64,000 nucleotides of DNA from an uncultured Thermomicrobiales bacterium (GTDB lineage: Bacteria; Chloroflexota; Chloroflexia; Thermomicrobiales; UBA6265): contig CADCWG010000068.1 of the NCBI GenBank assembly GCA_902806335.1, positions 40,058 to 104,057 on the forward strand, given 5' to 3'. Of this stretch, positions 1 through 64,000 are shown piece after piece. The notes under the pieces are model-generated. The model searched no databases, was not told the origin of the DNA, and worked only from the letters and a program-made list of their open reading frames with translations. Both the position numbers and the translations under genes were made by a program. The first letter of the stretch is position 1; each line of letters starts with the position of its first letter.

Positions 1-270
1 GACGAGCCCGGTCGCGTCGAGCGCCTGCCGGAAGCGGGCCACGATCCGGTCCCGCTCGGCCGCGGAGCTGCCGAAGGGGACGAGGTCGTCGTCGTGGAAG
101 TTGACCCCGTAGGCGCCGAGCTCGGCCAGCTTCTCGACGCTGCGGACCGGATCGAGCGCCGGCCGCACGGGGTCGCCCCAGGCGTCCCGGCCGGTGTTGC
201 CGACCGTCCACAGGCCGAAGGTGAACTTGTGCTCGGGGCGAGGCTGGTAGAGATCGCGGTCCTGGTCCAC
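1..270 (-). CDS. xylA: Xylose isomerase, N-terminal part (runs off left edge)
   Basis: Reverse-strand translation (V/M)[68 protein letters not shown] is typical of actinobacterial-type XylA; GTG start preceded by GGGAGG. Confidence 0.88.
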
Positions 271-480
271 GGTGACCTCCCGGTGGCTGGCGCTGGTCTC
301 GATCGGCCGTCCTGGCAGCCGCGCCGTCAGCGAGACGGGACGCGGCCGGGGCTGCGCGACCGGCGGCGCGCATCGTATACTCTGCGACCAGCGTAGCCAA
401 CCCGCTGGCAGTGGCGTGTCCTCGGCGTGGCGGGTTGCCCCGGTCGGACTGAGTTAGGCGTGAGGGGAAACGAGAACGCA

Positions 481-663
481 TGAAGGTCGAACTGCGCGAC
501 TCCGAGAGCTTTGACGCGCTGCTGCGTCGCTTCACCAAGAGCATCGAGCGGTCCGGGATCATCCGCGAGCACCGCCGCGGCCTGCGCTTCATCAGCGTCC
601 AGGAAGAGACCCGCGCCAAGCACCGCAAGGCCGAGCGCCGCCGCCGCCGCAACGCGAGCTAGG
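481..663 (+). CDS. rpsU: Small ribosomal subunit protein bS21
   Basis: 60 aa MKVELRDSESFDALLRRFTKSIERSGIIREHRR...KHRKAERRRRRNAS; basic S21 tail; TATACT -10-like hexamer at 376-381 upstream. Confidence 0.9.
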
Positions 664-829
664 CAGCCGGGCCGTCTTACCTGTCACACCAGCGCGCGCC
701 GGCCGGGGTTACCCCGGTCGGCTGTTGTCGTTCTCTCCGGCGGCCGGATGTTCCGCCAAGCGCGCCCGCGCCTACGCCGACTCCCCCGCCCGCCGCGAGG
801 GTCGACGGGCGGGGGGCGACCTGCCGCGT

Positions 830-2830
<2,001 letters not shown>

Positions 2831-3239
2831 CGTGCCGCCGCCTCCGCTGGCCGGTGTACCTCGTCGGCCTCGACCAGATCGCTCTGGAGTCCCCGTCCCC
2901 GCGTTGAGGCGACGGGTGACCCGTCGCCGAAAGGTCGGCGCAGTATAGCGGGACGGGCCCCGCATCCCACCGAGCCGCCCGCGAGCGCGGCCGGCGCTCG
3001 CTGATCCGTGTCACACCTCCGCCCACGTCGACCCGAGACGGCGACTGAGGCAGTCGCTATCCGAGATCGGGATCCGTCGATTCGCCCATCGTTCTTGGCA
3101 GATTTGCACAAACTTGCCCACCGTAACCGACGGACGGGGTATGGACGTCCCGCAGAGTGTTGTCTATGCTGCTCGACCTACTTGACTCCGTCGGGTCCCC
3201 GGTGTCGGGGGCCGTCGGGGGACGGGAGAGGAGTCGATC

Positions 3240-4964
3240 ATGGGTAACCGTGACGAACGGTCGGATCGAGAACAGATGGGGACCTTGCTCGTCGCGGGGG
3301 TGAGCCGCCGGGACCTGATGCGGGTCGCCGCGGCGATGGCGGGCCTGTCCGGCGTGGCCGTGGTCACCCCGACGCCGAGTGCCGCTTCCGGCACCGCGGT
3401 TGGGCAGGCCGCCGCGGTCCCGGCGCGCCAGCCCAGTCCGGGCGGACAGATGATCTGGGGGCGCGCGGGTGATCCGGACACCCTCGATCCCCACCGGACC
3501 AACGCCGCCGTCGCGTCAGCGGTGTTCACCAACATCTTTGATCCCCTCGTCGGCCGGACGATGGATCTTCAGTTCGAGGGTCTCGTCGCCGAGCGCTGGG
3601 AGATCTCGCCCGACGGCCTCCAGTACACGTTCTTTCTCCGCCCGGGCCTCAAGTTCCACGACGGCACCGACGTCAACGCGGAGGCGGTGAAGTTCACGTT
3701 CGACCGCCTGATCGACCCCGCCACCGAGGCGGAGTCGGTCTCGTGGATCGGACCGCTGGACCGGACCGAGGTGATCGATCCCCTGACGGTCCGCATGGTG
3801 CTCCGCGAACCGTTCTCGCCGTTCCTTGGCAACATGAGCATCGCCGGCTACTTCGGCATCCTCTCGCCCACCGCCGTCCAGCAACTCGGTGACGAGTTCG
3901 GACAGCGCCCGGTCGGCAGCGGACCGTTCCGCTTCAAGGAGCGGATCACGGGCGAGAGCGTGACCCTCGAGCGGAACCCGGACTACCAGAACTTCCGGTC
4001 CTACGTCACCAACAAGGGGGCCCCCTACCTCGACGAGCTCGTCTTCCGCAACATCCCCGAAGAGCAGACGATGGTCGCAGCGTTCGAGACCGGCGAGATT
4101 AATCTGCTGGTAGTGCCGCCGCGCCAGGTCCCGGACTTCGAGGCCAACGCCGACTACCAGGTGCTCCGCTTCGAGGGCGGCACGAACATCCAGTTCCTCG
4201 AGTTCAGCATGCTCGAGCACGAGGGCGAGTTTGGTGCGGTCTTCAAGCCGCCGTTCGACGACGTCCGCCTGCGCCAGGCGGTGGCCCACGCGATCAACGC
4301 CGATGAGATCATCGAGCGGGTGCTGGAAGGGCTCGCGATCCGCAACTACGGGCCGATGCCGGTCAGCAATAACGGCTACAACCCGGAGATCGAGACGTTC
4401 GGCTACCACTACGACGTCGATGCCGCCAACCGGTTGCTCGACGAGGCGGGTTGGGTCAGGACGAGCGACGATGGGCCGCGCGAGCGCGACGGTCAGCCGC
4501 TCCGCGTGGCCTTCTGGACCTGGGTCTCAGGAGTCCAGGAGCGCGTCGCCCAGGTGATCCAGAACCAGTTGACGCAGGTGGGCTTCCAGGTCGACCTCAC
4601 GACCATGGAGGTCGCCACGCTCCTGAACCGCCTCGGTGAGCCGGACGACACCTCGAACATGGACCTCATGGGCTGGGGCTGGGGCGAGTCCGACCTCCTC
4701 TACATGATGACCGACTCCGGTTCCGGCGTCGGACGGTATCAGCCCGAGTCGTACCGTCGGCTGGTCACCCAGGCCCGGCAGGTGACCGACCTCCAGGAGC
4801 GGGCCAACCTCTACTTCGAGGCGATGAAGGTCATGCTCGCGGACGCGGCGATGGTCCCGCTCTGGACGACCCAGCTCGTGACCGGGGTGCGCACGGACCT
4901 CCAGGACTTCAAGCTCGGTCCCCAGGGGACGTACGTCTACGTGGACGCCCACGTGGCGGAGTAG
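3240..4964 (+). CDS. ABC transporter substrate-binding protein, peptide/nickel family 5, with Tat-like signal
   Basis: SRRDLMRVAAAMAGLSGVAVV signal; GDPDTLDPHRTNAAVASAVFTNIFDPLVG...FHDGTDVNAEAVKFTFDRL typical of SBP_bac_5. Confidence 0.93.
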   Translation: MGNRDERSDREQMGTLLVAGVSRRDLMRVAAAMAGLSGVAVVTPTPSAASGTAVGQAAAVPARQPSPGGQMIWGRAGDPDTLDPHRTNAAVASAVFTNIFDPLVGRTMDLQFEGLVAERWEISPDGLQYTFFLRPGLKFHDGTDVNAEAVKFTFDRLIDPATEAESVSWIGPLDRTEVIDPLTVRMVLREPFSPFLGNMSIAGYFGILSPTAVQQLGDEFGQRPVGSGPFRFKERITGESVTLERNPDYQNFRSYVTNKGAPYLDELVFRNIPEEQTMVAAFETGEINLLVVPPRQVPDFEANADYQVLRFEGGTNIQFLEFSMLEHEGEFGAVFKPPFDDVRLRQAVAHAINADEIIERVLEGLAIRNYGPMPVSNNGYNPEIETFGYHYDVDAANRLLDEAGWVRTSDDGPRERDGQPLRVAFWTWVSGVQERVAQVIQNQLTQVGFQVDLTTMEVATLLNRLGEPDDTSNMDLMGWGWGESDLLYMMTDSGSGVGRYQPESYRRLVTQARQVTDLQERANLYFEAMKVMLADAAMVPLWTTQLVTGVRTDLQDFKLGPQGTYVYVDAHVAE

Positions 4965-5042
4965 CAGCAACATCGGGCTCGCCGCTCTTCACGGCCGGTG
5001 GGGGCGTCCCCTGGGACGTCCCCGCGGCCAGGTCGTGGGGCC

Positions 5043-5969
5043 ATGTTCAAGTACGTGCTCCAACGCCTCGCCGCCGCGGTCCCGGTGCTGTTCGGGGTCA
5101 CGCTGCTGGTGTTCTTCATGGTCCGCCTGGTCCCCGGGGACCCGGTGGACGCGATGTTCGCCGGCCAGGCCGAACCGTCGCCCGAGCGCAAGGAGGCGAT
5201 GCGCCGCCAACTCGGCATCGACGGCCCGGTCCCGGTGCAGTTCGCGCGCTTTCTCGGCGACGCGGTGCGCGGGGACCTCGGCGACTCCTTCCGCAGCAAG
5301 CGGCCCGTGGTCGAGGAGATCCGGACCCGTTTCCCGAACACGGTCAAGCTGACGCTCGCGAGCCTGACCGTCGCGATCCTCCTCGGCGTCAGCGCCGGCA
5401 TCGTCGCCGCCGTCTTCCGCGGCACCTGGGTCGATGGCGCCAGCATGCTGGTCGCGATCCTGGGGGTCTCCGTGCCCGGCTTCTGGCTCGGGCTGATGGT
5501 CATCCTGCTCTTCTCGGTCCGCCTCGGCTGGTTCCCGGTGGCCGGCGCGAGCACCTGGCGCCACCTGGTCCTCCCGGCCGTGACCCTCGGCGTGCTGGCG
5601 TCGGCCGTGCTGGCCCGGATGACCCGCGCGACGATGCTGGAGGTGCTGTCTCAGGATTACGTGCGGACCGCCCGCGCGAAGGGACTGGGCGAATCCCTGG
5701 TGGTCCTCCGCCACGCGCTGCGGAACGCGCTGGTGCCGGTGGTGACGATGATCGGACTCCAGGTTGGGGGGCTGCTCTCGGGCGCCTTCATCATCGAGGC
5801 CGTCTTCGCCTATCCCGGCATCGGCCTGCTCGCCGTCAATGCCCTGCAGACCCGTGACTTCCCGGTGATCCAGGGGATCGTCCTCTTCGTCGCCGTGATC
5901 TACGTCCTGGTGAATCTGCTCGTGGACGTCCTCTACGGCTTCCTCGACCCGCGGATCGGCTTCGGCTAG
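5043..5969 (+). CDS. ABC transporter permease (DppB-like)
   Basis: MFKYVLQRLAAAVPVLFGVTLLVFFMVRLVPGDPVD; EAA loop ...ARAKGLGESLVVLRHALRNALVPVVT; follows SBP gene. Confidence 0.93.
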   Translation: MFKYVLQRLAAAVPVLFGVTLLVFFMVRLVPGDPVDAMFAGQAEPSPERKEAMRRQLGIDGPVPVQFARFLGDAVRGDLGDSFRSKRPVVEEIRTRFPNTVKLTLASLTVAILLGVSAGIVAAVFRGTWVDGASMLVAILGVSVPGFWLGLMVILLFSVRLGWFPVAGASTWRHLVLPAVTLGVLASAVLARMTRATMLEVLSQDYVRTARAKGLGESLVVLRHALRNALVPVVTMIGLQVGGLLSGAFIIEAVFAYPGIGLLAVNALQTRDFPVIQGIVLFVAVIYVLVNLLVDVLYGFLDPRIGFG

Positions 5970-6018
5970 GCGCCCGCCGTCGGTCGGCGGGGCCGCGGCG
6001 ACGACGGAGGGTGACGGG

Positions 6019-6915
6019 ATGGCGCAGCTGACCGCGGGGACGCTGCCCGAACTGGAACGGCAGCGGGAGACGCGCCGGCAGCGCCGGCTCGCCATCGGCC
6101 GGTTACGGGCCAACCGGCTCGCGGTCGCCGGCGGGGCGATCATCCTGGCGCTGGCGCTGGTCGCGCTCGCCGCGCCGCTGCTGGCGGCCGAAGACCAGGA
6201 CAGCATGACCCTGGAGAATCAGTTCCTGCCGCCCAGCGCCGAGCACCCATTCGGGACCGACGACTTCGGGCGGGACATCCTCAGTCGGGTCATCCTCGGC
6301 TCGCGGATCTCGCTCCAGGTCGGCCTGGTCGCCGTCGGGATCGCGGCCACCGTCGGCACGGTGATTGGACTGCTCGCCGGCTACTACGGCGGCTGGGTCG
6401 ACACGATCAGCCAGTGGGCCGTCGACGTGATGCTCGCGTTCCCCGGCCTGCTACTGGCGCTGGGCGTGGTCGCCGTGCTCGGGCCGGGGCTGCTCAACGT
6501 GATGATCGCCGTCGGGATCGGCTCTTTCCCCGGCTACGCCCGGCTGATGCGGGGGCAGGTCCTCGCGCTCAAGCAGACGGAGTACGTGGAAGCGGCGCGG
6601 GCGAGCGGGGCGACCGGCGGCCGCATCCTCACCCGCCACATCCTGCCGAACGCCCTCTCGCCGCTGATCGTGCTCGCCTCGCTGGGCGTCGCGGGCGCGA
6701 TCCTGACCGCCGCCGCCCTGAGCTTCATCGGCCTCGGTGCCCAGCCGCCGTCCCCGGAGTGGGGCGCGATGCTGAGTTCCGGCCGCGAGTACCTGCGCCG
6801 AGAGTGGTGGATCACCACCTTCCCCGGCGCCGCGATCGCCATCACCGTGCTGGCCTTCAACCTTCTGGGTGACGGCCTCCGCGATGCCCTGGATCCGCGC
6901 GCGACGCGCGGCTAG
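6019..6915 (+). CDS. ABC transporter permease (DppC-like)
   Basis: HPFGTDDFGRDILSRVILGSRISLQVGL; EAARASGATGGRILTRHILPNALSPLIV. Confidence 0.93.
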   Translation: MAQLTAGTLPELERQRETRRQRRLAIGRLRANRLAVAGGAIILALALVALAAPLLAAEDQDSMTLENQFLPPSAEHPFGTDDFGRDILSRVILGSRISLQVGLVAVGIAATVGTVIGLLAGYYGGWVDTISQWAVDVMLAFPGLLLALGVVAVLGPGLLNVMIAVGIGSFPGYARLMRGQVLALKQTEYVEAARASGATGGRILTRHILPNALSPLIVLASLGVAGAILTAAALSFIGLGAQPPSPEWGAMLSSGREYLRREWWITTFPGAAIAITVLAFNLLGDGLRDALDPRATRG

Positions 6916-6954
6916 CACCGCTGGCGCCGAGCCGCGGGAGGACAGGAGCCAACC

Positions 6955-8325
6955 GTGAGCAAGGAGCGGCCAGCAGCGGAGAACCTCCAGGACGGCGTGC
7001 GGGCGGCGATGGCCCGCTGGGACGTGCCGGGGATGGCTGTCGCCACCCTGCGCGACGGTGCCGTCGAGGCGCACGGCTTCGGGATCGCCAGCCTCGAGAC
7101 TCGGCAGGCGGTGACCGCCGACACCCTCTTCCAGATCGGCTCGATCACCAAGGTCTTCACCGCGACGCTGGTGATGGGGCTGGTCGAGGAGGGGCGGCTC
7201 GACCTCGACGCGCCGGTCGCCACGTACCTCCCGGGGCTCCGCCTCGCCGACCCGGAGGCGCTCCGCCGGATCACCCTGCGCCACCTCCTCTCCCACACCA
7301 GCGGGTTGGAGGGCGACCGCTTCGACGACCACGGCATGGGCGACGACGCCCTGGCACGGGCCGTTGCCGAGTTCCACACGCTGCGGCAGCTGAGCGCCCC
7401 GGGCACGCTCTGGACCTACGGCAACAGCGGGTTCGGGCTGGCGGGCGCGGCGGTGGAGAGGGTGCTCGAGACGACCTTCGAGGACGCGGTCCGAAAGCGC
7501 GTCTTCGAACCCCTCAAGATGGAGCGGTCGTTCTTCTTCGCGCATGAGGCCATCACGTACCCGGTTGCCGTCGGTCACCGGCAGGAACCCGGGACCGCCA
7601 TCGAGGTGGCGCGACCCTACCCGCTGCCGCGTGCCAGTGCCGCGGCCGGCGGGATCATCGCCACCGTCGGTGACCTGCTTCGCTTCGCGGCGGCCCACCT
7701 CGGCGACGGCAGCCTGGACGGCGGGCGTGTCCTCGCGCCGGAGTCGGTTCGCGCGATGCGGGAACCGCAGACCCCGGCGGCCAACTTCGCGGAGCACTAC
7801 GGCATCGGCTGGGCGCTCCGCACCGTCGGTGGGATAGGGCTGGTCGGCCACGGCGGCGCGACCAACGGCTTCCAGGCCCAACTGACCCTTGTTCCCAGTC
7901 GCGGCTTCGCGATCGCCCTGCTCACCAACAGCGGCAAGGGCAGCGCCGCCAATCGGGACGTCGAGGAGTGGGCGCTCGCCCACGAGCTCGGGCTGAGTTT
8001 GGAGCAGCCGACGCCGATCTCCTTGCCGCCGGACACGCTGGCCCGCTTCTCCGGTCGCTACCGGCAGCCCTACGCCGACATCACCGTGGTAGTCGAAAGG
8101 GACGGGCTGCGTCTGGAGACCGTCACCAGGAGCCCGCTCACGGACCGGGAGACGACGGTGCCACCGCGGCGGCTGGTCCCGATCTCGGAGCGAGAGTTCA
8201 TGGTGCCCGACGGTGAGTCTCGCCTGGCCAGGGTCGACTTCCTGCCGGCGACCGACGGGCACCCCGAGCGGATCCGGCTCGGCGGTCGGCTCGCCGATCG
8301 TGTCGCGGGGGACCCGGCGAGCTAG
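6955..8325 (+). CDS. Serine hydrolase, beta-lactamase class C / PBP4b-like family
   Basis: FQIGSITKVFTATLVMGLVEEG (SxxK), YGNSGFGLAG (YxN), GHGGATNGFQAQ motifs; GTG start. Confidence 0.9.
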   Translation: MSKERPAAENLQDGVRAAMARWDVPGMAVATLRDGAVEAHGFGIASLETRQAVTADTLFQIGSITKVFTATLVMGLVEEGRLDLDAPVATYLPGLRLADPEALRRITLRHLLSHTSGLEGDRFDDHGMGDDALARAVAEFHTLRQLSAPGTLWTYGNSGFGLAGAAVERVLETTFEDAVRKRVFEPLKMERSFFFAHEAITYPVAVGHRQEPGTAIEVARPYPLPRASAAAGGIIATVGDLLRFAAAHLGDGSLDGGRVLAPESVRAMREPQTPAANFAEHYGIGWALRTVGGIGLVGHGGATNGFQAQLTLVPSRGFAIALLTNSGKGSAANRDVEEWALAHELGLSLEQPTPISLPPDTLARFSGRYRQPYADITVVVERDGLRLETVTRSPLTDRETTVPPRRLVPISEREFMVPDGESRLARVDFLPATDGHPERIRLGGRLADRVAGDPAS

Positions 8326-8462
8326 CGTGCGGCACCAGCGCGTGACACGCCCGGCGATCGCGAAACGACGGCACGTCCGGTGCTGAGCGGTGCCGGGATC
8401 TGCCGCACGGAGGCAAGGAGCCGGGCCGCGTCGCGGTCCATCGGGAAAGGCCGCGCGCGTCG

Positions 8463-8819
8463 ATGGTTGGTATCCACAGTACGGTCGGGACGCTGGTGAT
8501 CCTGGGGTATCTCGCGACGGCGATCCTCTACGGGCTGGCGTACGCGGGACGGGCCGTTCCGGTGCTCCGGGTCGTCTCGTTCGCCGCCGCCGGGCTCCTG
8601 CTCCTGCAGTACGTGCTCGGCTTCTCGTTGCTGGGCGACGGCTATCGCAACCAGGCCAGCCACTACGCCTTCGCGCTGGGCGCGCTCGTCACCGTCGGCC
8701 TCGAGCACGGGCTCGCCGCGAACCGGCCGGAAGGCCGTCCCCGGGCCGCGGTTGGCGGCCTCGCCGCCGTCGGAACCCTGGTCCTCGTCGTGATCACGTA
8801 CCTGATCGGGCAGGGATAA
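8463..8819 (+). CDS. Hypothetical small membrane protein (about 4 TM)
   Basis: 118 aa, hydrophobic segments spaced through the length; codon usage consistent with coding. Confidence 0.65.
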   Translation: MVGIHSTVGTLVILGYLATAILYGLAYAGRAVPVLRVVSFAAAGLLLLQYVLGFSLLGDGYRNQASHYAFALGALVTVGLEHGLAANRPEGRPRAAVGGLAAVGTLVLVVITYLIGQG

Positions 8820-8903
8820 GCAGGCGCGAGCGGCGGCCGTCAGCCGGACGCCGAGGCCCCCCCGGAGCGTCGCCGGTGTGGGGGCGGAGGGGAGAGGATC
8901 GTC

Positions 8904-9191
8904 ATGGCGGAGGAGAACGACCCGAGCGGCGACCTGGCGGCGGGGTCGGGACCGGAGCCGGTGAGCACCGACCCCGGCCCCCTGGCCGCCGAGCCGCAGA
9001 TGGCGGCGATCCTGGCCCGGTTCGGCGGTCGCCTCTCGCCTGACCAGCGGACCCGGGTCCGAGCCGGGATCGAGGGGACCGTGCGCATGGCGACTCGCCT
9101 GCGGGCCGTGCCGCTCGGGAATGGCGACGAGCCCGCCGGCGCCTTTGTCCCGTACCGCGCCGACGCCGAATCCGGCTCCGGCCGTGGCTGA
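8904..9191 (+). CDS. Small AtzG-like/GatC-like amidase partner protein
   Basis: C-terminal MATRLRAVPLGNGDEPAGAFVPYRA resembles AtzG-type partners; overlaps the downstream amidase start by 8 nt. Confidence 0.55.
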   Translation: MAEENDPSGDLAAGSGPEPVSTDPGPLAAEPQMAAILARFGGRLSPDQRTRVRAGIEGTVRMATRLRAVPLGNGDEPAGAFVPYRADAESGSGRG

Positions 9192-10623
9192 GCGAGCGAG
9201 GTCCGGCGCCGCGACGGGTGACGTCGTCGAACTCCCCGACCTCTTCGAACTCGGCCGGCGGCTCCGCGCCGGGGAGACCACGCCGACCGCCCTGGCGGAG
9301 GGCGCGTTGCGGGCCCTCGATGGCGACGGGCGACGACTCAACGCGGTGGTGACGGTCACCCATGAGCGGGCCCTCGCCGAGGCGGCCGCCGCCGAGGATG
9401 ATCTCGCGGCGGGGCGCGACCGGGGGCCGCTGCACGGCATCCCCTACGGCGCGAAGGACCTGCTGGCCGCCGCCGGCGCGCCGACCACCTGGGGGGCGGC
9501 TCCACTCCGCGGCCAGTCCTTCGACCACGACGCCGCCGTGGTCGCCCGCTTGCGCGACGTGGGCGCGGTGCTGGCCGGAAAGCTGGCGACGGTCGAGCTG
9601 GCCGGCGGGTTCGGCTACGACCAGCCCGATGCCGCGCTAACCGGCCCCGGTCGGAACGCCTGGGACGCCGGCGCCTGGGCGGGCGGGTCGTCGAGCGGCT
9701 CGGGTGCCGCCGTGGCCGCCGGGCTGGTGCCGTACGCCCTCGGCTCGGAGACGTGGGGCTCGATCACCACCCCGGCGGCGATGAACGGCGTGACGGGCCT
9801 CCGTCCCACCTACGGCCGGGTGAGCAGGGCGGGGGCGATGGCGCTCTCCTGGTCCATGGACAAGATCGGCCCGCTGGCGCGGAGCGCCCGCGACTGCGCG
9901 GTCGTCCTCGCCGCGATCGCCGGACCGGACCCGTCCCTCCCCCCCGGCGCGCCGTCGGACGGCGGCCCCCGATTCCCGCCGTCTGACGGGGCGGCGCCCG
10001 CGTCCGGGTTCCGGGTCGCCATCCTCCGCGGCGCGGCGGACGGGGCACAGCCCGCGGTCGCGGCGAACCTCGCGGCGGCGCTCGAGGTGCTGCGGGAGTT
10101 CGCGACGCTGGAAGATGTCACGCTGCCCGACCTGCCGTTCGCCGAGGCGGCGAGCATCGTGATCATCGCCGAGGGTGCCGCGGCCTTCGAGGACATGATC
10201 GAGCGCGGCGAGGTTGCCCGCCTGACGGCGCCCGAGGACCGGGTCGGTCTGCTCAACGGGCTCGCGCTGCCGGCGGTCGACTACCTCCGGGCCCTCCGGA
10301 TTCGCCGCGTCGCCGGGCGGGCGCTCGATGCACTCCTGGCGCCCTTCGACGCCGTGGTGGCGCCGACCCTCCTCAAGGTCGCCCCACCCCTGGAGATGGG
10401 TCTGAACGAGTACTTCGCGGACCAGGGAGACGCGCCGCGCCTGGGCGCGGCCGGTAACCTCTGCGGGCTGCCGGCGGTGACGGTCCCGTCCGGCTTCGGC
10501 GAGCGTGGCCTGCCGACCGGCCTCGAGCTGATGGGCCGGGCGTTCGCCGAAGATCGCATCCTCGCCGTCGCCGACGCGTTCCAGGCCCGCACCGACTGGC
10601 ACCGTCGCCGGCCGCCTCGATAG
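9184..10623 (+). CDS. Amidase signature (GatA-like) family hydrolase
   Basis: GIPYGAKDLLAAAG, WAGGSSSGSGAAVAAGLVPYALGSETWGSI: Ser-cisSer-Lys amidase signature; GTG start overlapping the previous gene. Confidence 0.92.
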   Translation: MAERARSGAATGDVVELPDLFELGRRLRAGETTPTALAEGALRALDGDGRRLNAVVTVTHERALAEAAAAEDDLAAGRDRGPLHGIPYGAKDLLAAAGAPTTWGAAPLRGQSFDHDAAVVARLRDVGAVLAGKLATVELAGGFGYDQPDAALTGPGRNAWDAGAWAGGSSSGSGAAVAAGLVPYALGSETWGSITTPAAMNGVTGLRPTYGRVSRAGAMALSWSMDKIGPLARSARDCAVVLAAIAGPDPSLPPGAPSDGGPRFPPSDGAAPASGFRVAILRGAADGAQPAVAANLAAALEVLREFATLEDVTLPDLPFAEAASIVIIAEGAAAFEDMIERGEVARLTAPEDRVGLLNGLALPAVDYLRALRIRRVAGRALDALLAPFDAVVAPTLLKVAPPLEMGLNEYFADQGDAPRLGAAGNLCGLPAVTVPSGFGERGLPTGLELMGRAFAEDRILAVADAFQARTDWHRRRPPR

Positions 10624-10992
10624 CATCCCGCGGGGCCGGGGCGAGACCCGGTGGGTCGGAGCATGGCCCAATCCGCGCCGCGTCGACCGCGGGCCGTCTG
10701 GCGCCACCCGGGCCGGGGACGGCGCCGTCGTGGGCCGCTTCGCGGTTGGCGGTGTTCGCTCGGCGTGACGACCGCTCGGCCGCCTGTGGCGTCGCGCGAC
10801 GGGAGGTCCGCCGCCGACGGCGAGAGAGGAGAGACGTCGCGCCGGCGTCCTCTCTCCGTGGGTGGCGCGGTCCTCGGGGGGAGGTTCGTCGCGACCGGCC
10901 GGGTAGAATGGGCTGTCGGACGGTGGCTCCCGCTCGGGCGTCGCGACGGTCAGGGCCCGGCGCGAACACCGGGTAGACGGGGACGGCAGAGC

Positions 10993-11256
10993 ATGGACGA
11001 TCCGATGGCGGCGCACGACGAGGTCCGGGCCGACCTGCTGACGCGGCTGGCCGAGCAGGCGATGAGCGACCCCGCATTCCGCGCGGAGGCGGCGGTCGAC
11101 CTCGAGGGGGCGCTCGTCGCCCACGGTTACACGCTCAACGAGCGCGAGCGCCAGCTCGTGCTGCGCTTCCGGGCCGCGCTCGAAGAGGCCGGGATCGACC
11201 TCTCGCTCGGCGCCCCGCCCGACCCCGAGCACCTGGCGGCGCTCCTCGGGCGCTAG
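10993..11256 (+). CDS. Small protein resembling NHLP/Nif11/Os1348-clan leader-type proteins
   Basis: 87 aa MDDPMAAHDEVRADLLTRLAEQAMSDPAFRAEAAVDLEGALVAHGYTLNERERQLVLRFRAALEEAG...; TAGAAT -10-like at about 10904. Confidence 0.5.
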   Translation: MDDPMAAHDEVRADLLTRLAEQAMSDPAFRAEAAVDLEGALVAHGYTLNERERQLVLRFRAALEEAGIDLSLGAPPDPEHLAALLGR

Positions 11257-11325
11257 GGCGCCGGAGAGGCTGACGACCGGACCCCAGTGTAGGGTAGGTG
11301 GCGGCGCGGCAGCCCGGCGTCCCGC

Positions 11326-12336
11326 TCAGGTCGCGTCGAACAGCGCCCGTACCCTGTCGACGGAGCCGCACGCGCCGAGCGCGACCATCAGCTTCACCCG
11401 CGCCTTCTGGGCGGTCAGACCGTGGGCCGGGATGACCCCCAGCCTGGCGAGGTCGTGCCCGCCCCCGGCCGCGCCGCCGCCGCCGTAGGTCGCGGCCAGC
11501 GGTCCCGCGACGCACCGGGAGCAGAGCACGACCGGGACGCCCGCCGCGAGGGCGGCAGCGATCCCCGGCACGACGCCCGAAGGCACGTTGCCGGCGCCCG
11601 AGCCCTCGACGACGATGCCGCGGTAGCCGGCCTCGAGCGCCCAGCGCAGTGGCCGGTCGTCGTCCCCGACGCACGGCTTGAAGAGGAACACCGCCGGCTC
11701 GATCCGCTCGGCGTCGATGCGCTGCCGTAGGGGCGGCGGGTGGTGGAAACGGACGGTGCCGCCGTCGACCGACCCCGCCGGGCCGACGCCCGGGGAGGCG
11801 AAGGCGGCCGGGTTGGTGGTGTGGACCTTGGTCACGTGGCGGGCGGCGTGGATCGTCTCGTTGGCGACCAGCAGGGCGCCGCGGTCGCGGGCGCCCGGCG
11901 CGACAGCGACCCGGGCGGCGTCGAGCAGGTTGCGTGGACCGTCGCTGCCGATGTCGTCGAGGTGGCGCAGCGCGACGGCCAGCACGACCGGCTTGGAGGA
12001 CCCCACAAGGAGGTCGAGCAGCAGCGCCGTCTCTTCGGCCGTGTCGGTGCCGTGGGTGACGACGGCACCGGCGATGGTCGGGTCGGCCAGCCCCGCGTCG
12101 ACGCGGCGGGCGAGGTCGAGCATCAGGGCCGGCGTGACGTTCCAGCCGTTCACGGTGGCCACCGATTCCAGCGATAGGTCGGCGACCCCGGCGAGCCCGG
12201 GGACCCGCCCGAGCAACTCGCCGACGTCGGCGACCGCGGCGACCGCCCCGGTGGCCGCGTCGCGGCGGCTGGCGATCGTGCCGCCCGTGGCGTAGACCCG
12301 CAGTGCCGGCCGCCGTTCCTGGCCGCCCACGCCCAT
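11326..12336 (-). CDS. L-asparaginase
   Basis: LRVYATGGTIASRRD and GAVVTHGTDTAEETALLLDL signatures. Confidence 0.93.
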   Translation of the reverse strand: MGVGGQERRPALRVYATGGTIASRRDAATGAVAAVADVGELLGRVPGLAGVADLSLESVATVNGWNVTPALMLDLARRVDAGLADPTIAGAVVTHGTDTAEETALLLDLLVGSSKPVVLAVALRHLDDIGSDGPRNLLDAARVAVAPGARDRGALLVANETIHAARHVTKVHTTNPAAFASPGVGPAGSVDGGTVRFHHPPPLRQRIDAERIEPAVFLFKPCVGDDDRPLRWALEAGYRGIVVEGSGAGNVPSGVVPGIAAALAAGVPVVLCSRCVAGPLAATYGGGGAAGGGHDLARLGVIPAHGLTAQKARVKLMVALGACGSVDRVRALFDAT

Positions 12337-12507
12337 GACACCGTCCCCTCGCCTCGCCAGGATGGTCGACGCGCCAGCATACTCTGGCGTTGGGCCGGTC
12401 GGGGTGGCGCGATCCGACCGCTGAGAGCCGCACCCCTCGTCACAGCGGCGTCTGGTGTAGGCTCTCGGCCTGGCCGGGATGGGCACACCGAGGACCGGAC
12501 GGCGGTC

Positions 12508-13509
12508 GTGATGATGGGGCGGGGGGCGGCGATGGCGGAAGCCGGGAAGACGGGGATCGGCCGGCGGCTCCTGGTGCCGCTCGATGGGTCGGATCGCTCC
12601 GAGCGGTCCCTGCCCTATGCGCTCGCGATCGCCGCGCCGGACGCCGCGGTCGTGCTGTTCCGGGTCGTGCCCGAGGCCGAGCCGATCCGCGGCCTGATGG
12701 GCAACGTGGAACAGACCGCGGAGGAGGTCACCGAGCGCTACCGCCGGATCGCCCGTCAGGACCTGGCCACCGCCGCCGCGCAGCTCAGGCACGAGCCGTC
12801 CGCGTCCGGTCTCACGGTGACGGAAGAGGTCGGCACCGGCCTGCCGGTGCCGAGCATCCTCGCGGCGGCCCAGGCGCAGGGCGCCGACACGATCGTGATG
12901 GCCAGCCACGGTCGAGGTGCCGCCGGGCGGCTCGCGTTCGGCAGCGTGACGGACGAGGTCGCGCGAGCGTCGACCGTGCCGGTAGTGGTGATCCGGCCAG
13001 ACGAGGACGAGGAGGGGGTGGCGCCCAGCGGTCCGGCGCCGCTCGCCCGGGTGATCGTGCCGCTGGACGGGTCGGACCATGCCCGAGGGGCCTTGCCGGT
13101 CGCCACCGAACTGGCGCGGCGGCTGAACCTGCCGGTGCGCCTGGTGATGGCGATCGACACGCCCAGCCTTGCCAGTGGTGGGCTGGGGATGGGCGCCGGG
13201 GTCGGGGTCGGACTCGAGGGCGACGACCTCTTCGCTCAGGTCCAGGAGGAGGCGACGGCGGTGCTCGACGAGGCCGGCCGCGATGCGGCGGCGGCCGGGG
13301 TGGCCGTGGAGACCGCCACCCTGATCGGGTCCGCCGGCGACGCGATCATCGGCGATGCTCGGTCGACCGACCTCGTCGTCCTGACCAGCCACGGCCGGAG
13401 CGGGATCAGCCGGCTGCTGATGGGCAGCGTGGCCGAGCAGTTGGTCCGCGGCGCCCGGGGTCCGGTGCTCCTGGTGCCGTCCCCAGGACGGCCGACCACG
13501 GCCGACTGA
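12508..13509 (+). CDS. Universal stress protein, tandem UspA domains
   Basis: Two repeats of RxLVPLDGSDxS/ARG...DTIVMASHGRG/DLVVLTSHGRSGISRLLMGSVAEQLVRGARGPVLLVP. Confidence 0.92.
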   Translation: MMMGRGAAMAEAGKTGIGRRLLVPLDGSDRSERSLPYALAIAAPDAAVVLFRVVPEAEPIRGLMGNVEQTAEEVTERYRRIARQDLATAAAQLRHEPSASGLTVTEEVGTGLPVPSILAAAQAQGADTIVMASHGRGAAGRLAFGSVTDEVARASTVPVVVIRPDEDEEGVAPSGPAPLARVIVPLDGSDHARGALPVATELARRLNLPVRLVMAIDTPSLASGGLGMGAGVGVGLEGDDLFAQVQEEATAVLDEAGRDAAAAGVAVETATLIGSAGDAIIGDARSTDLVVLTSHGRSGISRLLMGSVAEQLVRGARGPVLLVPSPGRPTTAD

Positions 13510-13670
13510 CCGCGATCGACGACCGAGGCGAACGCCATCGCGCCGGCGCCGGCGGCGGCCAGCAGCCGGTCGCCGGCCGATTCGTCCCGCTTGGCCATCC
13601 CTGGCGACGTCTACCGGGACGGTCCGTCGCGACCGGGACGCGGCGCCGCGGTCGTCGCCCGCGCGGACGG

Positions 13671-13830
13671 TCAGTACCGGATCGGGGTAATCGCCGGCGC
13701 TTCGCCCGGCGGGGACGCAGCCGGCTTCAGCCGGCTGCGTCCCTGAGCCGCTGACCTCGGGGCTCGGCCCCGGGCGGGGCGACCGTCCCGGCACCCCCGG
13801 TACCATCACTGATCAGCCGGGTTCGGTATA
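13671..13830 (+). repeat. Dispersed intergenic repeat, copy 1
   Basis: AGTACCGGATCGGGGTAATCGCCGGCGCTTCGCCCGGCGGGGACGCAGCCGGCTTCAGCCGGCTGCGTCCCTGAGCCGCTGACCTCGGGG...CACCCCCGGTACCATCACTGATCAGCCGGGTTCGGTATAA; closely matches 38723-38873. Confidence 0.85.
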
Positions 13831-13978
13831 ACACCGAACCGGGGGTACCTTCGAGGGATCGACGACGTGGCAACGGCTGGGCCCGCCGTGGCGCATGCCC
13901 CGGGCTCAGGCACGAAGCCGGCTATAGGCCGGCTGGGATCCCCGGGCACGGACGCCGGAGTGACCATTCGGAGTCCGC
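13831..13978 (-). repeat. Dispersed intergenic repeat, copy 2 (tail-to-tail with copy 1, diverged)
   Basis: Reverse strand TGCGGACTCCGAATGGTCACTCC...CAGCCGGCCTATAGCCGGCTTCGTGCCTGAGCCCGGGG...GGTACCCCCGGTTCGGTGT. Confidence 0.65.
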
Positions 13979-14017
13979 ATCGATTCCCGTCTGGCCACCG
14001 GGCGGCGGCGGCGGGGG

Positions 14018-14695
14018 TTACCCCTGCCCGGTCCCGAAGAGGCGGTCGCCGGCGTCGCCGAGGCCGGGCCGGATAAAGCGGTTGGCGTCCAACTCGCGGT
14101 CGAGCGAAGCGGCGTAGAGCTGGACGTCCGGGTGGTCGCTGGCCATCAGCGCGACGCCCTCCGGCGCGGCCTTGATGCCGACGAACTTGATCCACTGCGC
14201 TCCCCAGTCCTTGAGCACCGTCGCCGCGTCGGACGCCGAGCCGCCGGTCGCCAGCATCGGGTCGAGCACGATGACCAGGTCGTCCGGGCAGCGTTCGGGC
14301 AGCCGGTTGTAGTAGCTGACCGGGCGGTGGGTCGCCTCGTCGCGGTACATCCCGAGGTGCCAGACCTCGGCGCGGGGCAGCGCGTCGATGGCCGCCTCGA
14401 CCAGCCCCAGCCCGGCGCGGAGGATCGGCACGAGGCCGATCCGGACGTCGATCTGCGCGCCGTCGGTCTCTTCGAGCGGGGTGCGGTACCGGATGGCCGT
14501 CGTCGGCAGGTCGGCGGTCGCCTCGTACAGCAGCAGCGGGGTCAGCTCGCGGACAAGCTCCCGGAACAGCTTCGTGTCGGTCCGCTCGTCCGACAGCAGC
14601 GTCACCTTGTGCCGCACCAACGGGTGGCCGCTGACGTGGAGGTTGGGGAACGTGCCCGGGGCAGCGGTGGCGGCGGCGGGGGTACGGTCCGACAT
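14018..14695 (-). CDS. upp: Uracil phosphoribosyltransferase
   Basis: RIGLVPILRAGLGLVEA..., VIVLDPMLATGGSASDAATVLKDWG, GLGDAGDRLFGT. Confidence 0.95.
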   Translation of the reverse strand: MSDRTPAAATAAPGTFPNLHVSGHPLVRHKVTLLSDERTDTKLFRELVRELTPLLLYEATADLPTTAIRYRTPLEETDGAQIDVRIGLVPILRAGLGLVEAAIDALPRAEVWHLGMYRDEATHRPVSYYNRLPERCPDDLVIVLDPMLATGGSASDAATVLKDWGAQWIKFVGIKAAPEGVALMASDHPDVQLYAASLDRELDANRFIRPGLGDAGDRLFGTGQG

Positions 14696-14895
14696 CGAGC
14701 GGCTCCTGTGGTGACGGTTCTCGCGGTGGAGCATGCGCGGCGCCGCGCCCGGGGAGGGATGATGGGCGGATCGGTGCCCGGGCGCAAGCGCCGCGGCTGC
14801 ACCGGCCCGGACGGCATGGCGCGTGCGGCACCGGGGATGGCACAGACGTGACCACCGGGAACGATGTGGCAGGGAAGCCAGCGGGAGGAACGGGC

Positions 14896-15285
14896 ATGGT
14901 CGGGGTGCAGCGGATCCAGCACGCCAGCGTGCCGATGCCGCCTGGAGGCCACGAGGCCGCCCGAGCGTTCTACGCCGGGGCGCTCGGGCTCCCCGAGCGG
15001 CCGGTGCCGACCGCCCTGACCGACGCGGGGATCGACGTGGTCTGGTTCCGCGTCGGCGACGGCGGCCACGAGATCCACGTCTACGTCGAGAAGACCGGCG
15101 CGCCCCAGGCGCCCGGCCAGCACATCTGCCTCCAGGTCGACGACCTTGACCCGTTCCTCGAGCGGCTCACCGCCCACGGCGTTGCCGCCCGGGAGACGCA
15201 CCCGATTCCGGGCCGCCCGCGGCGGGTCGTCCACGATCCGTTCGGCAATCAGATCGAGATCTCGCAGATCGCCGAAGGGTCGTGA
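14896..15285 (+). CDS. VOC (glyoxalase/bleomycin resistance) family protein
   Basis: QRIQHASVPMPPGGHEAARAFYAGALGL...VHDPFGNQIEISQ; start preceded by GGGAGGAA. Confidence 0.85.
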   Translation: MVGVQRIQHASVPMPPGGHEAARAFYAGALGLPERPVPTALTDAGIDVVWFRVGDGGHEIHVYVEKTGAPQAPGQHICLQVDDLDPFLERLTAHGVAARETHPIPGRPRRVVHDPFGNQIEISQIAEGS

Positions 15286-15399
15286 GCGCTCAGGTGTAAG
15301 GCCCAGACGCGACGACGGTCGGTGGACAGCCGACCCGCGGATCCGCGCCGTAGTTGAGGACCCAATCGACGCCACCGTGCGTGGAAGAGGAGGATTCCC

Positions 15400-17019
15400 G
15401 TGACCGCCACGACGGCACCCAAGATCACCTACACCGCCACGAGCGAGCAGCTCGAGGAGATGCACCAGGCCTTCGACCAGGCACTGGCGGAGGTCCGGGG
15501 CGAACTCGGCCGGGCCTATCCGATGCTCATCGGTGGCCGGGAGCGGACCACCGGCGCGACCTTCGAGGTCCGCGCCCCCCACGACCGGTCGCTGTTGCTG
15601 GCGACCTTCCCGGCCGGGACGAAGGCGGACGTCGACGACGCGGTCGCGGCGGCGAAGGCCGCCTACCCGGCCTGGGCGGGACTCCCCTACGGCCGGCGGG
15701 TCGAGATCATCCGTGGCGCCGCGTCGCTGATCCGCGAGCGCAAGTTCCGGCTCGCCGCGCTGCTGATCCTGGAGGCCGGGAAGAACCGGGCGGAAGCGAT
15801 CGGCGAGGTCGAGGAGGGCGCGGACCTGCTCGACGAGTACGCCGGCCAGATGGAGGAGCACGCCGGATACGTCACCGAGCTGGCCTCGCTTGACCCGGCC
15901 GAGCGGAATCGGTCGGTCCTGCGACCCTTCGGCGTCTGGGCGGTGCTCGCCCCGTTCAACTTCCCCCACGCGCTCTCGGCCGGGATGTCCGCGGGGGCGC
16001 TGGTCGCGGGCAACACCGTCGTCTTCAAGCCGGCGAGCGCGACCCCGATCGCCGGCTACGAGCTCGCGCGGTGCTTCCTCGACGCCGGGGTGCCGGGCGG
16101 CGCCTTCAACTTCGTCACCGGCTCGGGCGAGGCCGTCGGCGATCCCCTCGGCCACCACCCCGATGTCGACGGCGCCATCTTCACCGGCTCCAAGGAGGTC
16201 GGGATGGCGCTCTACAAGACGTTCAGCGGCGCCTTCCCCAAGCCCGTGATCACCGAGATGGGGGGCAAGAACCCGACGATCGTGACTCGCAACGCCGACC
16301 TCTCGAAGGCGGTCGAGGGTGTGGCACGGTCGGCGTTCGGCTTCTCCGGCCAGAAGTGCTCGGCCTGCTCGCGGGTCTACGTCGAGCGCCCGGTCTACGA
16401 CGACTTCGTCGGTCAACTCAGCGAACGCGCGCGGGAGCTCACCGTGGGAGACCCGGCCGAGCGCGACACCTACCTCGGCCCGGTGATCGACGACCGGGCG
16501 GTTGACCGCTTCGAGGAGGCCGTCGCCGGGGCCACGGACGGCGGCGGCACCGTCCGCGCCGGCGGCGAGCGGCTCACGGGGCCGGCCTACGACGGCGGGA
16601 CGTTCGTCGCCCCGACCGTCGTCGACGGCCTCCCGGTCGACCACGAGTTGTTCAAGCGCGAACTCTTCCTCCCCTTCGTCACCGTCGCTCCGGTCGACTC
16701 CCTGGACGAGGCGCTGCGCCTGGCCAACGACACCGAGTACGGGCTGACCGCCGGGATCTTCACCGAGGACCAGGCGGAGATCGAGCGATTCTTCGATCGG
16801 ATCGAGGCGGGGGTCGTCTACGCCAACCGGAAGGGTGGCGCGACCACCGGGGCCTGGCCAGGCTGCCAGTCCTTCAGCGGCTGGAAGGGCAGCGGCAGCT
16901 CGGGCAAGGGCGGCCTTGGTCCCTACTACGTCCAGCAGTTCCTGCGGGAGCAGAGCCGGACCGTGGTCGTCGGTGACGAGCCCGAGGACCTGCTGGCCGA
17001 GGAGCAGGCGGGCGAGTAA
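15400..17019 (+). CDS. pruA: Aldehyde dehydrogenase, L-glutamate gamma-semialdehyde (P5C) dehydrogenase-type
   Basis: VITEMGGKNPTIVTRNADL, SAFGFSGQKCSACSRVYVE, GGLGPYYVQQFLREQSRTVV; GTG start after AGAGGAGG. Confidence 0.88.
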   Translation: MTATTAPKITYTATSEQLEEMHQAFDQALAEVRGELGRAYPMLIGGRERTTGATFEVRAPHDRSLLLATFPAGTKADVDDAVAAAKAAYPAWAGLPYGRRVEIIRGAASLIRERKFRLAALLILEAGKNRAEAIGEVEEGADLLDEYAGQMEEHAGYVTELASLDPAERNRSVLRPFGVWAVLAPFNFPHALSAGMSAGALVAGNTVVFKPASATPIAGYELARCFLDAGVPGGAFNFVTGSGEAVGDPLGHHPDVDGAIFTGSKEVGMALYKTFSGAFPKPVITEMGGKNPTIVTRNADLSKAVEGVARSAFGFSGQKCSACSRVYVERPVYDDFVGQLSERARELTVGDPAERDTYLGPVIDDRAVDRFEEAVAGATDGGGTVRAGGERLTGPAYDGGTFVAPTVVDGLPVDHELFKRELFLPFVTVAPVDSLDEALRLANDTEYGLTAGIFTEDQAEIERFFDRIEAGVVYANRKGGATTGAWPGCQSFSGWKGSGSSGKGGLGPYYVQQFLREQSRTVVVGDEPEDLLAEEQAGE

Positions 17020-17078
17020 CGGTCCGGTCGCCCTGGTCGGCACAGCAGAGCCGGTGTAGCCCTCCCCCGGACGGTCCA

Positions 17079-17127
17079 CCCGTCGCCGGGCTCCCTGAGC
17101 GAAGCCTGCAGGGAGCCCGGCGACGGG
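17079..17127. terminator. Perfect 19-bp inverted repeat (11-nt loop), candidate terminator hairpin
   Basis: CCCGTCGCCGGGCTCCCTG-agcgaagcctg-CAGGGAGCCCGGCGACGGG, 60 bp after the pruA stop; no T-tract. Confidence 0.6.
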
Positions 17128-17319
17128 AGTTCCGACGTCTCGCGCTCCGCCACTGGTCGGGATCGATCGTCGTCGTACCGCGATTGATCGGGTCGAATCG
17201 AGTCGCCGGGATCCGGCGCCGCGGTCACCGTCCGTCTCCCGCCGGTCGCCATCGGGGCCGACGGTCCCTCTTGCCACATGCGGGTCATAGGTGGGGGGAG
17301 CGGGGGCGCGTGGGCGCGG

Positions 17320-17432
17320 TCTCGTCCGGGCACGCCCGGGGCGAGCCCCGAGGTTGGAGGTTCAGGGACAAGGTCGGCGCAAGCCGGCTGTGAGTCCATC
17401 GGACGCGGGGTGCCAGCAACCACCCTGGGTCT
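17320..17432 (-). repeat. Dispersed intergenic repeat, diverged copy 3
   Basis: Reverse strand CAGCCGGCTTGCGCCGACCTTGTCCCTGAACCTCCAACCTCGGGGCTCGCCCCGGGCG matches the middle of the consensus; ends unclear. Confidence 0.55.
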
Positions 17433-17800
17433 GTTCCTGGCGGTCTGCCACTCCTCGTCGGCGGGAGGAAGTCACCCGGTCGGGGCGACGCCTTGGCCGT
17501 GCGGTTGCCCGCGAGGGCAGGGCCTGCGGTGCCCCTACCGGTGGAACAAGGTCGACGGGCCACCAGGGCTCGCGGTGCCTGGGGACGTGGTCTCGCCCAG
17601 CGGGAGACCGCCGTCACCACCAGGCCGAACACCGTCATCGCCCGCGAAGGAGACCCGGTGCGGTCCCGCTGACCGTGGCCACCAGGGACCGGCACGTCGG
17701 GATCGGGCACCGGGTTGGGCACTGGGCGACCCGGCCCGGAAGACGGTCCGGTCCCCTGTGGCCGTGGTCCGTCGGTACGGTCGGCGACCGAACCGCCTGG

Positions 17801-19156
17801 TCAGCCGCCGACGCGGCGGTCCACCACGGGGCGGGTGCGGCGCCAGGCGGCGGCGACCGGGCGGGGGCGAGCGGCGCCCTCTGGCAGCGCGCCGCTGGCG
17901 AGGACGGCGGCAAGCGCCACGCCGGCCGCTACCAGGAACGCCCGGTCGAACCCGAAGCGGTCGGCGATCACCCCGCCAACGACCGCGGCCAGCGCTGCCA
18001 GGGCGACGACCGCGTTTGACGGCGCCGCTGCCCCCGGGCGGCCGGCGGCCCGCCCGGAGACGTCGAGCAGGTAGGCGTGGTGCCCCCGCGCCTGCGCCGC
18101 CAGTGCCGCGCCGATGGCGACGTAGACCAGGCCGAACGCCCACGGCAGCGCCCGGCTGTCGGCCACGTTGTCAGCCCAGAGCGGCGTGTCGGCGAGGGTC
18201 GGCACAGTGAGGGCAATCAGCGGCGCGAGCAGGCGGCAGAGCGCGGCCCCCTGGAGGACGCCCTTTGTCCCCCGCCGCGCGGCGACCGCCGCCCAGAGGG
18301 GACCGGCCAGCGCCTGGGCCGCGACCAGGGCGGCCAGGTAGCCACCGGCGTAGGCGACCGGGACGCCAAGCTCGCGGACCGCGTAGACGACGAAGAAGGG
18401 GTCGGCCAGGGCCGCGGCGGCGAGCACCAGTCGAAACCCAACGGTCCGCAGTGCGCCGGGTCCGCCGAGCGCGGATAGTCCGGTGCCGGCCGGCCGCACC
18501 GGAGCCGGGGCGCGGCGCGGCTCCCGCTGGCGGGCCTCGAAGAAGCCGGCGCCGAGCAGCGCGATCGCGGCGGCGACGAAGAGCACCGTGTAGCCGGCCG
18601 CGCCGTCGAGCCCCTCGTCGCCGAGCACCCGCGCCACGAGCAGGCCGGTCGCGAAGGCGGCGAGCAGGGCCAGGAGCGCGCGCTGGCCGAGGTACCCCCC
18701 GAGCCGGTGGGGGTCGACCGCGCGGACGGCGACGTCCGCCGAGAGACGGGCCGCGAGCCCGCCGGCGAGCGCGTAGGTCGCGTAGCAGACAAAGAACGTC
18801 CGCAGGACCTGGCCGTCCGAGAGCCGATCGGCGCTCGACGCGACGAAGGCCAGCAGGCCGACGGCGGCCAGGCGAACGAGCGAAGCACCGAGCAGCCAGG
18901 GCAGCTTCCGACGGCCGGCGAGGGCATTCCTGGCGAGCAGTGACGGCAGCACCCAGAGCAGCGTGCCGAGCGCGACGACCCAACCGACCGTGGCGAGGGA
19001 GCCCGTGAACCCGCTGACGAAGAGGGCGAGCACGATCGACGGGTAGAGCAGCGCGCCGGCGAGTGCCGTCAGCGCCCCGCCGGTGACCCCGGCGAGGTAG
19101 CCGACGGCTCGGCCGCGACCGTCCCGCGAGTCGTGCCGGATGTCGGCCCCCGCCAC
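17801..19156 (-). CDS. MFS-type membrane transporter
   Basis: 451 aa with about 12 hydrophobic segments (LAGVTGGALTALAGALLYPSIVLALFVSGFTGSLATVGWVVALGTLLW...). Confidence 0.8.
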   Translation of the reverse strand: MAGADIRHDSRDGRGRAVGYLAGVTGGALTALAGALLYPSIVLALFVSGFTGSLATVGWVVALGTLLWVLPSLLARNALAGRRKLPWLLGASLVRLAAVGLLAFVASSADRLSDGQVLRTFFVCYATYALAGGLAARLSADVAVRAVDPHRLGGYLGQRALLALLAAFATGLLVARVLGDEGLDGAAGYTVLFVAAAIALLGAGFFEARQREPRRAPAPVRPAGTGLSALGGPGALRTVGFRLVLAAAALADPFFVVYAVRELGVPVAYAGGYLAALVAAQALAGPLWAAVAARRGTKGVLQGAALCRLLAPLIALTVPTLADTPLWADNVADSRALPWAFGLVYVAIGAALAAQARGHHAYLLDVSGRAAGRPGAAAPSNAVVALAALAAVVGGVIADRFGFDRAFLVAAGVALAAVLASGALPEGAARPRPVAAAWRRTRPVVDRRVGG

Positions 19157-19534
19157 CTGTCGCCTCCGCCGTCCGTGTTCGCCGTTCGATCTCAGCCACC
19201 GATCGTGGCAACCGGCCGATTATGCGCCGCACGGTGCCCGTACCGCCACTTGACAGGGGAAGCCGACGCCATCCGAAGGCGGGCCTGGGGCCGATCCCGC
19301 CCCGGTCCTGGCGCGGCGTGTCGCCGATCGGGCACGGGGATTGGGGGTACGCCGGCCGCCGGCAACGGCCGGTCGCGGCGAGAGGGAACGGATCACGGCG
19401 CCGGTCGTCACACAAGAGCACGAGGGGCTGGAGGGGCCGAGCGATGCCACGGCCCCCGCCGAGTCCAACGCCGACGGTCGCTGGCTCCACGTGAGCCCGG
19501 GTCGTCGGGGCAGCGGCGACCGTCCAGGACGGCG

Positions 19535-19575
19535 GGACAGACGGTCTCGCAAGACGGCTGGACAGACGGTCTCGC
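19535..19575. repeat. Two 16-bp direct repeats, 25-bp period
   Basis: GGACAGACGGTCTCGC-AAGACGGCT-GGACAGACGGTCTCGC. Confidence 0.7.
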
Positions 19576-19801
19576 GATCGGTGAGACCTGCCCCCAACCA
19601 GAAGGCTGGACCATGCCGCTGAACTGCCTGGGGGCGGAGTCCAGGAAGCGGCCCATCGCGTGCACCGATGCCGGACGCGGAGTCGCGTAGCGGCGCTTCC
19701 ATGAGGCGAAGTGGACCGTCTGCTGCCTCTGTCGTCCGCTCTCGCGAGTCGGCGGGTGGCCCTGGGACGCTGCCGGATTGCCGCATGGGACCCGCCGGAC
19801 C

Positions 19802-21010
19802 CTAGGCGCCCGTCGTGTAGGGCGCCGCGTGGCCGCTGGTGGCCGCTGCCGGCGGTACCTCGACGGCCAGGGTGCCCACTCCGACGTTGCCGGCCGCGTC
19901 GGTGGCACGGACCTCGACGGCGCGCGGGCCGGGCGGGAGGGCCAGGGTGTCCCAGAGTGCGACGTACTCCCCGGTCGACGCCACGAAGGTAAGCCGTCCA
20001 ATCGGCTGGCCATCGACCCACAGGGCCGCGGCGACCACGCCGACCCGGTCGCCGATCCGGGCGGCCACCGTTGGCGTCTGCCGCGGCAGCACTCCGGCGA
20101 CGGGCCGGAGGATCTCGACCATTGGCGGCTCGCGGTCGTAGCCAAGCGCCCGCCAGGTCAGGTCGGCGAGCAGGCGGTGGCCGGCGTCGGTCGGGTGGAT
20201 GTCGGCCGGCGCCCAGGTCAGCTCGTCCTGGCGGCCCGCGAAGGCGGCCTGGACCTCGACGGCCAGTGCGCCGGCCGCCGCGGCCTGCTCGGCGAGCGCC
20301 GTGTTGAGCCGCGCGACCCACCACTCGTCGGTGCCCGGAAGGGTCGGGTCGCCGCCGGTCAGGTCGTAGTAGGTGGTGACCACGAGGTCAGACTGCCGGC
20401 CATCGGGCGCGGGCAGGAGCGCGCCACGGAGGGCCTCGAGTGTCCGCGCGACGTTGGTCGCCACCCCGGCGATCACCCCCTCGCGCGCGGCCGGATCGCT
20501 CCCCGCCCGGAGGATGTCGTTCCCGCCGATCGTCAGCGTGACCGGACTGACCCGACGGCCAACCCCCTGAGCGTCGGCGATCGCGCGCAGCGCCCGATCG
20601 AGCTGCCCGCCCGAGACGAGGGAGTCGCTCGACTCGCCGGGGACGGCGAGGTTGACGAGCGCGACGGGGTGCCCGGCCTGCCGTCCCAGGTACCCGTGGA
20701 GCAGGGCCGGGTAGCCGTCCTCACCTGGAGTCCCCGCGCCGATCCCGGCCGCGACCGAGTCGCCGAGCGCCAGATAGACGTCGCCCGGCGCCGGTGGGTC
20801 GGACGCCGTCCCGGGGGCGGTGGCGGGGGACGCGACCGGGGAGGCTGGGGGCACCTGGCTCATCGTGCCCGACGAACTTCCGGTCGGCCCCGGCGAAGGG
20901 CGGAGCGTGGCGACGGTTGTCGCGATCACGCCGAGGACCAGGGCCGTCCGGACCGTTCGCAGTGCTGAGCGCCGTCGGCCCTGGCTGGCCACCCACCTGA
21001 CGCCCATCAT
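19802..21010 (-). CDS. SGNH/GDSL-type hydrolase with C-terminal Ig-like domain
   Basis: VYLALGDSVAAGIGAG (GDSL block), TIGGNDIL, DIHPTDAGHRLLAD; C-terminal Ig-like DAAGNVGVGTLAVEVPP. Confidence 0.87.
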   Translation of the reverse strand: MMGVRWVASQGRRRSALRTVRTALVLGVIATTVATLRPSPGPTGSSSGTMSQVPPASPVASPATAPGTASDPPAPGDVYLALGDSVAAGIGAGTPGEDGYPALLHGYLGRQAGHPVALVNLAVPGESSDSLVSGGQLDRALRAIADAQGVGRRVSPVTLTIGGNDILRAGSDPAAREGVIAGVATNVARTLEALRGALLPAPDGRQSDLVVTTYYDLTGGDPTLPGTDEWWVARLNTALAEQAAAAGALAVEVQAAFAGRQDELTWAPADIHPTDAGHRLLADLTWRALGYDREPPMVEILRPVAGVLPRQTPTVAARIGDRVGVVAAALWVDGQPIGRLTFVASTGEYVALWDTLALPPGPRAVEVRATDAAGNVGVGTLAVEVPPAAATSGHAAPYTTGA

Positions 21011-22047
21011 GACGCCGCCGGGTCGTCGCCGAGGTGTGCCAGGGCGCCATCGAGCGCCGCGCGATCGGCGACCGGAAGGTCCCGGGCAGCGGCTTCGACG
21101 GCAACGAAGGTTGGGGCGAGGTCGGCGGCCTCGTTCGATCCCACTGGTTCGGCACGGCCGTTCGAGGCACGGAACGCGAGGGCCACCGGCGCCAACACGT
21201 CGCTTCCGCTCGCCGCCATGCTGGCGCGCTGTGGATCCGCATGCGGCGGCGGTGTGGCGCGGTCGGGACTCGCCCAGCCCACGAGGTCGCCGCCACCGAC
21301 GCGGGCGGCGGCCCGGACCGCCGCCCGCCAGATCGGCTCGTCGACGCCCGCGGTGGCCGACGGCAGCCGCGGGCGGTCACCGTCTCTGAGGACGGCGACG
21401 TGCCGGGCCGCCGCGTCGAGCACCACCGCGACGACGGGGGTGGCCGCCGGCGCCGCGAGATCCGCCGGGCGCGCCGTTGGCGCTCCCCGCCCCAGTTCCC
21501 GAGCGAGTTCGGCCCGCACCTTGGCGTAGGTCGCCGGCAGCAGTTCGGGCAGGACCATCGTGTCGGCGAGGATCGGCATGAAGTTGGCGTCGCCCTCCCA
21601 GCGCGGCACCACGTGCTGGTGCTGGTGCGCGGCGATCCCGGCCCCGGCGACCGCGCCGACGTTGAGCCCGACGTTGAAGCCGGCGCAGCCGAGTGTCCGG
21701 CGGAGGGCACGGAGGGTCGGCGGCAGCAGCGCGGCGATCTCGGCCAGCGCCGCCGGGTCGGCCTCCTCGGGGCCTGGGACGTGGTCGTTCGGCACCAGCA
21801 TCAGGTGGCCGGAGTTGTAGGGGAAGAGGTTGAGCATCGCGAAGGCGCGGTCGCCACGGTAGAGGAGCAGGGCGCGGACGTCGCCGTCGCCGGCCAGGTG
21901 GTCGCAGAAGATGCAGCCACCGGGGGAGGTCCCGCCGACGTAGCGCATCCGCCACGGCGCCCAGAGTCGACCCTGGTCTCCCCGGGCCGGCGTCTCCTCG
22001 GGGGCGGGGGACAGGGACTGGGGGAGGACGGGAGGGGCCGGTTCCAT
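21007..22047 (-). CDS. HIT family protein with C-terminal extension
   Basis: CIFCDHLAGDGDVRALLLYRG...NSGHLMLVPNDHV...GAGIAAHQHQHVVPRW (HxHxH); ATGA overlap with the GDSL gene. Confidence 0.88.
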   Translation of the reverse strand: MEPAPPVLPQSLSPAPEETPARGDQGRLWAPWRMRYVGGTSPGGCIFCDHLAGDGDVRALLLYRGDRAFAMLNLFPYNSGHLMLVPNDHVPGPEEADPAALAEIAALLPPTLRALRRTLGCAGFNVGLNVGAVAGAGIAAHQHQHVVPRWEGDANFMPILADTMVLPELLPATYAKVRAELARELGRGAPTARPADLAAPAATPVVAVVLDAAARHVAVLRDGDRPRLPSATAGVDEPIWRAAVRAAARVGGGDLVGWASPDRATPPPHADPQRASMAASGSDVLAPVALAFRASNGRAEPVGSNEAADLAPTFVAVEAAARDLPVADRAALDGALAHLGDDPAAS

Positions 22048-22300
22048 GGCGCGATAGTAGCACCGCCGGGTAGCACCGCCGGGTGGCACCGCCGCCTCCC
22101 CGGGCTTTGTCCTGGCTTCGGCGAGATCGGTCGGGCCAGGCGGCGCGCCGCCGTGTTGACGAGGCCCGTGCCCGCCCAAACGTTGGCGCGGTACTATGGT
22201 GGGCGGCAATTCACCCAGAGAGGTGCGACGGGGTACCACGGCCACCTGGTGGCTCGGGGCGATGGGTCTCGACCATGGCGGCGCGGGGTAGGAGCGGGAC

Positions 22301-23809
22301 GTGCAGTCGACGCGGACGTTGGGAAAGGTCGCCGCGCGGCCGTCGCGGGTCGCTTTTCGCGGCGCGCCCCGCTGGGTCTCCCCGGCGCTCACGCTGGGGA
22401 GCGTGACGTCGGACGCGCTCCTGATCTGGCTCGCGACCTGGCTGGCCTACCTCGTCCGCTACAAGGCCGAGGTCGGCGGGCCGATCCACTCGCTGGTCGA
22501 TCGCCCCTTCGAGACGTTCTACCCCGCCGGCGGCGTCTTCGTGGGGTTGGCGCTGGCGGTGTTCCTCGTCCGCGGGCTCTACGCCCTGCCGAGGTGGGTG
22601 GGCTACCTCGACGAGGCCTCGATGCTGGTCGGGGGGCTCACCACGTCGATGGCCGGCGTGATCCTCGGGGCCTACTTCTTCGGGTTCTTCCCGTCGCGGC
22701 TGCTCTTCGTCTACGCCTGGGCCTTCGCGGGCGGCCTGCTGCTCGCCAAGCGGGGCGGCGTGGTCTGGGCCCGGCACCGGCTCTGGCGGCGGGGGATCGG
22801 CGTCCAGCGCGTCCTCGTCGCCGGTGGGGGGGAGACCGGACGCCGGCTGATGCAGGCGCTGGCAAGCCAGGCGTCGCTTGGCTCTCGGATGGTGGGCTAC
22901 CTCGACGACAGGGCCGGCGAGCCTTCGCGTCCGGTGGCGACCGAGCGGCGGGTGCTCCGGGCCGAGCGCCTTGGGACGCTGGCCGACCTGCCCGAGGTGG
23001 TGCGGTCCGCCCCGATCGACGAGGTCATGATCGCGCTGCCGGCGGAAGACGCCGCCCAGGTCCGCGGGCTCGTCGAGCAGTGTCGGTCGGCGGGGGTGCC
23101 GTTCAAGGTCGTCCCCGACCTCTTCCAGCTCTCGCTGGACCGGGTCGACCTTGGCCAGGTCGCCGGTGTCCCCCTGATCGGCTTCCACGACGCGACGATC
23201 GGGGGCTGGCGCTTCGCGGCGAAGCGGACGGCCGACGTCCTGGTCGCGCTGACGGTGCTCGCGGTCGGGGCGCTCCCGATGGCCCTGATCGCCCTCGCGA
23301 TCCGCCGCGACACGCCCGGCCCCGTGCTGGTCCGCCAGGAGCGGGTGGGCCGCAACGGCGCCCCGTTCACGGTGACCAAGTTTCGGACGATGGTCCTCGA
23401 CGCCGAGGCCAGGCGAGCGGCCATCATCGCCGCCACCGAGGGCGCCGACCCGCGCCTCTTCAAGCGCCGCGATGACCCCAGGTTGACCGCGACGGGACGC
23501 TGGCTGCGTCGCTGGAGTCTCGACGAGCTGCCCCAGTTCTTCGAGGTCCTCCGCGGTGAGATGAGCGTGGTCGGACCGCGGCCGCCCCTCCCCGAGGAGG
23601 TTGCCCACTACGAGGAGTGGCACCGCCAGCGGCTGCTCGTCACCCCCGGGCTGACCGGACTGTGGCAGGTCAACGGGCGGAGCGGCCTGACCTTCGACGA
23701 GATGGTCCGGCTCGACCTGTTCTACGCCGAGCACTGGTCGCCGTGGCTCGACGTGAAGATCGTCCTGCGAACCCTGCCCGCGGTCCTCACCGGTCGCGGC
23801 GCCTGCTAG
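22301..23809 (+). CDS. Polyprenyl glycosylphosphotransferase (undecaprenyl-phosphate sugar transferase)
   Basis: N-terminal TM segments plus RTADVLVALTVLAVGALPMALIALAIRRDTPGPVLVRQERVGRNGAPFTVTKFRTM...WSLDELPQFFEVLRGEMSVVGPRPPLPEEV. Confidence 0.93.
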   Translation: MQSTRTLGKVAARPSRVAFRGAPRWVSPALTLGSVTSDALLIWLATWLAYLVRYKAEVGGPIHSLVDRPFETFYPAGGVFVGLALAVFLVRGLYALPRWVGYLDEASMLVGGLTTSMAGVILGAYFFGFFPSRLLFVYAWAFAGGLLLAKRGGVVWARHRLWRRGIGVQRVLVAGGGETGRRLMQALASQASLGSRMVGYLDDRAGEPSRPVATERRVLRAERLGTLADLPEVVRSAPIDEVMIALPAEDAAQVRGLVEQCRSAGVPFKVVPDLFQLSLDRVDLGQVAGVPLIGFHDATIGGWRFAAKRTADVLVALTVLAVGALPMALIALAIRRDTPGPVLVRQERVGRNGAPFTVTKFRTMVLDAEARRAAIIAATEGADPRLFKRRDDPRLTATGRWLRRWSLDELPQFFEVLRGEMSVVGPRPPLPEEVAHYEEWHRQRLLVTPGLTGLWQVNGRSGLTFDEMVRLDLFYAEHWSPWLDVKIVLRTLPAVLTGRGAC

Positions 23810-24056
23810 TCCCAGCCATCGCGGGACAGGCGAGCCCGTGGGGTCCCTCGACGCGCACCGGGGAACCGTGCGCCGGGGCCGAGACGTACTACCGGTGCTA
23901 CCCCGGACAGGGGTGCACGTCGACAACTGTTGCCCGGGGAGCGCGCCGGGCGTGGAGATCGGTCCCGATGCACGACGCGCGAACCACGCTGATCTCCTGG
24001 GCCGGTGGCTGCCACCACGGCCGCGCGGTTGCCCCTAACCCGGGAGGGGCAGGCTG

Positions 24057-24761
24057 ATGGAGCTCAAGCGTGTCCTGGCGGTCCTGATGCGGCGCTGGTG
24101 GCTCGTCTTCGGCTTGCCGCTGGCGGTGCTCGTCGGGACGGTCCTGCTGTCGTCCAGCCAGCCCTACGTCGGGACGTTTCGCGCCTCGGTCCTGATCCCC
24201 ACCGACACCGAAGAGACGGGCAACGCCGAGCGGCCCGAGCTGATGGTGATGGACGACTTCGCCCAGATCGTCAGCTCTGAGTCGTTCGCCGCCAACGTCG
24301 CCAGCCGGCTCCAGCCGGGAACGCCCGGGAGCGACCTCTCGGTGGGTGAGATCCAGCGCTCCCTGTCCGCCGACCGGCGGGGGCGGATCGGGACGGTCAA
24401 CGTGACCCGGGACGACCGCGCGGAGGCGCTCGCGATCGCGCTCGCCGCGAACGCGGTGCTGCCCGATGTCGTCAACCGCTACATGGTCGCGCAGGGCGAG
24501 CCGCGGGCGACGGTGCAGACCATCGACCAACCGTCGGTGGCCCGCCTCAACGCCGACAGCCAGACCGTGATCCTGGTGGTCCAGACGCTGGTCGCGCTCG
24601 CGGTCGGGGCGGGATTGGCGGCCCTGGCGGCGGCCCTCGACGAGAAGCTCTACGCCGAGGACGAGGTGAGCGCGGCCCTGGGCCTGCCGGTGCTGGCCGA
24701 CGTCCGTGCCCCGCGCTGGGGTCGCGCGGGCCGCGGCTGGCTCCGGGGGCAGCGCGCGTGA
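24057..24761 (+). CDS. Wzz/YveK-like polysaccharide chain-length/biosynthesis protein
   Basis: Two terminal TM helices (RRWWLVFGLPLAVLVGTVLL; VQTLVALAVGAGLAALAAALDEKL) with Wzz-like periplasmic domain. Confidence 0.8.
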   Translation: MELKRVLAVLMRRWWLVFGLPLAVLVGTVLLSSSQPYVGTFRASVLIPTDTEETGNAERPELMVMDDFAQIVSSESFAANVASRLQPGTPGSDLSVGEIQRSLSADRRGRIGTVNVTRDDRAEALAIALAANAVLPDVVNRYMVAQGEPRATVQTIDQPSVARLNADSQTVILVVQTLVALAVGAGLAALAAALDEKLYAEDEVSAALGLPVLADVRAPRWGRAGRGWLRGQRA

Positions 24762-25498
24762 CGGTGCCGACGACCTCCGACCCGCGCCGCGCCTATCCGG
24801 CGTCGGTCGGCCGCCTCAGCGGCGAGCGCACCGACTGGGACGCCGCCCACGAGGGGGACCTCGTCGACCGGCTCGTCACCGAGCGCTACCGGGCCCTCCG
24901 CGCCGCCATCGAGGCGATCGGCCGGGTGCCGCGGGCGCCCGGCGGGCCGGACGATGGCGCTCCGGTCGGTGAGGTCCACAGCCTGCTGGTCGTCGGCGTC
25001 GACCTCCCCGTGGCGATGGTTGGGTTGCGGCTGGCGACCGCCTTCGCCCAGGCGGGGCAGGAGACGCTTCTCGTTGACGCCGACCTTCGGGCGGCGCGGG
25101 AGCGGTCGCTGGCACCGGCGGCCGGGGCGGCGAGCGGACTCGCCGATTGGCTGCGCGCCGAGGACCGTGACCTGCCCTGTCCGGCCTACCCGACGGGGTC
25201 GCCCCACCTGGCGCTGGTTCCCGCCGGGCGACCGGTCGAGGCCGGCTTCGACACGGTGCGGGACGACCGGTGGTCGGCGCTGCTGCGGGGGGCGCGGGCG
25301 GAGCGGGACCGGGTCGTCGTCGTCGCCGCGCCGCTGGCCGCCGTCGCCGACGCCCTGCTCCTGGCGCGGCACGTGGACGGCGCGCTCCTCGCGGTCGCGC
25401 CCGGCAAGACCACGAGTTCGGCGGCGGTCCGCGCCCGTGACGCCCTGCGCGCCGCCGGCGGGCGCATCGTCGGCGTGGTGCTCGACGACGGACGCTGA
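24758..25498 (+). CDS. CpsD/CapB-like (BY-kinase family) protein with degenerate Walker A and Walker B
   Basis: LLVDADLR and LLARHVDGALLAVAPGKTTSSAAVRARDALRAAGGRIVGVVLDD match CpsD, but the P-loop position reads VGVDLPVAMVGLRLA; overlaps the Wzz-like stop by 4 nt. Confidence 0.75.
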   Translation: MTVPTTSDPRRAYPASVGRLSGERTDWDAAHEGDLVDRLVTERYRALRAAIEAIGRVPRAPGGPDDGAPVGEVHSLLVVGVDLPVAMVGLRLATAFAQAGQETLLVDADLRAARERSLAPAAGAASGLADWLRAEDRDLPCPAYPTGSPHLALVPAGRPVEAGFDTVRDDRWSALLRGARAERDRVVVVAAPLAAVADALLLARHVDGALLAVAPGKTTSSAAVRARDALRAAGGRIVGVVLDDGR

Positions 25499-25669
25499 CG
25501 GCGGCCTAGTGGCCCCTCCATGGCGGGGTGCTATGCGGCCGGGTCCTCCCCGCTCCGTCCCGGAGGCGACCGGTCCCGCCTGCCGCGGGCGCGACAAGGA
25601 CCGTGACACCGCCTGTCGGGCGGCGATCTCGCCCGACCAGGGCAGGCGGCAGGGACCTGGCGGTCCCCG

Positions 25670-25885
25670 CTAGCCTGTGCGTCTGGCGACGGCGACGACG
25701 GTGTTGAGCAGGTAGCTGACCGTGATCGGATCGCCGGGCTTCACGTCGGCGTCGATCGCGTCGAAGGGAAGCTGGGCGCGGAGGATCTCGTCCGGCGCGT
25801 CGGCATGGCTGTAGAAGACGCGGTAGTACCGGGTGCCGTGGATGGCATACGGCTGCAGCCCTTCCAGCCGACCCTCGACCTCCAT
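25670..25885 (-). CDS. Hypothetical protein, 71 aa
   Basis: MEVEGRLEGLQPYAIHGTRYYRVFYSHADAPDEILRAQLPFDAIDADVKPGDPITVSYLLNTVVAVARRTG; protein-like composition, GGAGAAG RBS. Confidence 0.65.
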   Translation of the reverse strand: MEVEGRLEGLQPYAIHGTRYYRVFYSHADAPDEILRAQLPFDAIDADVKPGDPITVSYLLNTVVAVARRTG

Positions 25886-25951
25886 CTTCTCCTCCGTCCG
25901 TGTCGGTGGGGTAGTTCTCCGCGGGGCACCGCCGGGGACAGCCGGTCGGTG

Positions 25952-26653
25952 CTAGGCGGGGTGGCCTTCCCTGGCGCCGCCGGCTGGACGGGCCGACGCG
26001 GCGTCGTCCTCGTCTTCCTCTGCCTCGGCGAGCCGCTCGTCCCGATTCCGGGCGTAGAGGTAGACGCCGATGGTGAGGAGCAGGAACGGGAACGCGGCGA
26101 CGCAGAACACGCCGGCGAGGATCCCGGCGTCCGGCGAGTCGGAGCGGAGCAGCAGGACCAGGCCGAGCGTCGTCGCCGCGACCAGGAGCGCGAACGCGCC
26201 GATCGCCGAGCTGGGGGTGATGCAGCCGCGGGCGTTGGTGTTGATGTCGGGAAGGCGGCGCGCCGCCACGGGGTCGACCACGTGGGACTGGGCGAGGGCC
26301 TCGACGTCCTGGAGGCGGATGTATCCCAGGCGGCCCCGCTCGAGACGGACGCGAACGTAGTCCGCCGGCGCGTCCGGGTCCTCGACGATCTCGAGCTCGG
26401 TGCCGGACGGCACGATCTCGACGAGGCGGGAGGCCGCGTCGGGCTGCTCGTGGACGCGCAGCCCCTCACTGGCGTGGAAGGCGTCGACGAGGGTCGAGCC
26501 GCAGGCGGCGCAGTAGTGGCTGCTCGCCGGGTTGAGCGCCCCGCAGAACCCGCAGTAGATCAGCGCCGACCGCCCCCGAGCGGTGGGACCGTCGCTGGGG
26601 GCCGGTGGCGCCGGCGCGGCGGCCGGATCGGGGGTGGGGCGGTTCGGGTCCAA
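25952..26653 (-). CDS. Zinc-ribbon protein with SH3b-like region and C-terminal TM helices
   Basis: LIYCGFCGALNPASSHYCAACGSTLVDAF; VHEQPDAASRLVEIVPSGTELEIVED; two hydrophobic helices. Confidence 0.75.
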   Translation of the reverse strand: MDPNRPTPDPAAAPAPPAPSDGPTARGRSALIYCGFCGALNPASSHYCAACGSTLVDAFHASEGLRVHEQPDAASRLVEIVPSGTELEIVEDPDAPADYVRVRLERGRLGYIRLQDVEALAQSHVVDPVAARRLPDINTNARGCITPSSAIGAFALLVAATTLGLVLLLRSDSPDAGILAGVFCVAAFPFLLLTIGVYLYARNRDERLAEAEEDEDDAASARPAGGAREGHPA

Positions 26654-26889
26654 AGGCCGGTGGCTCCGTCGGCGAGCGCTGAGATGGTTGGGGAAGCCGG
26701 CCCCACGAGGCGCGGGGCGCGGGCGCCGTCACGCGCGAGGGCGGCGCGCCGAGGGACTCGCGAGGGGCGGACGTGGGGTGTATACCACACGGTGCCCGCG
26801 GGACCGGCGTTGGCCGGGACGAGGTCGCTGGGGGCGTGGCAGCACTGCCACACGTGGGCGGCGGTCGAGTTGGGAGAGGTGCGCTAAGG

Positions 26890-27981
26890 ATGGGCGAGCG
26901 GGAGATTGTCTGCGGCAACTGCGGCAGTCGGAACGAGCCGACCGCGACATTCTGCGCGAACTGTGGCGCCCTGCTGGCCGCGTACCAGTCGCCGGTCGGG
27001 GCGACGGCCCCCGTCGGCGAGGTGCCGCCGCCCGAGGCCGCGTCGCCGGGTCCCGCTACCGTGTCGGCGGCGACTGTCCCCCCGGTGGTCCCCCCGGTGG
27101 TCCCCCCGGTGGTGTCCCCTTCGCCCACGCCGCAGCGGTCGGCGGGCGAAGGCGACGGCGCCACGAACCGGCCCTCGGCTGGTTCCACCATGGGAGCGTC
27201 CCGCCCGACCGCGCCCGTTGCCCCGGCGTCCGCCGCCTCCGGCCGAGTGGTCCCCGGAGGGGTCTCGACCGGACCCGAGGCCGACACCACGGCGTCGAGC
27301 CGCGCTCCGTCGGTCACGCCGTCGACGCCGGAGCGACCGGCTGGGGGGTGGGCGCCCGGCGCTCCCAGCGTCGCCGACGACAAGCGTGGGGCCGCGCCGG
27401 CCACGCCGTCCGGTTCACCGGAGCCGGCCGGTGGTCGGGGTCCCGCTCGGCCGACCCCGTCCCGGGATGCTGGGGGGCAACCGGGGGAGGTCGGCCGGTA
27501 CTGGGGTCCGACGGAGTCGGCGTCACGGGGCGACGCCGATGAGGGTTCGGCGACGAGCGGCGAAGGGGGACTCCCGGCCGCGCCGTCCTCGGCCGCTCCC
27601 CGGTGGGGGGACACCGCCGGCGGACCTCAGTCCACGCCGGGAACGGCTGCCGCTTCCCCCCACCCGGCGGGAGAAGCTGCCGCTCCGCCGCCGCCGAGCT
27701 ACCCGGGATGGACGCCCGGCCGTCCTGCGTCGTCGACGTCGACGCGGGGATCCTGGGCCCGTGGCGTCACGGGTGGTCCGGGCGGTCCTGCTCCACGGAC
27801 GGTTCTTGCCGCCGGGCTCGCGCTCTTCCTCGGCTCGTGCGTGCTCAGCTTGATCGCGTCCGCCGCCGACGCGGGCGGCCTGTTCGCGCTGCTGCTGTTC
27901 TGCACCCTGCCGCTGGGTTTCCTGACGATGATCGTCGGTGGTGTCCTCTCCGTCACGCGCCGGCCGAACCGGCGTCCGTGA
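26890..27981 (+). CDS. Zinc-ribbon protein with long Pro/Ala/Thr/Gly-rich linker and C-terminal TM segments
   Basis: MGEREIVCGNCGSRNEPTATFCANCGALLAAY; low-complexity linker; C-terminal AAGLALFLGSCVLSLIASA...LLFCTLPLGFLTMIVGGVL. Confidence 0.72.
   Translation: MGEREIVCGNCGSRNEPTATFCANCGALLAAYQSPVGATAPVGEVPPPEAASPGPATVSAATVPPVVPPVVPPVVSPSPTPQRSAGEGDGATNRPSAGSTMGASRPTAPVAPASAASGRVVPGGVSTGPEADTTASSRAPSVTPSTPERPAGGWAPGAPSVADDKRGAAPATPSGSPEPAGGRGPARPTPSRDAGGQPGEVGRYWGPTESASRGDADEGSATSGEGGLPAAPSSAAPRWGDTAGGPQSTPGTAAASPHPAGEAAAPPPPSYPGWTPGRPASSTSTRGSWARGVTGGPGGPAPRTVLAAGLALFLGSCVLSLIASAADAGGLFALLLFCTLPLGFLTMIVGGVLSVTRRPNRRP
27076..27111 (+). repeat. 12-bp tandem repeat x3 within CDS (VPP(V) units)
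   Basis: GTCCCCCCGGTG repeated three times. Confidence 0.85.
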
Positions 27982-28260
27982 CGCCGGCGGCGCCTCACGC
28001 CGCGGGTTGGGACGCTTCGACGCTGTCGGTCCCTGCCGGATCTCGCCGGTCGCACCGCCCCGGCACTGGTCGGCGCGGGAGGACCCCGATGGCCGTCACC
28101 ATCGTGCCATCGCGAGGCCCAGGTGGACCCCGGGCCGTGCTCCGCGGCACCACAGGGGGGCCGATGGGCGACTAGCCGTGCCGCAACCGGACCCGGGCCA
28201 GATCGCCCGCCGCCGGGTCCTGACATCGCGCCGAGTTAGACCCTGCCTAAACGGACTGCT

Positions 28261-28412
28261 GCTGATCGGCGGTGGTAACGAGGGGAGCCAGTGGCGGAAC
28301 CCGCCCAGGCAAGCCTCGACGCCAGTGGCTCACGCACGAGGCCGGCTCAGGCCGGCCGCGGACCGACCGGACGAGGCCCGGGCAGTCCTCCGGATGACGT
28401 GCGATACCGGAT
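28261..28412 (-). repeat. Dispersed intergenic repeat, copy 4
   Basis: Reverse strand GCGGCCGGCCTGAGCCGGCCTCGTGCGTGAGCC...GTTACCACCGCCGATCAGC matches the conserved core and 3' motif. Confidence 0.7.
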
Positions 28413-28553
28413 CCAGCCAGTTGCCGCGGCATTCGCGCCCGCTCGCCCCGCCCAACCCGCTCGGCCCGGGTCGCCATCGCCCCCAAGACCGCTGACCCTG
28501 GGGTGCGCGCCGCGCGGGACCGGCCATCCCCGCGCCCCCGACCCCTCCCCCGC

Positions 28554-29264
28554 TCACCCGGACTCGGGGGATCCAGCGGGCGACGAGCGGACCTGGAGTT
28601 GGCTCGGTTGTCCCGCGGCGCGGCGGCGGTAGTGGTCGTCGAGGTTGGTGTGGTCGAAGATCGACCCGCCCCGGCCGACGGTCGCGAGGATCGCCGCCTC
28701 GCGGCGCTGCACCTCCTCGGCCGCCGGCACCAGGTCGGTGACCCGAGCCGCCGGAACGACGACGACCCCGTCGCCGTCCCCGAAGATGAGGTCTCCAGCC
28801 GCCACGACGACGCCGCCGACCGGGACCGTCGCGACGGCCCCCCGCGCGACATCGGTGGTGCCGGCGCGAGGTGTGGTGCCGCGGGCGTAGATCGGGAGCC
28901 GGGTCTCGCTCAGCCGGGCAGTGTCGCGGCAGTACCCATCGACGACGATCCCGGTCAGCCCGCGGCGCTCGGCTTCGGCGGCGAACAGCTCGCCGACGAC
29001 CGCCCGGTCCGACGCCGCCGCGATGAGCAGGGCCTCGCCGGCCTGGGCGTCCGCCAGCGCCCGCCAGACCTCCAGAAAGTCGAGGTCGCAGACGACGGGC
29101 CGGGCGACCCCGATCATCCGGCCTCCCCGCGAGACCCGGTGGATCGCGGGGTCCACGACGCCGATCGGCACGCCGGTGGCGGCTGCCGCGTCGCACAGCG
29201 ACGCGGCGTCCAATTCTTCGAGCCGCTCCCGGTACTCGGCGAACGGCATCGGCGCCATGGTCAT
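28554..29264 (-). CDS. RraA-like family protein
   Basis: MPFAEYRERLEELDAASLCDAAAATG..., ERRGLTGIVVDGYCRDTARLSETRLPIYARGTTPRAG...VAAGDLIFGDGDGVVVVPA. Confidence 0.9.
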   Translation of the reverse strand: MTMAPMPFAEYRERLEELDAASLCDAAAATGVPIGVVDPAIHRVSRGGRMIGVARPVVCDLDFLEVWRALADAQAGEALLIAAASDRAVVGELFAAEAERRGLTGIVVDGYCRDTARLSETRLPIYARGTTPRAGTTDVARGAVATVPVGGVVVAAGDLIFGDGDGVVVVPAARVTDLVPAAEEVQRREAAILATVGRGGSIFDHTNLDDHYRRRAAGQPSQLQVRSSPAGSPESG

Positions 29265-29720
29265 CGTCTCCTCCCACCTCCCGTTTGCCTGGCGTGCCGG
29301 TCCGGCCGTCTCCCGCGAGGCGCGGTTCGCCCCAAGGTGCGTCCCGACCGTCACGAGGATCTGCCGACGCGCCGCGCCGAGACCCAACGGGTTACCGGGC
29401 CCCGCAGATCGATTCGGTCACGGTGCAACGTCGTCAGAAGCGGTGCCCGACGTCAGCAATCGTTCCGGTTGGTCGCCCGCGGACCCGCGTTGACAGCCAC
29501 CGAACGGATAAGCGGTCCATCCGCCGCCGGTGTCGCCGCCCATCCCGTCAGGTGTTCGACAGGGCGACGGAGGTAGTGGTCTCACCAGTGGTCACGGGAC
29601 GATTGGCGTCGTGCCACTCGTCGTCACCTTGCGCCGGACCAGGACGGAGCGAGGCAAGTCTCGCCGGGCGGTCGACCGAGTCGTCCTGGGGCCAGAACCG
29701 CCCGTCGGGGCACCCGCTCG

Positions 29721-31385
29721 TCAGACGCCGAGGGCCACCCCCTCCGCCCGAGGGTCGGAGCCGCCGACCAGCGTGCCGTGCTCCGGGTCGCGGACGATGG
29801 CCTGGACCGCACCTCCGCCGGACCAGGGCGCCTGCCGCACCAGCCGGTGCCCCCGGGCCTCGAGGCCGGCGATCGTCTCGTCGCCGAGCCGGGACTCGAC
29901 CCGCAGCTCGAACGGGTTGGGCAGCGTCGACGGGTCGGTGCCCGGCCAGCTCGTCCAGCGCGGCTGCTCGATCGCGGCCTGGACGTCGAGCCCAGCGTCG
30001 AGGAGACCGACCAGGGTCTGCAAGTTCCACTGCGGCTGGCCGTCACCGCCCGGAGTGCCGCCGACCAGCACGGGGCGTCCGGCCGCGTCGGCGACGAGGT
30101 AGCAGTTGAGGGTGTGCATGGTCTTCTTGCCGGGGGCGTACACGTTCGGGTGACCGTCCTCCAGGCTGAAGCCGCGACCCGCCCGGTTGTTGAGCACCAC
30201 GCCGGTGTCGCCGGCGACCATGCCGCAGCCGAAGGCCGCGGAGACGGACTGGATCAGCGACACCATCATGCCCTGGCCGTCCACGACGCAGAGGTAGGTG
30301 GTGTCGCCGTCCTGGTGCTCGCCGGACGGCACGTCGGCGGCCGCCCGGTCGGGGTCGATCCGGCAGTACCTGGTCGCGGCCCACTCCGGCGAGAGGATCT
30401 TGTCCAGCGGGACGTCCCGGAAGGTCGGGTCGGCCGCGTAGGCGAGCCGGTCGGCGTAGGCGAGCTTCTTGGCCTCGACCAGGAGGTGGACGCCGGCGGC
30501 CGTGCCGACCCCGAGCGCGGCGAGGTCCGCGCGGGCCGCGATGTTGAGCGCCTCGAGCAGGATCAGCCCCTGCGTCGGCAGGCCGGTCTGGTAGACGGTG
30601 TGGCCGCGGTAGGTCGTCTTGATCGGCGCGGCGAGTTCGGTCCGGTGGTCGGCGAAGTCGCCAGGGGCGAGGGCACCACCGGCCTCGGCGATCGCCGCCG
30701 TCATCCGGCGGGCGATGTCGCCGCGGTAGAACGCGTCCGGCCCTCCCTGGGCGATCTCGCACAGGGTCCGGCCGAGGTCGGCCTGGACGAGCCGGGCGCC
30801 GGCGGGCGGCGGGCCCCCACCGGCGAGGAAGACGTCGCGAGACGCGGGGAACCCGCCGAGCAGCTCCGCGTTGTCGGCGATCGCCCCGGCCCCGAGCGGG
30901 GTGAGCGAGAAACCGTCGGCGGCGTGGGCGATCGCCGGTTCGGCGAGCTCGGCGAAGGGGCGGCTCCCCCACCGCTGGAGCATCGCGAAGTAGGCGTCGA
31001 CCATGCCCGGGACGGCGACGGCGAGGGGGCCGCGGTAGGGCATCCGGGTGCCGCCGTCCCCGGCGGCGCGCATCTGGGCGATCGTCGCGCCGCGCGGCGC
31101 GATGCCGCTGCCGAGGACCGAAACCGTCTCGCCGGTCCCGCCGTCGGCGCCGGGTGCATGGACGATCGCGAAGAGGTCGCCGCCGAGGCCGCACATCTCG
31201 GGCATCGTGACCGCGGCGGTGAGCGCCGCGGCGACGGCGGCGTCGACCGCGTTGCCCCCGCGCTGGAGCGCGTCCCGCCCGGCGGCGCTGATGAGCGGGT
31301 GGGCGCTGGCGACCATGCCGTCCCGGGCGAAGACCGGTGGCTGGCGGTGGGTGACCTCGTCGCCCGGGAACCCGATGGTCGGCAC
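29721..31385 (-). CDS. ggt: Gamma-glutamyltransferase family protein
   Basis: ISAAGRDALQRGGNAVDAAVAAALTAAVTMPEMCGLGGDLFA; catalytic GDTTYLCVVD; GGTPGGDGQPQW; GTG start after GAGAGGAGAGG. Confidence 0.93.
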   Translation of the reverse strand: MPTIGFPGDEVTHRQPPVFARDGMVASAHPLISAAGRDALQRGGNAVDAAVAAALTAAVTMPEMCGLGGDLFAIVHAPGADGGTGETVSVLGSGIAPRGATIAQMRAAGDGGTRMPYRGPLAVAVPGMVDAYFAMLQRWGSRPFAELAEPAIAHAADGFSLTPLGAGAIADNAELLGGFPASRDVFLAGGGPPPAGARLVQADLGRTLCEIAQGGPDAFYRGDIARRMTAAIAEAGGALAPGDFADHRTELAAPIKTTYRGHTVYQTGLPTQGLILLEALNIAARADLAALGVGTAAGVHLLVEAKKLAYADRLAYAADPTFRDVPLDKILSPEWAATRYCRIDPDRAAADVPSGEHQDGDTTYLCVVDGQGMMVSLIQSVSAAFGCGMVAGDTGVVLNNRAGRGFSLEDGHPNVYAPGKKTMHTLNCYLVADAAGRPVLVGGTPGGDGQPQWNLQTLVGLLDAGLDVQAAIEQPRWTSWPGTDPSTLPNPFELRVESRLGDETIAGLEARGHRLVRQAPWSGGGAVQAIVRDPEHGTLVGGSDPRAEGVALGV

Positions 31386-31414
31386 GTCCCTCTCCTCTCG
31401 CTCGTCCCCGTCGG

Positions 31415-31442
31415 CGGACCGAGCACGCGCGTGCTCGGTCCG
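31415..31442. promoter_or_regulatory. Perfect 28-bp palindrome upstream of ggt (operator or hairpin)
   Basis: CGGACCGAGCACGCGCGTGCTCGGTCCG is identical to its reverse complement. Confidence 0.55.
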
Positions 31443-31504
31443 GCTCGGACGGCCTAGGGTACCGGGACCGGACGGACCCGGCCACCGGGGCCGCGTGGTT
31501 CGCC

Positions 31505-32512
31505 TCAGGCGGGGCGGAACCGGGCGGCGAGCCGGGCCGCCCATTCGCGGTTGGCGTCGATCGTTCGCCCCGCGAGGTGCGGCGTATGGACCACGTTGGG
31601 TCGCCCCAGCAGGGGGTCGTCGACGGGCAGCGGCTCGATGTCGAAGACGTCGGCGGCCAGGGCCAGCTCGTCCGCCGACACCCGCTCCCGCAGCGCCGCC
31701 ATGTCGCAGATCGCGGCCCGCGTGACGAGCACGACCAGACAGCCCCGGGGGAGGGCCTCGATGTACGGACGCGCCACGAGGCTGCGCGCCGTCTCGGTGA
31801 GCGGCAGCATCGGGGCGAAGATCTCGGCATCCGAGACCAGGCGGTCGAGGTGCCACTCCCGGCGGGTGCCCGCGCGGTGGAGACCGGGATCCGGGGCGTA
31901 CGGGTCCCAGGCCGCGGTGTCGGCCCCAAGCATCCGCGTGAAGCTGGCGTAGCGGCTGCCGATGTTGCCGGCGCCGACGACGCGCACCCGCTTGCCGGCC
32001 ACCGTGCCACTGGTGAAGCGCGGGTCGTCGCCGAACTGGATCCCACGTCCTCCGGGCCCGCCCTGGCCGATGGGGGGCGCATAGTCCCACTCGTCCAGGC
32101 CGTCCAGGATCGCGCGGTGCTTGTTCGGGATTCGGCGCAGACCGGCGATCGTCAGGCCGAGCGCGAACTCGGCCACCGACTGCCCCCAGTAGACTTCGTC
32201 CGCATGGCGGTGGAGCGTTACCCCGCGCGCCTCGACGGCGATCACCACCTCGGGTGTCGCCCGGTAGGCTACCGCCTCCCCCAGCGCGACGAACGGCGCC
32301 AGATCCTCCGGCCGGACGCGCACGCCGAGCGACACCAGGCGGGTCACCGCTTCGGGTTCGGCGAGGATCTCGGCGAGCGGCCGCTCGTCGCCGTTGCTGA
32401 GGCGGACGAATCGGAGGTCCTCCTGACCCGCCCAGAGGGCACGGAGGTGGTCCGCCGCGAACGGCCATTCGGCGTCGAAGTCGGGGTGCACCACGATCGC
32501 GCTCGACGGCAT
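31505..32512 (-). CDS. D-2-hydroxyacid dehydrogenase, NAD-binding
   Basis: VRVVGAGNIGSRYASFTRMLGADTAAWDPYAPD (GxGxxG), PLTETARSLVARPYIEALPRGCLVV, VDDPLLGRPNVVHTPHLAG. Confidence 0.87.
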   Translation of the reverse strand: MPSSAIVVHPDFDAEWPFAADHLRALWAGQEDLRFVRLSNGDERPLAEILAEPEAVTRLVSLGVRVRPEDLAPFVALGEAVAYRATPEVVIAVEARGVTLHRHADEVYWGQSVAEFALGLTIAGLRRIPNKHRAILDGLDEWDYAPPIGQGGPGGRGIQFGDDPRFTSGTVAGKRVRVVGAGNIGSRYASFTRMLGADTAAWDPYAPDPGLHRAGTRREWHLDRLVSDAEIFAPMLPLTETARSLVARPYIEALPRGCLVVLVTRAAICDMAALRERVSADELALAADVFDIEPLPVDDPLLGRPNVVHTPHLAGRTIDANREWAARLAARFRPA

Positions 32513-32698
32513 CGGTTCTCCGGTGGGTGGCCCTGGGTCCGGGGTGGCCGTTACCTACCCCCCCGGATGCCGCTATGGTATGTCGGCATCGCGCCGAAGG
32601 GGCCCTGTCGCCGACGCCCAGGTGCACCCGCCCCGACCGATCGCGCCTCCGACGCCCTGGCGGGACCTCGCCGCCGGCGAGACGCCCGAGGAGGACCC

Positions 32699-33424
32699 GT
32701 GGTCCGGGATCCGCACATCGCCGCCGAGTTTCGCCGCCTGCGCGCCGTGGCCCGGGAGATCGGACCGCTACGGGAGGAGCGATTGGCGTTGCCACGGGAC
32801 GGACGAGCCTACGCGATCCTGCGGCCCGCCGACACCGACCTGCTGCTGGACCGATCGGCGGCCGACCCCGAGCAGAACCTGCCGTACTGGGCGGAGATCT
32901 GGCCCAGCGGGATCGCCCTGGCCGATGCCCTGATTCGGCGTCCGGAGGAGGTGCGGGGGAAGCCCGCCCTGGAGATCGGCAGCGGGCTCGGGGTGACCGC
33001 GACCGCGGCGCTGGAAGCCGGCGCTGACCTCCACGTCGCCGACTACTCGCCGGAGTCCCTGCTCCTCTGCCGTCTCAACGCCCTCCGCAACGCGGGTCGC
33101 CAGCCGGGAGCGCTGCAGGTGAACTGGCGCCGGCCGGGGTGGCCCCTCTTCCGGCTGGCGGGGGGCGGGTTCCCGGTGGTGCTGGCGGCGGACGTCCTCT
33201 ACGAGGGGCGGGACGCGGCGCCGCTGCTCGACCTCGTCGGGCGCCTGGTCGCGCCGGGCGGTCTCTTCTGGCTCGCGGAGCCGGGCCGCCCGGTGGCGGG
33301 GCGCTTCCTCGCCGCCGCCCGCGACGCCGGCTGGCTGGGCGAGACGGAGACCCACGACGGCCCCTGGCCCGACCCCAAGGACAAGGGGGTCGTCGTCAGC
33401 GTCCACATGCTGCGCCGGCGATGA
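32699..33424 (+). CDS. Class I SAM-dependent methyltransferase (METTL21/nicotinamide N-methyltransferase-like)
   Basis: LPYWAEIWPSGIALADAL, ALEIGSGLGVTATAALEAGADLHVADYSPESLLLCRLNA, LAADVLYE; GTG start. Confidence 0.83.
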   Translation: MVRDPHIAAEFRRLRAVAREIGPLREERLALPRDGRAYAILRPADTDLLLDRSAADPEQNLPYWAEIWPSGIALADALIRRPEEVRGKPALEIGSGLGVTATAALEAGADLHVADYSPESLLLCRLNALRNAGRQPGALQVNWRRPGWPLFRLAGGGFPVVLAADVLYEGRDAAPLLDLVGRLVAPGGLFWLAEPGRPVAGRFLAAARDAGWLGETETHDGPWPDPKDKGVVVSVHMLRRR

Positions 33425-33771
33425 GCGTGGCCGGTGCCCTCTCACGATCGGCGTTGCCCGAGGTCAGCCCCGCCGAAGTGCGAGGAGGACCGGCGCCGCC
33501 CGGCGACGGCCACCGTCCGACGCAACGATGGGCTCCTCCGTCGACGGTGGCCCGACCGACGGTGGACCATGACGCCGTCCCGAGGCGGTGCCGCGGGCCG
33601 GCGCGGCGTGTAGGATGTGCCGGCGCTGGCCAGGCGGGGGGCGAACCTGCTCCCGGCGACTACCCAGCCACCGGGACGGGCCGCGACCGAAGGTCGCTGA
33701 CGGCACCACGGTTCATGTCGTCTTCCGTTGGACGCCGGCCCCCGGAGCCGGCCGGAGAGGAGCCCGATTCG

Positions 33772-34443
33772 ATGTCGGATGCGTCGTCGCCCGGGCGGGC
33801 AGCCGCGATCTTCGACTGTGACGGGCTCCTCCTCGACACCGAGACCTGCTGGACGTTCGCCGAGCGGGCCCTCTTCGCGCGCTACGGGCAGAGCTTCGGT
33901 CCGGCCGAGAAGCAGGCGATGGTCGGGATTGCCCTCGGCGCGTCGGGTCGGGTGCTGGAGCGGCTGCTCGACCAGCCCGGCCGCGCCGAGGAGCTCGGAC
34001 TCGAGCTGCTCGATCTGGTCCGGGTGGAACTCCTCCGTGGCGCGTCGCCCATGCCCGGCGCGGCCGAGTTGGTCCGGGCGTTGCGGGGCAACCGGCCCAT
34101 CGGCGTGGCGTCCAACTCGATCCGGGAGCTGCTGACCGGCATGCTCGAGAACGCGGGGCTGGCCGACGCGTTCGGTGCGGTGGTGGCCGGGGACGATGTG
34201 GTGAACCCGAAGCCGGCGCCGGACATGTATCTCCGGGCCTGCGAGCTGCTCGGGGTGGCGCCCGCGGACGCCGTCGCGCTCGAGGACTCGCCGACCGGCG
34301 CGGCCGCCGCTCGGGCCGCGGGCCTCTACGTGATCGGTGTCCCCTCGCTCCCCGAGACCGTGCTCGAGGCGGACCTCGTCACGTCCTCGCTGCGCGACCC
34401 GCGGGTCTGGGCGGCCCTCGGCGTGGAGCCCGTCGCTGACTGA
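33772..34443 (+). CDS. HAD family hydrolase (beta-phosphoglucomutase-like)
   Basis: AAIFDCDGLLLDTE, IGVASNS, KPAPDMYLRACELLGVAPADAVALEDSPTGAAAARAAGL. Confidence 0.92.
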   Translation: MSDASSPGRAAAIFDCDGLLLDTETCWTFAERALFARYGQSFGPAEKQAMVGIALGASGRVLERLLDQPGRAEELGLELLDLVRVELLRGASPMPGAAELVRALRGNRPIGVASNSIRELLTGMLENAGLADAFGAVVAGDDVVNPKPAPDMYLRACELLGVAPADAVALEDSPTGAAAARAAGLYVIGVPSLPETVLEADLVTSSLRDPRVWAALGVEPVAD

Positions 34444-34509
34444 CCGCACGGCACCGCGGGAGGCGGTGATCGCCTCCCACTGGACCCGTCACTTCGGTGC
34501 TGGGCTGAG

Positions 34510-34622
34510 CGGGCGAGGTTGGCCGCGCCCGCCCGAGGCCAGCGCCCCGGCGCGGAGCCGGCTCGGGCCGGCCGCCGACCCGCCGGGCGAAGCCCCTGGC
34601 GACCACCCGGATCCCGAGATCG
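34510..34622 (-). repeat. Dispersed intergenic repeat, copy 5
   Basis: Reverse strand GATCTCGGGATCCGGGTGGTCGCCAGGGGCTTCGCCCGGCGGGTCGGCGGCCGGCCCGAGCCGGCTCCGCGCC. Confidence 0.7.
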
Positions 34623-34785
34623 GCGACCAACCGGACCCCGAGAACGGTCGGCTCCTGGGTCGACCCCGTGGACCAGCGCCGGGGCCATGAGCCCGCTCGG
34701 GTCGCTGGGCTGGACCGGCGCGGTGCTACAGGCGTGGCGGGCCACGCGGTGACACCGCCGCGGCCCCGGTGCTACGCTGGCGGTC

Positions 34786-35850
34786 ATGGGCAAGCCAGCG
34801 TCCCGCGTCGCCGTAGCCCGCCCGCCGGCGGAGGTCACCATCCCCGATCCCGTCGTCGAGACGGTCGGCCTCTCGAAGCGCTACGGCGGATTCGCGGCGC
34901 TGACCGACCTCGACCTTGCCGTCGCCCCCGGTCAGATCTACGGCTTCCTCGGCCCGAACGGCGCCGGTAAGACGACCGCGATCCGGATCCTGCTCGGCTT
35001 CGCCCGAGCGACGTCCGGTCGGGCGCGCCTCCAGGGGCACGACTGCTGGCGTGACGGCGTCGCCGCCCGCCGGGACCTGGGCTACCTGGTCGCCCCGGAC
35101 GCGCTCTACCCGGACATGACCGGCACGGCGCAGCTCGACTACGCCGCGAAACTCTCCCGCCGGCCGCCGGTCCTGCGTGATCGCTTCCTGGACGCCCTGG
35201 AGTTGCCGCGGAGCGTGCTCGGCCGGCGGCTCGGGACCTACTCGAAGGGGATGCGGCAGAAGCTGGCGCTGGTCGCGGCTTTCCAGCACGACCCGGCCCT
35301 GCTGATCCTCGACGAGCCGACCGACGGGCTCGATCCCCTGATCCAGCGCGCCTTCGAGGAGTTGCTCGGCGAGCTGCGGAACCGCGGCCGCACGGTCTTC
35401 ATGTCCTCCCACGATCTGGGCGAGGTGGAGCGCGTCTGCGAGCGGGTCGCGGTCGTCCGCGGCGGCCGCCGGATCGCCGAGGGTACCGTCGCCGAGCTGA
35501 CCCGGCTTCGCCGCCGGACGGCCGAGGTCGTGTTCGCCGAGGGCGTGCCTGAGGGGCTCGACCGGATCCCCCACGCGGCCGTGCTCGAGCGGGACGGCAG
35601 CCGTGTCCGGCTCGGGATCGAGGGCGAGCTCAACCCCCTGCTGCGGTTCCTGGCCGACCATCCGGTGGCCGACCTGGTGCTCGCCACGCCCAAGCTGGAA
35701 GACGTCTTCATGGCCTTCTACGACCGGGACAGCCCCGATCCCATCGACGTCACGACCCCCGCCGACGCACCCGGCCCGGCCAACAGCGGGGCCGCCGGGA
35801 GCGGGCGCCACGTCGGCGCCTCCGACCGGACGCGGGCGACTGGCCGGTGA
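34786..35850 (+). CDS. ABC transporter ATP-binding protein (CcmA/DrrA-type)
   Basis: GFLGPNGAGKTTAIRILLG, YSKGMRQKLALVAAFQHDPALLILDEPTDGLDP, SSHDLGEVE. Confidence 0.95.
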   Translation: MGKPASRVAVARPPAEVTIPDPVVETVGLSKRYGGFAALTDLDLAVAPGQIYGFLGPNGAGKTTAIRILLGFARATSGRARLQGHDCWRDGVAARRDLGYLVAPDALYPDMTGTAQLDYAAKLSRRPPVLRDRFLDALELPRSVLGRRLGTYSKGMRQKLALVAAFQHDPALLILDEPTDGLDPLIQRAFEELLGELRNRGRTVFMSSHDLGEVERVCERVAVVRGGRRIAEGTVAELTRLRRRTAEVVFAEGVPEGLDRIPHAAVLERDGSRVRLGIEGELNPLLRFLADHPVADLVLATPKLEDVFMAFYDRDSPDPIDVTTPADAPGPANSGAAGSGRHVGASDRTRATGR

Positions 35851-36665
35851 CCACCGCGATCCTCGTGCGCCGTCTCCTCGGGCGAGGCATTGCCGGGTCG
35901 CTGATGCTGCTGCTGGCGGTCGCGCTGTTCGAGCTCGTCTTCCCGCCGGTGGCCGATGCCTTCGGCGGCGAAGCCGGATTGGAGCGCCTCGTCGACCAAC
36001 TGCCGCCGCTCGCGCAGACCCTGATCCAGGCGCAGTCGGGCCTGCTCGGCATCACCAGCCTCGCGGGGTACCTGTCGACCGGCTACACGCACCCGCTCTA
36101 CCTCACGCTCGCCTCGGCGACGCTGGTCGGCTTCGCGGCGCGGAGCCTGGCCGGCGAGATGGAGCGCGGCACGATCCAGCTGGCGCTGGCGCGCCCTGTC
36201 TCCCGGTGGCGGGTCTACGGGGCCAGGGTGATCGGCGTCGCGGCCTTCGCGCTCGCGCTGTCCGTCGCCGGCCCGCTCGGGATGACGGTCGGGATGCTGA
36301 TCGCGCGGCCCGACGGCGAGCTGCACTACGACCACCTTCCGCAGCTCGGGCTGACCACGCTCGCGCTCTTCTGGGCGATCGGCGGCGTGACCCTCTTTGG
36401 CTCGGCGGCGGCGAGCACGACCGGGCGGGTGGTCGCCTGGGCGATCGCCGGGCTGGTCGCCTCCTACTTCGTCGACTTCTTCGCCGCGATCTGGTCGGCC
36501 CTGGAGCCCTTCGAACCGCTGAGCATCTTCGGCTACTACGACCCGGCCTCGGCGCTGGTCCGGGGCACGGTGCCGGTCGAGAACGTGGTGGTGCTCGGCG
36601 TCACCGGCGCCGTCGGCGCCCTTGCTGGGCTGGCGGTGTTCGTCCGTCGCGACCTGCCGACCTGA
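35847..36665 (+). CDS. ABC transporter permease (ABC-2 type)
   Basis: GTGA overlap with the ATPase gene; about 6 hydrophobic segments; LAGEMERGTIQLALARPVSRWRVYGARVIG. Confidence 0.88.
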   Translation: MTTAILVRRLLGRGIAGSLMLLLAVALFELVFPPVADAFGGEAGLERLVDQLPPLAQTLIQAQSGLLGITSLAGYLSTGYTHPLYLTLASATLVGFAARSLAGEMERGTIQLALARPVSRWRVYGARVIGVAAFALALSVAGPLGMTVGMLIARPDGELHYDHLPQLGLTTLALFWAIGGVTLFGSAAASTTGRVVAWAIAGLVASYFVDFFAAIWSALEPFEPLSIFGYYDPASALVRGTVPVENVVVLGVTGAVGALAGLAVFVRRDLPT

Positions 36666-36837
36666 CCGACCGCCGGGCGCCCGGCGGGAGACGGGGCTCC
36701 GGCGCGGCCGGCGACTGCCGCCGTCATGAGATCGTCGCGATCGGGCCACGCGGTCGCACGGCGGCCTCTCGGCTGGCGCGCTCGCGGCCGAGCAACTGGC
36801 CCGTCTCCCGCTGGCGTTCTGGTTGGTCCCGGAGGCC

Positions 36838-36996
36838 ACTCATACGGTATTCGGTTGGACGGTGGTTGAAGTGGTATCGGGGGCGGGCGCTGGCCGGGCC
36901 TGCCCGGGGGAAGTCCCGGGCGCAGGGACGAGGCCGGCTCAAGCCGGCCGCGGACCGGCGGGCCAAAGCCCGGGTGATCACCCGGATTCCGTATCA
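36838..36996 (-). repeat. Dispersed intergenic repeat, copy 6 (full length, both terminal inverted repeats)
   Basis: Reverse strand TGATACGGAATCCGGGTGATCACCCGGGCTTTGGCCCGCCGGTCCGCGGCCGGCTTGAGCCGGCCTCGTCCCTGCGCCC...CGAATACCGTATGAG; ends 12/15 inverted. Confidence 0.85.
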
Positions 36997-37129
36997 ACCA
37001 GCGTCCAGGCGATCGCCGGGCGCCTCACCCGGCGGGTGCGTGGCTGGCCCGAATTGGCTCGGTGCCTTTTGCGGCCTCCTGGTGATCGATTGCGGAATCC
37101 GGGGAGCGGTCGTCCACGGGACCTCCCGG

Positions 37130-37216
37130 GATAGGTCCGAAGCCAGAGGCTGAGGGGCGCAGCCGGCGGCGGACCCGCCGCGCGACGCGCCGGCATCAAC
37201 CCGGAGGCCGTATGAG
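37130..37216 (-). repeat. Dispersed intergenic repeat, degenerate fragment 7
   Basis: Reverse strand CTCATACGGCCTCCGGGTTGATGCCGGCGCGTCGCGCGGCGGGTCCGCCGCCGGCTGCGCCCCTCAGCC. Confidence 0.45.
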
Positions 37217-37534
37217 CCCGGGGCCTGGCGTCCGGTGGGCGATGTCGCTGGCGCCCCCCCGGTACCAGCACCGAACAGCCGGATGCCATACCGCGCGGCC
37301 GCCTCTTCGGCGTCGGTCGACTCGGGGCGGCCCGGCCGCCGAACCGAAGGTTGACCTCTGCGCCAGTGGCTCCATGACTCCGGGCCAGTGGCCGGTCCCA
37401 TTGGGGGACCCGCGTGGGCGCGATGCCCGACGCGGCCCGAGCCATGCGTCGGACGGGCCAACCGGGCGAGTGGGGCCGCTGTCCCTCCTGCTGCCGGCGC
37501 GCGTGTCCCCCACGGGACGCACCGGATCGGAACC

Positions 37535-38725
37535 ATGGAGCTTATCGAGGAGCCGGGGCTGCGCGTCCCGATCAAGAGCTGGTTGCCCCCGACCGAGATC
37601 GAGCCGGCGGCGATGGAGCAACTGCGCAACGCCGCCCGCCACCCGGCTGTCGGCAGCCACGTCGCGGTGATGCCCGACTGCCACCCCGGCTTCGGGGTGA
37701 CGATCGGCTGCGTCTTCCCGACCGTCGGGGCCGTGGTGCCCGCCGGCGTCGGCGTGGACATCGGCTGCGGGATGTGCGCCGTCGCGACCGGTCGGTCCTA
37801 CGCGCCGGGCCGGATGAACGGTCGCTTCTGGGATCGGTGGGCGGAGAAGGTCCGCGCCGCCGTGCCGACCGGCTTCGGGGCGCACCGCCAGCCGCGGGCC
37901 TGGTCGGGCCTCGGCACCAAGCTCCGCGCCGAGGCGCTCCAACCACTCCTGCGGACTAAGGCCGCCACCCAGCTCGGGACGCTCGGCGGCGGCAACCACT
38001 TCCTGGAAGCGCAGGTGGACGAGACCGGCGAGCTGTGGGTGATGGTCCACTCCGGCAGCCGCAACACCGGCCTGCGGATCGCGGACCACTACCGCGACCT
38101 GGCCCACGACCGGGCGAACGCCACCGGTGACCAGGTCCCGCCCGACCTCTGGGCGTTGCCGCTGGACGCCGAGTCCGGCCGCGACTACCTCCACGACATG
38201 GGATGGGCGACGGAATTCGCGCGCGAGAATCGCTACCGGATGCTCGAGGCGATGCTCGAGGCGCTCGATGTCGATCCGGAGGAGGTCGGTGGTCGCGCGG
38301 CGTTCATCAACATCCCCCACAACTTCGCCCGCATCGAGGAGCACGGCGGGTCCGACGTGGTCGTGCACCGGAAGGGGGCGACCTCGGCGCGGGCGGGTGA
38401 GCTCGGCATCATCCCCGGCAGCATGGGCACCTCGAGCTACGTGGTGCGCGGGCGCGGCAACCCGGACAGCTTCGCGTCGTGCTCGCACGGGGCGGGTCGC
38501 AGGATGGGGCGGCGTCAGGCGCGGCGGGCGATCGATCAGGCCGCCTTCAAAGCCGCCCTCGCCGGCACCCACACGCGCGCGTCGGCTGGGTACCTCGACG
38601 AGGCGCCGCAGGCCTACAAGGACGTCACCGAGGTGGTGTCTCGGCAGGCCGACCTGGTCGAGATCGTCCACACCCTGCGGCCGCTCGTCACCGTGAAGGG
38701 CGACAGCCGGGCGAAGGAGGACTGA
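37535..38725 (+). CDS. rtcB: RtcB family RNA-splicing ligase
   Basis: VAVMPDCHPGFGVTIGCVFPT, VGVDIGCGMCAV, LGTLGGGNHFLE, GSMGTSSYVVRGRGNPDSFASCSHGAGRRMGR. Confidence 0.95.
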   Translation: MELIEEPGLRVPIKSWLPPTEIEPAAMEQLRNAARHPAVGSHVAVMPDCHPGFGVTIGCVFPTVGAVVPAGVGVDIGCGMCAVATGRSYAPGRMNGRFWDRWAEKVRAAVPTGFGAHRQPRAWSGLGTKLRAEALQPLLRTKAATQLGTLGGGNHFLEAQVDETGELWVMVHSGSRNTGLRIADHYRDLAHDRANATGDQVPPDLWALPLDAESGRDYLHDMGWATEFARENRYRMLEAMLEALDVDPEEVGGRAAFINIPHNFARIEEHGGSDVVVHRKGATSARAGELGIIPGSMGTSSYVVRGRGNPDSFASCSHGAGRRMGRRQARRAIDQAAFKAALAGTHTRASAGYLDEAPQAYKDVTEVVSRQADLVEIVHTLRPLVTVKGDSRAKED

Positions 38726-38873
38726 TACGGGATTCGGGTGATCGCTTGGGCTTCGCCCGGCGGGATCGCGGCTGGCTTCGGCCGGCTTCGTCCCTGAGCC
38801 GCTGACCTCGGGGCCTGCCTCGGGCGGGCCGGCACCCCCGGTACCACCACTGATCGGCCGGATTCGGTATGAG
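38723..38873 (+). repeat. Dispersed intergenic repeat, copy 8 (full length; first 3 nt are the rtcB stop)
   Basis: TGATACGGGATTCGGGTGATCGCTTGGGCTTCGCCCGGCGGGATCGCGGCTGGCTTCGGCCGGCTTCGTCCCTGAGCCGCTGACCTCGGGG...GGTACCACCACTGATCGGCCGGATTCGGTATGAG. Confidence 0.88.
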
Positions 38874-38892
38874 CCGGGTGGGGAGCCGTTCC

Positions 38893-39447
38893 TTAGATCG
38901 GGCGATCCAGGTCGGCCAGGAGTAAGGTAAGGTCGAGGACGAGGCCGGGCACGACGGTGGACGTCACGGCCCCGTCGACCATCGGCCGCGCCTCGTACCG
39001 TCCGTCCCGCGGGGAGCGCACGTCGAGCGACGGAACGGTTGGGTCGCCCAGCCAGTACTCGCGGACCCCAGCGGCCGCATACAGGTCGGCCTTCACGCCC
39101 AGATCGCGGTGCCGGGTCGACGGCGAGAGCACCTCCACGACCAGGTCGGGTCCGCCCGAGACGAACCGGTCGCCGACGATCGAGCTTCGCTCACGCGTGA
39201 CGAAGAGCAGATCGGGCTCGAGCACGTCGTACTCGGACAGCTTGACGTCGAACGGCGCGACGAAGACCTCACCGAGCCCCGCGGCCTCGGCGGCATCCAG
39301 AACCCGGAAGAGCCGCTTCAGGAGTCGCTGGTGTGCCAGGGACGGCGACGTCAACTGGACCAGCTCCCCGTGGATCAGCTCGTAGCGCTTCCCGTCGTCG
39401 GGGAGGGCGGCGTAGTCGTCGTAGGTGAGGCGCGTCCTGGTCGCCAT
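38893..39447 (-). CDS. Uma2 family (DUF820) endonuclease-like protein
   Basis: LTYDDYAALPDDGKRYELIHGELV..., EPDLLFV, GGPDLVVEVLSPSTRHRDLGVKADLYAAAGVREYWLGDP. Confidence 0.93.
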   Translation of the reverse strand: MATRTRLTYDDYAALPDDGKRYELIHGELVQLTSPSLAHQRLLKRLFRVLDAAEAAGLGEVFVAPFDVKLSEYDVLEPDLLFVTRERSSIVGDRFVSGGPDLVVEVLSPSTRHRDLGVKADLYAAAGVREYWLGDPTVPSLDVRSPRDGRYEARPMVDGAVTSTVVPGLVLDLTLLLADLDRPI

Positions 39448-39489
39448 CGCGGTCTCCGAAGAGCGGTATTCAGGTAGCGGCGAGTGGCG

Positions 39490-39631
39490 ACCGGGATGCA
39501 ACGTCGGTGGAGGTACCGGAGGCGCGGCGGCCGAACGGCCCAGCCGTGGGACGCCTCGTGGCCGGAGGCTCGGGGGCGAAGCCGGCTTCGCCCCCGCCGG
39601 GCGAAGCCCCGGCGACTACCTGGGGTCCGGA

Positions 39632-39634
<3 letters not shown>
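39490..39634 (-). repeat. Dispersed intergenic repeat, copy 9 (first 3 nt are the guaB stop)
   Basis: Reverse strand TGATCCGGACCCCAGGTAGTCGCCGGGGCTTCGCCCGGCGGGGGCGAAGCCGGCTTCGCCCCCGAGCC...CTCCGGTACCTCCACCGACG. Confidence 0.75.
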
Positions 39635-42494
<2,860 letters not shown>

Positions 42495-42606
42495 AGCGCG
42501 CAGTGTCCGGACAAACGCGGCGACCCCGGGTGACGGCGTGAGTCGGGCCGTCTCCCGCGCGTCGCGGTGGTACCCGAATGGCCGCGCGACCGGCGGAGGG
42601 GGAGCG

Positions 42607-43941
42607 TCAGTCGAAGACGGAGATCTCCGTCCCGAGCGGGGCCCACCCGAACAGGAAGGAGGCGACGTCGAGCGGCAGGTTGACGCAGCCGTGGCTCATC
42701 GGGACGCCGAAGTTGTCGTGCCAGTAGGCCCCGTGGAGGGCCTCGGCCTCCGCGTTGAAATAGAGCACGTCCGGCACGTCCTCCACCTCGTAGCGGGCTC
42801 CCGCCGGCGGGGTCGTCCCGTCCTGGGTGCCGTCGTCGAGGGCGACCACCTCACCGGTGCCGTCGGTGAAGCCGGCCATCGTCTCGGTCTCGCGCTTGAT
42901 CCGGACGTGGAACCGGCCGCGCTCGGTCTCGTTCGGCACGATCCCCGTGCTGACGAGGGTCTCCAGGATCAGCTCGTCGCCCTGGAAGGCGCGCAAGGTC
43001 TGCTGGCCGATGCTGACCTCAATCCGCTTGCGACCGGGTGCCTCCTGGTCGCCCACCGGGGACGGGTTGGCGGCATCCCAGAACCGCGACTCGGTGAAGG
43101 CCACGAGACCGTCCTCGTCGACCGGCGCGGTGGGGATCTCAAGGGTCGTGGCCATCTCGCGAGGCAGCGGCGCGAGACGGGTGCCGCGTCGCCCGGTCAG
43201 CAGCAGGCCGCCCTCGAAGTACTGGGCGGTCACCCCCCGCTCGACGATCGGCCGGGAGAGGGCACTGCCCAGGTAGAAGTCGCCCTCGTGGGCCGCGTAC
43301 CAGGCGCCGGCGGCCCCACCGACGGGGTGCCCGGTGGTGGGGTCAATCGCGCTGCCCGCGGCGGCGTCCACGACCGCCACGTCGCTCCCCGGACCCGGCG
43401 CGACCCAGGCGGCGGCGCGGCGGTCGCCGCCGCCGGTGGCGCGGCGCCCGTCGGCCCGGAAGCCGCCAGTGCGGGCGGAGAGGGCCTCCGTACCGATCGG
43501 GGCGAGGCGGACGGTCGGGTCCTCCGTGTAGATGAACTCGGGCCGGAACTGGAGGATCCCCCGCTCGAAGGCCTGGCTGTAGTAGCCGCCAAAAGCGAAC
43601 GGCTCCGAGATCGGGTCTCCGTAGACGGCGGCCGCGCCGTTGGCTCGCCAGTAATCGAGCATCTGGCCACCGACGGTGTGCCCGGTTCCGGGGACGACGA
43701 AGCGCTCAGCCGACTGCCCGAGGTCGGGGGGGAGCATCTCCACCGGAAGGTTCAGGTCAGACGACGGGTTCGGCTGGGTCCGCGGTTGAGCCGCGGCCCC
43801 GGTCGCGGCGGCCGGCACGGCCCCCAACGAAGGCGCCCCGAGCAACACCGCGACGGCAGCAACCACCAGCCGCCGCTGGGCAACCCGGGTTCCGGATCGA
43901 GTGCGTCGAATCAGGCGCCGGGCGGGAGAGAGCTGAAACAT
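42607..43941 (-). CDS. Secreted L,D-transpeptidase (YkuD domain)
   Basis: C-terminal RIEVSIGQQTLRAFQGDELILETLVSTG...HDNFGVPMSHGCVNLPLDVASFLFGWAPLGTEISV; N-terminal signal/TM. Confidence 0.92.
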   Translation of the reverse strand: MFQLSPARRLIRRTRSGTRVAQRRLVVAAVAVLLGAPSLGAVPAAATGAAAQPRTQPNPSSDLNLPVEMLPPDLGQSAERFVVPGTGHTVGGQMLDYWRANGAAAVYGDPISEPFAFGGYYSQAFERGILQFRPEFIYTEDPTVRLAPIGTEALSARTGGFRADGRRATGGGDRRAAAWVAPGPGSDVAVVDAAAGSAIDPTTGHPVGGAAGAWYAAHEGDFYLGSALSRPIVERGVTAQYFEGGLLLTGRRGTRLAPLPREMATTLEIPTAPVDEDGLVAFTESRFWDAANPSPVGDQEAPGRKRIEVSIGQQTLRAFQGDELILETLVSTGIVPNETERGRFHVRIKRETETMAGFTDGTGEVVALDDGTQDGTTPPAGARYEVEDVPDVLYFNAEAEALHGAYWHDNFGVPMSHGCVNLPLDVASFLFGWAPLGTEISVFD

Positions 43942-44649
43942 CGGGCGGGGTACCTCTGGCTGGACGCGGCATTCGCGCCGGCGCGACGGACGACGCTCCG
44001 GTGAGCCGTCGACCGAGGTTGGGTGCGGGGCCGAGCGTTGGCGTCCGCTGGGACAAGGTCACGGTGACCCATCCCTTCGTAAGTATCGCAAGATCGCACC
44101 CGCCCGGCCCACACCGACGGCAAGGTGAGGCCGTCTCTGCGGGGCGCGTCGGTGTTCTTCCCGCTGTCGAGGGTGACGTCCCCCGGGCCACGCCAGATGA
44201 GGCCGAGTGTAGGAATGCCGGTACGGCCGGGACCAGCCGGCCCCTGACCTTCCCAGGCCGCGTGCCGTTGTCCCGAGGCGGGCTCTTCTCGGGGCCCGGT
44301 TCGGCTCGGCGCCGCGAAGGCCCGTCGACGAAGCCCGGGCAGGGTCGCTCCCGTCAGGTGGAGACAGTCTCCAACGACGATCACGATGGAGATGACGTTG
44401 TAGGATGCAACTACATCGTCGGCGGCCCTGTCGGTGGGAGCGGCGGAGAGTCGTAGGCCGCGAAACTCGCGCGGCGGGTGGGAGTGTGTCTGGCCCGCGC
44501 CCGTGCTCTCGGCCGGGGCACCGGTCAACACGGCGACGTGCGTCGCGCTGACCCGGCGGGGCGGGTTGCTCACACGTGGCGATCCAAGGAGGTGTCCACC
44601 CCCGCGTCCTTAGCGAGCTCGGGTCGGTGTGAAGCGCAGGCGGGGCCGG

Positions 44650-45570
44650 TTACGTCGCTGGGACTCGGGCCTCGTTGATCTCGTTCCGTAGCGCCGCCGC
44701 CACGGCGCGGGCATGGTCCGCGAAGTCGACCCCATCGTGGGCATAGATCACCGATCGCGACGCGGACACGAGGAGATTGGCGTCCGGGCCGGCTTCGGCA
44801 CCGGCCTGGACGGCGGCCGTGAGGTCTCCCGCCTGGGCACCGACGCCGGGGAGCAGGATCGGCAGCCCGGGGCAGCGGGCTCGGACCGCCGCCAGGGCGC
44901 CTGGATAGGTCGCGCCGACGACCATGCCCACCGACGCCGGATGGCGCTGGGCCCAGGCAAGCGTGCGTTCGGCCATGAGAAGGTACAACTCGGTCGTCGT
45001 CTCGTCGTCGCGACCGACAACAAGATTCTGAAACTCGCCGCCGCCGGGGTTGCTGGTCTTGCAGAGGACGAAGACCCCACGCTCGGCGCGGTCGAGGAAG
45101 GGGGCCAGGCTGTCCTCGCCGAGAAAGCCACCGGCGGTGACGGCGGCGAAGTCCCACCCGTCGAGGTAGCCACGGGCATAGGCCTCGGCGGTGTGCCCGA
45201 TGTCCTGGACCTTGGCGTCGAGGATGACCGGGATACCTCCCGGCACGAGTTCCCGGGTGGCGACCAGGGCCCGGATCCCGTCGAGCCCGTGCGCGAGGTA
45301 GAAGCCGAGGTTGGGCTTGTAGGCACAGACGAGGTCCGACGTCGCTTCGATGATCGCGGCGTTGAAGTGGACGATCGCGTCGGCGGGGGGGAGGCCCCTG
45401 AGGTGCGTCGGGAAGCGCGAGAGGTCCGGGTCGAGCCCGACACAGAGCAGGCTTTCGTTAGCCACCATGGCGGCGCGAAGCGCGGAGGCGAACGCCCGGT
45501 CGGCCAGCGGGGCTGTCAGTGGCGGGCGCGACCTGTCCGGCCGGGTCACGTCGGTGTCGGTCGCGGTCAT
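44650..45570 (-). CDS. pyrF: Orotidine 5'-phosphate decarboxylase (type 2 subfamily)
   Basis: LLCVGLDPDLSRFPTHL, FNAAIIEATSDLVCAYKPNLGFYLAHG, VILDAKVQDIGHTAEAYARGYLDGWDFAAVTAGGFLGEDSLAPFL, SASRSVIYA. Confidence 0.88.
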   Translation of the reverse strand: MTATDTDVTRPDRSRPPLTAPLADRAFASALRAAMVANESLLCVGLDPDLSRFPTHLRGLPPADAIVHFNAAIIEATSDLVCAYKPNLGFYLAHGLDGIRALVATRELVPGGIPVILDAKVQDIGHTAEAYARGYLDGWDFAAVTAGGFLGEDSLAPFLDRAERGVFVLCKTSNPGGGEFQNLVVGRDDETTTELYLLMAERTLAWAQRHPASVGMVVGATYPGALAAVRARCPGLPILLPGVGAQAGDLTAAVQAGAEAGPDANLLVSASRSVIYAHDGVDFADHARAVAAALRNEINEARVPAT

Positions 45571-46016
45571 GGCGGTCCCCCTCTTTCAGGCGGCCCTGAC
45601 TGTCCGACGGATTCGTGCCGTCCGCCGACAAGTCCACCCGTGGGCGCGCGGTGGCCAGGGTAGATGGGTCAGCCGAAGGGGTCAATGGAGGGACGGCGGC
45701 CGGTCGGCAGCCCGCCGCAGAACCGGACGGACAACCTGGCCGTACTTCATGATTGGGTCTCGGTTGGGCTCGCCAGGGGTGGTAGACTGCTCACAGGAGC
45801 CTGTCGCTCCGTAGGGTCACACGCTGTCTACAGTTCAGGTGTAGGGGTCGCCCGACGACCGAACCGGATGACGCCCCGCCGCTCCCCGCGCCGTACCGCC
45901 CGCTTGCCCCGTCAACGAGTCGTGACGCGCTCGGCGTGCCGCCTGCCCCAAGGGGGACGTGGCTCCGCACGCGAGTGAGCCCGGGCGCCGGTTAAGGCGG
46001 GTGGCCAGGAGGCCGA

Positions 46017-47090
46017 ATGGTGAGCATCGGGGCCGCGGCGCCGAACCAGACGACAGGCCAGACGGACCTTGCCCACGGTCCCGATGGTGTCGCGCGCGAC
46101 GCCGGCGGGGAGCGGCCCGCGGTGATCCCGACCATGCTGGACGTGCTCCGCGCCCGGCTCGTGGTCAACCGGTACCTGGCGCCCACGCCGACGCTTGCCC
46201 CGCTGTCCCTGGCCGAGCGCCTCGGGTTTTCCGTGCACCTCAAGTGCGAGAACCTCCAGCCGACGGGGGCGTTCAAGATCCGGGGCGGCGTCAACCTGCT
46301 CAGTCAGCTGACGCCCGCGGAACGGAGCCGGGGCGTCATCACGGCGTCCACCGGAAACCACGGCCAATCGATCGCCTACGCGGCCGGCCTCTTCGCGGCA
46401 CGGGCGGTGGTCTACGCGCCGGATGGCGCTAATCCGAACAAGGTCGCCGCGATGCGGCGCCTCGGCGCCGAGGTCGTGCTGGACGGCGTGGACTTCGACG
46501 CGAGTTGCGCCGCCGCGCAGGCGCGCGCCGCGGCCGACGGCCTCTACTTCGTTCACCCCGCCAATGAGCCGCGCCTGATCGCCGGGGTGGCGACCTACTC
46601 CCTCGAGTTGATGGAGGCCGTGCCGGACCTGGACACGCTGCTCGTGCCGGTCGGCGGCGGCAGTGGCCTCTGTGGCGCGCTGGTCGTGGGGAAGGCGATC
46701 AATCCTCGCCTCGAGGTCATCGGGGTGCAGGCGACGGGCGCGCCGGCGGTTCGGGAGTCCTGGCGGCGCCGAGAGCTGCTCACGCTCGCGGCGGCGGACA
46801 CCTTCGCCGAGGGGGTGGCGACGCGGGCCGCGTTCGACCTGCCGGCGCGGATCATCTGGGACCGGGTCGACGACATCCACCTGGTTAGCGACGCGGAGAT
46901 GCGGCGCGCGATCCTGACGCTGCTCGAGACGACCGGGATGCTGGCCGAAGGCGCGGGCGCGGCCGCCCTCGCCGCGGCCTATGCCCTCCGGGGCCGGCTG
47001 GCCGGGCGGCGGGTCGGGGTCGTGCTCTCGGGCGGGAATCTGACGCTGGATGGGCTGCGCCGGGCGCTGGCCGAGGAGACTGCCTGGTGA
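46017..47090 (+). CDS. Threonine ammonia-lyase-like PLP-dependent enzyme
   Basis: KCENLQPTGAFKIRGGVNLL, ASTGNHGQSIAYAAGLF, VGGGSGLCGALV, LSGGNLTLDGL. Confidence 0.92.
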   Translation: MVSIGAAAPNQTTGQTDLAHGPDGVARDAGGERPAVIPTMLDVLRARLVVNRYLAPTPTLAPLSLAERLGFSVHLKCENLQPTGAFKIRGGVNLLSQLTPAERSRGVITASTGNHGQSIAYAAGLFAARAVVYAPDGANPNKVAAMRRLGAEVVLDGVDFDASCAAAQARAAADGLYFVHPANEPRLIAGVATYSLELMEAVPDLDTLLVPVGGGSGLCGALVVGKAINPRLEVIGVQATGAPAVRESWRRRELLTLAAADTFAEGVATRAAFDLPARIIWDRVDDIHLVSDAEMRRAILTLLETTGMLAEGAGAAALAAAYALRGRLAGRRVGVVLSGGNLTLDGLRRALAEETAW

Positions 47091-49375
47091 GTGGGCTCAT
47101 GGCGCGGCTGGGCGGGCGATCCCGAAACAACGGCGCCAGCGCGCTGATCCAGATCGCCCGCGAGGTCGTCGGGCGTCGCCGGTCGGTCCAGGGGGCGCTG
47201 ACCGAGATCCGCCATCCGGCGGTGCTCGACGCGCTCGCGGACGAGGACTTCCGGTCGCTGGACGCGACCATCGCCGAGCGGGCGTCCTCCGACCACGAGT
47301 TCGCGCTCGTGCTGGCCCGGCTGGCCCACGCCGCCGCTCGGGCCAAGAGCTTCGATCGCCAGGTGGTGGACGCGGCGCTGCGGCTCGATGCTCTGCTGCC
47401 GGCGGACGACCCCAACCGCGAGCGGGAGAAGCTTCTGCGCGACGCGTACACGTCCGCCCAGAAGGCGAGCTATGTCCGGGGTGGCCGGCTCGCGCTGGGG
47501 CGGCTGGGACGTCGCGCGGTCGAGGCGGGCGACCTCGATCGGGCCCGCGTGCTGCTCCAGCAGCAGCTCGACCTCGGTCCCGACACCGGGGACAGCGCGG
47601 CCGAGGTCGACTCGGCGATCGTGCTCGGGGATATCGTTCGCCGGGACGGTGACGTCGGGGCGGCCCAGGCGCTGTACCGCCGGGCGGGCGTCGCCTCCCA
47701 GCGCCTGGAGCACCACCGCGGGCTGGCCGAGGCGCTGATCCGCCAGGTCGAGCTGATGCCGGAGGACGCCAGCCTCGACGCCGTGGCCGCGCTCCAGCGG
47801 CAGGCGCTCGACGCCGCCGAGCGGACCGGCGACGCCCAGCTCGAGAGCCGGATCATCCTCGCCCTCGCCGACACGCTGTCGGCGTCCGGGCGGCACGACG
47901 AGGCGGCCGATCAGCTCGCGGAGGGGCTGGCGATCGCCAGGGCACTCGGTGACCTCTCGCTGGAGGCGCGGTGCGAGTCCGGCCTCGCCGTCGCCGAGCG
48001 GCGGCGAGGCCGACTCCGCGAGGCGGCCGAGCACGAGCGGCGGATGCTGACCCTGGAGGAACGGCTGGGCAACCGGCCGGCGGCGGCGGCCTGGGCGGCT
48101 CAGCTCGCGAGCACCGAGCTCGCCCTCCATGACCCCGAGGGCGCGGTCGACGCGTTCGAGCGGGCCCGGGATCTGGCCCAGGCGCTCGGCGACGGGGCAC
48201 TGGAGCAGCGGGCGGAGGGCGGACTCGGCGTCGCCTATACGCTCCTGCGCCGGCCGTCGGAAGCCCTTGCCCACCTGATGCGGGCGCTCGACCTGGCGCG
48301 GGCCGCGGGCGACGAGCGGCGGCAGGCCCGGTGGCTGGCCAGCATCGGCGAGGCCCTCTGGACGTTCGGTCAGGTGGAGGCATCGGGCCAGGCGACCCAG
48401 CAGGCCGTCGACGTGGCGCGGCGAATCGGCGACGCGGAGCTCGAGGCGGGGATGCTCGCCCTGCTGGGCCAGGTCCATGCGGCCCGCCGCGAGCCGATCC
48501 GGGCCCGCGACTGCTACACCCGGGCCCTCGAGCTGCACCGCGCGCTCGGGCAGACCGGGGAGCAGGTGACGACCCTGGCCGCGCTGGCCCAGTTGGCGGC
48601 CGAGACGGGTCAGCCGGTCCAGGCGATGACGATGCTCGAGCAGGCGCTCCAGATCGCGACCGCCGCGGGCGACCGTGCCGGCGCGGCCCGTCTCTATGGG
48701 CGCCTCGGGCGGCTGGCGCAGCGGCGCGGTGACGCTGGCGTCGCACTCGACGCGCTCGGTCGGGCACTCGAGCTCGCCGAGGCCGTCGACCAGCCGGCCC
48801 TCCTCAACCAGGCGCTCCAGCACCTGGCCACCGCCCAGGACCTCGCTGGCGACGGCCGCGCCGCCGACACCTACCGTCGCGCGGTCACCGTCGCTCAGCA
48901 CCTGGGGGATGCCCACGGCGAGGCGGTGATGCGCCTGAACCTTGGCGCGCTGTTGAGCGTCCACCAGAGCAACGGGCACGTCGACGAGGGGATCGCCCAC
49001 CTGCAGGAGGCGGCCGCCCTCGCCGCTGACCTGCCGCGCGACGACCGCGCGCTGCGGGAGCGGATCGCCGATACCCTGGCGTCGGTCGTTGCCGAGCCCG
49101 AACTCGAGTTCGAGCCCGAGTACCTGCCGTCCGACTCCTGGGACGACGAGCCGGGACAAGACCTGGATGGCGGGGAGGCCGGGGAGGCAGAGCCGGCCCA
49201 GGGAGCGGCTCGCTGGAGCCAGCCCGAGCGGCGGCGCGAGGCGAGCGGCGGTAGCGCCCTCCGAGCCTGGCGGGCGGGGATCGATCGCGGCGAGGGCGCC
49301 CGGGGCCGGCGTCGGGAGACCGACGCCTGGGCCGAGGACGAGCTCCACGGCGAGACGACACTCCCGCCGCAGTAA
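47087..49375 (+). CDS. Large tetratricopeptide-repeat (TPR) protein
   Basis: 762 aa with many helical repeats (e.g. GDLSLEARCESGLAVAERRRGRLREAAEHERRML; GDAGVALDALGRALELAEAVDQPALLNQALQHLATAQ); GTGA overlap with the previous gene. Confidence 0.87.
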   Translation: MSGLMARLGGRSRNNGASALIQIAREVVGRRRSVQGALTEIRHPAVLDALADEDFRSLDATIAERASSDHEFALVLARLAHAAARAKSFDRQVVDAALRLDALLPADDPNREREKLLRDAYTSAQKASYVRGGRLALGRLGRRAVEAGDLDRARVLLQQQLDLGPDTGDSAAEVDSAIVLGDIVRRDGDVGAAQALYRRAGVASQRLEHHRGLAEALIRQVELMPEDASLDAVAALQRQALDAAERTGDAQLESRIILALADTLSASGRHDEAADQLAEGLAIARALGDLSLEARCESGLAVAERRRGRLREAAEHERRMLTLEERLGNRPAAAAWAAQLASTELALHDPEGAVDAFERARDLAQALGDGALEQRAEGGLGVAYTLLRRPSEALAHLMRALDLARAAGDERRQARWLASIGEALWTFGQVEASGQATQQAVDVARRIGDAELEAGMLALLGQVHAARREPIRARDCYTRALELHRALGQTGEQVTTLAALAQLAAETGQPVQAMTMLEQALQIATAAGDRAGAARLYGRLGRLAQRRGDAGVALDALGRALELAEAVDQPALLNQALQHLATAQDLAGDGRAADTYRRAVTVAQHLGDAHGEAVMRLNLGALLSVHQSNGHVDEGIAHLQEAAALAADLPRDDRALRERIADTLASVVAEPELEFEPEYLPSDSWDDEPGQDLDGGEAGEAEPAQGAARWSQPERRREASGGSALRAWRAGIDRGEGARGRRRETDAWAEDELHGETTLPPQ

Positions 49376-49738
49376 CCGATCGCGTCGCCTCCTGAAGGGG
49401 GAGCGGTTCCCTGACGTTCGCTCCGGCGGCCGCACGACGGGGCAGGACCTCGGGCGGCGAGTCGGAACGTTCGGTCGGTTGCTCGATTCGTGATGAACTG
49501 AACGAAGTGGCGTTTGGTAGCGTAATGTCCTGTCGAACGACCGGTTCAGGCCGGACAGACCCCCGCCGCTTGGACGTACGTACTCCCCGCTGGTAGACTA
49601 ACGGTTCTCTCGGTGGACGGTGGGGAGCGGATCCCCGCCGGTCCCCGCCACCGATCCGACCAACGTCACGAACGGTGATCCTCGGCGCGCCGCCCGTCCC
49701 GCGCCGGGCTTCGCTGTCCCTTCGGAGGTCCGGGTCTT

Positions 49739-52174
49739 ATGGTGCAGCCGATCGCCGTCCCGCAGGCCGTTGCCGGGTTGGACGACGACGCGCGGGGGGG
49801 GCAGGGCGCGTCGGGGCTGGTCTACGTCGATCCGGTCCCGGTTGACGGGCGCGGCCGGCGGCTGCTCGCCACCGTCGAGCCGCTCGAACCGGGTGGACGG
49901 GGCATCGAGGTCGCCGGCGCGGCGCTGCAGGCCCTGCGGGAGGCGTTCGTCGCGAGCGCTGGCCTCTCCACCCAGACCGCGTTGGCCCGATCGTTCGCCG
50001 CCGCGGACGCCGCGGTGCGGGCGCTCAACCGGCTCCGGCCTTCGGGCGGCCGCCACCGGCGGGTGCTCGTCGGCGCCACCGCGATCGTGGTCGACGCGGA
50101 CGGGCTGACCCTGGCCTACGTGCCGCCCAGCCAGGCCATGATCGTCCAGGACGGCGTCCTCTACGGTGTTCCCGACCTTGCCTCCTGGCGTCCGGACTAC
50201 GAGCCGACGAGCGACGCGCCCGACCCCGAGCCGCTCGGTCAGGGCGGGACGGTCGCGCCCGCGTTGTTCCGGACACTCGCCAGACCCGCCGATCTCCTCC
50301 TGCTCTGCCCGACGGCTGTCGGCCGGCTCCTGGCCGACACCGAGGTCGTGGCCGGCTTCGCGCCGAGTGAGGAGACCGAGGGCGAGGCCCGCGGTTCCCT
50401 GCTCGCCGGTCGGGTGGCACCGTGGGGCTTGAGGGGGGACGCCGCCCGGGCGCAGGCCTGGCTCCGACCACTCGCGGAGAGCGCCGGCATCCCGGCGTCC
50501 CGTGTCCCCTGCGCCGCGGTCGGGCGGCTGCCGCGCCCCGAGCCGGTTCGCCGTCGCCCTGCCGGGGAGGAGGTCTCGACGCCGGTCCCGCTTCCCGACG
50601 CCGTCGTCCACCACGGCCGGGCCGCTGTGGCCAGAGAGCGCATGGCCATGGCGGAGGCGGGACCGGTGCGGGAAGTCCCGGCGCCGCTGCCGCTCGGGGT
50701 CTCGGGATGCCTCGTGCAGCCGCCCACTCGGGGCGAGATCCTCACCGTGCCCGTCGCCAGGCTCGCCGCGGCGCGAGCGGGCGGTGACGCCGTATCGGCT
50801 GATCGCGCCGAGCCCCTCTGGGTCGGAGATCCGGACGCCGACGCCCGCTGGACGCCGAGCCGTCGTGAGCCTGCCGCGGCGGCGCCGGGACGGGTGGAGA
50901 CGGGCACCGCCGGTCCCCCGGTGGCCCTCGGCGGACGACCGCTCCCGGGTGCCCTCGGGCTGGGTCGCCATCGGGCGGCGGGCGGTGGGGTCCTGCCGCT
51001 GGAGTGGCGCGTCCGCCTGCCACGGATGCCGCGGATGGTCCCGCCGCGGTCCCTGGCCGTCGTCGCCGCGGTCGGGTTGCTGGTCGTCGTCGGCGGCGGG
51101 ATCGCCCGGGAGCGCCAGGCCGCGGCCGATGCCCGCGCCGGGCGCGTGGACGCCGCCCTCGCCACCGTGGACGGTCACCTCCGGGCCGCGGAGCAGGCGG
51201 TTGGCGGCGCGATCGAAGACCCCCTCGCGGGGGCCGACGCGGCCCTCGCGGCGGCGATCGCCAGCGGTGCCCGGGAGGCTCAGCTGGAGCCGCGGCGGGC
51301 CGTGCTGGGGGATCTCCGGGATCGGGCGCGGGGCGTCGTGCGCCTCCCCGCCGTGGCGCTGGGTGGGCTCCCGGCGGAGGTGGTGGGCAAGGGCGACGTT
51401 CGCCTCGTCCGGGCCGGCGGCGAGCTGTACGTGGTCGCGGGGGGCGTCTACCGACTTCGCGCCGATGGGCAGGGCCTGGACCGGCTCCTGGCTCCGGGGC
51501 AGCGCGTCGATGGGGTCACGGTCGGCGTCCTCCGCGAGGCGGCGCCGGCGGGTTCGGGCCTGATCGCGACCGACGGCGCCGCCCTCTTCCTGCTGGAGGC
51601 GGACGGGCGCTGGCGGGGACGGCCCCTGGGCGGCTGGCCAGCGGACGGCGCCGGTCCGTGCGGTGCCTACGACCAGAATCTCTACTGCCTCGACCGTGGG
51701 ACCGGCCGCCTGGTCAGGGTCGCGAACGGGGTCAAGCCCGACCCCCAGCCGGCGGTCGCCGAGGACTGGGCGGACGGGGCGATCACCGAGCTCGGGACCG
51801 GGATCGACCTCGTCGTCGACGGACGGATCCACGTGCTGCTCGCGGACGGGCGCGTCGCCTCCTACTACCGGGGCGAGCCCGACGGCGAGGCGACCGTGGT
51901 CGTGGAGCCGCCGCTGACCGCCCCGGTGGCCATGGACGGCGGGGGTCGGTCGGGATCGCTCTACATCGTGGATCCCGGGGACGGGCGGGGGCGGATCGTC
52001 CGCCTGGGTGCGAGCGGCGAACTCCTCGGTCACTTCGTGCCGGTGCTGCCGGACCTCGATCCGGGCGAGGCGTCCCCGCTCGGTGCCCCGAGCGACGTGG
52101 TGGTCGACGAGACCGCCGGGATGCTCTTCCTGGTGGCAGACGACGCCCTCTGGCAGGTCAACCTGGCCGCTTAG
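49739..52174 (+). CDS. Membrane protein with PP2C-like N-terminal domain, central TM helix and C-terminal propeller-like region
   Basis: 811 aa; GATAIVVDADGLTLAYVPPSQAMIVQDGVLYGVP resembles a PPM phosphatase core; TM SLAVVAAVGLLVVVGGGIA; repeating C-terminal beta-like blades. Confidence 0.55.
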   Translation: MVQPIAVPQAVAGLDDDARGGQGASGLVYVDPVPVDGRGRRLLATVEPLEPGGRGIEVAGAALQALREAFVASAGLSTQTALARSFAAADAAVRALNRLRPSGGRHRRVLVGATAIVVDADGLTLAYVPPSQAMIVQDGVLYGVPDLASWRPDYEPTSDAPDPEPLGQGGTVAPALFRTLARPADLLLLCPTAVGRLLADTEVVAGFAPSEETEGEARGSLLAGRVAPWGLRGDAARAQAWLRPLAESAGIPASRVPCAAVGRLPRPEPVRRRPAGEEVSTPVPLPDAVVHHGRAAVARERMAMAEAGPVREVPAPLPLGVSGCLVQPPTRGEILTVPVARLAAARAGGDAVSADRAEPLWVGDPDADARWTPSRREPAAAAPGRVETGTAGPPVALGGRPLPGALGLGRHRAAGGGVLPLEWRVRLPRMPRMVPPRSLAVVAAVGLLVVVGGGIARERQAAADARAGRVDAALATVDGHLRAAEQAVGGAIEDPLAGADAALAAAIASGAREAQLEPRRAVLGDLRDRARGVVRLPAVALGGLPAEVVGKGDVRLVRAGGELYVVAGGVYRLRADGQGLDRLLAPGQRVDGVTVGVLREAAPAGSGLIATDGAALFLLEADGRWRGRPLGGWPADGAGPCGAYDQNLYCLDRGTGRLVRVANGVKPDPQPAVAEDWADGAITELGTGIDLVVDGRIHVLLADGRVASYYRGEPDGEATVVVEPPLTAPVAMDGGGRSGSLYIVDPGDGRGRIVRLGASGELLGHFVPVLPDLDPGEASPLGAPSDVVVDETAGMLFLVADDALWQVNLAA

Positions 52175-52339
52175 GCGCCGACGCGTGGCGGGCCGGGACC
52201 GGACCGGCCGCCCATGCTCGTTCCGCGGGCATTACCGCTGGAACCGCTATTCGCGGAGGGGCGACACGGATCCGAGCCGACGGAGGACGGACGGCGTCGC
52301 CGTGGACCGGCCTAGCCAGCCAGAACGGATCCGTGTGAC

Positions 52340-52468
52340 GGCTGGAGGAATCGGGCGCACCGGCGGCCGGGAGCAATCCGGGCATGCCCCGGGCTCGGGG
52401 ACGAAGTGGGCTCAAGCCGGCCGCGGATTGACCGGGCGAGGCCCGGTGATCTCCCAGATCCCGTGTCA
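52340..52468 (-). repeat. Dispersed intergenic repeat, copy 10 (first 3 nt are the hisI(E) stop)
   Basis: Reverse strand TGACACGGGATCTGGGAGATCACCGGGCCTCGCCCGGTCAATCCGCGGCCGGCTTGAGCCCACTTCGTCCCCGAGCCCGGGG. Confidence 0.78.
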
Positions 52469-53605
52469 GGCGGGGGGATCCGCGGGGCCCGCGAAGTAGG
52501 CGGCCAGGTAGGGCCTGGTGCGGAGTTCGACCAGGTCCGCCTCGGCCACGGCCAGGGGATCCACCGAGGCCGCGCGGCACGCCTGACCGACCAATGCGAT
52601 GGTCGCGTGGCAGCGGGCCGCCACAGCCCCCGCGCGAGACGCCAGCGCCCACGCCGCGGCGTCCGCCCGGAGCACCCGAGCGACGGTCTCGGCCGACGGA
52701 CCCGCGCGGCCCTCGCGGCCCTCGCGGCCCTCGCGGCCCTCACCACCCTGGCCCGCGGCACCGTCGGCGGTGGCGAGGGCACGGTCCGGACGGACCTGCT
52801 CCCAGGTGGCCCCCGCCCGCAGCGCTACCAGCATCAGCCAGTAGAGGACCTGTCCCGCCTCGAGCGGCACGTCCTGGTCCCGGCCGTGGTGGACGTGACT
52901 GCCGTCGAGCGCCCCGGCGAGTTCCTGGAGCTCGTCGGCCACGCGCGGAGCCAGGTCGCCGCCAGCACCACGAAGGCGGCCCGAGGTTGACGAGACGGCG
53001 GCGAGGTCCTGGTCGCGAAGGTGGGCGTAGGCGCCGAAGAGGGCCCGGGTTGCCTCCTCGAGCCGGGCGTCGCGTGACGAGCCACCTCCGGCGGGAGGCT
53101 CGGCGTCCGGCCCTGCCTCCCCAGCCCGGGAATCGGGGGCGGTCACGGATCCGTTGCCGTAGACGACCTGGGGGTCGAAGGCGCGCTCGCGGACGGTCGT
53201 CAGCGTGCCGTCGGGCTCGAGGCGGCGGTAGTAGCACGTCGGGTAGCCGTCGTGGCAGACCGCGCCGACCTGCCGGGCAAGGACGAGCAGGCTGTTCTGC
53301 TCGCAGTTGACGCGGATCTCGGCGACGATCTGCTCGTGGCCGGACGTCTCGCCCTTGCGCCAGAGCTTGCCCCGGCTCCGGCTCCAGAAATGGACCCGTC
53401 CGGTCGCCCGGGTGGCGGCGAGGGCCGTCCGATCCATAAACCCGACCATCAGGACATCGCGCGTCTCGGCGTCCTGGACGATCGCCGGGACCAGGCCGTC
53501 GGCGGGAAACCGGATGGGGAGGGCAGCTTCCTCGCTGGGGGCGGTCACCGCGGCGGGGACGGCCCCGCTCTCCGGGCGGGCTGCGGTGCGGTCGGGGGCG
53601 GTCAT
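52466..53605 (-). CDS. hisI: Phosphoribosyl-AMP cyclohydrolase fused to a divergent HisE/MazG-like domain
   Basis: [94 protein letters not shown] overlap with hisF. Confidence 0.9.
52706..52742 (-). repeat. 9-bp tandem repeat within hisI CDS, encoding [11 protein letters not shown]
   Basis: CCCTCGCGG repeated about 4 times. Confidence 0.85.
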
Positions 53606-54429
53606 GGGCGGGTGGGGATGCCGTGCGCCGCGAGGTGGCGCTTGGCGTCGGCGACGCGGTACTGCCCGAAGTGGAAGATGCTTGCCGCGAGCGCCGCGTC
53701 GGCCCGGCCCGGGGCGAGCGCCGCGACCAGGTGATCGAGGGTGCCGGCCCCGCCGGAGGCGATGACGGGAACCGAGACCGCCCCTCCGACGGCTTCGAGC
53801 AGGGGGAGGTCGTAGCCGGCGTGGGTGCCGTCGCGGTCCATGCTCGTGAGCAGGATCTCGCCGGCGCCGAGTCGCACCGCTTCTGTCGCCCAGGCCACGA
53901 CGTCCCGCCCGGTCGGACGACGACCGCCGTGGGTGAAGACTTCCCAGCCCTCCCCGTCCGGCCGGCGGCGGGCGTCGATCGCGACCACCATGCACTGGCG
54001 GCCGAACACGTCGGCCCCGGCGGCGATCAGCGAGGGGTCCTTGATTGCCGCGGTGTTCACGCTGACTTTGTCGGCGCCGGCCGCGAGCAGTTCGCGCATG
54101 TCACCGACCGACCGGACGCCGCCGCCCACGGTCAGGGGAATGAAGACCTGGTCGGCGGTCCGCGCGACCACGTCGGTCATCGTGCGGCGGCTGTCGGAGG
54201 ACGCGGTGATGTCCAGGAAGACCAGCTCGTCGGCCCCCTCGGCGTCGTAGAAGGCGGCCAGCTCGACCGGATCACCGGCGTCCCGGAGATCGACGAACGA
54301 GACACCCTTCACCACCCGGCCGTCGGTGACGTCGAGGCAGGGGATGACCCGGCGGGTGAGCAGCGCACCGCCCACGGTGGCAGGGGAGGCGGCGGGCGTC
54401 TCGGAGATCAGGTCTGTGTCGGTCGCCAT
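53602..54429 (-). CDS. hisF: Imidazole glycerol phosphate synthase cyclase subunit
   Basis: [58 protein letters not shown]. Confidence 0.96.
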
Positions 54430-54541
54430 CGGTCGTGGTCTCGCTATCGACGTGATCGTCGAGGGGGCGCCGGCCGCCGACGGCTGGGCCGACGGCCTGG
54501 TCAGGGGAGTCACCGCGGCGGGACTCGATGGGAGAAGGGTA

Positions 54542-55312
54542 TCAGGCGCGGACGGTCGCGGCGTCGGTTGCGGCCGCGATCGCCGCGGCGAGGTCGACCC
54601 GGCCGGTGAGCAACGCGCGCCCGATGATGACCCCCGCCGCGCCGGTCGCGGCGACCGCCGGCACGTCGGCCAGCGTCCCGACGCCGCCCGAGGCGATGAC
54701 CGCCGCCGGACCGGAAGCGTCTGCCGCCGCGGCCAACCCGCCGATCAGGGTCCGCAGGGCGTCGAGGTTCGGACCCTTCAGGGTGCCGTCGCGGCGGATG
54801 TCGGTAAAGGTGAGGTAGCGGACGCCGGCGGCCTGGAGCCGCTCGGCGAGCACCGTCGCGAGGACGTCGGTCTGCTCCAGCCAGCCGCCGGCCGCCAGGA
54901 GACCGTCGCGGGCGTCGAGGCCGACGGCGACGCGCTCGCCACCCCACTCGGCCACGCTCGCGGAGACCAGCTCCGGGGTCCGGATCGCCGCCGTGCCGAG
55001 CACGACCCGGTCGGCGCCGAGGGCGAAGGCGGTCCCGATCGACGCGGCGTCCCGCAGCCCGCCGCTGAGCTGGACCTTGACCGTCGGTGGCGCGGCGGCC
55101 CGGATCGCCTCGACGGCGTGGCGGTTGATCGGGCGGCCGGCGCGGGCGCCGTCGAGGTCGACGACGTGCAGCCAGGTCGCACCGGCGTCGACCCAGCGCC
55201 GGGCGGCCTCGCCGGGGTCGATGTCGACGAGCGGGGCCGGCCCGAACTCGCCCCCCTCCGCGAGCCGGACGCAGCGCCCGCCCTGGAGGTCGAGGGCGGG
55301 ATAGACGATCAC
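54542..55312 (-). CDS. hisA: Phosphoribosylformimino-5-aminoimidazole carboxamide ribotide isomerase
   Basis: [21 protein letters not shown]...[27 protein letters not shown] start overlaps the hisH stop. Confidence 0.95.
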
Positions 55313-55998
55313 ACCGTCGCCCCGACGGTCGCCCGGCCCGACGGCGCGGCGGCCCGCTCGCGAACTGAGGCGACGAAGGCGCGGACCAGCTCGAGGCCGG
55401 CGTCGGCGCTCTTCTCGGGGTGGAACTGGGTTCCCCAGACGTGGCCGCGGACGACCACGCTCGGGAAGCGCTCGCCGTACTCGGCCTCCGCGGCGATGTC
55501 GCCGGGGTCGTCCGGCTCGGCGACGAAGGAGTGGACGAAGTAGTAGTAGCGGTCGTCGCCGGCGGGGCCGAGCGACCCGTCCTGGGTCACCCGGGATCGA
55601 TTCCAGCCCATGTGGGGGACCTTGACCGGGCCGCGGAGGGAGCGGACCCGGCCCGAGAGCAGCCCGAGCCCCTCGGCGTCGCCCTCCTCCTGGTGGCCGA
55701 AGAGGAGGTGCATGCCAAGACAGACTCCGAGGAAGGGGGTGCCGCCGGCGACCGCCTCCCGGATCGGGTCGGTCAGCCCAAGGCCGTCGAGCGTCTCCAT
55801 CGCCCGCGCGGCGGCGCCCACGCCGGGCAGGACGACGGCGTCGGCGGCGGCGAGGTCGGCTGGGTCGCTGGTCACCGTTACGTCGGCGCCGGCGGCCTCG
55901 AGGGCACGCCGGATCGAGCGGAGATTGCCGGCGCCGTAGTCGACGACGGCGATCCGGGGACGGCCGGTCGTGGTGGCGGCGAGCACGGGGTCGGTCAC
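55309..55998 (-). CDS. hisH: Imidazole glycerol phosphate synthase glutamine amidotransferase subunit
   Basis: IAVVDYGAGNLRSIRRALEAAG; GTPFLGVCLGMHLLF; WGTQFHPEKS. Confidence 0.95.
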   Translation of the reverse strand: MTDPVLAATTTGRPRIAVVDYGAGNLRSIRRALEAAGADVTVTSDPADLAAADAVVLPGVGAAARAMETLDGLGLTDPIREAVAGGTPFLGVCLGMHLLFGHQEEGDAEGLGLLSGRVRSLRGPVKVPHMGWNRSRVTQDGSLGPAGDDRYYYFVHSFVAEPDDPGDIAAEAEYGERFPSVVVRGHVWGTQFHPEKSADAGLELVRAFVASVRERAAAPSGRATVGATV

Positions 55999-56627
55999 GC
56001 GAGCACCCCCTTGGTGGACGGGACGCGGGCGGGGTCGCCGCTCGGCCGGGTGGCGGCACGGAGCGCGAGCGCGCCGGCCTTGAAGATCGCCTCGGCGGCG
56101 TGGTGGGCGTTGCGCGCCCGGAGCAGGTCGACGTGGACGGTGAGGCCGGCGTTCACCGCCAGCGCCCGCCAGAACTCTTCCACCAGGCTGCTGGCGAAGT
56201 CGCCGCCGATCGACGGCTCGGGCATCGCCGCCTCGAACTGGAGGTAGGGGCGCCCCGAGCAGTCGACGACGACCCGGGCCAGCGCCTCGTCAAGCGGGGC
56301 GTAGGCGTGCCCGTAGCGGATGATCCCGACCCGATCGCCGAGCGCCTGGCGCAGCGCCTGGCCGAGCGCGATCCCGACGTCCTCGACCGTGTGGTGGGGG
56401 TCCATCGCGGCGTCGCCGGTGGCTCGGACGGCGAGGTCGAGCCGCCCATGGCGACCGAGGGCGTCCAGCATGTGGTCGAGGAATGGCACGCCGGTGGCCG
56501 CCGTGACCTCGCCGGACCCGTCGAGTCCGAGCGTGAGCTGGATGTCGGTCTCGCCGGTCCGGCGGGTGACCTCGGCCCGGCGGATGGCGAAGCCCTGGGT
56601 CGCGGCGGGCGGGAAGGACGCGCTCAC
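55995..56627 (-). CDS. hisB: Imidazoleglycerol-phosphate dehydratase
   Basis: GVPFLDHMLDALGRHGRLDL; DPHHTVEDVGIALGQAL; RNAHHAAEAIFKA. Confidence 0.96.
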   Translation of the reverse strand: MSASFPPAATQGFAIRRAEVTRRTGETDIQLTLGLDGSGEVTAATGVPFLDHMLDALGRHGRLDLAVRATGDAAMDPHHTVEDVGIALGQALRQALGDRVGIIRYGHAYAPLDEALARVVVDCSGRPYLQFEAAMPEPSIGGDFASSLVEEFWRALAVNAGLTVHVDLLRARNAHHAAEAIFKAGALALRAATRPSGDPARVPSTKGVLA

Positions 56628-57754
56628 GCCGCGGCCTCCGCCCGGCCGAGGGCGTCGCGCAGCGCGGCCAGGAAGCGGGCGTGCTCCTCCGGGGTGCCGA
56701 CGCTGACGCGGAGACAGTCGGCGATCCCCAGCGCGGGGTTGGCGAAGTGCCGGACGTGGACGCCGTGGGCCGCGAGGTCGAGGACGACCGGCCTGGCGTC
56801 GCGGACCGGCAGCCGGACGAGCAGGAAGTTCGTCGCGGAGGGGAACGGCTCGACCCCGGGGAGCGCCGCGAGGTCGGCGGCGAGCCGGTCGCGGTCGGCG
56901 TTGAGGCGGTCGATCACCCCGCGGAGGAAGGCGACGTCTTCCAGCGAGGCGACCGCCGCGGCGGTTGAGGCCGCCGAGACGTTGCAGAAGGCGGGCGTGA
57001 CCCGCCAGACGTCCGGCATCAAGGCCTCGGGGAAGATGCCGTACCCGACGCGCATCCCGGCCAGGCCGGCGAACTTGCTCAGCGTCCGCAGCACGCAGAG
57101 GTTCGGGTAGCGCGCCATCAGCGGCAGGATCGTCGCGCCGGCGAACTCGGCGTAGGCCTCGTCGACCGCGACCAGGCAGGGTGCCCCGGCAATCACTCGC
57201 TCCACGGACGCGGGGTCGAAGCGGTGGCCAGTCGGGTTGTTCGGGTCGCAGATCAGGACCAGCTTCGTGCGCGGGGTGATCGCCGCCAGGATCGCCTCGG
57301 CGTCGAGCGCGAAGTCGGGGCGGGGACCGAGCGGCACGTCGACGGTCCTGCCGCCGCGAAGCGCGACCAGGGAGCGGTAGACGCCGAACGTCGGCTCGGA
57401 GATCACCACCTCGTCACCGGGGTCGACGAGCAGGACCATCAGGTTGTTGAGGACATCGTCGAGCCCGGCGCCGGCGGCGATGCGCTCGGCCGGCACGCCG
57501 GTATAGCAGGCCAGGGCCTCGCGCAGCTCAGAGGCGGCGAAGTCGGGGTAGCGGTTGGTCGCGTCGAAGGCCGCGAGGGCCGCCCGGGCGCGCGGCGACG
57601 GGCCGTAGGGCGACTCGTTCATGTCGAGCTTAACCTGGCGGCCGGTCGGGGACGCGTGGTCGATCTTCGCCGGGACGTAGGTTGGCATCGCCCGCACCGC
57701 CGGCCGGACCCCGGCCGTGACGTCAACGGTTCGTCCAACGGCGGGTGCGGTCAC
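56624..57754 (-). CDS. hisC: Histidinol-phosphate aminotransferase
   Basis: KLDMNESPYGPSPRARAAL; CDPNNPTGH; VDEAYAEFAG; LRTLSKFAGLAGMRVGYG. Confidence 0.94.
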   Translation of the reverse strand: MTAPAVGRTVDVTAGVRPAVRAMPTYVPAKIDHASPTGRQVKLDMNESPYGPSPRARAALAAFDATNRYPDFAASELREALACYTGVPAERIAAGAGLDDVLNNLMVLLVDPGDEVVISEPTFGVYRSLVALRGGRTVDVPLGPRPDFALDAEAILAAITPRTKLVLICDPNNPTGHRFDPASVERVIAGAPCLVAVDEAYAEFAGATILPLMARYPNLCVLRTLSKFAGLAGMRVGYGIFPEALMPDVWRVTPAFCNVSAASTAAAVASLEDVAFLRGVIDRLNADRDRLAADLAALPGVEPFPSATNFLLVRLPVRDARPVVLDLAAHGVHVRHFANPALGIADCLRVSVGTPEEHARFLAALRDALGRAEAAA

Positions 57755-57940
57755 GGTGCCTCCGGGGAATCTGGGCGGGACAGGCCGCCTCGTTCTGCGC
57801 GGGTAGTCGGGGCTCGACTCGGTCGGTGGGCCGGGACGGTCGCGCCGGTTGCTCGCGCGGACCTCCGGGCGCTCAGGGCCGTGAGACCGTACCCGGCTCG
57901 CGGCGGCATCGTGGCGTCGCGTCCGAGGCGGTCGTCGGAC

Positions 57941-58840
57941 CTACAGCAAGAGCTTCTCCAGCGACGACACGAGGATGTCGGTCGCGCCGGCCGCGCGGAG
58001 CTGCTCGACCGAATCCCAGAAGGTCTCTTCCTCGATCGCGGTGTGGACAGCCACCCAGCCGGGCGTGGCGAGCGGCACGACCGTTGGCGCCTTGAGGCCG
58101 GGGACCACCGCGCGGATCGCCGGCAGGGCCGACTCCGGTGCGTTCATCACCACGTACTTGAAGCGGCGCGCGGCGTTGACGGCGCGGACACGAAGTAGGA
58201 GGCGGTCGATCGTCGCCCGCCGCTCGGGGTCGGCGTGGGCGGCCGGGTTGGCGACGAGGACCGCCTCGCTCTCGAGAATGGTCGCGATCGGGCGGAGGTC
58301 GTTGAGGAGCAGCGACGAGCCGGTCGCTGTGAGGTCGACGATCGCGTCGGCGATGCCGAGGGTCGGCGCGACCTCGACCGAGCCGCTGATCGTGATCACC
58401 TCCGGCTTGCCGCCGAGGCCCTCGAAGAAGCGCCGGGTCGAGCGCGGGTAGGAGGTCGCGATTCGACTGGAGGCGAGGTCGGCCGCCGCCTGGTGAGGGG
58501 CATCGCGCAGCACCGCGACGACCAGGGAGCAGGCGCCGAAGCCGAGCGCCTGGAGCTCGACAACCTCGTGGCCCTCCTCGTGGACGAGGTTGCGGCCGAC
58601 GATACCGAGGTCGACGGTGCCAAGGCCGACGAGCTCGGGGATGTCGTCGTCGCGGCCGAAGAGGATCGAGAGCGGGAAGTTGCGGCAGTGGGAGACCAGC
58701 TTCTGGCCGTAGCTCTCGAAGTCGAGGCCGATCGAGCGGAGCAGGGCGAGGGTGGGGTCGGTGAGGCGGCCGGAGCGCTGGATCGCGAGCTTGAGGCGGC
58801 CCCCGTCGGCGCCGCCGGCCATCCCGAATATCGACGACAT
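57941..58840 (-). CDS. hisG: ATP phosphoribosyltransferase (long form with C-terminal domain)
   Basis: RLKLAIQRSGRLTDPTLALLRSIGLDF; GTVDLGIVGRNLV; IADAIVDLTATGSSLLLNDL; C-terminal regulatory domain present. Confidence 0.94.
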   Translation of the reverse strand: MSSIFGMAGGADGGRLKLAIQRSGRLTDPTLALLRSIGLDFESYGQKLVSHCRNFPLSILFGRDDDIPELVGLGTVDLGIVGRNLVHEEGHEVVELQALGFGACSLVVAVLRDAPHQAAADLASSRIATSYPRSTRRFFEGLGGKPEVITISGSVEVAPTLGIADAIVDLTATGSSLLLNDLRPIATILESEAVLVANPAAHADPERRATIDRLLLRVRAVNAARRFKYVVMNAPESALPAIRAVVPGLKAPTVVPLATPGWVAVHTAIEEETFWDSVEQLRAAGATDILVSSLEKLLL

Positions 58841-59751
58841 GGGACGGCTGCGGCTCCTCGCGAAGGGACGACGACCGACGGGCTTCCCCGCCCGGAAACG
58901 AGCCTGATGTGTACCACGCTCGTGAAGTCCCGCACAAGCGTCGCGTTGCCGGCCCCGTCCGAGGGCAGACTCCTCTCCCAGGTCCCCGCTACGGATCGGT
59001 CGTTCCAACCCGTGCCGACGCGGAACCACCGTCGTCGCATCGCCGCGCTGGGATGGCCGGTGTCGAATGCGGTGGCCAGTTCCACCTTTGCAGCAGTCCT
59101 GGCCGCCAGCGACGAGATATGCAGCGCCGGGAGTGTCAGGCAATCGGCACCCGCAATGCCTCGGTGCTGACGCCGGACGCCATCGGCTCGCTGGTCGACC
59201 TGACCGGCCCCGCGTGAGCCCGGAGACCGACATCGATTGGCACGACGTCCCAGGGGCGACGGCTTGGGTCGCGGTCCCGGATGCTGCCTTCGGTGCGCGG
59301 CGATCACCTCCTCGTCGATCTGACTACCTGGTCGCCCGGCACGGACGATTCCTCGGGCGCCCTTCCCGGAACGTCCCCGAACCTGCCTGGACTCGACCGT
59401 TACGGGCGAATCGCGAACGCCTACGCGCCGAACACCCGGTGCCCCTAGTCACCGAGGCGCGCTACGACCCAGTTGGGGTGTTCTCGGCGATCCCACTGCC
59501 GCCGGCCGCCGCGGCTTCTGAGAACCTCCTGGACGACACCGACCTCAACCTTACCCGCGGGCTCAGGGAGTGACGGCCACCGGGGCTAGAACGCGGACCG
59601 CGGCGACCCGGGGCGAAGCGAAGACGGCAGGGTGCGGTGAAACCGGGCGGCGCGAGTCACCATTGGGCCTCATCCTGGGCTGGCGATGGTTGTCGCCGGG
59701 TATCATGCGCGCCTTCCCGGCTCCGGTCCCGGCTCGAGAGGAGGTCTGGCA

Positions 59752-60132
59752 GTGGCGACTCCCCACGGCGCGAGGCTCACGATGGCGACCCTCAGTTCGC
59801 CGAACCCGCCGGCGCTGGCGCGCTTCTACGCGCGGCTGCTCGGCTGGGAGATCGCGACCGAGGACTCCGGCTGGGTCACGCTGCGGAACCCCGACGGCGG
59901 GATTGGGCTGGGCTTCCACATCGAGGACGAGTACGTGCCGCCGGTGTGGCCATCGAAGCCCGGCGAGCAGCTGATGATGGCCCACCTGGAGGTCCAGGTC
60001 GACGACCTCGACGCGGGGTCCGCCCACGCGCAGGCGTGCGGGGCGACGATGGCCGCGTTCCAGCCGCAGGAGGACGTCCGCGTCCACCTCGACCCGGACG
60101 GGCACCCGTTCTGCCTGTACCTGGACGGGTAG
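59752..60132 (+). CDS. VOC (glyoxalase-like) family protein
   Basis: NPPALARFYARLLGWEIATEDSGWVTLRNPDGGIGLGFHIED...HLDPDGHPFCLYL; GTG start after GAGAGGAGG. Confidence 0.87.
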   Translation: MATPHGARLTMATLSSPNPPALARFYARLLGWEIATEDSGWVTLRNPDGGIGLGFHIEDEYVPPVWPSKPGEQLMMAHLEVQVDDLDAGSAHAQACGATMAAFQPQEDVRVHLDPDGHPFCLYLDG

Positions 60133-60917
60133 AGCCAAAGCGCGTCGGCGCGGACCGGGGCCGGCCGGGAACGTCCGCCGCTCGTCGGCACGGAGGAGAC
60201 CGCATCGACCCCTGCCGGGGGCTGCGATCGGGACCCCGCCTGCGGCGGGCCGTCGCCGGGACGCGCACCGGGGCGATGCGATCGCCGATCCACAAGAACC
60301 GGCGCGTCAATCGCGTCCCGGTGGCGTCACGACGCCGACCGCTGTGCGGTGCCTGGTTGAAGAATGGCCACAACCGTGACGGCGAACGGCGGTCCGGGGC
60401 TGTGCCTGGCTGCTCCCCTGTCTGGCCGCGCCACAGCCGCGCTCCCGGGGAGCCGCGGCAGGGTGTGATGTCGGACTCGACCAGCGCCGCCCCCAGTCCG
60501 GGTCAGTCCGTTCGAGCCCGATCAGGTCGTCGGCGGGCTGCATGGCAATCCGAGCGATCCCGTCGGTGGGGAGGCCCTCGCCGCCGGCGTTGGGAATCTC
60601 GGCGCGGGCCTCCGTGGCCGGGCATCCCGCGATGGAGGGTGGCGGCCCTTGCCGCTTGGCCCCGTCGAGTCCCGCAGCCCTCGGGGCCATGAGTCCCGGA
60701 CCCGAACCCGAACGATCCCGGTGCCCGGGGCTGGCCGGGACGGAGGAGCGCGAGCGAACCGGACGGTAGTCCTACTCCTCTGGTCCGGTGGCAGGGAGGG
60801 CAGCCGGTAGCATCGGGGTGTCCGTCGGTGACCGGGGCTGGCTTGGCCCGTCGGAGCTCGGGGGCCGGTCCGTCTGGCCGCGGACGCGCGTCGGTCGGGG
60901 GCGGAGAGGGGGGCCGG

Positions 60918-61562
60918 TTGCTGGCGAAGGTCTACAGCTGCGCGGTGGTCGGACTCGACGGGGTGCTCGTCGAGGTCGAGGTCGACGTCGGGAGCGGCCA
61001 GCCGGGGATGGTCGTCGTCGGGCTGCCCGACACGGCCGTCCAGGAGAGCAAGGAGCGGGTCCGGGCGGCGCTCCGGAACTCCGGCGGGAAGTGGCCGCAC
61101 GGCCGGATCACGGTCAATCTGGCGCCGGCCGACCTGAAGAAGGCGGGACCGACCTACGACCTGCCGATCGCGCTCGGGATCCTGGTCGCGTCGAAGCAGG
61201 TGCCGAACGGGCTCGAGGACGCGCTGGTCGTCGGCGAGCTGTCGCTCGACGGGGTGCTCCGGCACACGCCGGGGATCATCAGCATGGTCTCCCAGGCGAC
61301 CCAGGCGGGGATGCGCCGCGCGTTCGTGCCCCACGGCGACGCGGCGGAGGCGGCGCTGGTCGGCGACCTCGCGGTCTTCCCGGTGCGGACGCTGGCCGAC
61401 CTCGTCAACCACCTCACCGGCGACGTGCCGATCGATCGTCGCGCGGCGAGCGAGACGCCCGAGATCCCAGCATGGGCTGGGACCGACTTCGCCGAGGTCA
61501 AGGGGCAGGAGCACGTCAAGCGGGGGCTGGAGGTGGCCGCGGCCGGCGCCCACAACCTGCTG
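60918..61562 (+). pseudogene. comM: ComM/YifB Mg-chelatase-like ATPase, 5' part only; disrupted by mobile element
   Basis: LLAKVYSCAVVGLDGVLVEVEVDVGSGQPGMVVVGLPDTAVQESKERVRAAL...FAEVKGQEHVKRGLEVAAAGAHNLL, then homology stops just before the expected Walker A. Confidence 0.9.
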
Positions 61563-63120
61563 AGGTTGTGGTCACGGTGCCCCCGTCGCCGGGGACGCTG
61601 CCCTCGAGTCGCCAGTCCCGCCCGTCGGCGACCACCCGCTCGACCAGCGCCTCGACCGCGTCGCGCTTGTTCTGCCAGGCGAGCGAGCCTAGTCGGTCCC
61701 GCACTCGCTCGCAGTACGCGCGGACCGTGTCGAGCCGCACCACGGCCGCCCGCTGGGCGGCGAGGTGCCCCTCGGTCTCCGCGAGCGTGGCCCGCGCCGC
61801 CCGCCGGTCGGCCTCGACCCGGGCGATCTCCCGCTCGACCACGTCCCAGGGGAACCCGTCGTCGTCGGCGGCCTCCGCGTAGCGCCGGACCAGCCGCTCG
61901 GCCTGCTTGTCGAGCCGGGCGACCAGCCGCGCCGCCGCGTCGCGGTCGGCGGCGGCGTCCCCGGTGTCACGCCGGCGCTGTGCCTCGGCGGCGATGCGCG
62001 CCGGGTCGCCGAGTACCCCGGCCAACTCGCCCCACACCCAGTCCTCGACGTCCTGGGCCGGCACCCGCCCCGCCCCGCACGCGCCGGCCGCCGTTTGCCG
62101 CGAGGAGCACCGGTAGACGCGCCGGCCGTGCTCGGGGCACGAGTGCATCTTGCGGCCGCAGACGGCGCAGACCACGTAGCCCCGCAGGAGGTACGGTCGC
62201 GCCGCGTTGCGGGTGGCGACGGCGGCGCTCGAGGCGTCGAGGCGGTCCTGCGCCGCCTGCCACGTCGACGCGGTCACCAGGGCGGGGGTGACGTGGTCGG
62301 GCAGGCGGATCCACTCCGACGGGTCGCGGAACTCGTGCTGCTTCTTGCCGCAGGCCCGCCGGCGGAGGGCCCAGGTCTCGCCCTTGTACGCCGGCTCCCG
62401 CAGGATGCGGCGGACGACGCTGTGCCCCCACCGGGGGGTACGGGCGGCGTCCTTGAACACGCGCTTGCCGGCCGACGGCGGCGGCACGCCCTCGGCGTTC
62501 AGACCCGCCGCGATCCCGCGGATCGGCCGCCCCTCGGCGACCGCTTCGCGGAAGACGCGGCGGACGATCGCCGCCTCGGCGTCGTGGACCACGCGGACCC
62601 CGGCCTCCTTGTCGCGTCGGTAGCCGTAGAGGTCGGTGCCCTGGCCGAAGATTTTCCCGGCCTCCAACCGCCGGCGCTTCCCGCCCTGAGTCCGGTCGCG
62701 GATCTTCTCGCGCTCGATCTCCGCCACGAAGCCGCGCACCGAGAGCAGCAGGCGCCCCTCCGGCGTGTCCTCGAGCCGTTCGTCGGTCAGGTCGAGCGGG
62801 ACGCCGGCGTGCTCCAGTTCGCTGAGCAGCAGCCCCTGGTGGATCTGCTTCCGGGAGAGCCGGTCGAGCTCCGTCACGACGACGACGCCGGCCTCGCCGG
62901 CGCGGACCGCCGCCCGGAGATCGGAGAGGGCGCGGCGCCCGAAAAGATCGGCGCCGGAGTGCGTGTCCCGGAAGACGCGGACGTCGGCCCAGCCGAGCTC
63001 GGCCGCTCGGCGGCGCCCGCGCGCCTCCTGACCCTCGAGGCTCGTGCCCCGTTCCTCCTGCTGGTCGGTGCTGACGCGGCAGTAGACGGCCGCGAAGCGC
63101 GGCGGCGTGTCGGCGCCCAT
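61516..63120 (-). CDS. Large serine recombinase (phage/ICE-type integrase)
   Basis: AVYCRVSTDQQEERGTSLEGQ catalytic Ser motif; ELDRLSRKQIHQGLLL; recombinase domain RILREPAYKGETWALRR; zinc ribbon CAVCGRKMHSC...YRCSSR; C-terminal coiled coil. Confidence 0.93.
   Translation of the reverse strand: MGADTPPRFAAVYCRVSTDQQEERGTSLEGQEARGRRRAAELGWADVRVFRDTHSGADLFGRRALSDLRAAVRAGEAGVVVVTELDRLSRKQIHQGLLLSELEHAGVPLDLTDERLEDTPEGRLLLSVRGFVAEIEREKIRDRTQGGKRRRLEAGKIFGQGTDLYGYRRDKEAGVRVVHDAEAAIVRRVFREAVAEGRPIRGIAAGLNAEGVPPPSAGKRVFKDAARTPRWGHSVVRRILREPAYKGETWALRRRACGKKQHEFRDPSEWIRLPDHVTPALVTASTWQAAQDRLDASSAAVATRNAARPYLLRGYVVCAVCGRKMHSCPEHGRRVYRCSSRQTAAGACGAGRVPAQDVEDWVWGELAGVLGDPARIAAEAQRRRDTGDAAADRDAAARLVARLDKQAERLVRRYAEAADDDGFPWDVVEREIARVEADRRAARATLAETEGHLAAQRAAVVRLDTVRAYCERVRDRLGSLAWQNKRDAVEALVERVVADGRDWRLEGSVPGDGGTVTTTSAGCGRRPRPPPAPA
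61551..61570. other. Probable attachment-site junction of serine-integrase element
   Basis: CACAACCT-GCTG-AGGTTGTG perfect dyad exactly where comM homology ends. Confidence 0.65.
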
Positions 63121-63191
63121 GCGAGACTCCCCGTGGTGCGGCCCCGTCGCTTGACGGCCAGCGGGACCGCGCTGCGCCGCCTAGGCACCCC

Positions 63192-63410
63192 CTAGGCGGC
63201 CGCTTTTCCCTCGTGGTCCTCCCCCCAGTCGACGAGCGCGTCCGGCTCCACCCCGAGCGCGGCGGCCAGCCGCTTAAGCGTGCTCGGCCGGGGCCGTTGG
63301 AGCCCGGTCTCGATGCGGCTGATATTGGCCTTCGTGGTCCCGGCCAGGTCCGCCAGCTCCTGCTGGGTGAGGAACCGCCGCTCGCGCACCTCGCGCAGCC
63401 GCAGCCGCAT
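63192..63410 (-). CDS. XRE-family HTH transcriptional regulator
   Basis: MRLRLREVRERRFLTQQELADLAGTTKANISRIETGLQRPRPSTLKRLAAALGVEPDAL; upstream starts at 63431 or 63461 possible. Confidence 0.9.
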   Translation of the reverse strand: MRLRLREVRERRFLTQQELADLAGTTKANISRIETGLQRPRPSTLKRLAAALGVEPDALVDWGEDHEGKAAA

Positions 63411-63591
63411 GGCCCGCCCCTTCCTCGTCATCCACGCCCCCACCACGGCACGATGCAGCATCAGGACAGTAACACAATCATTACATTTGGGTAACGAGAC
63501 GTGCCGGTCTGACTAGGCACCTGCCGCGGCCGACGTCCGTCGCTTTCCGCTGAGCGGGCTCCTATGAGGGCAGCCGGAGGGCGAACAGCGA

Positions 63592-63864
63592 GTGGTCCGT
63601 CGGGACGTAAAAAAAGCTGCCCCCGACGTGGAGGGACCGGACTTGGGTGCCGGACGGCCGGTCCTCGGCGTCTCCGCCGCCGCGCCCCTCGCGCTCACCC
63701 CTCGTTACCGCCGTCCTCGCCTGCCCGGCCTCGCGCGTGATCGGCGCGACGCCCACGGCGGCCTGGACGAAAGCGACGCCGACCCCCTCGACGACCGGGT
63801 GATCGCCGCCTGGGAGCGCCTCGGAAGGGGGATGGTCGCCGGGCTGCGCGCCGAGGCAGCCTGA
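63592..63864 (+). CDS. Possible small hypothetical protein in mobile element
   Basis: 90-aa ORF; acidic C-terminal LDESDADPLDDRVIAAWERLGRGMVAGLRAEAA looks protein-like, but competing antisense ORFs exist. Confidence 0.3.
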   Translation: MVRRDVKKAAPDVEGPDLGAGRPVLGVSAAAPLALTPRYRRPRLPGLARDRRDAHGGLDESDADPLDDRVIAAWERLGRGMVAGLRAEAA

Positions 63865-64000
63865 AGGGCCGCGCCCAGCGGTCCCTGCTCACGGACCTCC
63901 GTCGGGAGGCGGCCCGGGGGCCGGCCGCGGGGCGAGGTTGCGGCCCCGGTGCTCGGGCGCGGGGAGGGACGGACGCCCGCGCGCGGGCGCCCCACGGCGC

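Follow-up and report, generated by a model that had tools for sequence, protein, structure and literature searches.

A MITE with a TNA target-site duplication very likely explains the repeat junctions at the rtcB, guaB and hisI stop codons of an uncultured Thermomicrobiales bacterium

Introduction

In eukaryotes, PIF/Harbinger and Tourist MITEs generate 3-bp TWA/TNA duplications. The repeat described here resembles these eukaryotic elements in its 3-bp duplication. Among bacteria, a 3-bp TNA duplication is found in the IS1031 subgroup of the IS5 family, where the ISLrh case used TGA (PMC12016507). Bacterial MITEs have been reviewed (PMC10969869), and REPs, which are 20-40 bp long and consist of a palindrome with a GTAG or CGTC tag, have been reported to supply TAG stops (PMC3733652).

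Here, we analyzed a repeat in a stretch of 64,000 nucleotides (the window) from the genome of an uncultured Thermomicrobiales bacterium. The window corresponds to positions 40058-104057 of contig CADCWG010000068.1 (C68), in an assembly of 4.82 Mb and 332 contigs that is 92.6% complete. The 3-bp TNA duplication of the IS1031 subgroup, including ISLrh, is also present in this element. The ends of ISLrh, GAACCTGTCTAGTATCT (GAACCTG...), differ from the TACSGRATYCGG ends found here, in a comparison with this one published member, and a transposase flanked by TACSGRATYCGG ends was not found in the host's own assembly. The element works like an IS1031-type MITE, and we treat it as a candidate member of the subgroup. 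It is likewise comparable to bacterial MITEs in being short and non-coding, with inverted ends, a target duplication, a high copy number and much decay in size and sequence. It differs from them in its concentration in convergent spacers and in its abundance, about one copy for every 7 kb of contig sequence sampled, a density that is somewhat overestimated because the contigs were partly picked for strong copies. Finally, in GTAG-tagged REPs the REP itself supplies the TAG, whereas the stops described here are host DNA that was duplicated; the unit length of ~145 bp and the true target duplication also depart from the REP/BIME definition of 20-40 bp with a GTAG or CGTC tag.

Results

The first-pass annotation of the window described a repeat that begins at the stop codon of rtcB and shows the same arrangement at guaB and hisI. 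All three junctions are present in the sequence, next to genes carrying the Pfam domains RtcB, IMPDH and PRA-CH, respectively. The gene for the tRNA-splicing ligase RtcB (37535-38725, plus strand; PF01139, E = 1.3e-102) was delimited by gene calling, its longest open frame starting at 37388, and its 3' end reads GAG GAC TGA, followed directly by TACGGGATTCGG. Downstream of the TGA stop (38723-38725), a core of 144 bp with the ends TACGGGATTCGG and CCGGATTCGGTA occupies positions 38726-38869 of the plus strand. This core, the top-scoring family member by nhmmer (129-130 bits), is closed by a second TGA at 38870-38872. The span had originally been given as 38723-38873; its start holds, and the right end falls at 38872, one base earlier.

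The gene for IMP dehydrogenase, guaB (39632-41107, minus strand; PF00478, E = 5e-158), ends in a TGA stop (39634-39632), and the adjoining TCCGGACCCCAG is a decayed element end. This stop forms the left triplet of a decayed copy detected by nhmmer (39504-39634, minus strand), whose right triplet is CCA. Similarly, hisI (52466-53605, minus strand; PF01502) ends in a TGA at 52468-52466, followed by CACGGGATCTGG, and the stop bounds a decayed copy (52319-52468, minus strand) with a right triplet that now reads TGG. Besides the PRA-CH domain, HisI (52469-53605, minus strand, without the stop codon) comprises a C-terminal extension of ~220 amino acids, which has no Pfam match and is conserved in the family.

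Of the ~13 nhmmer hits in the window, only these three copies coincide with a stop codon. Two other copies are well preserved, one with a TGA/TGA duplication away from any called stop codon (36840-36996, minus strand) and one with CAG on the left and TAA on the right (13672-13832, plus strand). Diverged copies, all detected by nhmmer on the minus strand, are located at 13839-13982, 17274-17433, 28249-28404, 34479-34616 and 37072-37215. No Rfam match at the gathering threshold was obtained within the window.

To describe the family as a whole, we sampled 2.05 Mb, or 43%, of the 4.82-Mb host genome. An HMM built from the element copies themselves identified 285 non-overlapping copies of the ~145-bp element (286 hits) and none in the reversed genome sequence, which served as a control. 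An 18-nt end motif, allowing at most 2 mismatches, gave 239 matches in the whole genome versus none with the reversed pattern. The element has inverted ends, TACSGRATYCGG...CCGGATYCGGTA, with TACSGRATYCGG at both termini, and 41 of 143 copies match at least 11 of 12 positions at both ends. With its terminal inverted repeats, its target-site duplication and its short, non-coding and multi-copy unit, the repeat is a MITE, a new family of a known kind. A literature search for the element end sequence found no relevant paper, and a plasmid BLAST search with the joined ends returned chance-level matches only. Counting against this reading, an identical triplet is left in only 33 of 190 full-length copies; we take most copies to be old.

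The boundary triplet recurs on the same strand at the far end of the element. Among 39 full-length copies with TNA at both ends, 30 carry an identical triplet on both sides, against a shuffled mean of 12.8 and a maximum of 23 in 20,000 shuffles; in an earlier subset of copies, identical triplets were found in 27 of 33, with 11.3 expected. The pairs comprised TGA..TGA (14 copies), TCA..TCA (11), TAA..TAA (3), TTA..TTA (2) and mixed combinations (9), where the share of TGA is possibly somewhat inflated by a seed search that required TRATAC. This seed does not affect the permutation test, in which base composition is held fixed, and the boundary statistics should also stay unaffected by a choice of contigs favoring strong copies. 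TGA..TCA, the pairing that an inverted repeat would produce, was rare (3 copies). In the 41 best-ended copies, the flanks showed a preference for G at -3 and C at -1, followed by T-N-A, and for G at +1 and C at +3. The target is TNA within a palindromic GNC-TNA-GNC, and the element begins after the triplet. As the boundary TGA recurs on the same strand at the far end, and may equally be TCA, TAA or TTA, it is duplicated host DNA that lies outside the element. The TGA at rtcB, previously counted as the first triplet of the repeat, is one copy of this host duplication, and the element itself starts only at 38726.

Genes were called with our own codon-usage gene caller, which returned 1651 genes in the 2.05 Mb. 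None of the 285 copies was found inside a called gene, although coding sequence has 77% of the TNA sites; outside elements, there are 24,560 TNA sites in coding sequence, 6,547 in intergenic sequence and 879 at stops. Compared to the expectation from spacer length, copies in the 2.05 Mb were numerous in convergent spacers (169 versus 51), fewer in tandem spacers (98 versus 149) and scarce in divergent spacers (8 versus 75), and 45% of the 267 convergent gene pairs contain at least one copy. We also considered whether the right end, GTA followed by TGA, restores ATG starts at ATGA overlaps; this was rejected, with no called gene start at such positions in start calls that are weak.

The bias towards convergent spacers is what would be seen if copies were kept for a job at gene 3' ends, as two-way terminators or as protectors of mRNA 3' ends between convergent genes, a role that would include the junctions at stops and is compatible with a MITE origin. 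The plus strand of the rtcB copy also folds slightly better than shuffled sequences (z = -1.9). However, folding of the opposite strand does not surpass that of shuffled sequences (z = +1.1), no U-tract terminator is found near this copy, and the RNAalifold consensus fold shows little covariation (2 of 18 pairs); a selected RNA structure in the element was accordingly rejected. Nor is orientation clearly biased in tandem spacers (44 versus 54), and the copies are strongly decayed. Furthermore, a similar distribution is expected if purifying selection removes insertions from promoters, operons and genes. With promoters, operons and genes closed to insertion, tolerance largely explains the convergent bias, and we regard a 3'-end role as rather unlikely. 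Still less probable, in our estimation, is that MITE copies became this genome's standard element for two-way 3' ends, with transcription ending at MITE hairpins in nearly half of the convergent pairs.

Turning back to the duplicated TNA target, we asked how often it coincides with a stop codon. In total, 315 gene 3' ends run towards an element boundary lying at most 400 nt away. For 32 of them the stop codon coincides exactly with the boundary triplet, while other offsets between -300 and +170 have at most 4 gene ends each, with a mean of 0.66 per nt over -100 to -1. Both element ends serve equally, 15 of these stops being located at left ends and 17 at right ends. The stops are TGA in 29 cases and TAG in 3, as predicted by the TNA rule, even though TAG represents 43% of the stops in called genes (695, compared to 806 TGA, or 50%, and 108 TAA). 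The three stop-coincident copies with TAG, which is not a TNA triplet, may be decayed or due to chance. The 43% share of TAG itself seems high for a genome of ~74% GC and depends on our own gene caller. In older stop-coincident copies, the stop side is still TGA and the opposite triplet has decayed, as in hisI (TGA and TGG); this is expected if selection holds the stop alone, with the asymmetry being illustrative only, since the copies were selected by their stop status.

We then compared the stop insertions with a null model, in which elements land on TNA sites and copies inside genes disappear. The stop share under this null is 11.8% when unweighted and 18.6-20.2% when sites are weighted with the target matrix, the value of 18.6% coming from a matrix of non-stop copies. 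The observed share is 26 of 190 full-length copies (13.7%), or 7 of 30 copies with a clean TNA duplication (23%). Matching the null to spacer types gave an expectation of 31 stop insertions without weighting and 47 with it, and 24 were observed. Stop insertions show no excess over the TNA null, and there is no evidence for a stop-codon preference as such. The deficit in the weighted comparison may reflect the blurred ends of old copies. The genome-wide enrichment at stops that the first-pass annotation had raised is therefore present at the exact boundary, with 32 of 315 gene ends, but TNA targeting together with exclusion from genes yields as many or more.

The comparison of C-termini with orthologues, which had been proposed along with the repeat, was run with sequences from other genera, not close strains, and indicated that the ends of RtcB, GuaB and HisI are native. 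Five RtcB orthologues from the same family, with 55-76% identity, close with GDS(R/K)AK(E/D)D and stop precisely where RtcB stops here, with TGA or TAG as the stop codon. The C-terminus of GuaB orthologues is at the same residue or at most 4 further, and most HisI orthologues end within 6 residues of it, the C-terminal extension being common to the family. As these proteins end at or near the same residue in genomes where the element is absent from this position, RtcB, GuaB and HisI have been neither truncated nor replaced. In another genus, guaB (G009:C257, L152) ends in TAG, and a related element is located ~17 nt downstream at TCA, representing an insertion that arose independently close to the end of this gene, off the stop. 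In G015:C84 (L130), also from another genus, the TGA of rtcB is followed by TACGGG, resembling the element end, with the remainder mismatched; this may be chance or a relic.

The sharp peak at offset 0, with its 32 gene ends, would also be accounted for by an element that seeks out stop codons or provides the termination codon itself, with genes truncated or ended by element sequence. We nevertheless consider it very improbable, given that the triplet is duplicated host DNA and reads TCA, TTA or TAA at junctions without a stop codon, that the C-termini are native, that TAG stops are nearly absent and that the stop count does not exceed the TNA null. Regarding the initial proposal of insertion or retention at stops, retention is upheld, the stop having been kept; the element does not replace or supply the stop codon, as the TGA is duplicated host DNA.

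The TNA duplication and the element ends were also found in other genomes. When 84,980 species genomes were scanned for the pattern, the ends were identified in a Thermomicrobiales MAG of the same family, a Xanthobacteraceae MAG and an Acetobacteraceae MAG. The elements have the same ends with different interiors, span 138-262 bp and, in 6 of 7 readable copies (three of the 7 came from the search of relatives), are flanked by identical TNA triplets. In the same-family MAG, a 255-bp element with another interior (L117:6150-6410, JADYYO010000258.1) is located on the TGA stop of metK (4917-6152), where the stop forms the element boundary and TGA is present on both sides. A 151-bp element with similar ends in the Xanthobacteraceae MAG (L116:3062-3218, JASHPU010000247.1) is flanked by TTA/TTA and lies on the TAA stop of a gene of 383 amino acids. 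The distribution of these sequences suggests, provisionally since MAG contigs can be misbinned, that the ends occur beyond the phylum of the host.

A transposon with these ends was not identified in the host's own assembly (92.6% complete, in which repeats may be missing) using PF01609, PF13359 and PF13340, which counts against the MITE reading. The transposase domains of this genome comprise one PF01609 fragment, no PF13359 and two PF13340 above the cut-off, none of which is flanked by TIRs. Scanning genomes of the class and viral contigs for the end patterns likewise returned no transposon with these ends. An IS5-type transposase fragment, without element ends, is present at a contig edge (L055:1-300, G000:C191). 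Two longer TIR pairs with matching TNA were found in the 2.05 Mb. One, of 855 bp, encloses an ORF of 142 amino acids. The other, of 1970 bp on C121 (TTA/TTA), was rejected as an autonomous partner because it encloses a luciferase-like gene and so probably consists of two neighboring copies.

A palindrome family of the REP/BIME kind, spread by a RAYT (Y1) transposase, would share the intergenic location, high copy number, hairpins and 3'-end bias of the repeat; the true target duplication, the inverted ends and a length of 145 bp against the 20-40 bp of REPs (PMC3733652) make it scarcely credible. Finally, TGA is both the commonest stop (50%) and the commonest TNA duplication, but we give almost no credence to three TGA-like 5' ends having fallen on stops by chance, as 32 stops fall exactly on the boundary where the background is 0.66 per position, and independent cases occur in two other genomes.

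Discussion

We consider it very likely that the repeat is a MITE with a TNA target duplication, and that the junctions at rtcB, guaB and hisI are native stops that have been retained. This non-coding MITE of ~145 bp inserts at TNA, with a preference for GNC-TNA-GNC, and duplicates the 3 bp; it would be moved by a transposase supplied in trans. Insertions inside genes would be removed by selection acting as a filter. Within a gene, a TGA (or TAA) stop would then be the only TNA where an insertion does no harm, with the duplication restoring a complete stop at the same frame position. The coincidence with stop codons is real and frequent, but it follows from the landing-site rule and not from special targeting.

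What appeared to be an element targeting stop codons thus becomes a quantified outcome of a TNA landing rule, in which the 3-bp duplication makes stops a harmless site within otherwise closed coding DNA. The concentration of copies in convergent spacers makes a function in ending transcription testable; if copies did acquire it, a transposon with a harmless landing rule would have turned into a termination or insulation system. The common ends and TNA rule also occur in other bacteria, among them a proteobacterial MAG, where the interiors are unrelated, and they point to a transposase lineage for which a search is now possible.
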